A DNA stretch of 64,000 nucleotides, from contig NZ_VNWN01000004.1 of NCBI RefSeq assembly GCF_012720115.1, positions 372,001-436,000 of the forward strand. The letters run 5' to 3'. The notes under the pieces were generated by a model that made no database searches, was not told where the DNA came from, and was given only the letters and a program-made list of their open reading frames with translations. How positions within the stretch are numbered: the first letter of the stretch is position 1; every line of letters starts with the position of its first letter. This DNA is from Sneathiella chinensis. GTDB lineage: Bacteria; Pseudomonadota; Alphaproteobacteria; Sneathiellales; Sneathiellaceae. Made by a program: the position numbers and the translations under genes. Shown piece after piece: positions 1 through 64,000 of this stretch.

Positions 1-94
1 CCCCTTCGGCCCAATTTGTCGCGGTATTCGTTATAAATAAAAATATAAATTAGAACAGGGGAAAGTTTTTTTCGCGGGGCAGGGGAAGGGGCTG

Positions 95-874
95 TTAGAG
101 GGGGACATCCCACGGGGGATTTGCAAGCAGGGACGGAACCTGTGCCTGAAGGAACTGATAGAGGGGCAGGTTCGGCTGTCCCGGTGGCTGGGAGACCAGA
201 AAATGGCGCGCAAAAACCGAATGGGGGCGCGAAGAAATATAAAGTTCGGACGCCAGTTTGTGCCGTTCAATCAGGTAGGCGGCGATACTGGTGGGAAGGA
301 TGGCGGCATCCGCCCGCCCGGCGACGACCATTTTCAAGGCGAGAAAGAACCGGGGGACCTCTTCCTTGATGATCAGACCGCGCGCAACCAGAGTATCCAC
401 CAGACCCCACTGGGTCCCCTGCAATCCGGCAACCGATAACCCGTACAGGGAGAAGGGGGATTTATACTCCACCTTTTGCGAAATGCGGGAAATCACGGCG
501 TTGCTGTCCCGCTGGTATCCGTCCGTGAACGGATAAGGGGGCGCATTCGGCTCGTTGAACCATTCCGGGTTGACCCACGGAACCACGCACAGGCACCCGT
601 CTTTCAGGACAAGGTCCAGCCTTTTTCGCGGCAGGATTTCAACCTTGAAATAATACTGCCCATTGGATCGGGCCGACAGCGTGTCGGCAAGGGTGAAGGT
701 CATGCCCAATCGCGAGGCTTCGTTGATGATGAAGGGCGGTGAATTGTGATAGGTCAGAAAGCGAATGGTGACCGGTTCGCCGGGCAGGTTTTCAGCATGG
801 GCTGCAGGGAGTGTGATCATCGGTCCCAGCCCTGCAAGAAGCAGAAAGAAGATGCCAGAAACAACCCGGATCAT
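95..874 (-). CDS. Periplasmic solute-binding protein, family 3-like (SBP_bac_3)
   Basis: This 259-residue protein begins with a signal peptide: residues 1-27 have a hydrophobic core and end in AAHAEN. The mature part, with VTIRFLTYHNSPPF near its N-terminus and a later segment on residence of substrate (GRADAAILP), resembles extracellular solute-binding family 3 proteins as found in amino-acid uptake and in sensory modules. There is no permease or ATPase gene beside it. The next gene upstream on the same strand is a membrane-bound hybrid sensor kinase, so a sensory role or a free-standing binding protein are both possible. The family call is moderate and the ligand is unknown. The 94 bases downstream to the window edge hold no gene I can support. 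Confidence 0.72.
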   Translation of the reverse strand: MIRVVSGIFFLLLAGLGPMITLPAAHAENLPGEPVTIRFLTYHNSPPFIINEASRLGMTFTLADTLSARSNGQYYFKVEILPRKRLDLVLKDGCLCVVPWVNPEWFNEPNAPPYPFTDGYQRDSNAVISRISQKVEYKSPFSLYGLSVAGLQGTQWGLVDTLVARGLIIKEEVPRFFLALKMVVAGRADAAILPTSIAAYLIERHKLASELYISSRPHSVFARHFLVSQPPGQPNLPLYQFLQAQVPSLLANPPWDVPL

Positions 875-1015
875 GTCGGCGACGCTCCTTTCAAGACAAC
901 AGACCTGTCAGGATAGTGTATCAACAGGGGGTATCAAGGGAAAGCAGGAAGCGGCAGGCAGCAGGCGGCATGTGGCATGGGGCATGAGGGAAGCCGTGAG
1001 TGGGAAGCGAGGTAT

Positions 1016-3730
1016 TTATGAGGCCCCCTCCGCGGATACTTCGTGGTTGCGGTTTGCATGAATATCCTCGCCCAGCACCCGGTTGATGGTTTCCAGAAGG
1101 GCCGGCAGGTTGATAGGCTTTTCACAGACGTCGTTCATTCCGGCCTGTTTATACGCGATGATATTGTCCTCGATGATGTCGGCGGTCAGGCCAATGATGG
1201 GAATGTCTGCCATGGGCGGGGGCATGGCGCGGATAACGCGGGTTGCCTGTTCCCCGTCCATGACAGGCATGCGGGCGTCCATCAGGATCAGGTCGAACGT
1301 GGTTTCCTCTACAAGCCGGGTGGCTTCCAGCCCGTTTTCGGCGATGGTCAGGCGGTGGTTCAGCCGACCGAGCAGGCTGTTGACGATCTGTTGGTTAATG
1401 AAATTGTCCTCGACCACCAGAATGTGAAGGGGGCGGCTTGCATGCCAACTGTTGGGGCGGGGGCGGTCCTTTCGCGTCTGAGCACCGTTAGTGGCGTCGG
1501 CATCGGTAGGAGGCGCCTCCGCAGCGTTTGCCGCAATGGTAAAGTGGAAGGTGCTGCCCTTGCCCGGACTGCTTTCAGCGCCAATCTCCCCGCCCATCAA
1601 TCTGGCCAGTTTTCTGGAAATGGACAGGCCAAGGCCGGTGCCACCAAATTCCCGCGAGATGGAACTGTCGGCTTGCGAGAAGGGATGGAAAAGCCTGCTC
1701 AGGTTTTCGCTGCTGATCCCGATGCCGGTGTCCATGACCTCGAACCGGACAAGTGGCGGGGTGCCGAACGGGCCTTGTTCCGGTTGGACGGTGATGGTGA
1801 TCTTGCCCTGCTGGGTGAATTTCAGGGCATTGCCAACAAGGTTGGACAGAATTTGCCCGACCCGCAGGCGGTCGGCGCTGATGGTGTCGGGAAGGGCGCT
1901 GTCCAGTGACCAGCTGACCTGCAGGCCCTTCTGCTTGAACTTGGCCGAAAACAGGTCAACGGTTTCGGTGACAAGGGTTTCCAGATGAAAGGGTTTGGGG
2001 TCCAGCGTGACCTTGCCGGCTTCCAGTTTCGACTGGTCCAGAATGTCGTTGAGAATGGCCAGCATGTTTTCCCCGGACTTTCTGACGCTTTCGGTCCAGT
2101 CCCGCTGTTCACTGCTAAGGTCGCTGTTCAGGATCAAGTCGGTCAGGCCAAGAATGCCCGCCATGGGGGTGCGGATTTCGTGGCTCATGGCGGCCAGAAA
2201 CTCGGATTTTGCCCGGTTGGCGATTTCCGCCTGTTCCTGCGCATTCTTGAGTTTGGTGATATCCACCCGGAACCCCACACGGCCCCCGTCCGGCGTCGAA
2301 TGCTCGGAAATTTTCAGCCAGCGACCGTCATTGAGTTTCTGTTCCAGTTCGGCATGGGGCAGGCGATGAAAGGCCATGCGTTCCGCCACCCAGTCCTCGA
2401 CACGGCCGATGGCGTCTTCATACTGGCCGCGCTCGGCGCCATAGCGGATGATGCTTTCAAAGCTGTTGCCGGGTTCGATGACGGCGCTGGAGGCGGCATA
2501 GAACGCCTTGTAGTGATTGTTGCAAAGGACCAACCGGTCGTTCTCGTCATACAGGACAAAGGCGTCATCCAGACTGTTGATGGCGGCCATCAGGCGGGCC
2601 TGTGCGGTTTGTGCCTGTTCCTTGGCGGCAATGGTATCCCGTTCGGCAAGAACCCGGTCCGTGATGTTGGAGCCGACCCCGCGATAGCCACGGAACTCTC
2701 CTTTATCGTTGAAGACCGGTTTGCCGCTGATTTGCAGCCAGATGATCCCGCCCTTGCCGGACCGGGTGGAGTAGATGAAGTTGTTGAAGGGTTTGCGGGC
2801 TTTCAGAAGCTCGAAATGCTGGCCCCACTCACCGGAGGAGGCGTGATTGCGCTCGGTTTCGCCGCGTTCCTTGCCAAGAAGATCGGTCGGGGCGATGCCG
2901 GTCACCGGCTCCAGTTGTTCCGAGAAATAGGAAAAGCGCAAGGTTTCATCCATTTCCCAGAACCAGTCTGACGCGATCATGGCGAAGTCGCGAAAACGCC
3001 CCTCTTTGTCGGCCAGAATTTTCTTTTGCCGGGTCAGGTTCGCATTGGCGGTTTGCAGATTTTTCTTTTGCAGGGACAGCCGCTTCAGGAACGGGGCTGT
3101 GGTCAGGTAGGTCAACAGGCCGGCGATGAAAATCAGGGACAGGGTCAAGGCCGATTCAATCAGCGCGGCCTGAATATAGGGGCGGCGGATTTCGGCAAGG
3201 TCGATCTTGGTGACGACCCCCATGCCAAGCTGCGGGATCGGTTCATAGGCGGTCAGGACATCGGTGTTGCGCTGGTCCCGGGTAATCATGGTGCCGGATT
3301 GGCCGGTCAGGGCCAGAATGGCAGGCTGGTCTGTGCTGTCGGTCAGGGGGACCTTGAAAAGGCTGCCATCCGCCGGGGCAAAGCGGCCGGACAGATAGAT
3401 GATATGGCCATCCTCCAGCTTGACCAGGACAATTTCACCGGTTTCACCAAAAAGGCCGTAATCGGTGTCATGTTCCAGAATTTCCATGAGGGCTCTGGCC
3501 ATGGGGGTATGGGCTGCGGAAATGTCGTGATAGTCCAGTTCATGCTGGGCAATCAGGGTGATCAGGCGGGCTTGTGCCTGTGCCATATTGTGAAGGTTGT
3601 TCCGGTCCTGGGCGATGGCCGCGATATAAAGTCCCCACCCCCACAGGATTGCAGAGACAATCGCCAGCAGGATCAGGCCGCTGAACAGCAGCAGCAGGCG
3701 CCATCTGTCGTTGTGGGTGTGATCCGTCAC
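1016..3730 (-). CDS. Membrane-bound hybrid sensor histidine kinase (PAS-PAS-HisKA-HATPase-REC)
   Basis: A 904-residue two-component sensor. Two membrane spans (about 12-40 and 188-212) bracket a periplasmic domain of about 150 residues. A short coiled coil follows, then two PAS domains (about 245-365, containing DWFWEMDE, and 380-495). The HisKA dimerisation helix carries the phospho-accepting histidine in AAMSHEIRTPMAG, followed by an HATPase domain with DTGIGI and GGTGLGLSI, and a C-terminal receiver (about 765-890) with phospho-acceptor Asp in ILMDARMPVMDG. There is no Hpt domain and no response regulator gene nearby, so output must pass to a partner encoded elsewhere. The start is GTG at 3728-3730, chosen because GGAGAGG lies just upstream. 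Its position behind the solute-binding protein suggests, but does not prove, joint sensing. Confidence 0.93.
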   Translation of the reverse strand: MTDHTHNDRWRLLLLFSGLILLAIVSAILWGWGLYIAAIAQDRNNLHNMAQAQARLITLIAQHELDYHDISAAHTPMARALMEILEHDTDYGLFGETGEIVLVKLEDGHIIYLSGRFAPADGSLFKVPLTDSTDQPAILALTGQSGTMITRDQRNTDVLTAYEPIPQLGMGVVTKIDLAEIRRPYIQAALIESALTLSLIFIAGLLTYLTTAPFLKRLSLQKKNLQTANANLTRQKKILADKEGRFRDFAMIASDWFWEMDETLRFSYFSEQLEPVTGIAPTDLLGKERGETERNHASSGEWGQHFELLKARKPFNNFIYSTRSGKGGIIWLQISGKPVFNDKGEFRGYRGVGSNITDRVLAERDTIAAKEQAQTAQARLMAAINSLDDAFVLYDENDRLVLCNNHYKAFYAASSAVIEPGNSFESIIRYGAERGQYEDAIGRVEDWVAERMAFHRLPHAELEQKLNDGRWLKISEHSTPDGGRVGFRVDITKLKNAQEQAEIANRAKSEFLAAMSHEIRTPMAGILGLTDLILNSDLSSEQRDWTESVRKSGENMLAILNDILDQSKLEAGKVTLDPKPFHLETLVTETVDLFSAKFKQKGLQVSWSLDSALPDTISADRLRVGQILSNLVGNALKFTQQGKITITVQPEQGPFGTPPLVRFEVMDTGIGISSENLSRLFHPFSQADSSISREFGGTGLGLSISRKLARLMGGEIGAESSPGKGSTFHFTIAANAAEAPPTDADATNGAQTRKDRPRPNSWHASRPLHILVVEDNFINQQIVNSLLGRLNHRLTIAENGLEATRLVEETTFDLILMDARMPVMDGEQATRVIRAMPPPMADIPIIGLTADIIEDNIIAYKQAGMNDVCEKPINLPALLETINRVLGEDIHANRNHEVSAEGAS

Positions 3731-3826
3731 TCACCTCTCCGGTTTTACATACAGCTTTGAAGTGTACCGGCAAGAGGATAACAAGATGTTAATGGGGGAG
3801 GGGGGCGCGATCCCGTGCCCGCCGGG

Positions 3827-4738
3827 TCAGGTTGGCGTCTGGTCCGGCTGTTGCAGGATGCCGGACTGGCTCATTTGTGTGTAAACCAGCCGGTTGATCC
3901 AGCCCAGCAACCCTTTTTCGCTTAAAGGCTCTCGGCTGTAGCTGACATAGGGATACCAGGTGACATTGAGGCCATGGGACAGCATGGCAATATCCCCGGT
4001 CTCGGCCTCCAGTGCCAGCGGGGCGGGCACATATCCCCATCCAAGGCCGTCAATAATGGCGTCGCGGACCAGTTCAAAGCTGCTGAGGGCGATGCGTTCG
4101 TTGCTGATATCCTGAAGATAGAAGCGTTCGCTTAAGGTATCGTCCATATAGGTGATCTGCGGAAGGCTGACCAGATCGTCATCGGAAACATAGGACATGC
4201 GGGCCATGGTGTGATTGCGGGCAATCATCATTTGCATGCGGATCTTCGTGACCACCTTGGCATAAAGCCCCGGCTTGATGCGGCTATGCTCGGGGGGCAT
4301 GAAATAGGCGATGTCCAGCTTGCCCTCGCTGATCAGATCGGACAAGGCCTCCGGCCCGGCATAATGCAGGCTGAGTTTCAGGTCCGGACGGGCCTGCCGT
4401 ACGGTGCGGATGACAGTGCGCCAGAATTCCTCGGGCAGGGCGTCGTCGCGCCCGATGCTGAGGCTGCTCTGTTCCGGGTCGGAACTGATCCGGGATCGTA
4501 GCCGGATCGTATCGACCAGCGACAGCAACCGGTGGCAGTCATCCAGAATGTTTTCGCCCGCCGGGGTCAGTTCAAGGCTGTTGCCGGAGCGCAGGAACAG
4601 GGTCGCGTCCAGTTCGTCCTCAAGGGCGGAAATTGCCATGCTGACGGTGCTACGATTACGCTCCAGTTCTATGGCCGCGCCGGAAATGGACCCGTGGCGG
4701 GCCACGGTGACAAAATATTCCAGATGTTCAATTCTCAT
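3827..4738 (-). CDS. LysR-family transcriptional regulator
   Basis: A 303-residue LysR-type regulator. Residues 1-60 form the winged helix-turn-helix (MRIEHLEYFVTVARHGSISGAA, with STVSMAISALEDEL as recognition region), followed by the linker helix and a LysR substrate-binding domain with periplasmic-binding-protein fold from about residue 90. It is transcribed away from the SMR transporter pair that starts about 130 bases on the other side. That is the classic layout of a LysR protein controlling its divergent neighbour, so it probably regulates the mdtJI-like genes and itself. The effector cannot be read from the sequence. Confidence 0.93.
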   Translation of the reverse strand: MRIEHLEYFVTVARHGSISGAAIELERNRSTVSMAISALEDELDATLFLRSGNSLELTPAGENILDDCHRLLSLVDTIRLRSRISSDPEQSSLSIGRDDALPEEFWRTVIRTVRQARPDLKLSLHYAGPEALSDLISEGKLDIAYFMPPEHSRIKPGLYAKVVTKIRMQMMIARNHTMARMSYVSDDDLVSLPQITYMDDTLSERFYLQDISNERIALSSFELVRDAIIDGLGWGYVPAPLALEAETGDIAMLSHGLNVTWYPYVSYSREPLSEKGLLGWINRLVYTQMSQSGILQQPDQTPT

Positions 4739-4783
4739 GGGGTGTGTCCGTCGTCTTGAACCCGTTGCAAGAAGGTGGTGACA

Positions 4784-4813
4784 ATTTTATTGACGCTCAG
4801 CGATTAGGGTCAA
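4784..4813 (-). promoter_or_regulatory. Putative sigma70 promoter of the LysR gene, overlapping a small dyad
   Basis: On the minus strand TTGACC (4808-4813) is followed after 18 bases by TAAAAT (4784-4789). The same stretch contains the inverted repeat TTGAC (4790-4794) / GTCAA (4809-4813), which could be part of a LysR operator shared with the divergent SMR genes. The dyad arms are only 5 bp, so the operator reading is tentative. Confidence 0.45.
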
Positions 4814-4871
4814 GCAAAAACATCCTGTAATATCGCGCTGTATCGTGAAAATAATTGCAATGGAGATAATT

Positions 4872-5210
4872 GTGCATTGGGTTTATTTGATGCTCGCCGT
4901 TGTTGGTGAAGTCATCGGAACAACGGCAATGAAAGCACTGATGGTGGACGGCCATCAGGTGATAGGCACCCTGATCGCTCTCGGGACGGTCGGTCTTGCC
5001 TATGCCCTGATGAGCCGGGCAACGCTTCGTATCCCGGTGGCGCTGGCCAATGCGTTCTGGGAAGGGTTCGGCATGATCCTGATCGCGCTGATCTCGTTCT
5101 GGGTGCTGGATGAATATATCGCGCCCCTGCAGGCCGCCGCCATCGTGTTGGCCGTCGTGGGGATCGTGATCGTCAATTATGGTCATTACCAGCAGGAGGC
5201 AGGCGAATGA
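4872..5210 (+). CDS. mdtJ: SMR-family efflux subunit, MdtJ-like
   Basis: A four-helix small multidrug resistance protein, 112 residues from the GTG at 4872. It matches MdtJ, one half of the MdtJ/MdtI spermidine exporter: FWEGFGMILIALISFWVLDE lines up with the MdtJ WEG...LFDE region. The membrane-embedded glutamate needed for proton coupling is present at residue 13 (VVGEVIGTTAMK). I chose GTG 4872 because GGAG lies 6 bases upstream and the protein then begins just before helix 1, as in MdtJ. An in-frame ATG at 4860 and GTG at 4845 are possible but lack a ribosome site. The 3' end overlaps the second SMR gene by 4 bases, so the two subunits are translationally coupled, as expected for a heterodimer. 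Confidence 0.88.
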   Translation: MHWVYLMLAVVGEVIGTTAMKALMVDGHQVIGTLIALGTVGLAYALMSRATLRIPVALANAFWEGFGMILIALISFWVLDEYIAPLQAAAIVLAVVGIVIVNYGHYQQEAGE

Positions 5211-5533
5211 GTATCTATTACGGTTTTCTGGCGGGGTCTGTTCTTCTGGACATTCTGGCAAACCTGTCCCTGCAGCATTCGGAAGGCTTCCGCCGACGGA
5301 AATGGGGTGTGCTGGCTGTTGCCCTGATCATGATGGCCTTTGCCCTGCTGGCGCTGGCGGTCAAGGGATTGCCCCTGTTTCTGGCCTATGCGGTGTGGGG
5401 GGCGTTTTCCATCACCGGGACGGCACTGGCAACCCGCCTTGTGTTTGGTCACCGACTGAATGCCACCAGTTGCGCAGGCTTGGCCGTCCTTATTGTGGCG
5501 ATCGGCCTGATGCAGGTCGGCGGCGAGGTGTAA
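5207..5533 (+). CDS. mdtI: SMR-family efflux subunit, MdtI-like
   Basis: This 108-residue, four-span protein is the partner of the upstream MdtJ-like subunit; its ATG overlaps that gene's stop (ATGA). It resembles MdtI in LANLSLQHSEGFRRRKWG and AVKGLPLFLAYAVWGAF. In E. coli the pair exports spermidine, but substrate range in this organism is an inference. The usual helix-1 glutamate appears replaced by aspartate (D15, LLDILANLS), keeping the acid but not its length. An AGGAGG ribosome site precedes the start inside mdtJ. The divergent LysR gene is the likely regulator. Confidence 0.87.
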   Translation: MSIYYGFLAGSVLLDILANLSLQHSEGFRRRKWGVLAVALIMMAFALLALAVKGLPLFLAYAVWGAFSITGTALATRLVFGHRLNATSCAGLAVLIVAIGLMQVGGEV

Positions 5534-5569
5534 CCCGCAAGGAGAGTGATCGGCGCGGCGGGGAGCGGG

Positions 5570-6181
5570 TTAGCGTTTCCGTCCAGCATAATGGACGCGC
5601 CAGTTTTCCCGCCAGCCGCCAAAGGCATCCAGTTCAAGCGCCTGATCCCCGTTGCCCTTGATGTTGCGCCGCCTTTCGGTGTCATCAAATTCGGCCCTGA
5701 CGCATGTGAGGTCGGAAAACAGGGACTTCAGGCCTTCCGGCGTATACCGGAAATAATCCGCCGGGCAGGGGTGGTAACGCCATGCGAACAGGGTGGAATG
5801 AAAAGTGAGGCCGCCGGGCCTCAGGATTCGGGAAATTTCGCTGGCGGCTTTCCACGGATACTGGATATGCTCGAATACATCGACGCTGAAGACCAGATCA
5901 AAGCTGTTGTCCGGAATTTCAGGGCAGTGTGTGATGTCTCCCAGAATCACATCCTCGCCGGTTTTGACGAAGTCCATATTCCGGTATTGGACGCTGTCCC
6001 CAAAGCGGGCCTTGTACGGATTACGGCGGCCACCGATTTCCAGCACATTTTGCGGGGCAAGGCCCTGTTCGTGGATCAGGCTTTCCAGAAGGTCGCCAAT
6101 GCGTTCCGTACGCCGTGGGAAATTTTTGTGTTTTCTTTCCGCGATCCGCTGCCTGAACAGGCTGGTTACTGCGCCAATCAT
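5570..6181 (-). CDS. Class I SAM-dependent methyltransferase (Methyltransf_11 type)
   Basis: A soluble 203-residue protein with a Rossmann-like methyltransferase core. Motif I is [17 protein letters not shown] (about 45-60), the acidic residue of motif II is in RNMDFVKT, and the post-II region [34 protein letters not shown] is typical of Methyltransf_11 enzymes. This subfamily often acts on small molecules or sugars, but the substrate cannot be deduced here. It is convergent with the SMR pair (36 bases between stops) and is followed on its other side by a tRNA gene, so it is probably transcribed alone. Confidence 0.85.
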
Positions 6182-6291
6182 ACCACATTCCTGATCTGCC
6201 CTGTTTGCCTGACGGTATCAGAAAAGGCAGAAGCTGGCGATTGCCGAAATGTGAATATATGAGGGAGAGAATTTTACGGGAAAAGTTTAGA

Positions 6292-6368
<77 letters not shown>

Positions 6369-6458
6369 ACCAGAAAGGCGATGCTGAAGTTTCAGCGTCG
6401 CTGCGAAGGCGCTTTTAGCCCCATCCGCAATAAAGTGCAAGCGAGAAATTGCAGGATT

Positions 6459-7493
6459 TTAGTATGCGCGTTCAATTGCGAAATCAATCGCGCCAATCAG
6501 GGCCGCCTTTACCGGGCTGTCCGGGAAGATATCCAGCGACTTCTTGGCAGAGTTCCCGTAGTCCCGCGCCCGTGCAAAGGTGTCGCCAAGGGCGTTGTGC
6601 CGGGCAAGGAGCGTCATGGCATGATCCAGATCGCCGTCCTGCTGTTCGGCTTCGATCACCCGTGTCCAGAAGGCGCGCTCGTCCGCATCGCCCCGCTGGT
6701 AGGCCAGAAGAATCGGCAGGGTCACCTTGCCTTCGCGGAAATCATCGCCGATGGTCTTGCCAAGCGCGGCCTGTTCAGCGGAATAATCAAGGGCATCGTC
6801 AATCAACTGGAAGGCAATGCCAAGATCGTTGCCATAATTGCGAAGGGCGGCTGCTTCCTCGGGGCTGCGATCGGCGACAACGGCGCCAACCTCGCAGGCC
6901 GCTGCGAACAGGGCTGCGGTCTTGGAGGCAATCACCTGCAGATAGTTTTCTTCGGTGACGTTCACATCACCCACATTCATGAGCTGCTGAACCTCGCCCT
7001 CGGCAATCACCGCGGACGCCGTGGACAGAATGCGCAGCACTTCAAGGGAGCCATCCTCGACCATCAACTGGAAGGAGCGGCTGAACAGGAAATCGCCGAC
7101 CAGCACACTGGCCTGATTGCCCCACAGGACGTTGGCGGTTTCGTTGCCACGGCGCAGGTCGCTTTCATCAACCACATCATCATGCAGAAGCGTCGCGGTA
7201 TGGATAAATTCAACGCAGGCGGCCAGCTTCTGGGCCCGGTCCCCGTCATACCCACAGAGTTTTGCAGAACCCAGTGTCAGAACCGGTCGCAATCTTTTCC
7301 CGCCCGCGGCAATCAGGTGGCGCGCAAGTGTGGGGATCAGTTCAACCTCGCTGTGCATCCGGTCCAGAATGATCTGGTTGGTGGAGTCAAGGTCTTGTCT
7401 GACAATGTCCATAAGGGGCTGAAGCGATGCTTTTACCGGTTCGGACGTTTTGTTTTCCAATTGTACTGAAACTGACAAAGTTGCCTCTTTCAC
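6459..7493 (-). CDS. ispB: Polyprenyl diphosphate synthase (octaprenyl/decaprenyl type)
   Basis: An all-helical trans-isoprenyl diphosphate synthase of 344 residues that makes the long side chain of ubiquinone. Both aspartate-rich motifs are visible: the first in LLHDDVVDESDLRRG (about 110-124) and the second in FQLIDDALDYS (about 232-242). GGKRLRP near residue 64 is the usual substrate-binding segment. Chain length cannot be read with certainty; in this bacterial group Q-10 is common, so a decaprenyl product is plausible. GTG at 7491-7493 is the only upstream start in frame; the true start could be a little further inside because no strong ribosome site precedes it. A good sigma70 promoter lies upstream. 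Confidence 0.93.
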   Translation of the reverse strand: MKEATLSVSVQLENKTSEPVKASLQPLMDIVRQDLDSTNQIILDRMHSEVELIPTLARHLIAAGGKRLRPVLTLGSAKLCGYDGDRAQKLAACVEFIHTATLLHDDVVDESDLRRGNETANVLWGNQASVLVGDFLFSRSFQLMVEDGSLEVLRILSTASAVIAEGEVQQLMNVGDVNVTEENYLQVIASKTAALFAAACEVGAVVADRSPEEAAALRNYGNDLGIAFQLIDDALDYSAEQAALGKTIGDDFREGKVTLPILLAYQRGDADERAFWTRVIEAEQQDGDLDHAMTLLARHNALGDTFARARDYGNSAKKSLDIFPDSPVKAALIGAIDFAIERAY

Positions 7494-7523
7494 TGGGGCC
7501 GCAAAGGGCCTGAATCTGCGGTG

Positions 7524-7551
7524 AGCATAGCTTAAAGTAACTTACGGTCAA
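7524..7551 (-). promoter_or_regulatory. Sigma70 promoter for the polyprenyl synthase gene
   Basis: On the minus strand TTGACC (7546-7551) and TATGCT (7524-7529) are separated by 16 bases, placing the transcript start near 7517, about 24 bases before the GTG. Confidence 0.55.
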
Positions 7552-7631
7552 GTAACAGCACAAGGCCTTGGTTTTCAATAGTTTTCCCGGTATGGTATCG
7601 GCCGGATAACAAGAAGGGGACCCAGAGCGGC

Positions 7632-7856
7632 GTGATAGAACTCATCCGGGCAAACGATCCAGTGCTAATTTCCTATATCGTTTCCGTGCTTGAAGCGGAG
7701 GATATCCGGGCTGTTGTGCTGGATGAGCATACCTCAATTCTGGAGGGGAGCATCGGTGCCGTTCAGCGCCGGATCATGGTTCGCGCCCCCCATGAAGCCG
7801 CCGCCCGCAGCATTCTGGAGGATATCGTCCCCGGAGAGGCACGGGAGCAGACATGA
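7632..7856 (+). CDS. DUF2007 domain protein
   Basis: A 74-residue protein that is almost entirely one DUF2007 domain (putative signal-transducing protein family): ELIRANDPVLISYIVSVLEAEDIRAVVLDEH followed by a short beta strand and helix, ending in RRIMVRAPHEAAARSILED. The function of the family is not established. It starts with GTG at 7632, and its stop overlaps the ATG of the next gene (ATGA), so it is translationally coupled to the methyltransferase. DUF2007 next to a TrmN6-like methyltransferase is a layout common in alphaproteobacteria. Confidence 0.85.
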   Translation: MIELIRANDPVLISYIVSVLEAEDIRAVVLDEHTSILEGSIGAVQRRIMVRAPHEAAARSILEDIVPGEAREQT

Positions 7857-8629
7857 CCGGGTGGACCACGGACGGTTTCCTGGGCGGGCGACTTCAGATC
7901 ACCCAGCCGGAAAAAGGGTTTCGGGCCGGATCGGACGCGGTTCTGCTGGCCGCATCGCTGGACCTTGCGCCGGGGCAGTCAGTGCTGGATGTGGGGTGCG
8001 GCGTGGGTACCGCCGGTCTGTGCGCCCGCTATCGGGAGCCGGGCATCCGCCTTTGGGGTCTGGAGTTACAGGAAAGCCTTGCCGTGCAGGCACGAGAGAA
8101 TGCCCGCGCCAACGGGCTGGAGCGGGATGTGACGATCCTGTCCGTTGATATTGCCGACCGCAAGGCGTTCAAGGGGATCGAGGGGCCGTCCGGGCGCGCC
8201 TTCCTGAATGACGGGTTTGACCATGTGCTGTCGAACCCGCCGTTTTATGAAGAAGGCCGCGCCCAGAAATCCCCCAATGCCATCAAGTCCCTTGCCCATG
8301 TGGAGGGGGATGTAGACCTGTCCGCGTGGATTGCCTTTTGCGCGGCCCGCGCACGGCCACGGGGCCGGGTGACCATCATTCACCGGGCAAGCCGCCTTGC
8401 CACGATCCTGCGGGAGATGGAGAAAACCTGCGGCAGCCTGCAGGTGCTGCCCCTGTGGCCGGGGGTTGGGGCCGCCGCCAAGCGGGTGATCGTCCGGGGG
8501 ATCAAGGGAGACCGGGGGCCGCTGACATTGTTGCCGGGGCTGGTCCTGCACCATCCCGATGGCCGCCCGACGGATGAGGCAGAGAAAATTTTGCGGCACG
8601 GGGCAGGGATTGACCCGGCGGCCCATTAA
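7853..8629 (+). CDS. N6-adenine tRNA methyltransferase, TrmN6/YfiC-like
   Basis: A 258-residue class I methyltransferase. Motif I is SVLDVGCGVGTAGLCA (about 43-58), the acidic residue after strand 2 is in WGLELQESLA, and the catalytic NPPF motif occurs in HVLSNPPFYEEG (about 125-136). NPPF/Y marks methyltransferases acting on amino groups of adenine or related substrates. The closest named relative by layout is E. coli TrmN6, which methylates A37 of tRNA-Val; that substrate is an inference here. The gene overlaps the DUF2007 gene by 4 bases and precedes the S49 peptidase gene. Confidence 0.85.
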   Translation: MTGWTTDGFLGGRLQITQPEKGFRAGSDAVLLAASLDLAPGQSVLDVGCGVGTAGLCARYREPGIRLWGLELQESLAVQARENARANGLERDVTILSVDIADRKAFKGIEGPSGRAFLNDGFDHVLSNPPFYEEGRAQKSPNAIKSLAHVEGDVDLSAWIAFCAARARPRGRVTIIHRASRLATILREMEKTCGSLQVLPLWPGVGAAAKRVIVRGIKGDRGPLTLLPGLVLHHPDGRPTDEAEKILRHGAGIDPAAH

Positions 8630-8699
8630 GCAGATCATGAACGCAGTTGTAAGGCAGGCCGGTAAAGTTCGGTAAAGTAGCTTGAGAGGCATGAAAAGA

Positions 8700-9563
8700 A
8701 TGAAACTTTCTTCCCTGATTGAAAAAACACCCTTGAAGCGGTTCCGGCGCAAGGATCCGGTTGTGGCTGTCCTGCAATTGCATGGGGTGATTGCACCGGG
8801 GCAGGGAAAGCTGCGCGGTGAGCAGATCAATCTTGCCAACATGGCCATGCTGATCAATGACGCCTTCGAGACCAAGGGATTGAAGGCGGTTGCGCTTTCC
8901 ATCAACTCGCCCGGTGGGTCGCCGGTGCAATCCTCGCTGATCGCCAAGCGGATCCGCCAACTGGCAGACGAAAAGAAAATTCCCGTCTATGCCTTTGCCG
9001 AGGATGTCATGGCATCCGGGGGATACTGGCTGGGCCTGTGTGCGGACGAGATTTACGCCGACCAGAATTCAGTGATCGGGTCTATCGGGGTTATCTCCGC
9101 CGGGTTCGGTTTCACGGGCCTGATGGAAAAGCTGGGCGTTGAGCGGCGGATGCATGCGGCCGGCGACAACAAGGCCAAGCTGGACCCGTTCAGCCCGGAG
9201 AAAGAGGAAGACGTGGACTGGCTGAAAAAACTTCAGGCGGAAATCCACGACAATTTCAAGGCCTTCGTCAAGGAACGCCGGGGAGAGCGCCTGAAGAAGC
9301 GCAAAGACAAGGAACTGTTTTCCGGGGATGTCTGGACGGGGCCGCGGGCCGAGGATCTGGGGCTGATCGATGGCATTGCGGACTTGCGATCCTTCATGCG
9401 GGAAAAGTATGGGGACAAGGTCAAGTTCAAGCTGCTGGAAGGACGGCGGAGCTGGATCCAGAGGACGCTGGGGCTTGGCAGTCATTCCATTGCGGCGGAA
9501 AGTGTCGGGGCCGTTATCGGCGCGGCACGGAGCGAATCTGAATGGAGCCGTTACGGCCTGTGA
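8700..9563 (+). CDS. S49-family serine peptidase (SohB/SppA-like)
   Basis: A single-domain S49 peptidase of about 287 residues. The ClpP-like core begins with DPVVAVLQLHGVIAPG and VALSINSPGGSPVQSS. The serine nucleophile is in EDVMASGGYWLGLCADEIYA and the likely general-base lysine is in the segment NKAKLDPFSPEK. Relatives degrade cleaved signal peptides or other membrane-associated peptides. This copy lacks the N-terminal membrane anchor of SppA and SohB, so it should be cytosolic or peripherally bound. I prefer the ATG at 8700, with GAGAGG 10 bases upstream; ATG 8691 and TTG 8682 are also in frame. Confidence 0.9.
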   Translation: MKLSSLIEKTPLKRFRRKDPVVAVLQLHGVIAPGQGKLRGEQINLANMAMLINDAFETKGLKAVALSINSPGGSPVQSSLIAKRIRQLADEKKIPVYAFAEDVMASGGYWLGLCADEIYADQNSVIGSIGVISAGFGFTGLMEKLGVERRMHAAGDNKAKLDPFSPEKEEDVDWLKKLQAEIHDNFKAFVKERRGERLKKRKDKELFSGDVWTGPRAEDLGLIDGIADLRSFMREKYGDKVKFKLLEGRRSWIQRTLGLGSHSIAAESVGAVIGAARSESEWSRYGL

Positions 9564-9596
9564 TTCGGTCAGGGATATGATTTCGGGAAAAAAGCC

Positions 9597-9815
9597 ATGC
9601 TGTCACCAGTGAAAATAATTCTGCTTCTTGCCGTTGTAGGCGCTGTTTTCCTTGTTGCCCGCCTGTTTCGGTCCTCCCCGTCAAACGGGGGTGAAGACAA
9701 TGGAAAACCAGCGAAAAAAGGGGATACGGGAAAAGAGGGCCATACGGATCTGGTGAAATGCCCGGATTGCGGCACCTTCGTTGCGTCATTGGAAAGTCAT
9801 CATTGCGAAAAATGA
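9597..9815 (+). CDS. Small membrane-anchored protein with a C-terminal CxxC/HxC zinc-ribbon-like motif
   Basis: A 72-residue protein with one N-terminal membrane span (residues 5-23, VKIILLLAVVGAVFLVARLF), a charged Gly/Lys linker, and a C-terminal knuckle VKCPDCGTFVASLESHHCEK that could bind a metal through two or three cysteines and histidines. It resembles the PP0621-type small proteins, whose function is unknown. It follows the S49 peptidase gene by 33 bases on the same strand, and the glyQ promoter begins just after its stop, so it is probably the last gene of the 7.6-9.8 kb transcript. Confidence 0.72.
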   Translation: MLSPVKIILLLAVVGAVFLVARLFRSSPSNGGEDNGKPAKKGDTGKEGHTDLVKCPDCGTFVASLESHHCEK

Positions 9816-9840
9816 ATTCCCGCAGAATGACAGTGCCCGG

Positions 9841-9869
9841 TTGACCAGCGGGAATGTGATCATTATGTT
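9841..9869 (+). promoter_or_regulatory. Sigma70 promoter of glyQS
   Basis: TTGACC (9841-9846), a 17-base spacer and TATGTT (9864-9869) predict a start near 9876 and a leader of about 33 bases before the glyQ ATG at 9909. A weak GCGGGAA/TTCCCGC stem (9819-9855) surrounds the -35 box. Confidence 0.6.
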
Positions 9870-9908
9870 GCGGCGCACCTAGCGTCAACAATAGTGTGGT
9901 CAGTAATA

Positions 9909-10799
9909 ATGGCGGATAAATTGGCTTCCGCGCCATCTTTCCAGGATCTGATCCTGACCCTTCAGCATTTTTGGGCTGAGCAGGGATGTATGCTCCTGCA
10001 ACCTTATGACATGGAAGTCGGGGCGGGGACATTCCACCCGGCAACCACGTTGCGATCCCTTGGACCGGAACCGTGGAAGGCCGCCTATGTCCAGCCGTCT
10101 CGCCGCCCGACCGATGGCCGGTACGGGGAAAACCCGAACCGCGTGCAGCACTATTACCAGTTTCAGGTCCTGCTGAAACCGTCGCCGGACAATATCCAGC
10201 AGCTTTATCTGGACAGCCTGTATGCCCTTGGCATCGATCCGAAAAACCATGATATCCGGTTTGTGGAAGATGACTGGGAAAGCCCCACCCTTGGTGCCTG
10301 GGGACTGGGCTGGGAAGTCTGGTGCGACGGCATGGAAGTCAGCCAGTTCACCTATTTCCAGCAGGTCGGCGGGTTTGACTGTGATCCGGTTTCCGGTGAG
10401 TTGACCTATGGTCTGGAACGTCTGGCCATGTATGTGCAGGGCGTTGATCACCTGATGGACCTGAAATGGAACAATGACGGTGTGACATACGGCGATGTGT
10501 TCCTGCAGAACGAGCAGGAATTTTCCGCCTATAACTACGAACATTCCGATCCGGAAATCCTGTTCCGTCATTTTGAGGATGCGGAAAAGCAGTGCCACCA
10601 GATTCTGGCGGCCGGTCTTGCCCTTCCGGCCTATGACCAGTGCATGAAGGCCAGTCATGTGTTCAACCTTCTGGATGCGCGGGGCGTAATCAGTGTAACC
10701 GAACGGGCCGCCTATATTGGCCGGGTCCGGGCCCTTGCCAAGGGATGCGCGGAACAATATCTGCGGAACCGGGGACATCTGGAAGGGGAGGCAAAATAA
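9909..10799 (+). CDS. glyQ: Glycine--tRNA ligase alpha subunit
   Basis: The catalytic subunit of the heterotetrameric bacterial glycyl-tRNA synthetase, which charges tRNA-Gly in the cytoplasm. At 296 residues it is close to E. coli GlyQ (303). It shows the class II features: [11 protein letters not shown], the long conserved block [19 protein letters not shown] and the C-terminal motif 3 region FTYFQQVGG...[13 protein letters not shown]. The ATG at 9909 (MADKLASAP) is preferred over an in-frame GTG at 9894 because it fits the family N-terminus. The stop overlaps the glyS start by one base (TAATG), coupling synthesis of the two subunits. Confidence 0.97.
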
Positions 10800-12856
10800 T
10801 GGCTGAACTTCTTCTTGAACTTTTCTCCGAGGAAATCCCGGCCCGGATGCAAACCAAGGCCGCCGACGATCTGGCCCGCCTTGTCACCGCCGAACTGAAA
10901 GAGGCCGGACTGGAATTTGGTGCGGTCAAGACCGGGTCCACCCCGCGCCGCCTGGCGCTGATGGTCGATGGATTGCCGGTCTCCCAACCGGACAAGTCCG
11001 AAGAACGCCGCGGCCCGCGGGTTGGTGCCCCTGAAAAGGCGCTGGAAGGATTTTTGCGGTCCACCGGCCTGACGGTCGAGCAACTGGAACAGCGGGAAAC
11101 CCCGAAGGGGGCCTTCTATTACGCGGTGATTGAAACCCGTGGTGGCCAGACCAGCGAAGTGCTGGCAACGATCCTGCCCCGTGTCATGTCAAACCTGCCA
11201 TGGCCGAAGCCCATGCGCTGGGGTGCCTACAAGACCCGTTGGGTGCGGCCGATCCACAATATCCTGTGCCTGTTCGATGGCGCGGTTGTGGATATGGGCT
11301 GGGAACATCTGCGGGCAAACAACCACACATTCGGGCATCGTTTCATGGCGCCCGAGGCCATTGAGGTGCAGGATTACGCCTCCTATCGGGACCGCCTGCG
11401 GAGCGCCTATGTGGTGCTGGACGATGCGGAACGGCAGGAAATCATCCACCGCGATGCAAGCCGTCTGGCGCGGGAAGAAGGTTATCACCTGATCGAGGAT
11501 GCGGCCCTGCTGGCCGAGGTTGCCGGTCTTGTGGAATGGCCGGAAAGCCTGATCGGCAAGATCGATGAACAGTTCATGGATGTGCCGCAGGAAGCCCTGA
11601 TTTCCGCCATGCGCAGCCACCAGAAGTATTTCTCTCTGGCGGATGAAAATGGCAAGATGGTGCCGCGCTTCATTACGGTGGCGAACCTTAGGGCCGAAGA
11701 TGGCGGCAAGAAAATCACCGCCGGTAATGAGCGGGTTTTGAGCGCCCGCCTGTCCGATGCGAAATTCTTCTGGGAGCAGGACAAGAAAACCCCCCTCGAA
11801 GAGCGGGTCCCCGCCCTTGAAAAAGTGGTGTTCCATGCCCGTCTTGGAACGGTCCGTCAGAAGGTTGATCGGATTGTCCGCCTTTGCGGTGAAATCGCCC
11901 CCTTTGTACCCGGTGCGGATGCGGCTGAGTGCGAACGCGCTGCCCTGCTGTCAAAAGCCGATCTGGTCACCGAGATGGTTGGGGAATTTGCCGACCTGCA
12001 GGGGCTGATGGGCCGCTATTACGCGGAAAATGACGGCGAGAAACCGGCGGTGGCCAAGGCCATTCAGGAACATTATTCCCCGCTGGGACCAAGCGACGCC
12101 TGCCCGACCGATCCGGTCAGTGTGGTGGTTGCCCTTGCCGACAAGATCGACACCCTTGTCGGGTTCTTCGCCATGGACGAAAAACCGACAGGATCGAAAG
12201 ACCCGTATGCCCTTCGCCGGGCGGCACTGGGGGTTATCCGGCTGGTGCTGGAAAATGGATTGCGCCTGCCCCTCAACAGGATTTTCGCAGCGGCCGATGA
12301 TCTTCAGATCATTGATGAAAAGCTGGATGCGAATGACCTGTTGGCGTTTTTCGCGGACCGTTTGAAGGTCCACCTTCGGGAACAGAATGTCCGTCACGAT
12401 TATGTCAGCGCGGTTTTCGCGCTTGGCTCGCAAAGTGACCTTGTGCGCCTGATGGCGCAGGTACGCGCCCTGTCCGAATTCCTTGAAACCGATGATGGTG
12501 CCAACCTTCTGGTGGCCTATCGCCGTGCAGCCAATATCCTGCGCATCGAGGAAAAGAAGGACGGCGTGTCCTACGATCAGCAGGCTGATGAGGCCCTGCT
12601 GCAAGAAGAGGATGAAAAGTCCCTGTTCGCTCGCATTGAGGAGGTCTCCGGCCTCGTTTCCGCGGCGCTTGGAAAAGACGAGTTCGAGGTTGCCGCGACG
12701 GCAGCCGCAACTCTTCGCAAACCTGTCGATGCCTTTTTCGACAGGGTCACCGTAAACGCCGAGGATCCGGCCACACGCGGCAATCGGCTCCGGCTCTTGT
12801 CAGGAATTCGCAACTCTCTCGATCAGTTGGCGGATTTCTCGAAAATTGAGGGCTAA
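10799..12856 (+). CDS. glyS: Glycine--tRNA ligase beta subunit
   Basis: The 685-residue tRNA-binding subunit that pairs with GlyQ. It begins [18 protein letters not shown], as GlyS proteins do, contains the HD-like region and MRSHQKYFSL block, and ends with the anticodon-binding DALR-like helices (FDRVTVNAEDPATRGNRLRLL). Length and layout match E. coli GlyS (689). The start is the ATG that shares a base with the glyQ stop; an upstream in-frame ATG at 10640 lies inside glyQ and would add a non-homologous N-terminus. ppdK follows 37 bases later. Confidence 0.97.
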   Translation: MAELLLELFSEEIPARMQTKAADDLARLVTAELKEAGLEFGAVKTGSTPRRLALMVDGLPVSQPDKSEERRGPRVGAPEKALEGFLRSTGLTVEQLEQRETPKGAFYYAVIETRGGQTSEVLATILPRVMSNLPWPKPMRWGAYKTRWVRPIHNILCLFDGAVVDMGWEHLRANNHTFGHRFMAPEAIEVQDYASYRDRLRSAYVVLDDAERQEIIHRDASRLAREEGYHLIEDAALLAEVAGLVEWPESLIGKIDEQFMDVPQEALISAMRSHQKYFSLADENGKMVPRFITVANLRAEDGGKKITAGNERVLSARLSDAKFFWEQDKKTPLEERVPALEKVVFHARLGTVRQKVDRIVRLCGEIAPFVPGADAAECERAALLSKADLVTEMVGEFADLQGLMGRYYAENDGEKPAVAKAIQEHYSPLGPSDACPTDPVSVVVALADKIDTLVGFFAMDEKPTGSKDPYALRRAALGVIRLVLENGLRLPLNRIFAAADDLQIIDEKLDANDLLAFFADRLKVHLREQNVRHDYVSAVFALGSQSDLVRLMAQVRALSEFLETDDGANLLVAYRRAANILRIEEKKDGVSYDQQADEALLQEEDEKSLFARIEEVSGLVSAALGKDEFEVAATAAATLRKPVDAFFDRVTVNAEDPATRGNRLRLLSGIRNSLDQLADFSKIEG

Positions 12857-12893
12857 TCAATTGAAATGTCTAATTTATAGAGTGGATAGATAG

Positions 12894-15572
12894 ATGACAA
12901 AATGGGTTTATTCCTTTGGGGACGGAACGGCGGACGGAACCGCCGACATGCGTAACCTGTTAGGAGGAAAAGGCGCCAACCTTGCGGAAATGAGTAATCT
13001 TGGCCTGCCTGTCCCATCCGGCTTTACCATCTCCACCGAGGTCTGCACGGCCTATTACGAAAATGATCGGGCCTATCCTGCCGATCTGGCCGAACAGGTT
13101 GATGCCGCCATCGAGAAAATCGAGAATTCCGTCGGCGGCAAGTTTGGCCAGAAGGAGAACCCGCTTCTGGTTTCCGTGCGATCCGGTGCCCGTGCCTCCA
13201 TGCCGGGGATGATGGATACGGTTCTCAACCTTGGTCTGAATGATGAAACGGTGGAAGGTCTGGCAGAGAAGTCGGGCGACCGCCGTTTTGCTTTTGACAG
13301 CTATCGCCGCTTTATCCAGATGTATTCCGACGTTGTTCTGGAAGTCGGTCATCACCACTTTGAAGAATTGCTGGAAATCCTGAAAGAGGAAAAAGGCTAT
13401 TTTCTGGATACGGACCTTGAGGCCGCTGACTGGGAAGCCCTTGTCGCGCAGTACAAGGCCAAGGTTGAAGAAGAACTGGGCCGTCCGTTCCCGCAGGATG
13501 TTCGTGACCAGCTTTGGGGCGCGATCAGCGCCGTGTTCGGCTCCTGGATGAACCAGCGGGCGATCACCTATCGCCGTCTGCATGACATTCCCGCCGAATG
13601 GGGCACCGCCGTCAATGTTCAGGCCATGGTCTTTGGTAACATGGGCGATGACAGTGCGACCGGTGTTGCCTTTACCCGTGACCCGTCCACCGGTGACAAG
13701 CGTTTTTACGGTGAGTTTCTGGTCAACGCCCAGGGCGAAGACGTTGTAGCCGGGATCCGGACCCCGCAGAACCTGACCAAACAGGCCCGGCTTGATGCGG
13801 GTTCTGAAGACCTGTCCATGGAAGAGGTCTTCCCGGAAGTCTATGCCCAGCTTGTGGAAGTCTACAAGCGTCTGGAAGCCCATTACCGGGACATGCAGGA
13901 CATTGAATTCACCGTCCAGCAGGGCAAGCTGTGGATGCTGCAGACCCGCTCCGGCAAGCGGACGGCAAAGGCCGCCCTGCAAATCGCCGTGGACATGGTG
14001 GAAGAGGATCTGATCTCCAAGGAGGAAGCCATCCTGCGGATCGAGCCGTCCTCACTGGACCAGTTGCTGCACCCGACCCTGGACCCGAAAGCGGAAAAGA
14101 ACGTCATCGCACGGGGCCTTCCGGCCAGCCCGGGCGCGGCCTCCGGTGAAATCGTCTTCAACAGTGACGAGGCTGAAAAGCTCGCCAATGAAGGCAAGTC
14201 CGTTATTCTGGTGCGGGTGGAAACCAGCCCGGAAGACATTCACGGCATGCACGCGGCAAAGGGCATCCTGACCAGCCGCGGCGGCATGACCTCTCACGCG
14301 GCTGTGGTGGCCCGTGGTATGGGCCGGGCCTGTGTGTCCGGTGCCGGTTCCCTGAACATCGATTACAAGGACGAAACCCTGACCGTTCTTGGCGATACCT
14401 TCAAGAAGGGCGACATCATCACCATCGACGGCGGTACCGGCGAAGTGATGGTGGGGTCTGTTGATATGATCCTGCCGGAACTGTCCGGTACGTTCGGCAC
14501 CCTGATGGCGTGGGCCGATGACATTCGCCGCATGAAGGTGCGCACCAACGCGGAAACCCCGCTGGATGCGGAAACCGCCCGTAAATTCGGTGCCGAAGGC
14601 GTTGGCCTGTGCCGGACTGAGCATATGTTCTTTGATGCGGAACGGATTGTTGCCGTTCGCCAGATGATTTTGGCGGAAACCCTGGAAGAGCGGGAAGCCG
14701 CCCTTGCCAAGCTGCTGCCGGTTCAGCGGGCTGACTTTGTGGACCTGTTCCGCATCATGTCCGGTCTGCCGGTCACGGTTCGTCTTCTTGATCCGCCGCT
14801 GCACGAATTCCTGCCGAAAACGGACGAGGAAATCGACGAACTGGCCGCGGCCCTTGGCGCCGATGCCAAGAAGCTGCGTCACCGGGCCATGCAGCTCCAC
14901 GAATTTAACCCCATGCTGGGTCATCGTGGTTGTCGTCTTGGTATTTCCTACCCGGAAATCTATGAGATGCAGGCACGCGCCATTCTGGAAGCGGCCGCAC
15001 TGGTCAGCAAGGAACTCGGCGAAACCGTCATTCCGGAAATCATGGTGCCGCTGGTTGCAACCAAGCGCGAACTGGAAATCCTGAAAGGCAAAATCTCCGC
15101 AGTGGGTGAAGCCATCGAGAAGGAAACCGGCGTGGCCGTCGAATACCTGATCGGGACCATGATCGAACTGCCGCGGGCCGCCCTGCAGGCTGGCCAGATC
15201 GCGGAAGAGGCCGAGTTCTTCTCGTTCGGAACCAACGATCTGACCCAGACCACCTTCGGGATCAGCCGCGATGACTCCGGTTCATTCCTCGATGACTATG
15301 TCAATCAGGGGATTTACGAAACCGATCCGTTTGTGTCTCTCGACAAGGAAGGCGTTGGCGAACTGGTCAAGCTGGCAGCAGAGCGGGGCCGTGCAACACG
15401 CCCGGATATCAAGCTGGGTATCTGCGGTGAGCATGGCGGCGATCCGGCCAGTATCGATTTCTGTGAAACGGTTGGTCTCGACTATGTTTCCTGTTCCCCG
15501 TACCGGGTGCCGATTGCCCGTCTTGCGGCGGCGCAGGCTGCACTGGGGCACGAGCGGGTCTCTGAAGCTTGA
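12894..15572 (+). CDS. ppdK: Pyruvate, phosphate dikinase
   Basis: An 892-residue enzyme that interconverts pyruvate, ATP and Pi with phosphoenolpyruvate, AMP and PPi in the cytoplasm. The N-terminal nucleotide-grasp domain starts with GGKGANLAEMSNLGLPVPSGF; the central swivelling domain has the phospho-carrier histidine in TSRGGMTSHAAVVARG (about residue 467); the C-terminal PEP/pyruvate barrel has GTNDLTQT and the catalytic cysteine in GICGEHGGDP. Length equals the family norm (about 880-900). A weak promoter candidate (TTGAGG 12846-12851, 17 bases, TCTAAT 12869-12874) overlaps the glyS stop, so ppdK may have its own transcript as well as read-through from glyQS. A strong terminator follows. 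Confidence 0.98.
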   Translation: MTKWVYSFGDGTADGTADMRNLLGGKGANLAEMSNLGLPVPSGFTISTEVCTAYYENDRAYPADLAEQVDAAIEKIENSVGGKFGQKENPLLVSVRSGARASMPGMMDTVLNLGLNDETVEGLAEKSGDRRFAFDSYRRFIQMYSDVVLEVGHHHFEELLEILKEEKGYFLDTDLEAADWEALVAQYKAKVEEELGRPFPQDVRDQLWGAISAVFGSWMNQRAITYRRLHDIPAEWGTAVNVQAMVFGNMGDDSATGVAFTRDPSTGDKRFYGEFLVNAQGEDVVAGIRTPQNLTKQARLDAGSEDLSMEEVFPEVYAQLVEVYKRLEAHYRDMQDIEFTVQQGKLWMLQTRSGKRTAKAALQIAVDMVEEDLISKEEAILRIEPSSLDQLLHPTLDPKAEKNVIARGLPASPGAASGEIVFNSDEAEKLANEGKSVILVRVETSPEDIHGMHAAKGILTSRGGMTSHAAVVARGMGRACVSGAGSLNIDYKDETLTVLGDTFKKGDIITIDGGTGEVMVGSVDMILPELSGTFGTLMAWADDIRRMKVRTNAETPLDAETARKFGAEGVGLCRTEHMFFDAERIVAVRQMILAETLEEREAALAKLLPVQRADFVDLFRIMSGLPVTVRLLDPPLHEFLPKTDEEIDELAAALGADAKKLRHRAMQLHEFNPMLGHRGCRLGISYPEIYEMQARAILEAAALVSKELGETVIPEIMVPLVATKRELEILKGKISAVGEAIEKETGVAVEYLIGTMIELPRAALQAGQIAEEAEFFSFGTNDLTQTTFGISRDDSGSFLDDYVNQGIYETDPFVSLDKEGVGELVKLAAERGRATRPDIKLGICGEHGGDPASIDFCETVGLDYVSCSPYRVPIARLAAAQAALGHERVSEA

Positions 15573-15600
15573 TCCAGACTGGTCTGACTTGAATTTGAAA

Positions 15601-15630
15601 AGCCCGGAGAATTCCTCCGGGCTTTTTTTT
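15601..15630 (+). terminator. Rho-independent terminator of ppdK
   Basis: AGCCCGGAG and CTCCGGGCT form a 9-bp stem with a 4-base AATT loop, followed by eight T residues. Confidence 0.93.
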
Positions 15631-15660
15631 ATGGTTGGGGGAGGGGACAGGAAATCCTGC

Positions 15661-15694
15661 ATAAAAAAACCGGCCTGCAGGGAGGCCGGTTTTC
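15661..15694 (-). terminator. Rho-independent terminator of mrp (usable from both sides)
   Basis: ACCGGCCT and AGGCCGGT form an 8-bp stem. Read on the minus strand it is followed by seven T residues, as needed for mrp; on the plus strand it is followed by four, so it could back up the ppdK terminator. Confidence 0.85.
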
Positions 15695-15725
15695 AGAACC
15701 CGTTAAGGGGTGGTTTTTCGGTGCC

Positions 15726-16832
15726 TTATTCGACGACGAAAGCCGGGCCGGAGGATGTAAGCTGAGCTTCGATCCGGTCCTGAACCTTGGCGGCCAGTTC
15801 CTTGTAGATGCGAGCATGGGCGCTGTCCGGCTCTTTCGCGGTGATCGGGGTGCCGGCATCGGAGGTTTCGCGGATATCCATGTGAAGGGGCACTTCGCCA
15901 AGGAAATCGACACCCAGCTTTTCTGCGGTTTCGCGGGCGCCGCCATGTCCGAAGATATCGCTGCGATCACCGCAGGACGGGCACAGGAAATAGCTCATAT
16001 TCTCGATAATGCCGAGAACAGGCACATCCACCTTGTTGAACATGTTGAGACCCTTGCGGGCATCCAGGAGGGCAATGTCCTGCGGGGTCGAGATAATGAC
16101 CGCCCCGGTGACGGGAACACGCTGGGCCATGGTCAGTTGGGCATCGCCGGTGCCGGGGGGCATGTCCACAACCAGCACATCAAGCTGGCCCCAGTCCACA
16201 TCGAAGATCATCTGCTGCAGGGCGCTCATGACCATGGGGCCGCGCCAGATCATGGGGGTGTCCTCTTCGACCATGAAGCCGATGGACATGACCTTCAGGC
16301 CCCATTTTTCCATGGGGATCAGGGTTTTCCCGTCCTTTGTGTCCGGCTTACCGCTGATGCCCAGCATGCGGGGCAGGGACGGGCCGTAGATATCCGCATC
16401 CAGCATCCCCACATTCAGGCCCTGTGCCGCCAGTCCAAGCGCCAGGTTGACCGCCGAGGTGGACTTGCCCACGCCGCCCTTGCCAGAGGCCACGGCAATG
16501 ATGGAGGCCACGCCCGGAACCTCAGGCTTTTGCGGGGCGGCCTGTTGCTGTGCCCGGGGGGCAGCAGTTGGGGCGGCGGCTGATTTTTCAGCGGTCAGGA
16601 CCGCGCTCACGGACTTGACGCCGTCCATGCCGAAGACCGCCTGCTCGCATTCCTTGCGGAGAATTTCCATCTCTGCCGCGTCCGCAGGGTTGATTTCAAG
16701 GGCGAAGCCCACATTGCCGTCCCGGACGACAAGGCCGGAAATCAGGCCCAACGAAACCACATCCTTGCCGGACTTTTTTTCGACAATTCTGGAAAGATGT
16801 TTGAGAATAGTCTCTTCGGTTACACCTGCCAT
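15726..16832 (-). CDS. mrp: Mrp/ApbC-family iron-sulfur cluster carrier ATPase
   Basis: A 368-residue P-loop ATPase that binds and transfers Fe-S clusters in the cytoplasm. The N-terminal 90 residues are a MIP18/DUF59 domain (VTEETILKHLSRI...GLVVRDGNVGFALEI). A low-complexity Ala/Pro/Gln linker (AAPTAAPRAQQQAAPQ) leads to the ATPase domain with deviant Walker A in ASGKGGVGKST and DMPPGTGD as Walker B region. The cluster-binding CxxC is in FLCPSCGDRSDIFG. The ATG at 16830-16832 is preferred because GGCGGAG lies 9 bases upstream; an extension to 16877 has no ribosome site. It is divergent from hflK. Confidence 0.95.
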   Translation of the reverse strand: MAGVTEETILKHLSRIVEKKSGKDVVSLGLISGLVVRDGNVGFALEINPADAAEMEILRKECEQAVFGMDGVKSVSAVLTAEKSAAAPTAAPRAQQQAAPQKPEVPGVASIIAVASGKGGVGKSTSAVNLALGLAAQGLNVGMLDADIYGPSLPRMLGISGKPDTKDGKTLIPMEKWGLKVMSIGFMVEEDTPMIWRGPMVMSALQQMIFDVDWGQLDVLVVDMPPGTGDAQLTMAQRVPVTGAVIISTPQDIALLDARKGLNMFNKVDVPVLGIIENMSYFLCPSCGDRSDIFGHGGARETAEKLGVDFLGEVPLHMDIRETSDAGTPITAKEPDSAHARIYKELAAKVQDRIEAQLTSSGPAFVVE

Positions 16833-16937
16833 GCTTGAAAACTCCGCCTTTGTTACAAAATGGGTATACAATGTCATGTAGGGTTGGGATTCGGGCGGTG
16901 GAAGACTTTTCCGCTGCTGAAAATGGCCCCAGGTACA

Positions 16938-16966
16938 TTGCAGAAATTAACAGGGTGTCATATAAC
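16938..16966 (+). promoter_or_regulatory. Sigma70 promoter of hflKC
   Basis: TTGCAG (16938-16943) and TATAAC (16961-16966) are separated by 17 bases. The predicted start near 16973 leaves a leader of about 48 bases with an AAAAGGAG ribosome site (17003-17010). Confidence 0.6.
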
Positions 16967-17020
16967 CCGTGTAAGAACAGTTCGCAATCGGACAACGTAT
17001 TTAAAAGGAGTTACGAACTT

Positions 17021-18109
17021 ATGCCTTGGAGCAATCAAGGTGGTAACGGAGGAGGATGGCAAGGCGGCGGTGGAAACCGTGGGCCTTGGGGCCAGGGCCC
17101 CAGTGGTCAGCAGCCACCCAACCTTGAAGATATCATCAGAAAAGGTCAGGAACGGTTTAAGGATTCCCTGCCAGGCGGCGGGGGCGGAAAAATCGGTTTG
17201 CTGATCATCATCATGATCGCGATCGTTGTCTGGCTTGCCAGCGGTTTCTATAAGGTTGAAACCAACGAGCAGGGTGTTGTCCTGCGCTTCGGAAAATGGG
17301 TTGAAACCACCCAGCCGGGCCTGAACTATCATCTTCCCTATCCGATCGAGACCGTTCTCACGCCCGGCGTGACCAAACTGAACAGTATTGAAATCGGTTT
17401 CCGTATGACACGGGGCGGCTCCATGGCGCCAGTGACTGCGGAAAGCCTGATGCTGACCGGTGACGAGAATATCGTCGATATCGGCTTTACGGTTCTGTGG
17501 AAGATCAAGGATGCGGGCAAGTTCCTGTTCAATGTTGACCAGCAGGAAGCGACCATCAAGGCCGTGGCGGAAAGCGCCATGCGCGAGGTGATCGGCCGAA
17601 CCGAGCTGCAAAGCTCCATCACCGAAGGCCGGAGCATTGTCGAACAGGAAGTCTCCAGCCGTCTGCAGGAAGTTCTGGACGTTTATGAACTGGGGGTCGA
17701 GATCACCCAGGTTCAGCTGAAGAACGCCGAACCGCCCAGTCAGGTGATTGACGCCTTCCGCGACGTGCAGGCTGCCGAGGCGGACAAGGAACGGTCCCGA
17801 AACGAGGCGCTGGCCTACTCCAACGACATCATTCCCCGTGCCCGCGGTGAAGCCGAACGCATGCGTCAGCAGGCAGAAGGTTATCGCCAGCAGGTGATTG
17901 CGGAAGCCGAAGGTGAGGCCGCCCGCTTTGTCGCCATTTACGATGAATATGCGAAGGCCCCGTACGTGACCCGTCAGCGGATCTATCTTGAAACCCTTCA
18001 GGAAGTCTTCAAGGGCAAGAATAAGATTATCATCGACAATTCAAATGGCGGTTCCGGCGTTGTCCCCTATTTACCGCTCAATGAGTTGCAAAAAGGGAGG
18101 GCGAAATAA
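17021..18109 (+). CDS. hflK: FtsH protease regulatory subunit HflK
   Basis: A 362-residue inner-membrane SPFH/band 7 protein that assembles with HflC around the FtsH protease and restrains it. The N-terminus is a Gly/Gln/Trp-rich cytoplasmic tail (residues 1-30), followed by one membrane span (about 58-75, IGLLIIIMIAIVVWLAS). The periplasmic SPFH domain starts at TNEQGVVLRFGKW, and a long charged helix (DKERSRNEALAYSND...AEGEAARFVAIYDEYAKAP) provides oligomerisation. The ATG at 17021 has AAAAGGAG 10 bases upstream. The stop overlaps the hflC ATG by one base. Confidence 0.96.
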   Translation: MPWSNQGGNGGGWQGGGGNRGPWGQGPSGQQPPNLEDIIRKGQERFKDSLPGGGGGKIGLLIIIMIAIVVWLASGFYKVETNEQGVVLRFGKWVETTQPGLNYHLPYPIETVLTPGVTKLNSIEIGFRMTRGGSMAPVTAESLMLTGDENIVDIGFTVLWKIKDAGKFLFNVDQQEATIKAVAESAMREVIGRTELQSSITEGRSIVEQEVSSRLQEVLDVYELGVEITQVQLKNAEPPSQVIDAFRDVQAAEADKERSRNEALAYSNDIIPRARGEAERMRQQAEGYRQQVIAEAEGEAARFVAIYDEYAKAPYVTRQRIYLETLQEVFKGKNKIIIDNSNGGSGVVPYLPLNELQKGRAK

Positions 18110-18987
18110 TGGGTAAGACAATTTCGACAGTGATCGCCATCCTGTTTGTAGTCGCGGGTTTTACTGTGGCCAGTGCCCTGTTCACGGTGAATGAAACCGA
18201 GCAGGCTATCGTCATGCAGTTTGGTAAACCACAAGATGTCATCCAGGAGCCGGGCCTGAAGTTCAAGACCCCATTCGTTCAGGACGTGGTGTATGTGGAC
18301 AAGCGGATCCTGTCCGTGGGTACCCAGCGTGAGGAAGTGGTCACCCGTGACCAGAAACGCCTGATGGTGGACAGCTTCGCACGGTTCCAGATCACCAATC
18401 CGCTGCTGTATTATCAATCCTTCGGGAATATCAACGTGGCGTTCAGCCGTGTTGAAACAATCCTGAACTCCCAGCTTCGCCAGACTTTGGGTCGGGAAGT
18501 CCTGACAGCCATCGTATCCGGTGAACGGAGCCGTCTGATGGACCAGATCAAGAATCAGGTGAACGCGGAAACCGCCACCCGGGGGATCACGGTTGTGGAC
18601 GTGCGGATTGTCCGTGCCGACCTGCCAGAATCCAACAGCGAGAAGGTCTTCGAGCGGATGCGCACCCAGCGTGAGCAGGAAGCCAAGGAAATCCGGGCAA
18701 CGGGTGCTGAAATCGCCCAGCGTATCCGGGCCAATGCCGATCGTGAGCGGACTGTCCTGATCGCCGAGGCCCAGCGGGATGCTGAAATCCTGCGCGGTAA
18801 GGGCGATGCGGAAAAGAACCGTATTTTCGCGGAAGCCTTTGGTAAGGACCCTGACTTCTTCTCGTTCTATCGGTCCATGCAGGCCTATCGGGAAGCGATT
18901 TCCGATGATGACACCAGCATGGTGCTGTCCCCGGATTCGGAGTTCTTCCGTTACTTTGACAGTCAGGCAACAAAACCGGCAAACTGA
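18109..18987 (+). CDS. hflC: FtsH protease regulatory subunit HflC
   Basis: The 292-residue partner of HflK. It has an N-terminal signal anchor (about 4-24), an SPFH domain beginning TVNETEQAIVMQFGKP, the ITVVDVRIVRADLP strand typical of HflC, and a long coiled helix (MRTQREQEAKEIRATGAEIAQ, then an Arg/Glu-rich segment) ending in FFSFYRSMQAYREAI. The start codon lies in TAATG, overlapping hflK by one base, so the two are translationally coupled. A strong terminator follows the stop. Confidence 0.96.
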   Translation: MGKTISTVIAILFVVAGFTVASALFTVNETEQAIVMQFGKPQDVIQEPGLKFKTPFVQDVVYVDKRILSVGTQREEVVTRDQKRLMVDSFARFQITNPLLYYQSFGNINVAFSRVETILNSQLRQTLGREVLTAIVSGERSRLMDQIKNQVNAETATRGITVVDVRIVRADLPESNSEKVFERMRTQREQEAKEIRATGAEIAQRIRANADRERTVLIAEAQRDAEILRGKGDAEKNRIFAEAFGKDPDFFSFYRSMQAYREAISDDDTSMVLSPDSEFFRYFDSQATKPAN

Positions 18988-19000
18988 TCCGGTTCAGTTC

Positions 19001-19036
19001 GAGGCCCGCAAGTTTCACCCTTGCGGGCCTTTTTCT
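19001..19036 (+). terminator. Rho-independent terminator after hflC
   Basis: AGGCCCGCAAG pairs with CTTGCGGGCCT across a short loop, followed by TTTTTCTTTT. The small DUF2065 gene starts only about 10 bases later, so read-through is needed if that gene shares the hflKC promoter. Confidence 0.88.
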
Positions 19037-19046
19037 TTTGCGGGTC

Positions 19047-19247
19047 ATGAGGTTCATTTTGGTTGAGACAGTTCTTCTTGCGTTGGCGCTGGTGATTTTC
19101 TTCGAAGGTGCCCTGTATGCGCTTTTCCCCGATGGCATGAAACGGATGATGATCAGTGTCCTGCAGATGCCCAGCAGTTCCCTGCGGGTGGCAGGCGTGG
19201 CGGCGGCCATCATCGGGGTGGTGGGGGTCTGGCTCCTGAAAGGGTGA
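19047..19247 (+). CDS. DUF2065 small membrane protein
   Basis: A 66-residue protein with two membrane spans (about 5-26 and 43-63). The signature of the DUF2065 family is plain: EGALYALFPDGMKRMM between the spans and a second span rich in Gly/Val/Ala. Function is unknown. The family is often encoded between hflC and a Do-type protease, as here, which suggests a link with membrane protein quality control. The ATG at 19047 has no clear ribosome site; a TTG at 19038 would add three residues. The 300 bases that follow hold the Do protease promoter and no other gene I can support. Confidence 0.82.
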   Translation: MRFILVETVLLALALVIFFEGALYALFPDGMKRMMISVLQMPSSSLRVAGVAAAIIGVVGVWLLKG

Positions 19248-19484
19248 TGGTCTTCCGGGCATCAGGCATCAGGCAGGCGGGGAGGTCGGAGACCGGTCTT
19301 TTTCGCCCCGATTGTGGGGGCATTGAAAAAAGGAGGCCCGAAAATTGTGGGTGGGCACATTTATGCCATATTTAATTTCCAGTTATGGAATATTCAGGAC
19401 CCGTCCCAACACACTGGAAAAACGCGGGAACCGTATTAATTTAGGTTGCAAACCAACTTGTTATCGCCCAGTTTTTGGAACAGT

Positions 19485-19512
19485 TTGACAGTGAGAGTAC
19501 AGGCGATATCAC
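19485..19512 (+). promoter_or_regulatory. Sigma70-type promoter of the Do protease gene
   Basis: TTGACA (19485-19490), a 16-base spacer and TATCAC (19507-19512) predict a start near 19519. This excludes coding starts upstream of it and supports the TTG start at 19548 with its GGAAGGA site (19533-19539). Confidence 0.55.
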
Positions 19513-19547
19513 GATGTTGCTTGAGATCAGATGGAAGGAAGACGAAG

Positions 19548-21050
19548 TTGTACGCACCTTATCGAACGTCAGGACAACAGAATACATCCAGAAGCAGGGT
19601 GCAGGCAAAAGCCGAGACGCGGGATAAAACCCGGTATCTGGTGATGACCGGTCTTATTGCACTGACTGTGGCGGTATCCTTTGTCACGAATGCTTTCGCC
19701 CGCAGCGCCCCGGACAGTTTTGCAGACCTTACAGAAAAGTTGTCTCCCGCTGTTGTCAATATTTCAACCACCCAGATCATCAAGGCCGAGCGCGGGGGCG
19801 ATTTTCCGCAGCTTCCTCCGGGGCATCCGTTTGAAGATTTCTTCAAGGATTTCGGCGGCCGTGACAAGGAAAAGAAACGCAAGGCGACGTCCCTCGGGTC
19901 CGGTTTTGTCATCGACAAGGATGGGCTGGTGGTCACCAACAATCACGTGATTGATGGTGCCGACGAGATTTTCGTGATTTTTCAGGATGGTGAAAAGATC
20001 GCCGCCGAAGTTGTCGGGACCGATCCGAAAACCGATGTGGCGGTGCTGCGCATCGATCCGGACGGAAAGGATATCACCTCCGTCAAGTGGGGTGACAGTG
20101 ACAAGGCCCGCGTTGGCGACTGGGTTCTGGCCATCGGTAACCCGTTTGGCCTTGGCGGGACGGTAACCGCCGGGATCATCTCTGCCCGCGGCCGGGATAT
20201 CCGCTCCGGTCCTTATGACGACTACATCCAGACCGACGCCTCTATCAACAAGGGGAATTCCGGCGGTCCGCTGTTCAACATGAAGGGCGAGGTCATCGGG
20301 ATCAACACGGCTATTTTCTCCCAGTCCGGGGGCAGCATCGGGATCGGGTTCTCTGTCCCGTCCGAACTGGCGCAGCCGGTTGTGGCCCAGTTGATCAAGT
20401 ATGGCAAAACCCGCCGCGGCTGGTTGGGTGTTGTGATCCAGAACGTGACCGAGGAACTGGCCGATGGGCTGGGTCTTGACAACACCGACGGTGTGCTGAT
20501 TGCCGGTGTGCCCGAAGACGGTCCGGCCTTCAAGGCGGGGATCAAGGCTGGTGACGTGGTTCTGAAGTTCAACGGTCAGGATGTCAGCAAGACACGCGAA
20601 CTGTCCAGACTGGTGGCGGAAACCGCCGTTGGTGCCAAGATCGATGTGGAACTGTGGCGAAATGGCGAGCGGATCACGAAAACCGTAACGCTGGGCGAGC
20701 TTGAAAAGGCGGAAACCCAGATGAACGGCGGCGAAGTTGAAAATGACCCGTCCGTGGATGTGCTGGGCATGAGCCTGTCCACAGTGACCCCGGCCATTCG
20801 GGAGCGGTATAAGCTGAGTGATGATGTGAACGGCGTGATCGTTGTGGATGTGGCCGATGGGTCCGAAGCCGCCGAAAAGGACATCCGTCCCGGTGATCAG
20901 ATTCTGGAGGTTCAGTTGAAGCCGGTCAGTTCTGTCAACGAGGTGAAGTCCCTGATGAAAGACTTCAAGGCGACAGACCGGAAATCCGTTCTGATGCTGG
21001 TGAAGCGGGGTCTCAACTCACGCTTTGTCGCCCTCAGCACCGAAGGGTAA
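19548..21050 (+). CDS. Do-family periplasmic serine endopeptidase (DegP/DegQ/MucD type)
   Basis: A 500-residue trypsin-like protease with two PDZ domains that degrades or refolds damaged periplasmic proteins. A long, basic N-region precedes a hydrophobic signal segment ending in TNAFARSAP (about 35-55). The catalytic triad is H133 (VTNNHVIDGA), D163 (KTDVAVLRI) and S238 (NKGNSGGPL). PDZ1 starts around RRGWLGVVIQNV and PDZ2 around VDVLGMSLSTV. I chose the TTG at 19548 for its ribosome site and promoter spacing; an ATG at 19644 would give a shorter signal peptide. Neighbouring hflKC and DUF2065 suggest a shared role in envelope quality control. Confidence 0.93.
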   Translation: MYAPYRTSGQQNTSRSRVQAKAETRDKTRYLVMTGLIALTVAVSFVTNAFARSAPDSFADLTEKLSPAVVNISTTQIIKAERGGDFPQLPPGHPFEDFFKDFGGRDKEKKRKATSLGSGFVIDKDGLVVTNNHVIDGADEIFVIFQDGEKIAAEVVGTDPKTDVAVLRIDPDGKDITSVKWGDSDKARVGDWVLAIGNPFGLGGTVTAGIISARGRDIRSGPYDDYIQTDASINKGNSGGPLFNMKGEVIGINTAIFSQSGGSIGIGFSVPSELAQPVVAQLIKYGKTRRGWLGVVIQNVTEELADGLGLDNTDGVLIAGVPEDGPAFKAGIKAGDVVLKFNGQDVSKTRELSRLVAETAVGAKIDVELWRNGERITKTVTLGELEKAETQMNGGEVENDPSVDVLGMSLSTVTPAIRERYKLSDDVNGVIVVDVADGSEAAEKDIRPGDQILEVQLKPVSSVNEVKSLMKDFKATDRKSVLMLVKRGLNSRFVALSTEG

Positions 21051-21092
21051 AACCCCGACAGACAGCGTCGCCCCCTTGGGGCCGACAGGAAC

Positions 21093-21126
21093 AAGCCCGG
21101 AGCCGATACGGTTCCGGGCTTTTTTT
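21093..21126 (+). terminator. Rho-independent terminator of the Do protease gene
   Basis: AGCCCGGA and TCCGGGCT pair across a loop that itself holds a CCG/CGG pair, followed by six or more T residues. Confidence 0.9.
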
Positions 21127-21147
21127 GTGCCCGGTTGCAGCAAGGAA

Positions 21148-21181
21148 TTGACAGCGGAAAAATGAATCAATATATCATGAT
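21148..21181 (+). promoter_or_regulatory. arsR promoter with overlapping operator dyad
   Basis: A consensus TTGACA (21148-21153) is followed after 17 bases by TATATC (21171-21176). The predicted start, 21183, is next to the arsR ATG at 21184, and no ribosome site is present, so the mRNA is probably leaderless. An imperfect dyad, ATCAATATATCATGAT (21166-21181, 12 of 16 positions symmetric), covers the -10 box and fits an ArsR operator for autorepression. Confidence 0.6.
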
Positions 21182-21183
21182 GT

Positions 21184-21516
21184 ATGGATACATTAGAGGC
21201 CGTGTCGGCCTTCTCAGCACTGAGTCAGCCAACGCGGCTGGATGTCTTTCGCCTTTTGGTCAAGGCCGGGGGGACGGGGATGCTTGCCGGTGATATCGGC
21301 GAGGCTCTGAATGTCCGGCAAAATACCATGTCGGCCAACCTGTCCGTTCTGTTGAATGCCGGGCTGGTTCGGAACGAGCGGCAGGGGCGGACCATTCGCT
21401 ATTTCGCCGATATGGAAGGCATGCGCGGATTGCTGGCCTTCCTGATGGAGGATTGCTGCGGTGGGCAGGCTGACATGTGCAAACCCGTGATTGACCAGAT
21501 CGCCTGCGATGGCTGA
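21184..21516 (+). CDS. arsR: ArsR/SmtB-family arsenic-responsive repressor
   Basis: A 110-residue winged-helix repressor: residues 1-20 (FSALSQPTRLDVFRLL), recognition helix in LNVRQNTMSANLSVLLNAGLV (about 43-62) and the beta wing RNERQGRTIRYFAD. It lacks the CVC motif of helix 3 found in E. coli ArsR. Instead it has a C-terminal cysteine set, C91-C92 and C99 (EDCCGGQADMC), similar in pattern to the As(III) site of Acidithiobacillus ferrooxidans ArsR. It heads the acr3-arsC operon and should release DNA on binding arsenite. Confidence 0.93.
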   Translation: MDTLEAVSAFSALSQPTRLDVFRLLVKAGGTGMLAGDIGEALNVRQNTMSANLSVLLNAGLVRNERQGRTIRYFADMEGMRGLLAFLMEDCCGGQADMCKPVIDQIACDG

Positions 21517-21590
21517 CAGGGCAGGCTGGCTTCCGCAAGAGGGATTGCTTGGGCGGTCCTGAACCTGAAAAAGAAAGTTGATTTATCATC

Positions 21591-22643
21591 ATGACTGATA
21601 CCTCCCTGTGTGAACCCGGTGGATTGGGTACGTTTGAACGCTGGCTGTCCGTATGGGTGGCGCTGGCCATTGGTGCGGGCCTGTTGCTGGGCAGTCTGGT
21701 GCCGGACCTGTTTTCCGGTCTTGCCGCCCTTGAGGTGGCCAAGGTCAACCTGCCGGTGGCTGTCCTGATCTGGGCCATGGTCTTCCCCATGATGGTCGGG
21801 GTGGATTTCGGCGCCCTGTCTCATGTGGGCGAACGGCCCAAGGGACTGGTGATCACGCTGGTGGTCAACTGGCTGATCAAGCCCTTCACCATGGCGGCGA
21901 TGGGGGTTTTGTTCTTTGAATATGTCTTTGCGGACCTGATCCCGGCCGAGGATGCAGCGTCCTATCTGGCGGGTGTGATCCTGCTGGGGGCGGCGCCCTG
22001 TACGGCGATGGTGTTTGTCTGGTCCAACCTGACGCGGGGCGATGCGACCTATACGCTGGTGCAGGTCAGTGTCAACGATGTGGTGATGGTGTTTGCCTTT
22101 GCCCCGATCGTGGCGTTGTTGCTGGGGGTGACGGATATCGTTGTGCCGTGGGATACGCTTCTGCTGTCTGTGGTTCTCTATGTGGTGATCCCGCTATTGG
22201 CAGGGATGTTCGTTCGGTCCCGGTTGACGGCGCGGGGCGGCGAGGCTGCCGTTGACCGGTTCAAGGAACGGGTGCGTCCGGCCTCGATGATTGGTCTGCT
22301 GATGACTGTCGTCCTGCTGTTCGGTTTTCAGGGGCAGGTGATTTTGGATAACCCGCTGGTGATCGCGCTGATTGCGGTGCCGCTGTTGATCCAGACCTAT
22401 GGTATTTTCTTCGTGGCCTATGGCGCGGCGCGGTTGTGGCGGGTTCCGTTCAATGTGGCGGCACCTTGCGCCCTGATCGGCACCTCCAACTTCTTTGAAC
22501 TGGCGGTTGCCGTTGCCATCAGCCTGTTTGGGCTGGGGTCTGGCGCGGCGCTCAGTACTGTGGTCGGGGTTCTGGTCGAGGTGCCGGTAATGCTGTCCCT
22601 TGTGGCCTTTGCCAATCGGACCAAGGGCTGGTTCCCGGAATAA
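21591..22643 (+). CDS. acr3: ACR3-family arsenite efflux transporter
   Basis: A 350-residue inner-membrane carrier with about ten spans that expels arsenite using the proton gradient. It belongs to ACR3 (often annotated ArsB), not to the larger ArsB/NhaD family: it has the ACR3 blocks [22 protein letters not shown], the [13 protein letters not shown] segment with the functionally important cysteine, and [16 protein letters not shown]. It lies 74 bases after arsR and 28 bases before arsC on the same strand, so the three form one arsenic detoxification operon. The start ATG at 21591 has only a weak ribosome site. Confidence 0.95.
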
Positions 22644-22671
22644 CGGGCAGCGCATGAAGGAGACAGAACCC

Positions 22672-23109
22672 ATGACAAAAGAGCCCATGAAAGTCGTTAT
22701 CTATCACAACCCGGAATGCGGCACATCGCGGAACGTGGTCGCCCTTGTCCGGGCCGCCGGGTATGAGCCGGAGGTGATTGAGTATCTACAGTCTGGTTGG
22801 ACGCGTGCCCAGCTTGCGGGATTGTTCGCCGCCGCCGCCCTGACACCAAGGGAAGCCTTGCGGGTTTCGAAATCCCCCGCAGAGGAACTGGGCCTGCTGG
22901 AGCCGTCCGTGACCGATGAGGCGCTGCTGGAGGCCATGGTGGAGCATCCGGTACTGGTCAACCGGCCCATCGTTTGCACGTCGCAGGGGGTCCGGTTGTG
23001 CCGGCCCAGCGAGGCGGTTTTGGATCTTCTGGACCGGTTGCCTGCAGGACCCTTTGCCAAGGATGACGGAACCCTTGTCATTGATGCAGACGGCCAGCGT
23101 GTCCTGTAA
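22672..23109 (+). CDS. arsC: Arsenate reductase, glutaredoxin-dependent ArsC type
   Basis: A 145-residue cytoplasmic enzyme that reduces arsenate to arsenite for export by Acr3. It is very close in layout to E. coli ArsC: the catalytic cysteine is C16 in YHNPECGTSRNVV, and the arginine-bearing block VNRPIVCTSQGVRLCRPSEAVLDLL is intact. This is the glutathione/glutaredoxin-coupled class rather than the thioredoxin-coupled one. The ATG at 22672 is chosen because AAGGAG lies 9 bases upstream; an ATG at 22654 would add six residues. Confidence 0.95.
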   Translation: MTKEPMKVVIYHNPECGTSRNVVALVRAAGYEPEVIEYLQSGWTRAQLAGLFAAAALTPREALRVSKSPAEELGLLEPSVTDEALLEAMVEHPVLVNRPIVCTSQGVRLCRPSEAVLDLLDRLPAGPFAKDDGTLVIDADGQRVL

Positions 23110-23135
23110 GGAGAGACGGCGCTGGCCCTGAGGAT

Positions 23136-25070
23136 TTATCGCTTCGGTGTGTCCAGCGTGGCCCGGACAGCCGCGGCAAGGTCGCCGCGGCTGTAGGGTT
23201 TTTGCAGGAGGCGTTCCGCCGGGATGGTCTGAGGTTCCGCAAGGGAAGACGGCTGGTCATTCGGGCGGGTATAGCCACTGGCAAGCAGCACCTTGAGCCC
23301 GGGGCAAAGGTCCCGCGCCTGCCTTGCAAGGGAATAGCCATCGATCCAGCCCGGCATGATCACATCGCTGAACAACAGGTGAACGCCCGTGTTTTCTTTC
23401 AGCAGGGTCAAGGCATCCTCGCCATTTGTGGCGGTCAGAACCGTGTATCCAAGGGAAGGCAGGGTCTGGGATGCCAATTCGGTCATGGCCTTTTCATCAT
23501 CGACAACAAGGATTGTTTCTGACCCTCGCGCCGGATTACCGATGACGGCACCTTCCGGTGTCTTGTCATCCTGTTGCCGGGTGGCGCGGGGCAGCAGCAG
23601 GGTAATGGTGGTTCCCTCTCCGGGGGCGGACTGGATGTCGATCTTGCCGCCGGATCGCTGGGTAAAGCCATAGACCATGCTGAGGCCCAATCCGGTCCCC
23701 TTGCCGATGCTCTTGGTGGTGAAGAAGGGCTCGAAAATCTTTTCCTGAATGTGGGGCGGCATACCAATGCCCGTATCCCGCACTGAAATGGCCACGTAAG
23801 GGGCGGCGTCGGTCTTGTCCTTGCCAGAGGCGGGAAGATACCGATTGGCTGTTTCAATAATCAGCCGGCCGGATTCCGGCATGGCATCCCGCGCATTCAG
23901 GGACAGGTTCAGCATGGCATCTTCAAGATCGCCGGGATCGATTTCGGTCAGCCACAGGTCGCTGGCCAGTCGGGTTTCCACGGAAATGGAGGCCGTGAGC
24001 GATTTGGCGATCAGGTCTTCCATGCCTTCAATCAGGTGATTGATATCGGTGACCTGCCGGGTGTCGGATTGAAACTGGGTGAAGGCCAGCAGCTTCTGGG
24101 TGATTTCGGCGCCGCGGGTCACCCCTTTCAGGGCGGTGTCGCTCAGTTTGCGAATGGTGTCATCGCCCGCCGTCATTTCCTGTATCAGTTCCACGTTGCC
24201 CATGATGATGTTCAGGATGTTGTTGAAGTCATGGGCAATGCCGCCGGTCAGTTGGCCAATGGCCTCCATCTTCTGGGAACGGCGCAAGGCTTCTTCGGCG
24301 TGACGAAGGGGGGAGATATCGCTCTGGATGCTGACGGTGCCACCATTCTGGGTCTTGTGCTCACTCAAGTAGAGAACACGGCCATCCCGCAGCTTCAATT
24401 CGGTCTGGGCCGGGGGGCCGTCTTTCAATTTGTCCGGCCGGTTCAGGTTGGTCTCGGCTGTGGTGGCCAGGTTGACAGTATCCCGCTCGATATCAAGGCG
24501 TCCGAGTTCGCTTCTGTGAACGCCGATGGCAGCTTCGGTTTGGGAATAGCCATAGAAGCTGCGGAATTTTGAATTGCAGATGACAACCCGGTCATCGGGG
24601 CCATAGAGGACAAACCCCTCGTTGATGGATTCAAGTGCATCAATCAGGGTTTCGCGGGTGGCGTTCAGGGCCCGGCTGGCAATCTTGTACTGGGTTATGT
24701 CCTGCGAGGAGGACAGGATCAGCTTTCGGCCGCCCACTTGCAGGTTATGGGCGGTCAGAATACAGGTGCGGGGACTGCCGTCTCGGGCCCGAAGGGTGAC
24801 TTCCTTGTCCTGAAAGCCTACGGCCTCGTATCCCATTTCTGTCAGTTCCCGGTGCTGTTCGGGAATATGCCACAGGTTGAGTTCCTCTGCGGTCTTGCCC
24901 ATGACTTCCTCTTCCCGATAGCCAAGGCATTTCAGCCATGCGGGGTTGACCGCCATAACCCGGCGTTCTTCAAAACTTGTAATGGCCATGAGGGTGGCGC
25001 TGCTTTGGAAAACAGCCCAGAACAGGTCGTCCAGTCTTGCGTCTGGTTCTTGTGCCAGCAGGGTGCGCAT
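23136..25070 (-). CDS. Soluble hybrid sensor histidine kinase (PAS-PAS-HisKA-HATPase-REC)
   Basis: A 644-residue kinase without membrane spans or a signal peptide, so it senses a cytoplasmic cue. PAS1 covers about residues 15-130 (ending in LSSSQDITQYKIA), PAS2 about 140-255. The HisKA motif is IGQLTGGIAHDFNNILN, typical of the kinase class also seen with NtrB-like and hybrid PAS kinases. The HATPase has NARDAMPESG, DTGIGM and GTGLGLSMVYG. The C-terminal receiver has VVDDEKAM and the phospho-acceptor in LFSDVIMPGWIDGYS. No response regulator or output gene is adjacent; it is tail-to-tail with the ars operon. Confidence 0.92.
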   Translation of the reverse strand: MRTLLAQEPDARLDDLFWAVFQSSATLMAITSFEERRVMAVNPAWLKCLGYREEEVMGKTAEELNLWHIPEQHRELTEMGYEAVGFQDKEVTLRARDGSPRTCILTAHNLQVGGRKLILSSSQDITQYKIASRALNATRETLIDALESINEGFVLYGPDDRVVICNSKFRSFYGYSQTEAAIGVHRSELGRLDIERDTVNLATTAETNLNRPDKLKDGPPAQTELKLRDGRVLYLSEHKTQNGGTVSIQSDISPLRHAEEALRRSQKMEAIGQLTGGIAHDFNNILNIIMGNVELIQEMTAGDDTIRKLSDTALKGVTRGAEITQKLLAFTQFQSDTRQVTDINHLIEGMEDLIAKSLTASISVETRLASDLWLTEIDPGDLEDAMLNLSLNARDAMPESGRLIIETANRYLPASGKDKTDAAPYVAISVRDTGIGMPPHIQEKIFEPFFTTKSIGKGTGLGLSMVYGFTQRSGGKIDIQSAPGEGTTITLLLPRATRQQDDKTPEGAVIGNPARGSETILVVDDEKAMTELASQTLPSLGYTVLTATNGEDALTLLKENTGVHLLFSDVIMPGWIDGYSLARQARDLCPGLKVLLASGYTRPNDQPSSLAEPQTIPAERLLQKPYSRGDLAAAVRATLDTPKR

Positions 25071-25097
25071 GATGTTGTCAACTTGATCAGAAAATGG

Positions 25098-25129
25098 AAG
25101 CAGGGCCCCGGATGGTTGTCCGGGGCCTG
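25098..25129 (-). terminator. GC-rich hairpin between serB and the kinase gene
   Basis: GGCCCCGGA and TCCGGGGCC form a 9-10 bp stem around TGGTTG. On the minus strand (downstream of serB) the T-tract is interrupted; on the plus strand the flank is T-rich. It may act as a weak serB terminator. Confidence 0.45.
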
Positions 25130-25182
25130 TTTGTTATTGTTTTCAGGCTTCTGGTTTCAAGACAGGTTTATGACGTCAAAAG

Positions 25183-26073
25183 TCAGTCGCTGAAAAATTC
25201 GGTATAGGTGTAGCCTTGATAATAAAGCAGGGTGGTCAGGTCACCAAAGCGGATGGTGGCGTCGGCCGCCTCGTTGGCTTTTGGTTTGGCATGGAACGCG
25301 ACCCCAAGGCCGGCGGCCTCGATCATGGGAATATCATTGGCGCCGTCACCAATGGCCACGCTTTGTTGGCGATCAATCCCCAGTTCAGCGATCAACCGGT
25401 TCAGGTTGTCCAGCTTGGCGGCGGAATTCAGGATCGGTTCGGCGGCCTCACCGGTCAGGCGGCCATTCTCGAACAGAAGCTCATTGCTTTCATGCATGTG
25501 AAACCCGACGCTGTCGCGCACCCGGCTGGTGAAAAAGGTGAACCCGCCGGAAACCAGTGCCGTATAGGCGCCGTTCTGGCGCAGGGTCTGAATAAGGGTC
25601 CGTGCCCCCGGTGTCAGGGTGACCCGCTCGTCAAAGGTGCGTTGCAGAACGGATTCTTCCAGTCCTTTCAGCATGGCTACACGGGCCCGGAAGGCCTCGT
25701 TGAAATCCAGTTCGCCGCGCATGGCCTGTTCGGTAATGGCCGAGACCTTGTCCTTGACCCCGGCATAGTCGGCCAGTTCGTCGATACACTCGACGGTGAT
25801 GATGGTGCTGTCCATGTCGGCCAGAAGCAGTTTCTTACGCCGGTGAAGCGTCGGCTGCAGGCAGTAATCCACATCGTTCAGGATGTCTGAAAGGTTTTCC
25901 GGCTGGACGGTTCCGTCAAAGATCAGGTCGGCGGCGACGCCCTCGCGCAGCCAGACCGGCGCGCCGGTTTCAGCGCCATGTGCCTGCAAGCTGGCCTGCG
26001 CCTTCTCAACTATGGTAAGGAAGGGGATGTCGGTTGCAGGATTTGCAACCAGTGTTAAAACAGTTGTTGTCAT
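25183..26073 (-). CDS. serB: Phosphoserine phosphatase
   Basis: A 296-residue HAD-family phosphatase catalysing the last step of serine synthesis. The nucleophile and acid aspartates are in LLLADMDSTIITVECIDELAD (about 82-101), motif II in TALVSGGFTFF and motif IV in VAIGDGANDIPMI. The first 75 residues form an N-terminal domain found in many proteobacterial SerB proteins. The gene is divergent from miaA with only 21 bases between the two start codons, so the promoter of each must lie within or very near the other's 5' end. Confidence 0.96.
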   Translation of the reverse strand: MTTTVLTLVANPATDIPFLTIVEKAQASLQAHGAETGAPVWLREGVAADLIFDGTVQPENLSDILNDVDYCLQPTLHRRKKLLLADMDSTIITVECIDELADYAGVKDKVSAITEQAMRGELDFNEAFRARVAMLKGLEESVLQRTFDERVTLTPGARTLIQTLRQNGAYTALVSGGFTFFTSRVRDSVGFHMHESNELLFENGRLTGEAAEPILNSAAKLDNLNRLIAELGIDRQQSVAIGDGANDIPMIEAAGLGVAFHAKPKANEAADATIRFGDLTTLLYYQGYTYTEFFSD

Positions 26074-26094
26074 AATACTACCGGTTCACCACGC

Positions 26095-27069
26095 ATGGTA
26101 TCAAAACAGAAGTCCACTACGAACTCAAAAGGCTGCATCCTTTTAGCAGGCCCGACGGCCAGCGGCAAATCCGCATTGGCGGTGGCCATTGCCAATGAAT
26201 TCGATGGTGTCGTGATCAACGGGGATTCCATGCAGGTCTATAGTGGGCTGCGGGTCATTACGGCCCGCCCGGACGAGACCGAGGAGGCCGCCGCCCCGCA
26301 CCGGTTGTACGGGGTGTTGGAGCCGGATGACTTCTGTTCTGCGGCCCGCTGGCGGGATATGGCGCTGGCGGAAGTGGCCCGCTGCCATGCCGAGGGGAAG
26401 CTGCCCATCATCGTGGGCGGGACCGGCCTGTATTTCGAGATCCTGACCAAGGGCATTGCCGAAATTCCGGCGATTTCCGATGCGGTTCGGACCGGATTGC
26501 GGGATTTGCAGGCTCGGGACGGGAATCAGGTGATCTATGACCGCCTGCTGGCGAAAGACCCGGACATGGCGGCACGGCTCAACCTTGGGGATACGCAGCG
26601 CCTGCTGCGGGCGCTGGAGGTGGTGGAGGAAACGGGCACCCCGCTCAGTGTCTGGCAGGCCCGCGCCGAGGAGGGGCCGGTTCTGGATTGCCCGCGTCTG
26701 TGGTTGGCTTTGCTGCCGGAGCGTCAGTGGCTCTATGATCGGTGCAATCGCCGGCTTGACTGGATGGTGGATGAAGGCGGGGCGATCGAGGAGGTTCGGG
26801 ACCTGATGGCCCGCAATCTTGATCCGTCGCTGCCAGTCATGAAGGCACTGGGGGTGCCGGAACTGGCGGCCTATCTGGCGGGAGAGCTGGACCGGGACGA
26901 CGCGGTGGACCGGATCAAGATGCTGACAAGGCGCTATGCAAAGCGTCAGATGACATGGGTTCGAAACAAGATGAGTGAAGCTCAGACATCATCTGCGCAA
27001 GATTTGGAAAGTTTGAAGTCTGAATTCTTTCCATTTATTCGCCATTTTTTGTTGACCCTTGAAACCTGA
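26095..27069 (+). CDS. miaA: tRNA dimethylallyltransferase
   Basis: A 324-residue enzyme that transfers the dimethylallyl group to A37 of tRNAs reading UNN codons. The P-loop is in LLAGPTASGKSALA (about 16-29), followed by the substrate block INGDSMQVYSGLRVITARP and IIVGGTGLYFE; the C-terminal RRYAKRQMTWVRN segment is also conserved. Length fits the family. It is divergent from serB and followed by a terminator-like hairpin before ilvB. Confidence 0.96.
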   Translation: MVSKQKSTTNSKGCILLAGPTASGKSALAVAIANEFDGVVINGDSMQVYSGLRVITARPDETEEAAAPHRLYGVLEPDDFCSAARWRDMALAEVARCHAEGKLPIIVGGTGLYFEILTKGIAEIPAISDAVRTGLRDLQARDGNQVIYDRLLAKDPDMAARLNLGDTQRLLRALEVVEETGTPLSVWQARAEEGPVLDCPRLWLALLPERQWLYDRCNRRLDWMVDEGGAIEEVRDLMARNLDPSLPVMKALGVPELAAYLAGELDRDDAVDRIKMLTRRYAKRQMTWVRNKMSEAQTSSAQDLESLKSEFFPFIRHFLLTLET

Positions 27070-27085
27070 CCGTCTAGTTTCGGCG

Positions 27086-27167
27086 CGTTGGCGGGGTCTT
27101 TGATTCCGGTAAGGCGTTGATTCCTGCCAACGACACACTGCCCGGAGGGACCTTCGGGCACTTTTTC
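27086..27167 (+). terminator. Hairpin pair between miaA and ilvB: miaA terminator or ilv attenuator
   Basis: A strong hairpin (TGCCCGGAG 27139-27147 with CTTCGGGCA 27152-27160, GGAC loop) is followed by CTTTTT, a standard intrinsic terminator. Just upstream CGTTGGC (27086-27092) can pair with GCCAACG (27126-27132). The first hairpin ends before the second begins, so they do not compete directly. I found no convincing leader peptide rich in Ile, Leu or Val, so termination of miaA is the simplest reading and attenuation of ilvBNC is the alternative. A third hairpin, CTATTG/CAATAG (27180-27196), lies just before the ilvB ribosome site. Confidence 0.6.
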
Positions 27168-27214
27168 AATGCAAATAGACTATTGCCGAACAATAGAGAG
27201 ATTAGGTACAGCCA

Positions 27215-28978
27215 ATGGCAAACCAGGAAATGACCGGTGCAGAAATCGTAATCCAGGCGCTCGTTGATCAGGGCGTGGAAGTGATTTTTGGATATCCTGG
27301 TGGTGCCGTGCTACCGCTCTATGATGCCCTGTTCAAGCAGAACAGCATCCGGCACATTCTGGTGCGCCAGGAAGGCGGCGCGGTTCACGCAGCCGAGGGG
27401 TATGCCCGTTCCACCGGAAAGCCGGGTGTGGTTCTGGTGACATCAGGGCCGGGCGCGACCAACGCGGTTACCGGTCTGGCCGATGCGTTGCTGGACAGTA
27501 TTCCGATCATCTGCCTGACAGGGCAGGTGGCGACACACCTGATCGGCAATGACGCGTTTCAGGAAGCGGACACCGTCGGGATCACCCGTCCGGTGACCAA
27601 ACACAACTATCTGGTAAAATCCGCCAAGGACATGGCCCGCACCGTGCATGAGGCCTTCCATGTGGCAACAAGTGGCCGCCCCGGCCCGGTCGTGATTGAC
27701 CTGCCGAAGGATACCCAGTTCGAAGAAGCAGAATATCTGCCCCCGGCGCTGGTCCAGCACAAAAGCTACAAGCCGCAGGTCAAGGGTGACCTGAAAGCCA
27801 TCAAGGAAGCGGTTTCCCTGATTGCCAATGCCAAGAAGCCCATCTTCTATACGGGCGGCGGCGTTATCAACTCTGGCCCCAAGGCGTCCGACCTGTTGAC
27901 CAAGTTCGTTCGCATGACCGGTTATCCGATCACCAATACCCTGATGGGTCTGGGGTCCTATCCGGCGTCCGACAGGCAGTTCCTTGGCATGTTGGGGATG
28001 CACGGCACCTATGAAGCCAACCACGCCATGCATGATTGTGACGTCATGATCTGTATTGGCGCCCGCTTTGACGACCGGATTACCGGGCGGCTGGATGCGT
28101 TCTCGCCCAACTCCAAGAAAATCCATGTGGATATCGACCCCAGTTCTATCAACAAGAACGTGCCGGTGGATATTCCCATTGTCGGTGATGTGGCCCATAT
28201 CCTCGAGGACATGATCAAGGTCTGGAAGACCGATGTGTGCCGTCCCGATGCCGCCGCGCTTGAGGAATGGTGGCAGCAGATTGAGGGCTGGCGCAGCCGC
28301 GACTGCCTGAAATTCACCCAGTCCGGCCCGATCATCAAGCCGCAATATGCCCTGTCCCGGTTGAACGAACTGACCAAGGGCAAGAACCGCTATTTCACCA
28401 CTGAGGTGGGACAGCACCAGATGTGGGCGGCCCAGTATCTCCAGTTTGAGGAGCCGAACCGCTGGATGACCTCCGGGGGATTGGGCACCATGGGCTATGG
28501 CCTGCCGTCTGCCATGGGGGTTCAGGTGGCGCACCCGGATGCGCTGGTCATCGATGTGTCCGGCGAAGCCTCGGCCATGATGAATATTCAGGAACTGTCC
28601 ACGATCATGCAGTATCGCCTGCCGGTAAAGGTCTTCCTGCTGAATAACGAATATATGGGCATGGTTCGCCAGTGGCAGGAACTGCTGCATGGAAGCCGCT
28701 ATTCTGAAAGTTACATGGAAAGCCTGCCTGACTTCGTGAAACTTGCCGAAGCGTTTGGCGGAACCGGCCTGCGCTGTACCGACCCGGACAAGGTGGACGA
28801 GGCGATCATTCAGATGATCGAAACCGACGGCCCGGTCCTTCTGGATATGGTGGTGGACAAGGAAGAGAACGTCTTCCCCATGGTGCCGTCCGGCGCGGCC
28901 CACAACGAAATGCTGCTGGCCGACAATGCGGAAGGCGAGGGGCCTGAAGTGTCCCGCGAGGGCATGACGCTGGTATAA
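27215..28978 (+). CDS. ilvB: Acetolactate synthase, large (catalytic) subunit
   Basis: A 587-residue thiamine-diphosphate enzyme, first step of valine, leucine and isoleucine synthesis. The catalytic glutamate is in LVRQEGGAVHAAEGYAR (about residue 53); the FAD/central domain has IGARFDDRITG; the C-terminal domain has the cofactor loop ending LLNNEYMGMVRQWQ. One oddity: the Mg/ThDP motif normally reading GDG or GDA is SGEASAMMN here, with Glu at residue 451 in place of Asp. The rest of the protein is intact and sits in a complete ilv operon, so I treat it as functional. Confidence 0.96.
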   Translation: MANQEMTGAEIVIQALVDQGVEVIFGYPGGAVLPLYDALFKQNSIRHILVRQEGGAVHAAEGYARSTGKPGVVLVTSGPGATNAVTGLADALLDSIPIICLTGQVATHLIGNDAFQEADTVGITRPVTKHNYLVKSAKDMARTVHEAFHVATSGRPGPVVIDLPKDTQFEEAEYLPPALVQHKSYKPQVKGDLKAIKEAVSLIANAKKPIFYTGGGVINSGPKASDLLTKFVRMTGYPITNTLMGLGSYPASDRQFLGMLGMHGTYEANHAMHDCDVMICIGARFDDRITGRLDAFSPNSKKIHVDIDPSSINKNVPVDIPIVGDVAHILEDMIKVWKTDVCRPDAAALEEWWQQIEGWRSRDCLKFTQSGPIIKPQYALSRLNELTKGKNRYFTTEVGQHQMWAAQYLQFEEPNRWMTSGGLGTMGYGLPSAMGVQVAHPDALVIDVSGEASAMMNIQELSTIMQYRLPVKVFLLNNEYMGMVRQWQELLHGSRYSESYMESLPDFVKLAEAFGGTGLRCTDPDKVDEAIIQMIETDGPVLLDMVVDKEENVFPMVPSGAAHNEMLLADNAEGEGPEVSREGMTLV

Positions 28979-29040
28979 GCGACCGGAGTTGATTTTGGGG
29001 ATTGCGGGGCCTCTGGCCCCTTTGAAAGATTGCTTGGACA

Positions 29041-29553
29041 ATGATTGAAAAAACAGAAATTCACCGGCACACCATTGCCGTTCTGGTCGATAACGAGTTT
29101 GGCGTTCTGGCGCGTGTGGTCGGCCTGTTTTCTGGCCGCGGCTATAACATTGAGAGCCTGACTGTGGCCAAGGTGGACGAAAAGGAAAACCTGTCCCGGA
29201 TCACAATCGTCACCACCGGCACCATGATGGTGATCGAGCAGATCAAGGCGCAACTGAACCGGCTGGTGCCGGTCCACAGCATTGCCGACCTGACCCTGGA
29301 CGGTCCCAGCGTTGAGCGGGAAATGGCTCTGGTCAAGGTTGAGGGGACCGGAGAGAAACGGGTGGAAGCCCTGCGGATGGCGGATATTTTCAGGGCCAGT
29401 GCGGTTGATGTGACCGAAAGCTCCCTGGTGTTCGAAGTCACCGGCGACCGGGAAAAGGTAAAAGCCTTTGTCGCGCTGATGGAGCCGCTCGGGGAGGTGG
29501 AAGTGTGCCGCACCGGTATCGTGGCACTGAAACGGGGACATGAAACCATCTGA
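29041..29553 (+). CDS. ilvN: Acetolactate synthase, small (regulatory) subunit
   Basis: A 170-residue regulatory subunit (also named ilvH in other genomes) that activates IlvB and binds valine for feedback inhibition. The N-terminal ACT domain begins HTIAVLVDNEFGVLARVVGLFSGRGYNIESL, the conserved signature, and a second ACT-like C-terminal domain spans about 80-160. The gene lies 62 bases after ilvB and 58 before ilvC, forming ilvBNC. Confidence 0.96.
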   Translation: MIEKTEIHRHTIAVLVDNEFGVLARVVGLFSGRGYNIESLTVAKVDEKENLSRITIVTTGTMMVIEQIKAQLNRLVPVHSIADLTLDGPSVEREMALVKVEGTGEKRVEALRMADIFRASAVDVTESSLVFEVTGDREKVKAFVALMEPLGEVEVCRTGIVALKRGHETI

Positions 29554-29587
29554 GAGGGTGGTTTAACACAACGACGAATTTGAATAG

Positions 29588-30631
<1,044 letters not shown>

Positions 30632-30650
30632 GGAACACTGTTCCCGACAG

Positions 30651-30680
30651 AAAGCCGGTGCCCTGCACCGGCTTTTTTTG
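30651..30680 (+). terminator. Rho-independent terminator of ilvBNC
   Basis: AAAGCCGGTG and CACCGGCTTT pair around a CCCTG loop, followed by seven T residues. Confidence 0.93.
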
Positions 30681-32161
<1,481 letters not shown>

Positions 32162-32204
32162 TTAAGTGAACCGTATCTGACGATCGGGTGACCGGAGTTA
32201 ATCT

Positions 32205-33110
32205 ATGAGCTTGAGGCAGGGAACCGCTTCGAAAATTGCATTTCCGCTGAAGAATATCATTCAGCGCTTTGCTTTTCTGAGCCTGATTGTCCTGTCCATC
32301 GCCCTGCTGGTTCTTGGCAAGGCGGATCTGGTGCTGATGGAACGGGTGCGGACCATCAGCGTGGATGCCCTGTCTCCGGTTCTGGGCACCTTGTCGCAAC
32401 CTGTCAATGCCATCAACAAGGGCATCGAGAGGGTGCGGGAACTGGCCAGCCTGATCGAGGAAAACGAACGTCTTCGGCGCGAGAATGAACGCCTGCAGAA
32501 ATGGCAGGCGGCCAGTCTGGCGCTGGATAAGGAAAACGAGAATTTCCGCCGCTTGCTCAACGCCCTGTCCGATCCGCTGGTCCTGCCGATTACGGCCCGG
32601 GTTATTGGCGATTCCGGGGGGCCGTTTGTGCGGACCCTGCTGCTGAATGCAGGAAGCCGGGATGGCATCCGGGTTGGTCAGGCCGTGGTTGGGCCCCATG
32701 GCCTTGTCGGGCGGATCGCGGAAACCGGGCGGCAATCGTCCCGTGTCCTGTTGCTGACTGACTTGAACTCCCGCGTACCGGTGTTGCTGCAAAATTCCCG
32801 CCACAAGGGGATTTTGGTGGGGGACAACTCGATTTCTCCGAAACTTGAATATCTGCAGACCAACGCGCAGGTTTCCGCCGGGGACCGGGTGGTGACCTCG
32901 GGTGATGGCGGCATGCTGCCAAGCGGCTGGCCGATCGGAACCGTGTCCTCGGTTACGGAAGGTCAGGTCCGTGTGCAGGCCTTTGCCGATTGGGCCCGTC
33001 TGGAATTTGTCAGCGTGCTGCGCTATGACCTGCCGGGGCTGACCGATCAGGGAACCAATCCGGGTGATTTGGGGGAAAGCCGACTGGGCGAAAGCCGTTT
33101 TGGCAACTGA
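32205..33110 (+). CDS. mreC: Rod shape-determining protein MreC
   Basis: A 301-residue bitopic protein linking MreB to the periplasmic cell-wall machinery. One membrane span (about 24-43), then a coiled coil (about 80-115, ENERLRRENERLQKW), then the beta-rich periplasmic domain with VIGDSGGPFVRTLLLNAGSRDGI and VTSGDGGMLPSGWPIGTV. The short tail ends in a repeated Gly-Glu-Ser-Arg unit (LGESRLGESRFGN). It sits 43 bases after mreB. Confidence 0.96.
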   Translation: MSLRQGTASKIAFPLKNIIQRFAFLSLIVLSIALLVLGKADLVLMERVRTISVDALSPVLGTLSQPVNAINKGIERVRELASLIEENERLRRENERLQKWQAASLALDKENENFRRLLNALSDPLVLPITARVIGDSGGPFVRTLLLNAGSRDGIRVGQAVVGPHGLVGRIAETGRQSSRVLLLTDLNSRVPVLLQNSRHKGILVGDNSISPKLEYLQTNAQVSAGDRVVTSGDGGMLPSGWPIGTVSSVTEGQVRVQAFADWARLEFVSVLRYDLPGLTDQGTNPGDLGESRLGESRFGN

Positions 33111-33119
33111 CGGAGTGTC

Positions 33120-33644
33120 GTGTCGCCCATGAACCCTTCTTTTTCATATCAGGTTAATCGCCTTTTACGGGGCAGCTTGCCGTTCTGGCTGACCTTTCTG
33201 CTGGCGGTGATGACGGTTATCCCGGTGCGGATCGAGAATATGGCCACCGTGACGCCTTCTGTGGTGTCGATCTCGGTATTTTACTGGAGCTTGCAGCGTC
33301 CCTATCTGATGCCGGCACCCGCCGTGTTTCTGATCGGTCTGACAACGGATATCATGACCGGCGGCCCGATGGGGATGAGCTCCCTGATCCTGTTGCTGGT
33401 GCACTGGATTGCCAGTTCCCAGCGGCAGGTCTTTGTGGGCAAGGCCTTTATTCAATCGTGGTGGGGATTTCTGCTGGTGGCGACAGGGATGGCGGCGCTG
33501 TCCTGGGTGATCATGTGCCTCTATGCGTTTGCGTTCGTTCCGGCGCTTCCTTTCCTTGTGCAACTGGCGCTGACGGTTCTGTTGTTCCCCGCTTTTGCGT
33601 GGGTGTTCGGGCTGCTCCAGAACAGTATTTTGAGGCATATCTGA
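33120..33644 (+). CDS. mreD: Rod shape-determining protein MreD
   Basis: A 174-residue inner-membrane protein with about five spans, a component of the elongation complex with MreC and RodA. The family features are the length, position after mreC, and the PAPAVFLIGLTTDIMTGGPMGMSSL segment. GTG at 33120 is preceded by GGAG at only 4 bases; an ATG at 33129 is possible. mrdA starts one base after the stop codon. Confidence 0.92.
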   Translation: MSPMNPSFSYQVNRLLRGSLPFWLTFLLAVMTVIPVRIENMATVTPSVVSISVFYWSLQRPYLMPAPAVFLIGLTTDIMTGGPMGMSSLILLLVHWIASSQRQVFVGKAFIQSWWGFLLVATGMAALSWVIMCLYAFAFVPALPFLVQLALTVLLFPAFAWVFGLLQNSILRHI

Positions 33645-33645
33645 G

Positions 33646-35547
33646 ATGTCAAACAGGCGGGACAAGGAAAAATCCAAGGTTTTCACCCGGCGGGCCCTAT
33701 TGTTGGCTGGCGGGCAGGCTGGCCTGATGTCCGTTCTGGCCGGGCGCCTCTATTATCTTCAGGTGATCCAGTCCGACGAATATACCATGATGGCCAACGA
33801 AAACCGGATGAATATCCGTCTGTTGGCGCCCTTGCGCGGGCGGATCCTTGATCGGTTTGGGGTGGAAGTGGCCAGCAACCGCCAAAACTATCAGGTGGTC
33901 CTGATCCCGGAGCAGACAAAAAGCGTTGAAGAAACCCTGGACAGGTTGTCGGGTCTTGTTCCGGTCCCGGAAATGGACCGTGAGCGGGTTCTGAACGAGG
34001 TGAAGCGGAAGCGCGGTTTCGTTCCCATTCCGGTGATGGAAAACCTGACCTGGAACGAGTTTGCCCGCATCAATGTGCACAGCCCCGAATTACCCGGCGT
34101 CCAGATGGAAGTGGGGGAGACCCGCGATTATCCGTTCGGCGAGGTTTTTGCCCATGTGGTCGGCTATGTGGGTGCGGTTTCCGAAAAGGACCTGCAAAAG
34201 CTGGAGCCGGACCCGCTGCTTGAATTGCCGGGCTTTCGGATCGGTAAGAACGGTATCGAGAAATACTATGATCTGGCCCTGCGGGGCACGGCAGGCACCA
34301 GCCGGGTTGAGGCCAATGCCTATGGCCGTGTTATCCGGGAGCTGAGCCGGCAGGAAGGAACCGCCGGCGATGATCTGGTTCTGACCATTGATGCGGAATT
34401 GCAGAAATTCGCCACCCGTCGGCTGAATAACGAAAGCGCGGCGGCGGTGGTCATGGATATCCATTCAGGAGACATTCTGTCGCTTGTATCCGTGCCGGGC
34501 TTTGATCCCAACAGTTTTACCACCGGCATCAGCAGCCGGGAATGGAAGACACTGGTCTCCAACCCCAAGCGGCCGCTTGGCAACAAGGCGGTGGCCGGGC
34601 AGTATCCGCCGGGCTCCACCTTCAAGATGGTAGTGGCGCTGGCGGCCCTTGAGGCAGGCGTGATCTCGCCGGAAAATACGGTTTTCTGCGGCGGCTATAC
34701 GGACCTTGGCAAGCATCGCTTCCATTGCTGGAAACGGGGCGGTCATGGCAAGGTCAACCTTCGGGAATCCATCGAGCAATCCTGCGATATCTATTTCTAT
34801 GAAATTGCCGCCAAGGTGGGCGTGGACCGGATCGCGGAAATGGCCCATCGTTTCGGTCTTGGCGACAAGCTGGGGATCGACCTGTTGGGCGAACGCAAGG
34901 GCCTGATGCCGACCCGCGACTGGAAGCTGGCGGTTCACGGGGTGCCGTGGCAGAAGGGCGAAACCTATAACGTGGGGATCGGGCAGGGCTTTGTTCTGTC
35001 AACGCCGCTGCAACTGGCGGTCATGACGGCCCGGCTTGCCAATGGCGGCAAGGCCGTGACGCCGCGTCTGGTTCGCCGCGACGGCGGTGTTGATCATGGC
35101 GTGTCCGATGCGGAGCAAGCCCCGGATATGGGGATCAGCAAATCATCGCTGCAGGCGGTCCTGCATGGCATGTATGATGTGATGCATGGGCGGCTCGGAA
35201 CAGGCCGGGGCGCCAAGCCAAAGGATGTGGACTGGGAGATGGCTGGCAAGTCCGGAACCGCACAGGTGCGGCGGATTTCCAAGAAGGAACGCCAGACCGG
35301 CGTCCTGAAATCCCATGAAAAGCCGTGGGAAGAACGGGATCATGCCCTGTTCGTTGCCTATGCGCCCTATGATGAGCCGCGCTATGCGGTGTCGGTCATT
35401 GTCGAGCATGGGGGCAGCGGCTCCAAGGTGGCGGCCCCCTTGGCGACGGCCCTGCTTGAGGAAACCATGCGTCTTGACCCGGTTCGCCGGCCCGGACGGG
35501 GGCAGTTCGCCCACACCCATGAGGACAAGGAGGATGGCAATGCTTAG
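33646..35547 (+). CDS. mrdA: Penicillin-binding protein 2 (elongation transpeptidase)
   Basis: A 633-residue class B PBP. An uncleaved N-terminal anchor (about 20-38) precedes the dimerisation domain (RGRILDRFGVEVASNR) and the transpeptidase domain. Catalytic motifs are SxxK with S324 (PPGSTFKM), SxN-type SCD (ESIEQSCDIYF, near 380) and KSGTAQ (near 535). It crosslinks peptidoglycan during elongation together with RodA. The 3' end overlaps rodA by 8 bases. Confidence 0.97.
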   Translation: MSNRRDKEKSKVFTRRALLLAGGQAGLMSVLAGRLYYLQVIQSDEYTMMANENRMNIRLLAPLRGRILDRFGVEVASNRQNYQVVLIPEQTKSVEETLDRLSGLVPVPEMDRERVLNEVKRKRGFVPIPVMENLTWNEFARINVHSPELPGVQMEVGETRDYPFGEVFAHVVGYVGAVSEKDLQKLEPDPLLELPGFRIGKNGIEKYYDLALRGTAGTSRVEANAYGRVIRELSRQEGTAGDDLVLTIDAELQKFATRRLNNESAAAVVMDIHSGDILSLVSVPGFDPNSFTTGISSREWKTLVSNPKRPLGNKAVAGQYPPGSTFKMVVALAALEAGVISPENTVFCGGYTDLGKHRFHCWKRGGHGKVNLRESIEQSCDIYFYEIAAKVGVDRIAEMAHRFGLGDKLGIDLLGERKGLMPTRDWKLAVHGVPWQKGETYNVGIGQGFVLSTPLQLAVMTARLANGGKAVTPRLVRRDGGVDHGVSDAEQAPDMGISKSSLQAVLHGMYDVMHGRLGTGRGAKPKDVDWEMAGKSGTAQVRRISKKERQTGVLKSHEKPWEERDHALFVAYAPYDEPRYAVSVIVEHGGSGSKVAAPLATALLEETMRLDPVRRPGRGQFAHTHEDKEDGNA

Positions 35548-36679
35548 GGAGCTTGGCTCGCCGGATCCGGCGCCGTCTTTCTCGCGCAAAATCTGGGATG
35601 TTAACTGGGGCTTCGTCCTGCTGATCTGTGCGGCGGCGGCGGTCGGCTTTACCATGCTCTATTCGGCGGCCAACGGCAGTATCGAGCCTTGGGCCTCGCG
35701 CCAGATGATCCGGTTTGCTGCCGGGTTGGTGATCATGTTTGTGGTTGCCTTTGTGGATGTTCGGATCTGGTTGCGGCTTGCCTATCCGCTTTACGCCATA
35801 TCGCTGTTGTTGCTGGGCGCGGTCGAGGTCATGGGCGTTGTGGGCATGGGCGCGCGGCGCTGGGTGGAAATCGGCCCGTTGCAATTGCAGCCCTCCGAGG
35901 TTATGAAAATCACCCTTGTGATGGCGGTGGCCCGCTATTTCCATGGCCTGTCACTGGAAGATGTCCGGCGTATCCGCTGGGTTCTACCGCCCATTCTGCT
36001 GGTGCTGGCGCCGTCCGCGCTGGTTCTGCGTCAGCCGGATCTTGGCACCACCCTGTTGCTGGTGGCCGGGGCGGGGATCGTGTTTTTTGCGGCAGGGGTC
36101 AGTCTGTGGAAATTTGGCGCGGTGATCGGTGCCGCCATCCCGGTGGGTTTCTTTGCCTATCAGTTCCTGCATGACTACCAGAAGAAGCGCATCCTGATCT
36201 TCCTGAACCCGGAATCCGACCCGCTCGGTTCCGGCTATCATATCATGCAGTCCAAGATCGCGCTGGGCTCAGGCGGGATTTTTGGCAAGGGGTTTGTTCA
36301 GGGAACGCAAAGCCATCTGAATTATCTGCCGGAAATGCGGACGGACTTCATTTTCAGCATGCTGGCCGAAGAATTTGGCATGATCGGCGGCCTGACCCTG
36401 TTTGCCCTCTATATCCTGCTGATGGCCTATGGCTATGCCATTGCGCTCCGCTCCCGCAACCAGTTCGGAAAGCTCTTGGCGGTGGGGATGACCGGGGTGT
36501 TCTTCCTGTATGTCTTTATCAATGTGGCCATGGTGATGGGGCTGGTTCCCGTGGTGGGGGTTCCGCTCCCACTGATCTCATACGGGGGAACCTCCATGTT
36601 GACCCTGATGGTCGGCTTTGGTCTGATCATGAGTGTCTATATCCACCGGGACGTGGAAATCGCCCGCCGAAAATACTGA
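35540..36679 (+). CDS. rodA: Peptidoglycan glycosyltransferase RodA
   Basis: A 379-residue SEDS polymerase with about ten membrane spans that partners PBP2. Conserved blocks include GARRWVEIGPLQLQPSEVMK, RQPDLGTTLLLV with the aspartate of the SEDS active region, and VGVPLPLISYGGTSMLT. I chose the ATG at 35540 because AGGAGG lies 6 bases upstream; an ATG at 35534 abuts that site. Overlap with mrdA implies coupled translation of the synthase pair. Confidence 0.96.
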   Translation: MLRELGSPDPAPSFSRKIWDVNWGFVLLICAAAAVGFTMLYSAANGSIEPWASRQMIRFAAGLVIMFVVAFVDVRIWLRLAYPLYAISLLLLGAVEVMGVVGMGARRWVEIGPLQLQPSEVMKITLVMAVARYFHGLSLEDVRRIRWVLPPILLVLAPSALVLRQPDLGTTLLLVAGAGIVFFAAGVSLWKFGAVIGAAIPVGFFAYQFLHDYQKKRILIFLNPESDPLGSGYHIMQSKIALGSGGIFGKGFVQGTQSHLNYLPEMRTDFIFSMLAEEFGMIGGLTLFALYILLMAYGYAIALRSRNQFGKLLAVGMTGVFFLYVFINVAMVMGLVPVVGVPLPLISYGGTSMLTLMVGFGLIMSVYIHRDVEIARRKY

Positions 36680-36699
36680 ATTTTTGACGTATTTTTCTG

Positions 36700-36729
36700 T
36701 CGACATGTTCGTAAAACCGGTGTTATATT
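36700..36729 (+). promoter_or_regulatory. Promoter of tRNA-Lys
   Basis: TCGACA (36700-36705), an 18-base spacer and TATATT (36724-36729) predict a start near 36736, about 12 bases before the mature tRNA. Confidence 0.55.
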
Positions 36730-36747
36730 CCGCGCCCAACCCCTTGG

Positions 36748-36823
<76 letters not shown>

Positions 36824-36826
36824 TTC

Positions 36827-36863
36827 AAGCCCTTGAAAACGAACCGTTTTCAAGGGCTTTTTC
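36827..36863 (+). terminator. Rho-independent terminator of tRNA-Lys
   Basis: AAGCCCTTGAAAAC pairs with GTTTTCAAGGGCTT around GAACC, giving a 14-bp stem followed by a short T-tract. Confidence 0.93.
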
Positions 36864-36950
36864 GTTTCTGAAACATCTTCAGTGTTTATTAACGGCTCCT
36901 TGCTATGTCCTGCAGGTTAAAGTGGTAACTTGTGTGGTTGGAGTAAGGAA

Positions 36951-38723
36951 GTGTTGAAGAATATTACCATCAGTAAAAAGATACTGGCACTGGTCGGGGC
37001 GTCGCTGATTGCGATGCTGGTTATGGGGGGGCTGGGGATCACGGCGATTGACAGCGCCCTGACAAATGGCCGCAAGGCGACCCTGAAGACCGTTATTCAG
37101 AATGCGGAAAGTGTTTCCGACCATTACTACAAGATGGCTGTGGCCGGGGAGTTGACTGAGGAAGCTGCGAAGCTGGAGGCCATGAAGGTGCTTCAGGACA
37201 TGCGCTATAACGACAGCGATTACCTGACCATCACCGATTCCAATGCGGTCATGCTGATGCATCCTTTTGTGAAAGACCTGATCGGCAAGGATCAGATGCA
37301 GACAAAGGATGCCAATGGAAAATTCTTCTTCCGTGAAATGCTGGAGGTCTCGAAGAAGCCGGACGGCGGATATGTGGGGTATGTGTTCCACAAGCCGGGA
37401 TCGGATGTCCCCATCGAGAAATTGAGCTATGTGAGGCTTTTCAAGCCGTGGGGCTGGATCATCACAACCGGCGTTTATATGGATGATCTGGAGAAGACCC
37501 GTTCTGAATATGTCACCGAGTTGGTGGCAGCGGGGGCAGTTGTCCTGTTTGTCATTATCGGCATTTCCATGCTGATCGGCCGCAGTATCGTCCGGCCATT
37601 GGCCCGGATCACAGGCAATGTGGAACGTCTGGCCGAAGGGGACAAGGATTTCGAGCCTACGGATACGGACCGCGGGGACGAGATCGGGCGCCTGTCCAAG
37701 GCATTGGCCCTGTTCCGGGAGAATGCGATCCAGATGGATGCCATGGCGGCCGAGCAGGAAGAGATGCGTCAGCGCCAGATCGAAGAGGAACAGCGCGCCA
37801 TCACGGAGCGGGAAGAAGCGAAGCGCCGCGAAGTCGAGCAGCAACAGGCCGCAGAACAGCGTGCGGAAGAAGAACGCAAGCGGGCCATGCTGCAACTGGC
37901 GGAAACATTTGAAAGCAGTGTGCAGGGGATCGTGACCACGGTGTCTTCCTCGTCCGAGCAGATGCGGGGCGCCGCGGAAGGTTTGAGCCGCAACGCATCC
38001 GATGCCAGCGAGCGGTCCAATCTGGTGGCTTCCGCGTCTGAGGAAGCATCGACAAGTGTGCAGGCGGTCGCATCGGCCACCGAGGAATTGTCTTCCTCCA
38101 TCCGGGAGATTTCCTCACAGGTAAGCCGGTCGGCCAGCATCTCGACCCGTGCGGTGGAGCAGGCCAACAGCACCGGAAATGCCATGACATCGCTGCAGAA
38201 TGCGGCCAGCAAGATCGGCGAGGTAATCACCCTGATCAACGATATCGCCGGCCAGACGAACCTGTTGGCCCTGAACGCCACGATCGAGGCGGCACGGGCG
38301 GGGGATGCCGGCAAGGGGTTCGCCGTGGTTGCGTCCGAGGTGAAGAGCCTTGCCAACCAGACGGCCCGGGCCACCGAGGAAATCTCTGCCCAGATCTCTG
38401 CCTTGCAGTCTGAAACCCAATCCACGACGACGGCGATCCAGGAGATTTCGGAGACCATTCGGGAGATCAACCACATCGGGACGGCCATTGCCTCAGCCGT
38501 GGAACAGCAAGGCGCGGCAACGTCTGAAATCAGTCGGAACGCGCAGACAGCGGCCCATTCCGCAGGGGATGTGACAATGAATATTACCTCCGTTCGGGAA
38601 ACGTCCGGTGCCACCGGTGTGGCGGCGAACGAGGTTCTGGGGGCGGCGGAGTTGCTGTCCCGGCAATCTGGTGAGTTGCGTGATCAGGTGAGCCGTTTCC
38701 TGGCATCGGTCAAGGCATCCTGA
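36951..38723 (+). CDS. Methyl-accepting chemotaxis protein with single Cache (sCache_2) sensor
   Basis: A 590-residue transmembrane chemoreceptor. Span 1 is about residues 9-30; the periplasmic part (about 40-180) has sCache_2 features ([24 protein letters not shown] and [18 protein letters not shown]); span 2 is about 185-207. A HAMP domain follows, then a Glu/Gln/Arg-rich coiled stretch (about 260-315) and the signalling domain with the hairpin tip [21 protein letters not shown]. The C-terminus ends SVKAS, without a CheR-binding pentapeptide. GTG at 36951 has GGAG 7 bases upstream. sCache_2 domains commonly bind small organic acids; the ligand here is unknown. Confidence 0.95.
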
Positions 38724-38740
38724 CCTGGGCGACAGATCAG

Positions 38741-38776
38741 AAAAAAAGCCGGGCCCAAGGGTCCGGCTTTTTTTGT
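38741..38776 (+). terminator. Rho-independent terminator of the first chemoreceptor gene
   Basis: AAAGCCGGGCCC and GGGTCCGGCTTT form the stem (one mismatch), with seven T residues after it. Confidence 0.88.
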
Positions 38777-38796
38777 CAGTAAAGGCAAGTTTTGCG

Positions 38797-38827
38797 CACA
38801 AAAAAAGGCGGGGAGACCCCGCCTTGA
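38797..38827 (-). terminator. Rho-independent terminator of the 40-residue membrane protein gene
   Basis: AAGGCGGGG (38805-38813) and CCCCGCCTT (38817-38825) form a 9-bp stem with a 3-base loop. On the minus strand it is followed by seven T residues and lies 28 bases after the stop of the small gene at 38855. Confidence 0.88.
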
Positions 38828-38854
38828 TTTTGCATTGCAAAAATAAATTCTAAA

Positions 38855-38977
38855 TTAGTGGTAGGAGCCAACTGCCCACAGAACCATCATGATCGGAAAT
38901 GCGAAGATGGCTGCGAAATCCTTGATTTTGGAGGCGTTGAACGTCTTATTCGCGGATTGTGTGGCGTTGGTTGACAT
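38855..38977 (-). CDS. 40-residue single-span membrane protein, unknown function
   Basis: The frame encodes MSTNATQSANKTFNASK followed by IKDFAAIFAFPIMMVLWAVG and SYH. Residues 1-17 are polar and Asn/Ser/Thr-rich; residues 20-37 form one membrane span. Evidence that it is a gene: AGGT 8-9 bases before the ATG, a dedicated strong terminator after the stop, and upstream a perfect FNR/FixK palindrome exactly 41.5 bases from the start site predicted by a TATAAG box. Small FNR-controlled membrane proteins elsewhere include accessory subunits of terminal oxidases, but I see no match to CydX, CcoQ or CcoM. Function unknown; expression under low oxygen is inferred. Confidence 0.78.
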   Translation of the reverse strand: MSTNATQSANKTFNASKIKDFAAIFAFPIMMVLWAVGSYH

Positions 38978-39024
38978 CGTGACTACCTATATTTTATGCA
39001 AAGTGATTCATTCAATTCGGTCGC

Positions 39025-39066
39025 CTTATAGGCAATGTTCGCATATGCAGCATTGATTGTGATCAA
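39025..39066 (-). promoter_or_regulatory. Class II FNR/FixK-type promoter of the 40-residue membrane protein gene
   Basis: TTGATTGTGATCAA (39053-39066) is a perfect TTGAT-N4-ATCAA palindrome. On the minus strand the -10 box TATAAG occupies 39030-39025 and predicts a start at 39018. The palindrome centre (39059.5) is then at -41.5, the standard position for FNR-type activation. The leader would be about 41 bases. In the plus direction no -10 box falls at the matching place, so any effect on the gene at 39128 is uncertain. Confidence 0.8.
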
Positions 39067-39127
39067 ATGAATTGAAAAATATTTTTTCGTGATCCATTCG
39101 GTGTGAAAAAACGTAATCAGGTAAGGG

Positions 39128-39562
39128 TTGATAAAGGAAGTTGGCTGTACTATTGCAGCCTTGATTGCCGGGAAGCGAGCGAAAAGTCTGGTGGCGTCAT
39201 TGGAGAAAATCGGGGCGAATGAACGGGGGCGGGCCGCCTTGGCAGCGGCGCTGCTGATGTGCGCTGGCACCGCGTTCCTGACAGGGCTGACGGTTCTTCC
39301 CAATGCGAAAACCCGTCATCTGGCCGTTATCTTTCCGCCAACTGCGGCGCTGACGGATATTCTGGGTGACCTGTCCGCCCATCCGGTCCAGTTCATCGGC
39401 ACCGGGGGATGGGACAATATTGTGGTTGTCCGCCCGGAAGACGGTGTTCAGGCTGATCATATGCAGTTTGAGAATGCCCTGTTTGTTGTTGATGCGCTGG
39501 CGGGGGGCGCCTGCCTGTCCGCAGAAAGCCGGTCCGGTTCCTTGAAGAGGGGGTTATTATGA
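39128..39562 (+). CDS. Uncharacterised membrane-anchored protein coupled to a chemoreceptor
   Basis: Not recognised. The protein of up to 144 residues has one membrane span (about 36-57, [21 protein letters not shown]), then about 85 residues probably in the periplasm with a mixed beta/alpha pattern: [32 protein letters not shown]... then [10 protein letters not shown]. Its last four bases overlap the ATG of the downstream chemoreceptor (ATGA), so the two are made together and may interact. The start is uncertain: TTG 39128 is the outermost; GTG 39191 and TTG 39200 would remove most residues before the span. Codon use is normal for the region. Confidence 0.7.
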
Positions 39563-41097
39563 ATGCACTCGAAAATCTGCGATTGTCCGTTGCCCGATCA
39601 ATCGTAGTTCTGTTGTGGCTCCATGTGCCGGTAACCTTTCTGACGGCCATGGCCGTGGGCGCGGACTGGATGGCGGCAACGGTTGGGGCTGCTGTTCTGG
39701 CCGGGCTTACCACGCTGTTCTATCGGCGGGATGAGGTTTCGCTGCTGTTCCGGTATATGGCGGGCATCAGCTATATGGTTCAGGTCGGTTTGCTGGTTTA
39801 CGTCTTTACGGGTCACCCGTGGCAGATCGATATTCATATGTATTTCTTTGCCAGTCTTGCCATTGTGGCCGCGCTTTGCTGTTGGCGGACCATTATTGTG
39901 GCAACCCTGACCATTGCCCTGCATCACCTGATCCTGAATTTTGTCTTCCCGGCGGCGGTCTTCCCGGACGGGGCGGATTTCCTTCGGGTTGTCCTTCATG
40001 CCGTTGTGGTGGTTCTGGAATCGGCGGTGCTGACCTGGCTGACCTTCAACCTTGTCCGGGCCTTCGGCAAATCAGCGGCAGCGGTTGAGGAGGCGGAACA
40101 GGCAACCCGGTCCGCCGAAAGCGAGAAGCTGCGCGCCCTGCAAGCAACCGAGGAGGCGCGGCAGTCAGAAGCGCATGTCAATGAACTGCGGGCGGAGGCA
40201 GAGCGTCTTAACCTTGAGAAGCTGGCAGAGGTGGAAAGCGCCCGGGAAAAACGCCAGAAGGAACGGGCAGAGGTGGCCGGGCATTTTGAGGAAAATGTCG
40301 GGCAGATTGTGCGCAAGGTCGCCGAGAATTCCCGCACCCTGACCCGTCTGGCGGCCAACATGCAGACCCTGTCCGGGTCGGTGAGCAGCAAGGTAACAGA
40401 AGCCGTCAATGTAACGGATACCATGTCCGGCAACGTTCAGTCTGTTACATCCGCAACCGAGGAATTGAGTTCGTCCATCCTTGAGATTTCCAGTCAGGTC
40501 AACCAGTCAAGCCGGGTGGCGGCCAATGCCACGGAGCGGGCTTCGGCAACGGCGCAGACCATGGGGCAACTGAAATCGGCGGCACAGCAGATTTCCGAAG
40601 TGGTCAGCCTGATCAGCGATATTGCGGAACAGACAAACCTTCTGGCGTTGAATGCGACCATTGAGGCCGCCCGGGCCGGTGAAGCCGGGAAGGGGTTTGT
40701 TGTGGTTGCCAACGAGGTGAAGAATCTGGCGACCCAGACGGCCCGTGCCACAGAGGATATCACCACACAGGTGGCCGGTATCCAGCAGGTCAGTGAAAAG
40801 GCCGCTGGCGAGATCGAGACAATCCTGTCCATCATCAACGAGATCAGCAGTACCACCACATCCGTTGCCGCTGCGGTGGAGCAGCAGACCGTGGCAACCA
40901 ACGAGATATCCCAGAGCACACGGTACGCCTATGACGGGACGATCCGGGTCAAGAACGAGGTGTCCGAAATTGACGGATACTGCACGCAAAGTATCGAGGC
41001 GTCGGAAAATGTGCTGAACGCGTCGTCCGAACTGGTCGAGGATGCGGACAAGGTGCTGGCTGAGGTGAGCCGGTTCCTTGAAAAAATCCGCGCCTGA
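39559..41097 (+). CDS. Methyl-accepting chemotaxis protein with six-span membrane sensor
   Basis: A 512-residue chemoreceptor without a periplasmic sensor domain. About six membrane spans fill residues 10-170, and several histidines lie in or at the edges of them: [23 protein letters not shown] and [12 protein letters not shown] coiled coil rich in Ala/Glu (about 175-245) replaces a clear HAMP, and the signalling domain has the tip [21 protein letters not shown]. It ends EKIRA, with no CheR-binding pentapeptide. The histidines could bind metal or haem, or sense something in the membrane; this is inference. Translation is coupled to the upstream uncharacterised protein. Confidence 0.9.
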
Positions 41098-41123
41098 CGC
41101 GGACCTGAGAAAAAATACCCTTC

Positions 41124-41459
41124 CTACAGCAGGATGATTTCCAGCCTGTAGGGAGGGGTTCCCTTGACCAGAACCACCTCAAGATCATGGGTGGTTGGAA
41201 CGGATTTCCGAAAATGAACCCCCCACGCGGTGATGTCGATCCGGCAGATCAGCGGGCCGTATTTCAGGGCCACCTGATACCCGGCGGATGATCCGGTGCA
41301 TTGGCAGCGGTGATACTGAAACGGGGGCAGGGTTTCAGGGGGCGGGGAGGTCCAGACAAGGTCGTCCGTCTCCAGCGACGTGTCCGAGGCAAGGGACGTG
41401 TAGGCCAGATCCTGACCTTCAATGGTATTGATCAACGCGATATCCACATCCAACGGCAT
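41124..41459 (-). CDS. Hypothetical protein of 111 residues
   Basis: Not recognised. It is soluble, with no signal peptide or membrane span, and contains three cysteines (YHRCQCTG and LICRID) that could bind a metal. The C-terminal half is beta-rich (AWGVHFRKSVPTTHDLEVVLVKG then PYRLEIILL). It reads as a real gene: AAGGGAAG lies 6 bases before the ATG and codon use follows the surrounding genes. It lies between the second chemoreceptor (convergent) and recO (divergent) and is probably transcribed alone. Its stop lies in a CCTACAG/CTGTAGG stem followed by six T residues on the minus strand, a weak terminator. Confidence 0.68.
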   Translation of the reverse strand: MPLDVDIALINTIEGQDLAYTSLASDTSLETDDLVWTSPPPETLPPFQYHRCQCTGSSAGYQVALKYGPLICRIDITAWGVHFRKSVPTTHDLEVVLVKGTPPYRLEIILL

Positions 41460-41563
41460 TTTCTTCCCTTTCCTGTCGTGTCAGCTAGACGTTTTGCTGG
41501 CGGGACCTGTGACGAGGTGCGAATGCCGTTGCGTCGCGGGGTAATCTTCGATAGTGCTGAACA

Positions 41564-42295
41564 ATGCAATGGAATGATGAAGGGCTGGTGCTGTCTGCCC
41601 GGAAATACGGGGAGAACAGCGTTATTCTCCACGCCCTGACACGGGAACATGGCCGATATGCCGGCATGGTCCGGGGCGGAACCGGCAAACGGCTGAGGGG
41701 TATCCTGCAACCGGGCAATGAGGTTGGCCTTGGCTGGAACAGTCGTCTGGCGGACCAGTTGGGCACCTTTTCCGTTGAGGCCCGTCGATCGCTGGCCACC
41801 CTGTTGTTTGACCGGCCCCTGAACCTGTTGGCCTGCGGATCGGTGACGGCGTTGCTGGAAATTGTCCTGCCCGAGCGGGAACCCCATCCGCCGCTTTTCG
41901 AGGCTACGCGCTATCTGCTGGAGCAATTATCCGGGGATCTGGATATCTGGGGGCCGCTTCTGGTGCGCTGGGAACTGGGTCTGCTGCGGGAGCTGGGATA
42001 TGGCCTCGACCTTGGCCGGTGTGCAGCAACGGGAAGCACGGAAGACCTTGTTTTTGTATCGCCGAAATCGGGCCGGGCCGTCAGCCGGGCCGCTGGCGAG
42101 ATTTACAAACAGCGCCTGTTGCCCCTGCCGGGCTTTCTGTCCCCTGAAGGGGGAGAGGCGGAGAGTGCCGATCTGGTGGCAGGGTTGACGCTTTCCGGGT
42201 ACTTCATCCAGAAATTTCTGCTTCCCAACTATGGAAATGTGGTTCTTTCGACGCGAGAGCGATTTATTGATGCCTTGAGGCGAAGGAATATTTGA
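41564..42295 (+). CDS. recO: DNA repair protein RecO
   Basis: A 243-residue recombination mediator that loads RecA with RecR. The N-terminal OB fold reads WNDEGLVLSARKYGENSVILHALTREHGRYAGMVRGG, the RecO signature, followed by the helical C-terminal domain. There is no CxxC zinc site. The ATG at 41564 has a weak ribosome site. parC follows 128 bases later on the same strand, a neighbour often seen in this bacterial group. Confidence 0.95.
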   Translation: MQWNDEGLVLSARKYGENSVILHALTREHGRYAGMVRGGTGKRLRGILQPGNEVGLGWNSRLADQLGTFSVEARRSLATLLFDRPLNLLACGSVTALLEIVLPEREPHPPLFEATRYLLEQLSGDLDIWGPLLVRWELGLLRELGYGLDLGRCAATGSTEDLVFVSPKSGRAVSRAAGEIYKQRLLPLPGFLSPEGGEAESADLVAGLTLSGYFIQKFLLPNYGNVVLSTRERFIDALRRRNI

Positions 42296-42423
42296 TCCCT
42301 GCCGCCCTAAAAGGGTAAAAGGAACATCAGAAATTTGTGGCTTGGGGAGCGGCCGATAACTGCACGGCGGAAATGTCTTTCGCCTGCAATCCGCCTCCCC
42401 GTGTTCCGAGGGTAAAAGAATTC

Positions 42424-44655
42424 ATGAGTGAGCAGTCTCCAATCAAACCGGGTGAAATCCTGCCGACATCGTTGAAAGATGCGATCAGCGAACGGTATCT
42501 GGCCTATGCCATGTCAACCATTATGGCCCGATCCCTGCCGGATGTTCGCGACGGCTTGAAACCGGTTCACAGGCGCTTGCTCTATGCCATGCGGCTGCTC
42601 AAGCTGGACCCCAACTCTGGCTTCAAGAAATGCGCCCGTGTGGTGGGTGACGTGATCGGTAAGTATCACCCCCATGGCGACCAGTCCGTCTATGACGCGC
42701 TTGTCCGTCTGGCTCAGGAGTTTGCCCAGCGTTACACCCTTGTGGACGGGCAGGGGAACTTCGGAAATATCGACGGGGATAACGCGGCGGCCATGCGGTA
42801 TACCGAGGCGCGCCTGACTGTCATTGCCGAATTGCTGCTCCGGGATCTTGATCAGGATACGGTGGATTTCCGCCCGACCTATGATGGGGAAGATCAGGAA
42901 CCGGTGGTTCTGCCGGCGGCCTTCCCGAATCTGCTGGCCAACGGGTCAAGCGGTATCGCCGTGGGGATGGCCACATCCATTCCGCCGCATAACGCGCTGG
43001 AACTCTGTAATGCGCTGCTGCACCTTGTGAAATACCCGAACGCGGGAATCGAGAAGCTGCTGGAATTCGTGCCGGGACCGGATTTCCCGACCGGCGGCGA
43101 ACTGGTCGAGAAAGCCGAGAATATCCGCGAGGCCTATGTGACCGGACGCGGCGGTTTCCGACACCGCGCCAAGTGGGAAGTTGAGGATACGGGCCGCGGG
43201 ACCTATCAGATTGTCGTGACCGAGATTCCGTATCAGGTGCAAAAAGGCAAGCTGATCGAGCGGATTGCCGAACTGATCCAGTCCCGCAAGATACCGCTGT
43301 TGTCCGATATTCGCGACGAATCTGCTGAAGACATCCGTCTGGTGCTGGAGCCGAAAAGCAAGAATGTGGATGCGGAGGTCCTGATGCAGGGGCTGTTCCG
43401 TCTGACCGATCTGGAAAGCCGCTTCTCGCTGAATATGAACGTGCTGGATGCCAGCCAGACCCCTCGTGTCATGGGACTGCGCGAGGTGTTGCAGGCCTTT
43501 CTGGATCACCGCTTCGAGGTTCTGGTCCGGCGGTCCCGTCATCGTCTTGCCCGAATCGAGAACCGGTTGGAAGTTCTGGAAGGCTATCTGGTTGTCTTCC
43601 TGAACCTGGACGAGGTGATCCGCATCATTCGTGAGGAGGACCATCCGAAACAGTCCCTGATGGACACCTTCAAGCTGACCGAGGTTCAGGCCGAGGCGAT
43701 CCTGAACATGCGGCTGCGGTCCCTGCGGCGTCTGGAAGAAATGGAACTGCGGACCGAGCATGACAACCTGACACAGGAAAAGAACACGCTGGAAGCCCTG
43801 CTGGGAAGCGAGGATTTGCAGCGCGAAGCCATTTCCAATGAGTTGCGGGACCTGAAGAAAACCCTGAAGGACATTCCCGAAATCTCGAACCGGCGGACGG
43901 CGATCGGCGATTTTGTCGAGGTGCCGGACATTCCGCTGGAAGCCATGATCGAGAAAGAACCGATTACGGTTATCTGTTCCGAAAAAGGCTGGATCCGGGC
44001 CCTGAAAGGTCATGTTCAGGAAACCGGCGAAGAAAAATACAAGGACGGGGACAAGGGCAAGTTCTGGATTACTGCCGAAACCACGGACAAGCTGGTTCTG
44101 TTGGGAACCAATGGCCGTTTCTATACGCTGGGCTGTGACAAACTTCCGCGGGGCCGCGGGCAGGGGGAACCGGTTCGCCTGATGATCGATCTTGGCAATG
44201 ATCAGGATATTGTCGCCCTGTTTGTTCACCAACCGGATCGGAAACTGATTGTGGCGTCAACGGACGGGCGCGGCTTTATAGTGGATGAGAACGGTATTAT
44301 CGCACAGACCCGGAACGGCAAGCAGACGCTGAACGTCTCGGGTGATGTGGAAGCGTCCTTCTGTCTGGAGGCAACCGGGGATACGGTTGCGGTGATCGGC
44401 GATAACCGCAAGCTGAACTGCTTTGCGATTGAGGAAATCTCGGAAATGACCCGTGGACGCGGTGTCATGTTGCAACGCTACCGGGATGGCGGACTGTCCG
44501 ATATCAAGACTTTCAACCGTGAAGAAGGGTTGACGTGGCGGTCCGGCGAGCGGACACGGACGGAAACGGATTTGACAGGGTGGTATACCCGGCGCGGAAA
44601 TGCAGGGCGTCTTGCACCGCGCGGCTTTAACAGGAATAATAAATTTACTCAATAA
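42424..44655 (+). CDS. parC: DNA topoisomerase IV subunit A
   Basis: A 743-residue subunit that cuts and passes DNA to unlink daughter chromosomes. The catalytic tyrosine is in [12 protein letters not shown], with the quinolone-determining region at [30 protein letters not shown]. The N-terminal start [24 protein letters not shown] is typical. The C-terminal beta-propeller repeats are reduced and lack a full GyrA box, favouring ParC over GyrA. ATG 42424 is chosen because [12 protein letters not shown] then joins the conserved region; GAGGG lies 12 bases upstream. Confidence 0.95.
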
Positions 44656-44681
44656 AAGTCTAATAGGGGGTTGGGGGGAGT

Positions 44682-46295
44682 ATGAAGACATTACATGACG
44701 CTTTTGCCGATACGGCAAAGCGGTTTCCGGATAATGCCTTTCTGGCGGTGCCGCCGCTGGAGGGGAGAAGTTATTATCCGGACGGTGCCGAGTTCACCTA
44801 TGCGGAGGTGGTGGACGAGGTGGCGCGCCTTCAGGGGCTTTACAGGAAGGCCGGATACGCCCATGGGCATCGTGTCGGCCTTCTTCTGGAAAATCGCCCT
44901 GAATATGTGATGCATCTTCTGGCCCTGAACGGTTTGGGCGTCTCCTGTGTTCCGATTAATCCGGACTACCAACATGATGAAATGCTCTATCAGATGGAGC
45001 ATTCGGAAGCCGATCTGGCCGTGTGTATCGCGGCCCGTCATGCGGACCTGATGAAGGTGTCCGAAGACAGGGAACAGCCCTTACCCGTGGTCCGGGTCGA
45101 GGATCTGGATCAGGGGTTGCCGACACCGGTTCGGCCTGCCCGCACCGACGCGCCGGATTTGATGACGGAAGCCACGCTTCTGTATACGTCCGGGACGACC
45201 GGACGGCCGAAAGGCTGCATCCTGACCAACGAATATCACCTGACGGCCGGACACTGGTATGCCCATATTGGCGGTCTGGTGGACATTCGGACCGGACAGG
45301 AACGGCTGTATAATCCGCTGCCTTTGTTCCATATGAATGCGGCGGTTGTCTCGCTGGGCTGCATGATCCTGACCGGCGGTTGCCTGATCATTCCCGATCG
45401 TTTCCACCCCCGCAGTTGGTGGAAAGAAGTGGTCGCCACACAGGCAACCATTATCCATTATCTGGGGGTTGTGCCCCCCATGCTGCTGAACCAGCCGGTC
45501 ACACCGGAAGAAACGGCCCATTCGGTTCGGTTCGGGATTGGCGCCGGGGTCGAGCCGGAATTGCACGAGGTTTTCGAGAAACGGTACGGCTTCCCCCTTA
45601 TTGAGGTTTGGGGCATGACGGAAACCGGGCGTATCTTTGTGGTCAATACCGAGCCGCGCATGATCCATACGCGGGCCTTTGGGCGCCCCACAGGGGATTT
45701 CGAGGCGAAGATTGTTGATGAGAACGACAATGAACTGCCGCGCGGAGAGCCGGGGGAATTGCTGGTACGCTGCCGGGGTAATGATCCGCGCCGGGGCTTT
45801 TTTGCCGGGTACCTGAAAAATGACGAGGCCACGGTAGAGGCCTGGAAAGGTGGCTGGTTTCACACCGGCGATACGGTTATTCAGGATGACAGCGGCATGT
45901 TGTTCTTTGTGGACCGAAAAAAGAATATCATCCGCCGGTCCGGTGAGAATATCGCCGCCGCCGAGGTGGAGGCCGTCCTGCAATCCCATGACGGTGTGGC
46001 GCAGGTGGCGGTGATTGCGGTCAAGGATGATCTTCGCGAAGAAGAGGTCATGGCCTGTATCGTCCCCATGGCGGGCTGGCAGCCCGATGAGGCGCTGGCG
46101 CAGGCCCTGTTTGATTATACTGCCGAACGGATGGCCTATTACAAGCCGCCGGGATGGCTGTTATTCATGGACCAGTTGCCGACAACGGGAACCCAGAAAA
46201 TTCAGAAAACCCAGATTTTCAGCAAGGACGAGGACCCACGGGAGCAGCCGGGCATCTTTGATTTCCGGGCCCTGAAGAAAAAGAAAAAGCATTAA
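44682..46295 (+). CDS. AMP-forming acyl-CoA ligase (ANL superfamily, CaiC-like)
   Basis: A 537-residue adenylate-forming enzyme that activates a carboxylate as acyl-AMP and then acyl-CoA. Motifs: ATLLYTSGTTGRPKGC (A3, about 166-181), EVWGMTETGR (A5), GWFHTGDTV (A7), VDRKKNIIRRSGENIAAAEVE (A8), and the C-terminal lysine in GTQKIQKTQ (A10). The overall pattern resembles carnitine/crotonobetaine-CoA ligases, but the substrate cannot be fixed from sequence. The C-terminus ends in a run of lysines (ALKKKKKH). The GGGGGGAG ribosome site is strong. Confidence 0.9.
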   Translation: MKTLHDAFADTAKRFPDNAFLAVPPLEGRSYYPDGAEFTYAEVVDEVARLQGLYRKAGYAHGHRVGLLLENRPEYVMHLLALNGLGVSCVPINPDYQHDEMLYQMEHSEADLAVCIAARHADLMKVSEDREQPLPVVRVEDLDQGLPTPVRPARTDAPDLMTEATLLYTSGTTGRPKGCILTNEYHLTAGHWYAHIGGLVDIRTGQERLYNPLPLFHMNAAVVSLGCMILTGGCLIIPDRFHPRSWWKEVVATQATIIHYLGVVPPMLLNQPVTPEETAHSVRFGIGAGVEPELHEVFEKRYGFPLIEVWGMTETGRIFVVNTEPRMIHTRAFGRPTGDFEAKIVDENDNELPRGEPGELLVRCRGNDPRRGFFAGYLKNDEATVEAWKGGWFHTGDTVIQDDSGMLFFVDRKKNIIRRSGENIAAAEVEAVLQSHDGVAQVAVIAVKDDLREEEVMACIVPMAGWQPDEALAQALFDYTAERMAYYKPPGWLLFMDQLPTTGTQKIQKTQIFSKDEDPREQPGIFDFRALKKKKKH

Positions 46296-46344
46296 GACGG
46301 GACCGGGGCTGTTATGGCGCCGGTTTTTTCGGTTTTGACCACCA

Positions 46345-46380
46345 ATAAAAAAGCCGCAGGTTTGACCTGCGGCTTTTTTG
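46345..46380. terminator. Bidirectional terminator between the acyl-CoA ligase and TRAP genes
   Basis: AAAAAAGCCGCAGG and CCTGCGGCTTTTTT form a long perfect stem around TTTGA, with A and T tracts on both sides, so it can stop transcription from either side. Confidence 0.93.
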
Positions 46381-46396
46381 TCGGGACAGGACCCGT

Positions 46397-47983
46397 CTAG
46401 TAGGACGATCCGAATATCACCTGCGGCAACCATGTGGCGATCTGCGGGAACATCGCCAGCAGGATCAGGCCGAAAATCTGGATCAGCACAAAGGGAATGA
46501 CCCCTTTATAGATCATGCTGGTGGTAACCTCGGGCGGGGCAACGCCGCGCAGGTAAAACAACGCAAACCCGAACGGCGGTGTCAGGAACGATGTTTGCAG
46601 GTTCATGGCAATCATGACGCCCAGCCACACCGGGTTGACATCCAGTTGCAAGATTACCGGGGCCACAATGGGAACCACCACAAAGGTGATTTCAATGAAG
46701 TCCAGAAAGAACCCGAGAACAAAGATGACCGCCATGACCATGAGGATGGCACCAAAGGCACCTCCGGGAAGGTTGGTCAGAAACTCGTGAACCATGTCGT
46801 CCCCGCCAAGACCCCGGAATACGAGGCTGAACAGGGCCGCACCGATCAGGATGACAAACACCATGGCGGAAATTTCCATGGTTGATTTACAGACATCCGT
46901 CAGGATACCGGCTTTGTGAACGCGGCGGAGGCTGATGAACAACCCATACAGCACGACACAAAGCAGCAGGACGCTGAGAACCAGCCCGACAATTGTTCCT
47001 GTCGAGAAGACCTCAAGCCCGACACGCAGGTCAAAGATATTGGCCAGTGCCAGCATCAGGAAAATGCTGATACCCGCGCCATAGATAAGCTTGCTGTGGG
47101 ATTCGTCCAACCGCAGGCCCGCCAGAAGAATGGCGCCAAGTCCGCCCACGGCAGCCGCTTCGGTCGGCGTGGCAAAGCCCATCAGGATGGACCCCAGAAC
47201 GGCGATGATCAGGATCACCGGTGGCAACAGGGCATGCAGGACCTGAAGGATGAAACTGCCCTCGATCTCGCCGATATCCTCGCGGGGGATCACAGGTGAA
47301 CTGGACGGTTTGACGATGGCCATGAACACCTGATACAGCATGTACAGGCCGACCAGCATCAAGCCCGGCAGCAGCGCCCCGGCGAACAAATCCCCAACCG
47401 AGACCGGTTCAGGAGACCAGTTGCCGATGGTCCGCTGGGCGTCCACATAAGCATTGGAAATCTGTTCCCCCAGCAGCACCAGAACGATGGAAGGGGGGAT
47501 GATCTGTCCCAGCGTCCCGGAAGCACAGATGGCCCCGCTTGCCAGTTTCGGATCATAGCCGCGCTTCAACATGGTTGGCAGGGACATCAGTCCCATGGTG
47601 ACCACGGTTGCGCCAACGATCCCGGTTGAGGCCGCCAACAGCGCGCCCACCACGAAAACGGAGATACCAAGGCCGCCGCGCATCTTTCCGAACAGCATAC
47701 CCATGGTTTCCAGAAGTTCCTCGGCCACGCGGGAGCGTTCCAGCATGACCCCCATGAACACAAAGAGCGGTACGGCGATCAGCACCTCGTTCCACATGGC
47801 GTTGCCGAACACCCGCGAGGGCATGGCACCAAGGATACTGAAGTCGAAAATGCCGACAATCCAACCCAGACCGGCCACAAACAGGGCGACCCCGGACAAG
47901 GTGAAGGCCACCGGAAAGCCCGCCATGAGGCAGGCAACAGCCAGAAGGAACATTCCAATGGCAAAAATCTCTACAAGTTCCAT
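46397..47983 (-). CDS. dctM: TRAP transporter large permease (DctM family)
   Basis: A 528-residue inner-membrane carrier with about 13 spans and the translocating subunit of a sodium-driven TRAP uptake system. Typical blocks are MLFGKMRGGLGISVFVVGALLAAS, LMSLPTMLKRGYDPKLASGAICASGTLGQIIPPSIVLV and the C-terminal NLQTSFLTPPFGFALFYLRG. It has a longer central loop than the smallest DctM proteins. It starts 3 bases after the dctQ stop. Confidence 0.95.
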   Translation of the reverse strand: MELVEIFAIGMFLLAVACLMAGFPVAFTLSGVALFVAGLGWIVGIFDFSILGAMPSRVFGNAMWNEVLIAVPLFVFMGVMLERSRVAEELLETMGMLFGKMRGGLGISVFVVGALLAASTGIVGATVVTMGLMSLPTMLKRGYDPKLASGAICASGTLGQIIPPSIVLVLLGEQISNAYVDAQRTIGNWSPEPVSVGDLFAGALLPGLMLVGLYMLYQVFMAIVKPSSSPVIPREDIGEIEGSFILQVLHALLPPVILIIAVLGSILMGFATPTEAAAVGGLGAILLAGLRLDESHSKLIYGAGISIFLMLALANIFDLRVGLEVFSTGTIVGLVLSVLLLCVVLYGLFISLRRVHKAGILTDVCKSTMEISAMVFVILIGAALFSLVFRGLGGDDMVHEFLTNLPGGAFGAILMVMAVIFVLGFFLDFIEITFVVVPIVAPVILQLDVNPVWLGVMIAMNLQTSFLTPPFGFALFYLRGVAPPEVTTSMIYKGVIPFVLIQIFGLILLAMFPQIATWLPQVIFGSSY

Positions 47984-47986
47984 TGC

Positions 47987-48529
47987 TTAGATGACCTCCA
48001 GCTTTTCTTCTTCATGGGGTTTTTCATGTCCGGTCAGGATCAGAATGGAATGAAGAATGGTGGAAATGCCCTGTAGGATCATCATGCCACAAAAAATGAC
48101 GATGACAGTTTTCAGGCCGTAAACGAACGGAATGCCGCTGGTCTCGCGGGAGATTTCAAGGATTTCCCAAGACTTGGCTACGTATGACCAGCTAAGCAGA
48201 AGGATGACCAGACACACCGGGATCAAAAAGAACAGGGTGCCGAGCGCATCGATGATGGCTTTGGTTTTCGGGGTGGTGTCGGCGTAAAAGATATCAACGC
48301 GAACATGCCCCCCATGAAGGAGTGTATAGGCGGATCCCAGCATGAACAGCAGGGCATGTGAATAGATAATGGTTTCCTGAACGGCGATTGAACCGATGCC
48401 GAAAACGTAGCGCGCAAGGACGACAGCGAACTGTACCAGGACCATCACAAGTGCCAGCCATGATACATATTTTCCCACAAAATCGCTGAACCCATCGATC
48501 CTGCGCGCAATGGAGGCAAGACCAGTCAA
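47987..48529 (-). CDS. dctQ: TRAP transporter small permease (DctQ family)
   Basis: A 180-residue membrane protein with four spans that pairs with the DctM-like subunit. DctQ features include FAVVLARYVFGIGSIAVQETIIYSHALLFMLGSAYTLLHGGHVRVDIFY in the first half. It overlaps no other gene, but the 3-base gap to dctM implies co-translation. A strong terminator separates it from the binding-protein gene upstream. Confidence 0.94.
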   Translation of the reverse strand: MTGLASIARRIDGFSDFVGKYVSWLALVMVLVQFAVVLARYVFGIGSIAVQETIIYSHALLFMLGSAYTLLHGGHVRVDIFYADTTPKTKAIIDALGTLFFLIPVCLVILLLSWSYVAKSWEILEISRETSGIPFVYGLKTVIVIFCGMMILQGISTILHSILILTGHEKPHEEEKLEVI

Positions 48530-48621
48530 ATGATTTTCTCCCTGAAAAATCAGAACATCAACAATTAGGATTCCCTAGTGGCCTTATAAGGGAAACCTGT
48601 TTTCTTGGCAAATAGCAGAAG

Positions 48622-48657
48622 AAAAAAAGGCCTGTACCGCACCGCGATACAGGCCTG
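48622..48657 (-). terminator. Intra-operon terminator between the TRAP binding-protein and permease genes
   Basis: On the minus strand AGGCCTGTA and TACAGGCCT form a 9-bp stem, followed by seven T residues. It lies about 20 bases after the dctP stop, so most transcripts should end here and only some reach dctQ and dctM. Confidence 0.9.
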
Positions 48658-48677
48658 CATTTTCCGACCCTTCAGGG

Positions 48678-49769
48678 TTAGCCGCCGTATTTGAACGGAA
48701 GGCGACGGGCCTTGGCATAGGCTTCGTCCGCATATTTGCCCATGGCAATGGCGTTCTTACGGAAGCTGACAAAGCTGTCATAGACCTTGCGGGTGATCTT
48801 GTCCGTGTTGGCCACATCCGCCATCACCTGACCGGATGCCTCGCCCATGGCATTGAGGATGTCATCCGCGGTTTTCTTGATCTGGACACCATGCTTGGTG
48901 ACAAGGGTCTCAAGCGCGGCACCGTTGCGGGCGTTGAATTCCGCATAGAGATAGTTGTTCTCTGCGGTAGCGGCGTCCTGAACCAGGGCTTTTTCAGACT
49001 CGCTGAAGCCTTCCCAGACCTTGGAGTTGATCCCGACACCCAGTGAGGAGCCCGGCTCATGGAAGCCCGGATAGTAGTAGTATTTGGCGACCTTGTAGAA
49101 ACCGAAGGCCAGATCGTTCCACGGACCAACCCATTCGGTGGCGTCGATGGCACCGGATTGCAGGGCCGGATAGATTTCACCGCCCGGTAGGGCCAGTGCA
49201 TTGGCACCGATCTTGTTGAGAACGTCACCGCCCAGACCCGGCATACGCATTTTCAGGCCCTTCATGTCTTCCAGGCTGTTGATTTCCTTGGTGAACCAGC
49301 CGCCCCACTGAACGCCGGTATTACCGCACAGCAGGTGCTTGATCCCGAACTGGGAGCCCAGTTCATCCCACAGTTCCTGACCGCCGCTGTGATGAATCCA
49401 GGCGTCCATTTCATTGGCTGTCAGGCCAAAGGGAACGGAAGCGAAGAAGTTGTAGGCCTGGGATTTGCCTTTCCAGTAATAGTCCGCACCGTGATACATG
49501 TCGGCGGTTCCCTGAGAGACCGCATCGAAACTTTCAAAGGCAGGGACCAGTTCGCCGGCAGCGAAAACCTTAACGGTCAGTTTTCCGTCGCTGGCTTTGG
49601 TGATCCGGTCAGCGAAACGCTGTGCCCCGGTCCCGAGACCCGGGAAATTCTTTGGCCAGGTGGTGACCATTTTCAGTTCTCTTTTGCCCTGCGCGATGGC
49701 GGGTTTGGCAAAAGTCGCGGCACCAACAGCCAAGCCTGCTGCGCCGGTCAATACGGAGCGACGATCCAT
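48678..49769 (-). CDS. dctP: TRAP transporter solute-binding protein (TakP/DctP family)
   Basis: A 363-residue periplasmic protein. The N-terminus MDRRSVLTGAAGLAVGAATF ends with AKPAIAQ and has a twin-arginine, Tat-like export signal. The mature sequence is close to the alpha-keto acid binder TakP of Rhodobacter: AGELVPAFESFDAVSQG, CGNTGVQWGGWF, LKMRMPGLGGDV with the ligand-contacting Arg, ALQSGAIDATEWVGP and YYYYPGFHEPGSS. This supports a 2-oxo acid, lactate or similar monocarboxylate ligand; I did not test this. A promoter lies upstream, and a terminator follows the stop. Confidence 0.93.
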   Translation of the reverse strand: MDRRSVLTGAAGLAVGAATFAKPAIAQGKRELKMVTTWPKNFPGLGTGAQRFADRITKASDGKLTVKVFAAGELVPAFESFDAVSQGTADMYHGADYYWKGKSQAYNFFASVPFGLTANEMDAWIHHSGGQELWDELGSQFGIKHLLCGNTGVQWGGWFTKEINSLEDMKGLKMRMPGLGGDVLNKIGANALALPGGEIYPALQSGAIDATEWVGPWNDLAFGFYKVAKYYYYPGFHEPGSSLGVGINSKVWEGFSESEKALVQDAATAENNYLYAEFNARNGAALETLVTKHGVQIKKTADDILNAMGEASGQVMADVANTDKITRKVYDSFVSFRKNAIAMGKYADEAYAKARRLPFKYGG

Positions 49770-49861
49770 TTATATTCTCCCTGTAATAAACATTACGGTT
49801 CCCTGTTAAGATCCGCAGATGTTGTTTATGAAGAGCCGGGAAGACCGACCCTAGACGGTTG

Positions 49862-49889
49862 AGTATAAAAAAAGTCTGTATAAAGGCAA
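49862..49889 (-). promoter_or_regulatory. Sigma70 promoter of the TRAP operon
   Basis: On the minus strand TTGCCT (49884-49889) and TATACT (49862-49867) are separated by 16 bases, placing the start near 49855 with a leader of about 86 bases. Confidence 0.55.
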
Positions 49890-49975
49890 CCGCAAGTATG
49901 GTTGGGGAGAGCAGAAAAATACTCTTTTTCAGTATTTTCCTTATATTTTCAAAATGTTGTCCGGATTTCGGGGCC

Positions 49976-50689
49976 TCAAAGAGGTTGCCAGCCTTCCTTG
50001 GTCAGAATCTCGGCTGGCTGGTACCGTTCCTTGTAGGACATCTTTGGGCTTTGGGCGATCCAGTATCCGAGATAGACATTGGGCATGGCCAGATATTTGG
50101 CCTGCAGGATGTGCCACAGGATCAGGAAGGTGCCGGGACTGCGCTTTTCTTCGTCCGGATCAAAATAGCTGTATACAAGGGAGAGCCCGTCATCCATCAG
50201 GTCCGTCAGACAGACCCCGTAAAGGGTGCCGTCGGCCCGCCTGAATTCCACCAGTTGGGAGCGTACCGGGCTGTCCTCGACCATGGCCTGATAGTCGCTG
50301 TAATCCATATCGACCATGCCGCCATCGGAATGGCGGTGGGTCAGGTAGCGGTGAAACAGGGCGTAATGCTCATCGGTTGCGAGGGGGGGCTTTTCCGTGA
50401 CTTTCAGGTCGCGGTTGCGGCTCCAGATTCGCTTGAACGACTTGTTGAGGGTGAAATCCTTGGCCTTGACGCGGATGGGAATGCAGGCGTTGCACCCCTC
50501 GCAGGCTGGACGATAGGCAAGGTCCTGACTGCGCCTGAAGCCTGCCAGACTGAGGGCGTTGTGGAGGTGATCGGGCTCCTCTCCGGCAAGGAGGGTTACG
50601 ATTTTCCGTTCCAGTCGGCCAGTCAGATAGGGGCAGGGGGCAGGCGGAGTCGAAAAGAAAAATCGTGATGGAATTTCGACTCGTTTCAT
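49976..50689 (-). CDS. bpt: Aspartate/glutamate leucyltransferase (Bpt)
   Basis: A 237-residue GNAT-like enzyme that adds leucine to proteins with N-terminal Asp or Glu, marking them for the ClpS-ClpAP route. The N-terminal cysteine set is present in PCPYLTGRLERKIVT and YRPACEGCNACIPIRV, and the C-terminal domain has the conserved segment GTFLILWHILQAKYLAMPNVYLGYWI, followed by MSYKERYQPAEIL. The family is also annotated as arginyltransferase (Ate). It is transcribed alone, with intergenic sequence on both sides. Confidence 0.94.
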   Translation of the reverse strand: MKRVEIPSRFFFSTPPAPCPYLTGRLERKIVTLLAGEEPDHLHNALSLAGFRRSQDLAYRPACEGCNACIPIRVKAKDFTLNKSFKRIWSRNRDLKVTEKPPLATDEHYALFHRYLTHRHSDGGMVDMDYSDYQAMVEDSPVRSQLVEFRRADGTLYGVCLTDLMDDGLSLVYSYFDPDEEKRSPGTFLILWHILQAKYLAMPNVYLGYWIAQSPKMSYKERYQPAEILTKEGWQPL

Positions 50690-50777
50690 CAGGGTGTGTG
50701 TTCCTCTCTTGCCGTCAATATGAGGGTAACGCGCTTTGGAAGTTTAGCAAATTTTCGGATAAAAAACCGCTAAAATA

Positions 50778-52628
50778 CTAAAGAAGACCGTAATAAAAGG
50801 GCGCAAACAGTGAAAAAATAATCCACAGCAGCACCACCAGCGGTGCCCCCGCCTTGAAAAAGTCCATGAACTTGTAGTGCCCCGGCCCCATAACGAGAAG
50901 ATTCGTCTGATACCCCATGGGGGTTGCGAAGGAGCAATTGGCGGCGAACAGGACCGCGAAAATAAACACCATCGGACTGACCCCAAGCCCTTCTGCCACA
51001 CTGATGGCGATGGGGGTGAACAGGACCGCGGTGGCATTGTTGCTGAGCACATTGGTGATGACCGCAACCAGCAGGAAGAAGGCGGAGAGGATAAACGCCG
51101 GACTGGCCCCCTGCATGGTGCCAAGAAGCTGGTCGGCGATATAGCTGGCACCGCCGGTGGCCTGCATGGCGGCCCCCAGTCCAAGCGCCGCCCAGATTAG
51201 CATCAGTACCTTTCTGTCGATGGAGCGGCTGGCTTGAAACACGTTGAGGCAACCCGACGCAATCATGGCCGTGGCCCCGGCAACTGCCGCCACCAGAATG
51301 GGCAGCAGGCCCGTCGCGGCAGAAATAACAACAGCGCCGAAAATTACTCGGGCCCGCCACGAGAGGGCGAGGGCGGGCAGTTCGCGGGCGGACCATTCCA
51401 GAAGCAATACATCCGGGTTGCTGCGAAGCTGCATGACGTTCTTCTGCTTGCCAAGCAGCAACAGCACATCGCCAGCCTCAAGACGGATATCCCGCATCCG
51501 GCTGGTCCGGATCATCCGGGACCGGCGCTGGATCCCCACAATCACGCAGCCCGTGCGGTAGTGGAAATTGATCTGGTGCAGGGCTCTGCCGATCATGCGG
51601 GAAGCCGGGGCGATCACCACTTCGGCCAGTGTCTGGTCCCGGACAGAGTGAATTTCGTGGGCATCCCCTTCGGCGGGCTCCTCGGTGTCCAGGAAGTCCT
51701 GCAGGATTTGCGGGTTGTCTGAAAAAGCCTCCGCTAGGGATTTCCGGGTTCCGGCAAAGACCACCAGATCATCCGGGCGCAGGGCCATGTCATCAAAGGG
51801 AGGCAGCAGAAGTTTGTCATTTCGCTGGATGAAGCGGATGGTGATATTGCGCAGGCTGGGGAATTGGCCTGCCACGGCGGTTTCCCCCACCAGCGGGCTG
51901 TCCGCGGAAATTTCCATCTGGACAATAAACTGTTTGCCGGACAGGTTCTCCAACCCATCCGAGGAAGCCTCGCGGTTGGGCAGGAGGCGGGGAATGATCA
52001 CAAGGGCATAGATCAGCCCTGAAACCGCAAGCACGGCACCGGGAATGGTGATGTCAAAAAAGGTGATGGCCGGTTGTCCCGCCTGCACGGCGGCGGCAGA
52101 CACCAGAAGGTTGGTGGACGAGCCGATCAGGGTTGTCATCCCGCCCAGAATGGACGCATAGCTGAGGGGGATCATCAGGGTCGATGTGCTGCGGTGCAGG
52201 CGTTCGGCAAGAGCGGTCATCAGCGGAATGAAGATCACAACCACCGGGGTGTTGTTCATGAAGGCACTGATGATCAGCACGGTCGCAAGCACAACGGCAA
52301 TGGCCATGACCGGGTGATGGCGTCGAAGGGTGACCAGAAGGCGGATCGGTTTTTCAAGGGCGCCCGTCCTGACCATTCCTTGCCCGACCACAAGAAGGGC
52401 CAGAACCGTGATCAGGGCCGGGTCGGCAAGACCCGCCAGAATATCCCGCGACTTCACCAGGATTTTTCCTGTTTCGTCTTGTAGCGGATAGATGTAAAAC
52501 AGCAGAAGAAGACCGGCGATTACAGCGGTAGCGGAGATTTCAAGTTCGATCCGTTCGCTGGCAAAGGAGATCATCGCAACAGCAATAAACCCGAACACGA
52601 TCCACATATGTAGTTGTGATTCAACCAT
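50778..52628 (-). CDS. SLC13/DASS-like permease with two RCK_C (TrkA-C) domains
   Basis: A 616-residue inner-membrane transporter. N-terminal spans (about 1-195) include the SLC13 hairpin signature MNNTPVVVIFIPLMTALAERLHRS and YASILGGMTTLIGSSTNLLVS. Two soluble RCK_C domains follow (about 210-295 and 310-395, the second ending LRLEAGDVLLLLG-like), then a second membrane half with LSNNATAVLFTPIAISVAEGLGVSP and MGYQTNLLVMGPGHYKFMDF. Relatives are sodium-coupled dicarboxylate or sulfate carriers; the substrate here is unknown. It is divergent from the FAD oxidoreductase gene, with about 170 bases between. Confidence 0.9.
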   Translation of the reverse strand: MVESQLHMWIVFGFIAVAMISFASERIELEISATAVIAGLLLLFYIYPLQDETGKILVKSRDILAGLADPALITVLALLVVGQGMVRTGALEKPIRLLVTLRRHHPVMAIAVVLATVLIISAFMNNTPVVVIFIPLMTALAERLHRSTSTLMIPLSYASILGGMTTLIGSSTNLLVSAAAVQAGQPAITFFDITIPGAVLAVSGLIYALVIIPRLLPNREASSDGLENLSGKQFIVQMEISADSPLVGETAVAGQFPSLRNITIRFIQRNDKLLLPPFDDMALRPDDLVVFAGTRKSLAEAFSDNPQILQDFLDTEEPAEGDAHEIHSVRDQTLAEVVIAPASRMIGRALHQINFHYRTGCVIVGIQRRSRMIRTSRMRDIRLEAGDVLLLLGKQKNVMQLRSNPDVLLLEWSARELPALALSWRARVIFGAVVISAATGLLPILVAAVAGATAMIASGCLNVFQASRSIDRKVLMLIWAALGLGAAMQATGGASYIADQLLGTMQGASPAFILSAFFLLVAVITNVLSNNATAVLFTPIAISVAEGLGVSPMVFIFAVLFAANCSFATPMGYQTNLLVMGPGHYKFMDFFKAGAPLVVLLWIIFSLFAPFYYGLL

Positions 52629-52800
52629 TGTCCTTGAATAATCCGCCGTTTCTGGTGTGTTTCTCTTTAAGAAGGTTAAAGTGAAAGACCCGAATTAACA
52701 TTAAAAATTTTGTCTGTCATGAAGAATACGTTCGAACCTTGAGCGTTCCTGTTTCCCTGCCCTTTCCCTATACTGTCCTTATTCAAAAGGATTGAAAGCC

Positions 52801-54069
52801 GTGTCCACCGAGACAAATTATTATTTTGCGACCTCAAACAAAAGCCTGACATTTCCGGAACTTCGCGGGGATGTGACGGCGGATGTCTGCGTTGTCGGGG
52901 CCGGGTTCACCGGCCTTGGGACAGCGCTGGAACTGGCCTTGCGGGGCTTGCGGGTTGTCGTGCTTGAGGCCCGGTGTGTTGGCTTTGGGGCATCGGGGCG
53001 AAGCGGCGGGCAGATCGCGTCCGGTTTTGCCGCCGGCATGATGGATGCCGCGTCTGAGGTCGGGGCCGATGATGCCCGGCTTTTGTGGCAGTTCTCGGAG
53101 GAAGCCAAGCGGATCCTGTATGGCCGGATCGAGCAACACGGGATCGAATGTGACCTGTTGCCGGGCGAGTTTTATTGTGTGCCCAACAGCTCCCACGAAA
53201 GCTGGTTGCGCGAAGAGCAGGCCTTTTGCGAAGAGAATTACGACTATACCGGTTACACTTGGTTGGACCGGGCGGAGTTGCAGGAGAGGATCAGCACGGA
53301 TCGATATGCGGGGGCGCTTTATGATCGGGAAGGGGGCCATCTGCATCCCCTGAACTATACGCTGGGGTTGGCGGACGCTGCCCGCAAGGCCTCTGTGCAG
53401 ATATTCGAGAACTCGCCGGCGCTGGCCTTTGACAAGGGGAAAACCGTTACGGTGAAAACCCTGCGGGGACAGGTGACATGTACGCATCTGGTGCTGGCGG
53501 GGAATGCCTATCTGTCGAATTTCGAGATCCCGGCCAACCGCCGGATCATTCCGGTCAGTTCCGGCATGCTGGCCACCGAGCGGTTGCCGGATGAACTGGC
53601 GCGGGAGTTGATCCGAACCGAGGCCTGTTTTTGCGATACCTATGACAATCTGGATTATTTCAAGCTGACGCCGGATCAGCGGATCGTTTATGGCGGTCAG
53701 GACGAGGCGTTCAAGTTTGGCAGATCGGGAAACCGGGGTCTGCGCCGTCAGATGTTGAAAACCTTTCCGCAACTGAAGGATACCCGGATTGAATTCGAAT
53801 GGTCCGGCAAGGTCGCCATGACGCGCAACCGGCTGCCGGATATCGGGACCATGGGCGGGAATATTTTCTGGGCGCACGGATATTCAGGGCAGGGGGTTCC
53901 GCTGTCCGCCGTGGTCAGTGAAATTCTGGCCGATGCCATTTTGGGCGATGATGACCGGCTGCGGGTTTTCCAGCGGATCGAACACAGGAATATTCCGGGG
54001 CGCAAGCTGTTCCGGGCGCCGCTTCTGACGCTTGCGCTGCTTTGGTACAGGATCAAGGACCTGTTCTAG
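52801..54069 (+). CDS. FAD-dependent oxidoreductase, PuuB/OrdL-like (DAO family)
   Basis: A 422-residue flavoenzyme. The FAD-binding fold has DVCVVGAGFTGLGTALELALRG (GxGxxG, about 30-51), followed by VLEARCVGFGASGRSGGQIASG, which matches gamma-glutamylputrescine oxidase PuuB and related OrdL proteins. The C-terminal FAD segment is NIFWAHGYSGQGVPLSAV. No puu, spermidine or putrescine pathway gene is adjacent, so the amine substrate is a guess. GTG 52801 is preferred (AAAAGG 10 bases upstream); TTG 52792 is an alternative. The stop overlaps the convergent RDD gene by 4 bases. Confidence 0.86.
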   Translation: MSTETNYYFATSNKSLTFPELRGDVTADVCVVGAGFTGLGTALELALRGLRVVVLEARCVGFGASGRSGGQIASGFAAGMMDAASEVGADDARLLWQFSEEAKRILYGRIEQHGIECDLLPGEFYCVPNSSHESWLREEQAFCEENYDYTGYTWLDRAELQERISTDRYAGALYDREGGHLHPLNYTLGLADAARKASVQIFENSPALAFDKGKTVTVKTLRGQVTCTHLVLAGNAYLSNFEIPANRRIIPVSSGMLATERLPDELARELIRTEACFCDTYDNLDYFKLTPDQRIVYGGQDEAFKFGRSGNRGLRRQMLKTFPQLKDTRIEFEWSGKVAMTRNRLPDIGTMGGNIFWAHGYSGQGVPLSAVVSEILADAILGDDDRLRVFQRIEHRNIPGRKLFRAPLLTLALLWYRIKDLF

Positions 54070-54572
54070 GCAGGTTTGGGGTGGCTCCGCTTGATGACGC
54101 TGTTGGTGATGAAATCATGCAGCAACCGGCCTTTCGCATTGAACAGCGAGATTGCCAGCAACAGGAAGGATGTCAGGGCCATTGTCACGTAGAACAGCGC
54201 CGCATGAAGGAACGCGGTGATATAGTCCGGCTCGCGCCCGTCCAGAAGACAGACTTCAAGCCCCATCATGCGCATCCCAACCGTGGCATTCCATTGGCTG
54301 CCAACCGTCAGGGTGTGATATCCCAGCGGCACCATGGTGATCGCTAGCACAAGAATGGGCGTCAGGGTCCCCAAAGAGATAATCCCCATGAGGGCGGCAA
54401 TCACGTTGGCGGCAATGGTCAGGAAGAAGATACAGACAAGATCGATAATATAGGCGAATACGCGCTTGGAGCGGACGCCATCAAAATCGTCCGGTTGCTC
54501 TGTATACAGGGTCTCTTCCTCGAGGCCATCAAGAGATGACAGGGTAATCAAGGGATCTTTATTCTGGGCCAC
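54066..54572 (-). CDS. RDD-domain membrane protein
   Basis: A 168-residue protein whose main part is an RDD domain with four spans (about 35-150): SKRVFAYIIDLVCIFFLTIAA carries the R/D of the first helix, and VGMRMMGLEVCLLDG and KGRLLHDFITNSVI close the domain. The first 35 residues are acidic and soluble. RDD proteins are of mixed or unknown function; some are proposed transporters. The 3' end overlaps the convergent oxidoreductase gene by 4 bases. Confidence 0.88.
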   Translation of the reverse strand: MAQNKDPLITLSSLDGLEEETLYTEQPDDFDGVRSKRVFAYIIDLVCIFFLTIAANVIAALMGIISLGTLTPILVLAITMVPLGYHTLTVGSQWNATVGMRMMGLEVCLLDGREPDYITAFLHAALFYVTMALTSFLLLAISLFNAKGRLLHDFITNSVIKRSHPKPA

Positions 54573-54698
54573 TTTCTAAAACACTCCCCAAAGAGAAAAA
54601 ACTGTCTCTTGTTTACACTAGATGGTACTCGTATGCACGATTGCAAGATGATTGTAACACCACTTTTGCAGACACGGAACAATGCGGATTTCCACTTG

Positions 54699-55481
54699 AT
54701 GGTAATTAAAGAATCCCGACAAACAGGTTGGCCCCCCATTCTGGTCACGGCAGGGGTTCAGGCCGCCCTGTATTTTCTGGGGATGTTCATCCTTCCCCAT
54801 GTTGCCAACTGGACCGGGATGGGCGTACCCTTTTTCTGGCAGATGGTGGCGCAGGGCCTGTTGGCGGGATTGCTGACCTATCTGCTTCGGTTTTCCATGT
54901 GGTGGGTCGTTATTCAAGGGGTGGCACCGCCGCTGCTGGTGGTGTTCCTGATCCTTGATCCGCCGGTCTGGGTGTATCCGGTTCTGGTGGGCGGCTTGTT
55001 GCTGGTATTCTGGAATGTGGCCATCAACCGGGTGCCCCTGTATCTGACCAACCGGGCCACGGCGGATTGCTTGCACAGGCTGTTGCCTAAACGGGCTGGG
55101 TTGGCCGTTGCCGATCTTGGCAGCGGGTTTGGCGGGACGCTGCGGGTTCTCAGCCTGAAACGCCGGAACCAGACATTCTTCGGTCTTGAAACCGCCCCTG
55201 TCCCTTGGGGGATTTCAATTCTGCTGAACCGGTTGGCCGGTGCAGGAAACTATCGCATTCTGTTTCAGGATATCTGGAAGCAGGACCTGTCCGGGTTCGA
55301 TGTGGTTTACTGTTTCCTGTCCCCGGTTCCCATGCCCGCCCTTTATGAGAAGGCGAAGAAGGAAATGAAGCCCGGAAGCCTGTTCATCAGCAACAGTTTC
55401 ACTGTGCCGGACGTACCTCCAGACCGCACCCTTACCGTTGAGGACAGCCGCAAAACCACCCTGATGATCTGGACCCTTTAG
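54699..55481 (+). CDS. Membrane-anchored class I methyltransferase-like protein
   Basis: About 260 residues. The first 100 hold about three to four membrane spans (VTAGVQAALYFLGMFILP, WQMVAQGLLAGLLTYLLRF, VVIQGVAPPLLVVFLIL, and one more). The rest is a methyltransferase core with motif I in LAVADLGSGFGGTLRVLSL and the acidic motif II residue in FFGLETAPVPWG; the post-II strand is FDVVYCFLSPVPMPAL. The substrate is unknown; a membrane-bound or lipid substrate is an inference. The start is uncertain: codon use becomes typical only near ATG 54699, which I chose; ATG 54633 or TTG 54609 would extend it. Confidence 0.72.
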   Translation: MVIKESRQTGWPPILVTAGVQAALYFLGMFILPHVANWTGMGVPFFWQMVAQGLLAGLLTYLLRFSMWWVVIQGVAPPLLVVFLILDPPVWVYPVLVGGLLLVFWNVAINRVPLYLTNRATADCLHRLLPKRAGLAVADLGSGFGGTLRVLSLKRRNQTFFGLETAPVPWGISILLNRLAGAGNYRILFQDIWKQDLSGFDVVYCFLSPVPMPALYEKAKKEMKPGSLFISNSFTVPDVPPDRTLTVEDSRKTTLMIWTL

Positions 55482-55504
55482 GAAAAATCCTGCGGCAGAG
55501 GACG

Positions 55505-56395
55505 CTATTTCAGGTCAGGCGGCAGGACCGGTGCCTCGCGCAGCAGGATGATGCTGATCCTGCGGTTGCCGGGGTTGGACGGGTCATCCGCAATCAGCGG
55601 TTCCTGATCGGCCTTGCCGGAGACACGGCGAATGCGTTCAATATCCAGCCCGCCTTCCATCAGGGCACGGCGACTGGCATTGGCGCGGTCCGAGGACAGT
55701 TCCCAGTTGCCGTAGGTGCTGCTGGCAAACCCGGCGCTGTCCGTATGGCCGCTGATGGACAGGCCATTGGGAAGATCCTCGATGGCCTTGGCAATCTTGC
55801 CAAGTAACCGTTTGACGCGGGGCGAGATTTTGGCACTGCCGCTTTCGAACATGCTTTCGTCATACTGATCGACGATCTGAATGCGCAGTCCTTCGGGGGT
55901 CATGTCGATAATGATATTGTCGGCCAACCCTTCAAGTTCAGGGTCTGACGAGATGGCCTGCTTGATCTGTTCCTTGGCGTGATCGAAGGCCCGTTCTTCC
56001 AGTTCGGCAAGCCGTTCCAGAAACTCGGTTTCGTCAATTTCACTGGGGCTGTCTTCCTTGGCGTCGTCCTTGCGGCCCTCCTCGGGCGGGGAAATGCTGG
56101 ATACGACAGACGGTACGCCGGTATTGGAGACCATGGCCCCTTCGGTCTGCATGCTTTGTCCGCCGAGAATACCGCCGGCACCGGAACGGCTGGAACTGGC
56201 CATGGTGGGGGCGAAATACTCGGAGATGCCCTTTTTCTGCTCGGCGTCTGTCACATTCAGCAGCCACAGCAGCAGGAAGAACGCCATCATGGCCGTCACA
56301 AAGTCGGCATAGGCCACCTTCCAGGCGCCGCCATGATGTCCATGACCGCCCTTCTTGACCTTCTTGACAATGATGGGTTTTGCGTCGTCAGCCAT
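55505..56395 (-). CDS. motB: Flagellar motor stator protein MotB
   Basis: A 296-residue stator subunit. The single membrane span (about 25-46) carries the proton-accepting aspartate D31 in WKVAYADFVTAMMAFFLLLWLL. A Ser/Gly-rich plug and linker follow, then the OmpA-like peptidoglycan-binding domain with GLSISGHTDSAGF and NWELSSDRANASRRAL. The long linker (about 70-145), rich in Glu and Asp, is common in alphaproteobacterial MotB. It lies 26 bases after motA. The C-terminus ends PPDLK. Confidence 0.95.
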   Translation of the reverse strand: MADDAKPIIVKKVKKGGHGHHGGAWKVAYADFVTAMMAFFLLLWLLNVTDAEQKKGISEYFAPTMASSSRSGAGGILGGQSMQTEGAMVSNTGVPSVVSSISPPEEGRKDDAKEDSPSEIDETEFLERLAELEERAFDHAKEQIKQAISSDPELEGLADNIIIDMTPEGLRIQIVDQYDESMFESGSAKISPRVKRLLGKIAKAIEDLPNGLSISGHTDSAGFASSTYGNWELSSDRANASRRALMEGGLDIERIRRVSGKADQEPLIADDPSNPGNRRISIILLREAPVLPPDLK

Positions 56396-56421
56396 TGTTC
56401 AAAAACCGATTTACCTGTGAC

Positions 56422-57279
56422 CTAGACCGCCGGAGCGTTGTTGCAGGCTTCCTCAACTTCAAGGAAGGAGGGGCGCTCGTGGCTATACAGGGTCTTGCGG
56501 GCAAACTCCACGGAGACAGCCGGGGCATAGCCCTGCAAGTGGGCAAGCAGGCCCTGTTTCATACATTCATAGTATTTGCCGTCGGCCTCGAAATACTGAT
56601 TGAGGTTGCTGCCCATGGGGGAAAACAGGCCATAGGCGACCAGAATACCGAAGAAAGTACCGACAAGGGCCGCAGCAATCAGGCCACCCAGAACTTCCGG
56701 CGGTTCGGCGATGGAACCCATGGTCACAATCACACCCAGAACGGCGGCCACGATACCAAAGGCGGGCAGGGCGTCGCCAAGGGTGGTAACGGCGGATGCC
56801 ATGGCGTGATGTTCCTGATGGTGGGTTTCCAGATCCTGATCCATCAGCGCTTCCAGCTCGTGCGGGTTTTCCGTTCCCATGGTCATGAGACGCAGATAAT
56901 CGCACATGAAATCCACCGCGTGGTGGTTCTTGGTGAAGCTGGGGAAATTCTGGAACAGGGCGCTGTCCTTGGGGTTTTCGATATGGGGTTCCAGCGCGAT
57001 CATGCCCTTGGTCTTGGCCAGCTTGAACACGGAATACATCAGGGTCAGAAGATCGGAATAGGCCTTTTTGTCATAAGGTGATCCCTTGAGCAGTTTGCCA
57101 AGGTTGCCCAGCACGCCGAAAATCACCCATTTCGGGTTCCCCTGAAGGAAGGCACCGGCACCGGCCCCAAGAATGATCAGAAATTCCAGTGGTTGGAACA
57201 GTACGCCAAAATCGCCATGCGGGGCGTACCCGCCAGCAACGCAACCAAAGGTAACGACGACACCTATAATCCAGAACAT
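56422..57279 (-). CDS. motA: Flagellar motor stator protein MotA
   Basis: A 285-residue protein with four membrane spans that forms the proton channel with MotB. Spans 1-2 are about 2-50; a large cytoplasmic loop (about 55-170) has the charged residues that touch the rotor, including FMCDYLRLMTMGTENPHELEALMDQDL; spans 3-4 contain LGDALPAFGIVAAVLGVIVTM and GTFFGILVAYGLF. motAB form an operon; the flagellar genes themselves are elsewhere. Confidence 0.96.
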   Translation of the reverse strand: MFWIIGVVVTFGCVAGGYAPHGDFGVLFQPLEFLIILGAGAGAFLQGNPKWVIFGVLGNLGKLLKGSPYDKKAYSDLLTLMYSVFKLAKTKGMIALEPHIENPKDSALFQNFPSFTKNHHAVDFMCDYLRLMTMGTENPHELEALMDQDLETHHQEHHAMASAVTTLGDALPAFGIVAAVLGVIVTMGSIAEPPEVLGGLIAAALVGTFFGILVAYGLFSPMGSNLNQYFEADGKYYECMKQGLLAHLQGYAPAVSVEFARKTLYSHERPSFLEVEEACNNAPAV

Positions 57280-57522
57280 CCCTTTGGAATTCCCCTCGTT
57301 TGTCCAATTGTAACTTGTGGTCGCGATTTTGGCCTGAATTTGGTTAATAAACCATGAGCAACTTTAAGGTGAATTTTAAAATAATTGTTTTCCAGAGACA
57401 ATTCCTACTCGGGATGATAGCGATTGAAGAACGTCCACCTCCGGTATTTTCTGCCGGTTTTTCTGCGGTTGCCATAAAAAACAGATGATTTTGACGGGCA
57501 GCTGTGGGATGGTGCCCCCGCT

Positions 57523-57536
57523 TTGATCAGGATCAA
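57523..57536. promoter_or_regulatory. Perfect FNR/FixK-type palindrome in the motA / flavin reductase intergenic region
   Basis: TTGATCAGGATCAA matches TTGAT-N4-ATCAA in full. It lies 50 bases before the flavin reductase ATG and 244 bases before the motA start codon, within a 306-base non-coding gap (57280-57585) that holds no other gene I can support. Neither direction offers a clear -10 box at the class II distance, so the regulated gene and the sign of regulation are uncertain. Confidence 0.6.
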
Positions 57537-57585
57537 TGCGTTTACAGTTTTTATTTATCGGTTCTTTTGAAGCGTAACAGAAAAA

Positions 57586-58059
57586 ATGACATTTGATGCC
57601 AGAACATTTCGTGATGCCCTTGGTTGCTTTGCTACCGGGATAACCGTGGTGACCTCCCTGAACGGAGAGCGCGAGCCCATGGGGATTACGGTGAATTCCT
57701 TCAATTCGGTATCTCTTGATCCGCCGCTGGTCCTGTTCAGTCTGGGCCATACAGGCAATCATTGTCAGGAATTCAGGGAATCAGGCGTTTTCGCCATCAA
57801 TATTCTGAGCGATGAGCAAAAGCATCTGTGTGACCGGTTTGCCTCCCCGAAAGAGGATCGCTTCAACGGGGTGCCCCATATCCTTGGGGAAAATGGCAGC
57901 CCCGTGTTCGAGGACAGCCTTGCCGTGTTCGAGTGCGAGACCTTCAAGACGGTTGAGGCCGGGGATCACCTGATCTTCATTTGCCGGGTGACCAACGTGG
58001 CGGTGGATACAAGCCGGTCCGCCCTGTTGTTCCATAAAGGCCAGTTCCCCGTTCTTTGA
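57586..58059 (+). CDS. Flavin reductase-like FMN-binding protein
   Basis: A 157-residue flavin reductase-domain protein (HpaC/DIM6 family) that typically passes electrons from NAD(P)H to free flavin for a partner mono-oxygenase. Typical blocks: FATGITVVTSLNGEREPMGITVNSFNSVSLDPPLVLFSLG (about 15-53), FAINILSDEQKHLCDRFA and GDHLIFICRVTNV. No mono-oxygenase is adjacent. An FNR-type palindrome lies upstream. It is convergent with the penicillin acylase gene (5 bases apart). Confidence 0.9.
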   Translation: MTFDARTFRDALGCFATGITVVTSLNGEREPMGITVNSFNSVSLDPPLVLFSLGHTGNHCQEFRESGVFAINILSDEQKHLCDRFASPKEDRFNGVPHILGENGSPVFEDSLAVFECETFKTVEAGDHLIFICRVTNVAVDTSRSALLFHKGQFPVL

Positions 58060-58064
58060 ACCGC

Positions 58065-60467
58065 CTATCGGGGGCGCAGAACCAGCGTCCCGATGGCGTT
58101 TGCCTGATAATCTTCCGGTCGGGTTGACATGGGGCGATAGCGTGTCGCGGCCCAGTCACTTGCCATATCCGCATAGAAACGGGACAGGATATTCCCCGAC
58201 TGACCGGTTGAGTGGATGAAGAGCGATTTGTCCAGATCGGAAAAATCGTATATGGCCCGCAAGGATGCCGCATGGGTGTTGGCAAAGGGCTGCTGTTCAT
58301 CCTTCAGGCGGTTGCGCCCCACATTCACGGTATAGGACCCTCCCATGGAGGGAACGCGGATATCGAACAGGTCCTTCAGCACCGGTATGCGCGAAAAGGG
58401 CAGATGATCCCCGTGGGCAAAATGGGCATCCCCCCAGTTCCAGTCCGGCATGGACGTCCCGAAGCGTGCGGTCAGATCCTGCAAGGCGGTTTGCAGGGAT
58501 GTTTGCAGGATATCCTGACAGGTTTCGACCTGATCGGGGGTGGACTGGTCATCACACCATTGGCCCTGATTGCCGCGATTGCGAAGCACGTTCAGCAGGA
58601 ACGCGGGGCGCTGGCGCCAGAAATCGGGGAACATATCGCCCAACTCATCCGCATAGACCGCCTTGTTCAGGTTGCGTATCCAGGCGCTGAAAATCAGCGG
58701 GGCGGGATCGTTCATGGTCATGTGACTGTCCCACGTGGACAGGCGGATCAGGGCGTCGCGGGATAGATCGTCCGCCGGTGTGGTGGTCAGCAGGATTTCC
58801 AGAAACTCCTCTGCCATCAGGGAATGGACATCACCATGCATTAGCTGGAAGCTTTCCACGCTGTGATTGCTGTCATGGTCAAGAAGGCCGCGAATGCGAT
58901 TTGCCCGGTAGGGGGCCGACCAGTCCGATGTGATGAAATGCGGATAGCTGGCGGGAACAATTTTGTGATTGGCGGTGTAAAAGAGGCCGGACGGCGGATT
59001 ATAGGCCTGTGGTAATTCCTCGAAGGGGATGTATCCGTCCCAATCATAGTCGGCAAGCCAGCCCGGTACCGGGATTTTGCCGCGGGCGGTGTTTTCAGGT
59101 TTGCGCACGGGGACAAGTCCGGGCGCATAATAGCCGATATTCCCGTCCGTATCCGCATAGACCATGTTTTGCTGGGGGCTGTTGAAGTTGCGGATGGCGC
59201 TTTTAAATTCGTCCCAGTTTTTGGCTGCCATCAGTCTGGCCGAGGCATCGGGGGTGCGATCCTCCAACCGAAGGGCGGTCCAGGCCAGCGACAAGGCATG
59301 GCTTTCCCCCATCATGTCAGCAGATTTTCGGTGACTGTCCGACAGGACAGGGCCGTGGCGGGTGCTGCGGACCGTCAGGGTGACAGGGTCGGCGTCCTTG
59401 ACAAGGATGGTTTCCTCGCGCTTTTCGAAATCGGCCCATCCGGTCGGGGTTTTGTACTGATCGGGATTGTCCGGGTTGATTTTCTCAATATAGAGATCCT
59501 GAACATCCGGGCCTGTATTGGTGAACCCCCATGCAATCTGTTGGTTGCGGCCAAGGATAATGGCGGGGACACCCGGCAAGGTGGCCCCGATGGCATCAAC
59601 GTCCGGGGTCTGGATATGGGCAAGATACCAAAGGGCCGGGGCGCTCAGCCCAAGGTGGGGATCGTTGGCCAGTAGCGGTTTGCCGGTTTTGGTATGAGCG
59701 CCCGACACCACCCAGTTGTTGGAGCCGGCCCCTTCCGGCAGCGGTTCGGGGGCGGCGGCATAAAGGCGGCCCGCATCAAGGCCAGCCTGCTGATACATCT
59801 CCCGGAAATCGGGGAGCGGGTGGGCCGGGTCTCCCGGATAGGGCGGATAGAATTCCAGCACCTTTTCCGGCGGCATCACGGCCATCAGACGCATCCGCTC
59901 CAGCTCTTTCGCCCAGTTCCCGCCAAGGTCCCATGCCATCATTTTCGTCCAGACAACCGAGTCCTCTGGCTTCCACGGTTCAGGGGAGACCCCCAGTATG
60001 AGGAATTCCGGCGGCAGGGTGGGGCCGGTCTGGCCCAGAAAGGCGTTCACCCCGGCAGCATAGGAGGAAAGCTGGTCCCGTGTGTCCGGCTGAAGAAGGG
60101 GCAGCACGTTTCGCGAGGCCTCATAAACCCCAAGGGTGCGCAGGAACCTGTCCGTATCCAGTGTGGCATCACCCATGATTTCCGACAGGCGGCCCGCCCC
60201 GATCCGGCGGTTGGTTTCCATTTGCCAAAGGCGATCCTGCGCATGGACAAACCCAAGCCCGAACAGGGCATCGGTGAGGGTGTTCGCGACGATATGCGGC
60301 ACGCCTGAGGCATCGCGGGTGATGCGGATTTCATCCTGCAGGCCCGCCAGCCGGATTTCACCGTCCATTTGCGGAAGGGAGGTGCGAAGATAGAGGTATC
60401 CACCCGCAGCGATCACGGCGACAAGCAGAAGCAGGCCGGCAGTCAGGCGTAGAAACCATTTCATCAT
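58065..60467 (-). CDS. Penicillin acylase family protein (Ntn hydrolase, S45)
   Basis: An 800-residue precursor that should cut itself into alpha and beta chains. A hydrophobic N-terminal segment (MMKWFLRLTAGLLLLVAVIAAGG) exports it or anchors it in the periplasm. The catalytic serine that starts the beta chain is in GAGSNNWVVSGAHTKTGKPLLANDPHLG. Family members hydrolyse amide bonds such as penicillins or acyl-homoserine lactones; which one applies here is unknown. I chose ATG 60467 (AAGGAG 4 bases upstream); the adjacent ATG at 60464 has better spacing. Longer in-frame extension to 60506 is unlikely. Confidence 0.92.
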   Translation of the reverse strand: MMKWFLRLTAGLLLLVAVIAAGGYLYLRTSLPQMDGEIRLAGLQDEIRITRDASGVPHIVANTLTDALFGLGFVHAQDRLWQMETNRRIGAGRLSEIMGDATLDTDRFLRTLGVYEASRNVLPLLQPDTRDQLSSYAAGVNAFLGQTGPTLPPEFLILGVSPEPWKPEDSVVWTKMMAWDLGGNWAKELERMRLMAVMPPEKVLEFYPPYPGDPAHPLPDFREMYQQAGLDAGRLYAAAPEPLPEGAGSNNWVVSGAHTKTGKPLLANDPHLGLSAPALWYLAHIQTPDVDAIGATLPGVPAIILGRNQQIAWGFTNTGPDVQDLYIEKINPDNPDQYKTPTGWADFEKREETILVKDADPVTLTVRSTRHGPVLSDSHRKSADMMGESHALSLAWTALRLEDRTPDASARLMAAKNWDEFKSAIRNFNSPQQNMVYADTDGNIGYYAPGLVPVRKPENTARGKIPVPGWLADYDWDGYIPFEELPQAYNPPSGLFYTANHKIVPASYPHFITSDWSAPYRANRIRGLLDHDSNHSVESFQLMHGDVHSLMAEEFLEILLTTTPADDLSRDALIRLSTWDSHMTMNDPAPLIFSAWIRNLNKAVYADELGDMFPDFWRQRPAFLLNVLRNRGNQGQWCDDQSTPDQVETCQDILQTSLQTALQDLTARFGTSMPDWNWGDAHFAHGDHLPFSRIPVLKDLFDIRVPSMGGSYTVNVGRNRLKDEQQPFANTHAASLRAIYDFSDLDKSLFIHSTGQSGNILSRFYADMASDWAATRYRPMSTRPEDYQANAIGTLVLRPR

Positions 60468-60610
60468 AATTCTCCTTTTCCGCATATGAGGGGATTGTGA
60501 CCCCAAGCCGGGAATTTGGCAACCTGTCCGTCAGGATCGAAATTAGCGCTTTTCTGAAACAGGCCCAATGGATACAAAAGGAGAAACATTCTTGTACGGG
60601 GAGATGGCGG

Positions 60611-61492
60611 ATGAGCAAAAAAGCGGCGTTTATCGGACTGGGTGTCATGGGATATCCCATGGCTGGCTTTCTGGCGAAAGCCGGATATGCGGTAACAGTG
60701 TATAACCGGACCACATCGAAGGCGGAGGCATGGGTTGCCGAATATGGCGGGGCCTTTGCGGGGACACCGCGCGAAGCCGCGGCAGACGCGGATTTCGTCA
60801 TGACCTGTGTTGGCAATGATGATGACCTTCGCAGCGTGGTTCTGGGGCCGGACGGCGCCTTTGCCGGAATGAAGGCCGGGGCCCTGTTTGTGGATCACAC
60901 CACCGCATCGGCGGAAGTTGCCCGTGAATTGGCCGATGTGGCAGGCGGAAATGGGATCGGTTTCGTGGATGCGCCTGTTTCCGGCGGGCAGGCCGGGGCG
61001 GAAAATGGTGTTCTGACCGTTATGTGCGGCGGGTCGGACGCGGATTTCGACCGGGCGAAAGAACCGATCGATGCCTATTCCCGCGCCTGTATGCTGATGG
61101 GTGGTGTCGGTGCCGGGCAGCTTGCCAAGATGGTCAACCAGATTTGCATCGCCGGTGTTGTTCAGGGCCTGTCGGAAGGAATTCACTTCGCGCAGAAGGC
61201 CGGGCTGGATGCGGAAAAGGTGATCGAGGTGATCTCGAAAGGGGCGGCGCAAAGCTGGCAGATGGAAAACCGCTACAAAACCATGATCGCGGACGAGTTT
61301 GATTTCGGCTTTGCCGTGGACTGGATGCGGAAGGATCTGGGGATTTGCCTTGATACGGCAAAGGGAATTGGCGCGTCCCTGCCCAATACAGCCCTTGTGG
61401 ATCAGTATTACAGTGATGTTCAGGCCATGGGCGGCGGCCGGATGGATACGTCCAGCCTGATTGTGCGGCTTCGCAAGTTGAGTGAAAAATAG
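60611..61492 (+). CDS. NAD(P)-dependent beta-hydroxyacid dehydrogenase (GarR/GlxR/MmsB family)
   Basis: A 293-residue dehydrogenase. The dinucleotide fold is AFIGLGVMGYPMAGFLAKAGYAV (GxGxxG, about 6-28); the substrate segment is DAPVSGGQAGAENG (about 120-133); the catalytic lysine is in GAGQLAKMVNQI (about 170). Relatives oxidise 3-hydroxyisobutyrate or reduce tartronate semialdehyde; the substrate is not resolved. ATG 60611 has GGGGAG 7-8 bases upstream. It is divergent from the penicillin acylase gene. Confidence 0.92.
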   Translation: MSKKAAFIGLGVMGYPMAGFLAKAGYAVTVYNRTTSKAEAWVAEYGGAFAGTPREAAADADFVMTCVGNDDDLRSVVLGPDGAFAGMKAGALFVDHTTASAEVARELADVAGGNGIGFVDAPVSGGQAGAENGVLTVMCGGSDADFDRAKEPIDAYSRACMLMGGVGAGQLAKMVNQICIAGVVQGLSEGIHFAQKAGLDAEKVIEVISKGAAQSWQMENRYKTMIADEFDFGFAVDWMRKDLGICLDTAKGIGASLPNTALVDQYYSDVQAMGGGRMDTSSLIVRLRKLSEK

Positions 61493-61528
61493 AAACGGGC
61501 GCGGGGGGCAACTTGTGCACCGGCAGGG

Positions 61529-61969
61529 TCAGGAGGGGCACCCTTCATCGCCCCCTGATGATTGCGGCGTGCCAAGAATAAGGCACCAGTAATAATCCGC
61601 CGCCGTGTCGGTGTCTTCCGTGATGTCCGGGCCGCAGGCCACGCCGACCCCCACCTGGGTGTAGGAGGGGTAGAGCATGGTTTTTCGGTGCGGTGGGCTG
61701 TCCTGCCACAGGGCGAAGGCGTCATATGCGGAATAGGGGCAGCAGGCCAGATTCTCTCCGGCGAACAGAAAGCTGTAGCCCGCAGCCCGCAGCCGGTCTG
61801 CCAGTTCGGCATCGCCGGGGCCAAAATGGGTGAGGGCGGTCACATCGGCCATAAACTGCGCCTGCAGGCCCGCCGCCTGACAAAGGCGGCCGTTCAGGGA
61901 AAGTGGCAGGCGGTTTTGGGACAGGCGTTCCCGGTTGATCAGGGAAACAAGTTCTGTCGTCATGTTCAT
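61529..61969 (-). CDS. CAP-domain (SCP/YkwD-like) protein without signal peptide
   Basis: A 146-residue protein that is nearly all one CAP domain: LVSLINRERLSQNRLPLSLNGRLCQAA, the histidine in LTHFGPGD, the GEN motif in LFAGENLACCP, and WQDSPPHRKTMLYPSYTQVGVGVACG. Bacterial CAP proteins of this sort are normally exported; this one has no signal peptide after the ATG at 61969 (MNMTTEL), which has GAGGGGC about 6 bases upstream. The frame stays open to 62668, but that part is antisense to the next gene and has no plausible signal. Function unknown. Confidence 0.82.
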   Translation of the reverse strand: MNMTTELVSLINRERLSQNRLPLSLNGRLCQAAGLQAQFMADVTALTHFGPGDAELADRLRAAGYSFLFAGENLACCPYSAYDAFALWQDSPPHRKTMLYPSYTQVGVGVACGPDITEDTDTAADYYWCLILGTPQSSGGDEGCPS

Positions 61970-62044
61970 GGTGCAGCCCCTCGGTGGTGTGATCCGGCAG
62001 TGACATGACGGCTGATGGGAAAAGTTGTGAGAAAAGGAACGGTT

Positions 62045-63190
62045 ATGAAGAAGGAACGGACGGTTCGGCCCGAAACACTGGTTGCGCAGGGGCTGGGGCA
62101 TATGGACAGCGAATTTAAGGGGATCATCCCCGGTATCTTCCCCAGCACCACCTTCGAGCGGGACGTGGATGGTGGTTATCCGTCCGGGCGGGTTTATACC
62201 CGCGATCAGAACCCCAACTATGACCAGCCCGAGGCGGTCCTGACCGCGCTGGAAAAGGGGGCGGACAGTTTCCTGTTTTCCTCCGGGATGAGTGCGGCAG
62301 TGACCGTTTTTCAGGCGCTTCGGCCGGGGGATCACGTGATTGCCCCGAAGGTCATGTACTGGTCGCTCAGAAACTGGCTGGCCACCTATGCGACGGAATG
62401 GGGGATTGAAACCAGCTTTGTTGACAATGGCGATCTGGACGCGCTGAAGGCCGCCGTCCGGCCGGGGCAGACACGGCTGTTGTGGCTGGAAACCCCGGCG
62501 AACCCCACATGGGTGGTGGATGATATCGCTGGCTGGGCGGAGGTGGCCCGGTCCTGCGGTGCCCGCCTTGCGGTGGACAATACAGTGGCAACACCGATCC
62601 TGACCCGCCCGCTTGAGCTCGGGGCGGATATCGTCATGCACTCCGCCACCAAGTATCTGAACGGCCATTCCGATGTGCTGGCAGGGGCGCTGGTCACCCG
62701 GCAGGCGGATGAATTCTGGGATCGGATCAGGACCATCCGGGCCGCAGGCGGCGCGGTGATGGGACCGTTCGAGGCGTGGCTTCTGATGCGGGGGATGCGG
62801 ACCCTGTCGATCCGGGTTCGGCAGGCATCAACCAACGCCCTGAAAATTGCCGAAGCCCTGAAAACCCATGCCGGTATTGCCGAGGTGCTGTATCCCGGAT
62901 TGCCGGAACACAAGAACCATGCGGTTGCGGCAAGCCAGATGACCGGCGGGTTCGGCGGGATGCTCAGCATCCGGGTTGCCGGGGGCGAGGCGCGGGCCAT
63001 GAATGTGGCCGGGCGCCTGACGCTGTTTAAACGGGCGACTTCCCTTGGCGGGGTTGAAAGTCTGGTGGAACACCGGGCGAGTATTGAGGGGGCAGGCACC
63101 CCCTGTCCAACGGATTTGTTACGCCTGTCCGTCGGGATTGAGGATGCGTCCGACCTGATTGCGGACCTTGAACAGGCGCTGGAGGAATAA
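62045..63190 (+). CDS. Cys/Met metabolism PLP-dependent enzyme (cystathionine lyase/synthase family)
   Basis: A 381-residue fold-type I enzyme of the trans-sulfuration family. The PLP lysine is in IVMHSATKYLNGHSDVLAGA (about residue 200), the aspartate that binds the ring nitrogen is in CGARLAVDNTVATP, and the C-terminal FKRATSLGGVESLVEHRAS motif is typical. Cystathionine gamma- or beta-lyase or O-acyl-homoserine sulfhydrylase are all possible. ATG 62045 has AAAGGA 6 bases upstream; ATG 62015 would add ten residues. It is followed at once by an SDR gene. Confidence 0.92.
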   Translation: MKKERTVRPETLVAQGLGHMDSEFKGIIPGIFPSTTFERDVDGGYPSGRVYTRDQNPNYDQPEAVLTALEKGADSFLFSSGMSAAVTVFQALRPGDHVIAPKVMYWSLRNWLATYATEWGIETSFVDNGDLDALKAAVRPGQTRLLWLETPANPTWVVDDIAGWAEVARSCGARLAVDNTVATPILTRPLELGADIVMHSATKYLNGHSDVLAGALVTRQADEFWDRIRTIRAAGGAVMGPFEAWLLMRGMRTLSIRVRQASTNALKIAEALKTHAGIAEVLYPGLPEHKNHAVAASQMTGGFGGMLSIRVAGGEARAMNVAGRLTLFKRATSLGGVESLVEHRASIEGAGTPCPTDLLRLSVGIEDASDLIADLEQALEE

Positions 63191-63193
63191 TTG

Positions 63194-63940
63194 ATGAAGG
63201 GTTCTATTGTCATTACCGGGGCCAGCCGCGGTATCGGGGCTGTCACGGCCATCAAGGCAGCCGAGGCCGGGTATGAGGTTTGCGTCAATTATCATTCAAA
63301 CCGGGCCGCCGCAGACAGCGTTGTCGCCGCCATTGAGGCAAAGGGCGGGAAAGCCATTGCCGTGCAGGGGGATGTGGCTGTTGAGGCCGATATCCTGCGG
63401 ATGTTTGAAACCGTGGACAGCCAACTGGCGCCGCTTTCGGCACTGGTCAACAATGCCGGAATTCTGGAGACCCATGACCGGGTCGAGAATATCACCTTTG
63501 ATCGGCTGCAGCGGGTCATGACAACCAATATCACCGGGTCTTTTCTGTGTGCAAGGGAAGCGGTGCGGCGCCTGTCCACAGCCCACGGGGGGCAGGGCGG
63601 GGGTATCGTCAATATCTCGTCTGCTGCATCCCGGCTGGGGTCGCCCAATGAATATGTGGACTATGCCGCCTCGAAGGGGGCGATTGACAGCTTTACCATT
63701 GGGCTGGCGAAGGAAGTCGCAACCGAGGGGATCCGGGTGAATGCGGTTCGCCCCGGTGTGGTCTATACGGAAATTCACGCGCTGGGCGGAGAGCCGGGAC
63801 GCGTGGACCGGGTCAAGGACGCTGTTCCCATGCAGCGCGGCGGTCAGCCTGAGGAAATCGCCAATACGGTCCTTTGGTTGCTGTCGGATCAGGCCAGCTA
63901 TATCACCGGTTCGTTGCTGGATGTGTCGGGCGGACGCTAG
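63194..63940 (+). CDS. Short-chain dehydrogenase/reductase (SDR family)
   Basis: A 248-residue classical SDR oxidoreductase. Cofactor motif TGASRGIG (about 8-15), NNAG in SALVNNAGILE, the catalytic serine in GGIVNISSAASRLG and the YxxxK pair in EYVDYAASKGAID. It resembles glucose 1-dehydrogenase and FabG-like enzymes. The start ATG at 63194 has GGAGGA 7 bases upstream within the end of the PLP enzyme gene; the two genes are only 3 bases apart and co-transcribed. Confidence 0.93.
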   Translation: MKGSIVITGASRGIGAVTAIKAAEAGYEVCVNYHSNRAAADSVVAAIEAKGGKAIAVQGDVAVEADILRMFETVDSQLAPLSALVNNAGILETHDRVENITFDRLQRVMTTNITGSFLCAREAVRRLSTAHGGQGGGIVNISSAASRLGSPNEYVDYAASKGAIDSFTIGLAKEVATEGIRVNAVRPGVVYTEIHALGGEPGRVDRVKDAVPMQRGGQPEEIANTVLWLLSDQASYITGSLLDVSGGR

Positions 63941-63963
63941 AGCAAAAAGAGACTGAAAAAGAG

Positions 63964-63990
63964 AAGGGCGAGAATATCTCGCCCTTTTTC
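63964..63990 (+). terminator. Rho-independent terminator of the SDR gene
   Basis: AAGGGCGAGA and TCTCGCCCTT form a 10-bp stem around a 3-base loop, continuing into a T-tract. Confidence 0.92.
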
Positions 63991-64000
63991 GTTTAGCCTT

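Follow-up and report, generated by a model that had tools for sequence, protein, structure and literature searches.

A small gene framed by a predicted promoter and a terminator

The stretch of Sneathiella chinensis DNA analysed in the present study (64000 nucleotides, called the window below) contains on its minus strand a small gene, which is accompanied by the following features.

38799..38825, minus strand: intrinsic terminator with a 9-bp stem AAGGCGGGG/CCCCGCCTT, the loop TCT and then a T run
38855..38977, minus strand: 40-codon gene, ATG to TAA, encoding 40 amino acids (from homologues and a codon test)
38986..38988, minus strand: AGG of a weak Shine–Dalgarno-like stretch (AGGTAG), 8 bases before the ATG (from reading of the sequence)
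39025..39030, minus strand: -10 hexamer TATAAG, with a predicted transcription start at 39018
39038..39052, minus strand: TGC-rich operator-like element TGCTGCATATGCGAA, between the FNR box and the -10 hexamer
39053..39066, no strand assigned: FNR/FnrL-type box TTGATCACAATCAA (minus-strand reading), conserved upstream of all 20 copies of the gene
41124..41459, minus strand (the same as the small gene): conserved upstream neighbour, an ORF of 111 amino acids that marks the orthologous locus

The original prediction, which was made from the letters of this DNA, had described the ORF, the palindrome, the TATAAG hexamer and the terminator, and we found each of them where it had been placed. The terminator stem proper occupies 38825–38805 and is followed by the T run; the stretch folds with -21.2 kcal/mol (z = -4.5 compared with shuffled sequences). 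The encoded protein has a polar, K/R-rich N-terminus followed by one hydrophobic helix at residues of about 20–38.

In the window, MCP chemoreceptor genes lie on either side of the small gene (36930–38723 and 39559–41097), and there are no respiratory genes near it. The region of the FNR box may also be shared by a divergent plus-strand ORF (39128–39562) that precedes the MCP gene, and a similar small ORF adjoins an MCP gene at another locus (L040). The ORF at 41124–41459 has no Pfam match; its protein of about 110 amino acids carries a CRIDxTAWG motif and adjoins recO wherever we read it in Sneathiella. The order in relatives is parC, recO, the co-directional gene of the 41124–41459 type, sometimes an MCP gene, the small gene and then gatB-gatA-gatC, and the organism of the window is without the usual gatBAC neighbour beside the small gene.

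Conservation of the gene across Sneathiella

Searching related genomes with the 40 residues, as the original prediction had suggested, revealed copies throughout Sneathiella with both the reading frame and the FNR box conserved. By profile search, an intact ORF is present at the same locus in 20 of the 25 Sneathiella genomes, the copies ranging from 30 to 43 amino acids in length. One more genome (G017) has a damaged copy (C357, L023), which was excluded from the alignment with its in-frame TGA stop and an N-terminus that is not intact. In two good genomes (G019 and G023) the locus is otherwise intact but lacks the ORF together with the FNR box. In addition, a second, partial copy fused to a gatB fragment was seen in one genome (G001, C12:859253–859306, L024).

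Over the 21 core codons, differences per pair at codon positions 1, 2 and 3 were 0.31, 0.20 and 0.59 respectively, and synonymous and non-synonymous codon differences numbered 1164 and 1635 in frame compared with 215 and 2607 or 226 and 2546 in the shifted frames. Since the 20 copies are related by descent, neither these counts nor those of the promoter elements described below should be read as independent events; at 62% identity the effective number is about 4. The in-frame excess of synonymous differences indicates selection at the protein level, and the small gene is almost certainly a real protein-coding gene. We found no convincing match in 285 other Alphaproteobacteria, a class-wide profile search outside the genus returned chance-level matches only, and the viral contigs searched held no relative of the small protein. 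These searches support a family restricted to one genus, a point that was absent from the original prediction, and a genuine, Sneathiella-specific, one-gene transcription unit appears to be the best explanation of the locus.

Small hydrophobic proteins may also be toxins of the type I toxin–antitoxin kind, and the product of this gene has the size and hydrophobicity of one. However, nearly all of the genomes carry one copy of the gene, at a fixed chromosomal place and behind the box of a metabolic regulator, our scan found no antisense promoter, and the gene has been cleanly lost from two species. A toxin is therefore extremely unlikely.

A probable FNR-type promoter layout

The centre of the palindrome lies at -41.5, provided that transcription starts at the predicted position 39018. 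Although exact TTGATNNNNATCAA sites number only seven in the 3.55-Mb genome, a one-mismatch search for the box in the window would yield about two matches by chance, so that a lone palindrome is not striking by itself, and the evidence that we regard as decisive for the observation is comparative. An FNR-type box is found upstream of every one of the 20 intact copies (16 exact, three with one mismatch and one degenerate), at a distance of 19–24 bp, usually 21–23 bp, from the start of the best -10-like hexamer, which is weak in several copies.

As the box is symmetric and lies between both genes in the window, it might instead serve the divergent plus-strand ORF that begins at about 39128, upstream of the MCP gene. 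Many relatives, however, have a co-directional neighbour in this place and no divergent gene, yet still possess the box, with its distance from the small ORF preserved, and the box was lost together with the small ORF in G019 and G023, which makes this alternative very unlikely.

The genome of S. chinensis itself encodes an FNR-type regulator (L115:2–772) with an N-terminal cysteine cluster and an ETVSR recognition helix. Its best NCBIfam match is FnrL, with a score of 171.6 bits that is below the strict cut-off of that model, and its gene directly adjoins hemN and ccoNOQP, which also carry an FNR box. Control of the small gene by FnrL is very likely. The comparison across the genus supports both a probable FNR/FnrL-type class II promoter layout, the distance between box and -10-like hexamer usually fitting one, and the one predicted membrane helix that the original prediction had proposed, and its reading of the gene as encoding a small membrane protein made at low oxygen is well supported as a prediction.

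Other exact FNR boxes in the S. chinensis genome were also read. One (L098, C12:938945) precedes the aa3 oxidase subunit II gene by about 90 bp, which suggests oxygen control of the aa3 operon. Three more (L099, C12:1267966; L097, C12:801246; L096, C12:32039) lie, in this order, before a DksA-like small zinc-finger protein, before an HD-domain-like protein and near a Crp/Fnr-family gene without the FnrL cysteine pattern.

A second promoter element with similarity to the PhaR operator

The TGC-rich element between the FNR box and the -10 hexamer was missed by the original prediction. Its core TGCATATGCG is at 39040–39049, with the centre at about -26.5, and TGCTGCAnnTGCGA is conserved directly 3' of the FNR box across the copies. 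The general form of the box can be written [TC]GC[AG]NN[TC]GC[AG], and the strict core is present at -26.5 in 13 of the 20 small-gene promoters, where shuffled sequences would give 0.03; a further copy lies at -72.5 in six promoters. A single composite of FNR box and TGC element is present in each of 18 of the 25 genomes, always at the small gene, the exception being one extra match with three mismatches in G005. The idea that the element is a -35 box was dropped, since the element resembles a palindrome and the TGC box turns up at other promoters as well.

The genus was scanned for TTGCANNTGCGAA and the neighbourhoods of the matches were read. The same TGC box is found before thiolase (phaA) genes, where it is often paired, and at the promoter of the sRNA mmgR (Rfam RF00519, ‘Makes More Granules Regulator’) in seven genomes (L138, at C12:686707 of the S. 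chinensis genome, and L146, L151, L165, L211, L221 and L237). In the mmgR promoters that we read closely the TGC box has an inverted partner. The boxes of the phaA promoters (L190–L209, phaR regions) are about 20 bp apart, with a centre spacing of three or four bases depending on the species.

The repressor PhaR (AniA), which binds the storage polymer PHB, also binds directly to the mmgR and phasin promoters of Sinorhizobium meliloti, its motif having the core YGCRNYGCR, and the phasin promoters have paired PhaR boxes around -35 (PMC12542648). The Sneathiella TGC box is similar to this motif, but has one extra central base, giving a spacing of four bases rather than three between the GC pairs. 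The window promoter, with two central bases (TGCATATGCG), thus departs from the published operator, and among the small-gene promoters the canonical YGCRNYGCR is seen only in G011 and G021, where a PhaR-type box of this kind lies at -61/-62 and the long form is absent. In the G008 promoter we saw neither the TGC box nor a canonical PhaR-type box. A PhaR gene (PF07879) is present in 23 of the 25 Sneathiella genomes, that of S. chinensis included. The TGC box is likely to be a variant PhaR operator in Sneathiella, and mmgR is apparently a PhaR-type target in this genus, i.e. outside the rhizobia.

The box might also belong to another regulator of acetyl-CoA or PHB metabolism. The four-base spacing is consistent with this, as are the typical PhaR-type boxes that coexist at the phaR promoter in several Sneathiella genomes and the further TGC sites before livH-like and gyrA-like genes. 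Against it, the phaA promoter of S. chinensis has a canonical three-base-spaced box at -117 where its relatives have the four-base form, in G011 and G021 a canonical box takes the place of the long form at the small gene, and mmgR, a direct target of PhaR in S. meliloti, has the long form in Sneathiella. The variable spacing at phaA suggests that Sneathiella PhaR tolerates both forms or that two regulators are involved; the swap at phaA and the canonical box in G011 and G021, taken together, point to the same regulator for both forms. As these observations are post hoc and concern few cases, PhaR-type control of the small gene is only probable, and a different regulator is the less probable, but still quite possible, assignment. 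With PhaR as the preferred regulator, the second conserved element suggests that the gene is linked to PHB as well as to oxygen.

A predicted membrane helix with one conserved face

AlphaFold predicts a single helix over residues 12–38, with a pLDDT of about 94 for residues 21–40. Across the family P28, W34, A35 and S38 are invariant and I24, F27, M31 and Y39 nearly so, and all eight residues lie on one face of the helix. The conservation is periodic at 100 degrees, with permutation p values of 0.0005 for the whole core and 0.0002 for its inner part. Such one-faced conservation is what would be expected of packing against a partner, and docking of the protein on another membrane protein seems fairly likely. 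The hydrophobic stretch is short, with a mean hydropathy of 1.6–2.6 over 17 residues, and the flank that precedes it has 2–7 K/R compared with 1–2 acidic residues. By the positive-inside rule, K/R-rich flanks of membrane helices stay on the inner side, and the N-terminus is therefore probably inside.

The main alternative to a membrane-spanning role is that the product is a mini-protein of the PHB granule, whose helix would coat the polymer or anchor granules. PhaR-type control is typical of phasin genes, the PhaR-like box is common to phaA, mmgR and the small gene, and the paired boxes in six copies recall the S. meliloti phasin promoters (PMC12542648). However, the conserved stripe, which includes S, Y, W and P, resembles a protein interface, the hydropathy and the K/R-rich flank fit a membrane span, the family scans gave no match to a phasin family, and FNR control is not typical of phasins. 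We consider a granule protein unlikely.

Comparison with known small proteins

Scanned against Pfam and NCBIfam, the window protein had no match above threshold, the only sub-threshold matches being to PetN (PF03742; 12.1 bits compared with a curated cut-off of 20.3), to which three of the 20 family members match weakly. None of the 20 members had a convincing match in Pfam, and a profile search of the PDB gave no match at E values up to 10. The claim that the protein corresponds to no named small subunit of an oxidase is borne out both by these searches, with no Pfam, NCBIfam or PDB family above threshold, and by the separate genes described below.

CcoQ (FixQ) is likewise small, spans the membrane once and is controlled by FNR in the S. 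chinensis genome, but differs in its sequence pattern, and the identity was rejected as a separate true CcoQ is encoded inside the ccoNOQP of S. chinensis (L115:4727–4894). CcoS was rejected similarly, being separately encoded in the cco cluster of this genome. Subunit IV of the aa3 oxidase (PF07835, COX4_pro_2), also a small single-span alphaproteobacterial protein, was rejected since the small protein does not match the profile and a different gene does; such a separate PF07835 gene is present in 23 of the 25 Sneathiella genomes, including that of S. chinensis. CydX, a small single-span accessory subunit, was rejected in the absence of cytochrome bd, there being no cydA (PF01654) match in the S. 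chinensis genome, nor in 12 other Sneathiella genomes. The YohP-type small membrane proteins of E. coli are alike in being short, with one helix and stress-type control (PMC12719787), but differ in regulation and lineage, and family scans, the one check made of a relation, found none.

The closest parallel among oxidase subunits is CcoM of Pseudomonas stutzeri, a 36-amino-acid subunit of the cbb3 oxidase that is important in oxygen limitation (PMC10433244). It resembles the small protein in size, single helix and low-oxygen link (PMC10433244). The small protein has no detectable similarity in sequence to any PDB chain; in contrast with CcoM, the small gene has a second, PHB-like control element, and membership of the cbb3 complex is here only a candidate role. 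A CcoM-like accessory subunit, i.e. a stabilizing helix made at low oxygen and encoded away from the cco operon, would nevertheless accord with the single conserved helix face, the FNR boxes before ccoN and the CcoM precedent itself. Moreover, cbb3 genes (FixO) are present in all 18 high-quality genomes of the genus, which makes this oxidase the natural first candidate for a partner. G019, which is without the small gene, has a diverged CcoN (about 70% identity), whereas the CcoN of S. chinensis is 83–88% identical with those of three other holders of the gene. However, G023 is also without the small gene and has the common CcoN (86% identity with that of S. chinensis), and as this breaks the pattern the co-distribution with the type of cbb3 is only suggestive. 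The failure of any PDB chain to match the small protein and the lack of a homologue among the other Alphaproteobacteria searched also count against a cbb3 subunit, which we regard as doubtful. More broadly, G023 does without the small gene while retaining FnrL-type cco genes, PhaR and the common cbb3 oxidase, indicating that the small protein is not essential to any of these. A second ccoNOQP cluster, more diverged than the first, occurs in some species (L119 and L120, G018), its CcoN being about 56% identical.

A respiratory partner in general can be proposed only tentatively, at somewhat less than an even chance; a role as a respiratory subunit is plausible, with the cbb3 oxidase as first candidate.

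Proposed mechanism and implications

In the mechanism that we propose, FnrL would bind the box at -41.5 and activate the small gene as oxygen falls, and the TGC box at -26.5 would be bound by another regulator, for which PhaR, a repressor that responds to PHB, is the likeliest candidate. PhaR would be expected to block RNA polymerase unless PHB granules titrate it away, so that the gene would be expressed when a shortage of oxygen coincides with a surplus of carbon. The resulting protein of 30–43 residues would insert in the membrane with its N-terminus inside, and its conserved face (I24, F27/P28, M31, W34/A35, S38/Y39) would pack on a larger membrane protein, which it may tune or stabilize; the most plausible partner is a respiratory complex, the cbb3 oxidase first among them. 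We judge the combination of a coding gene, dual control and docking, with the partner left open, to be slightly more probable than its negation. The fullest version, in which a genus-specific small membrane protein, through a promoter that responds jointly to low oxygen, via FnrL, and to a full PHB store, via the release of PhaR, adjusts a respiratory complex, is rather unlikely to hold in every part.

This Sneathiella promoter can be set beside known systems. Like the PhaR-repressed phaP1, phaP2 and mmgR of S. meliloti it has a TGC-rich palindrome near -35/-10, sometimes paired, and it shares the TGC element with mmgR of Sneathiella itself; it differs from the S. meliloti genes in the extra central base, in the combination with an FNR box and in a product that is neither a phasin nor an sRNA. 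In the literature consulted, a link between storage-polymer sensing and micro-oxic respiration is described via regulators such as PhaR and FixK2 in rhizobia (PMC10888616), and not via one dual promoter.

The observation is thus confirmed, and strengthened by the comparison across the genus. Annotation commonly overlooks small membrane proteins, and guessing their partners is difficult; for this one the comparison provides unusually clear handles in the form of a defined family, a helix face with eight conserved residues and a compact two-switch promoter. What is new is the TGC-rich second box beside the FNR box, recurring at the phaA and mmgR promoters, and it is this PHB-linked element that we find of greatest interest, since it opens a specific dual-input logic to testing. 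If the logic of oxygen plus PHB is right, the small gene would be a single point at which storage-polymer sensing meets micro-oxic respiration, and its product would, if the full proposal is true, be a direct protein link between the two, by which electron flow is matched to the carbon store.
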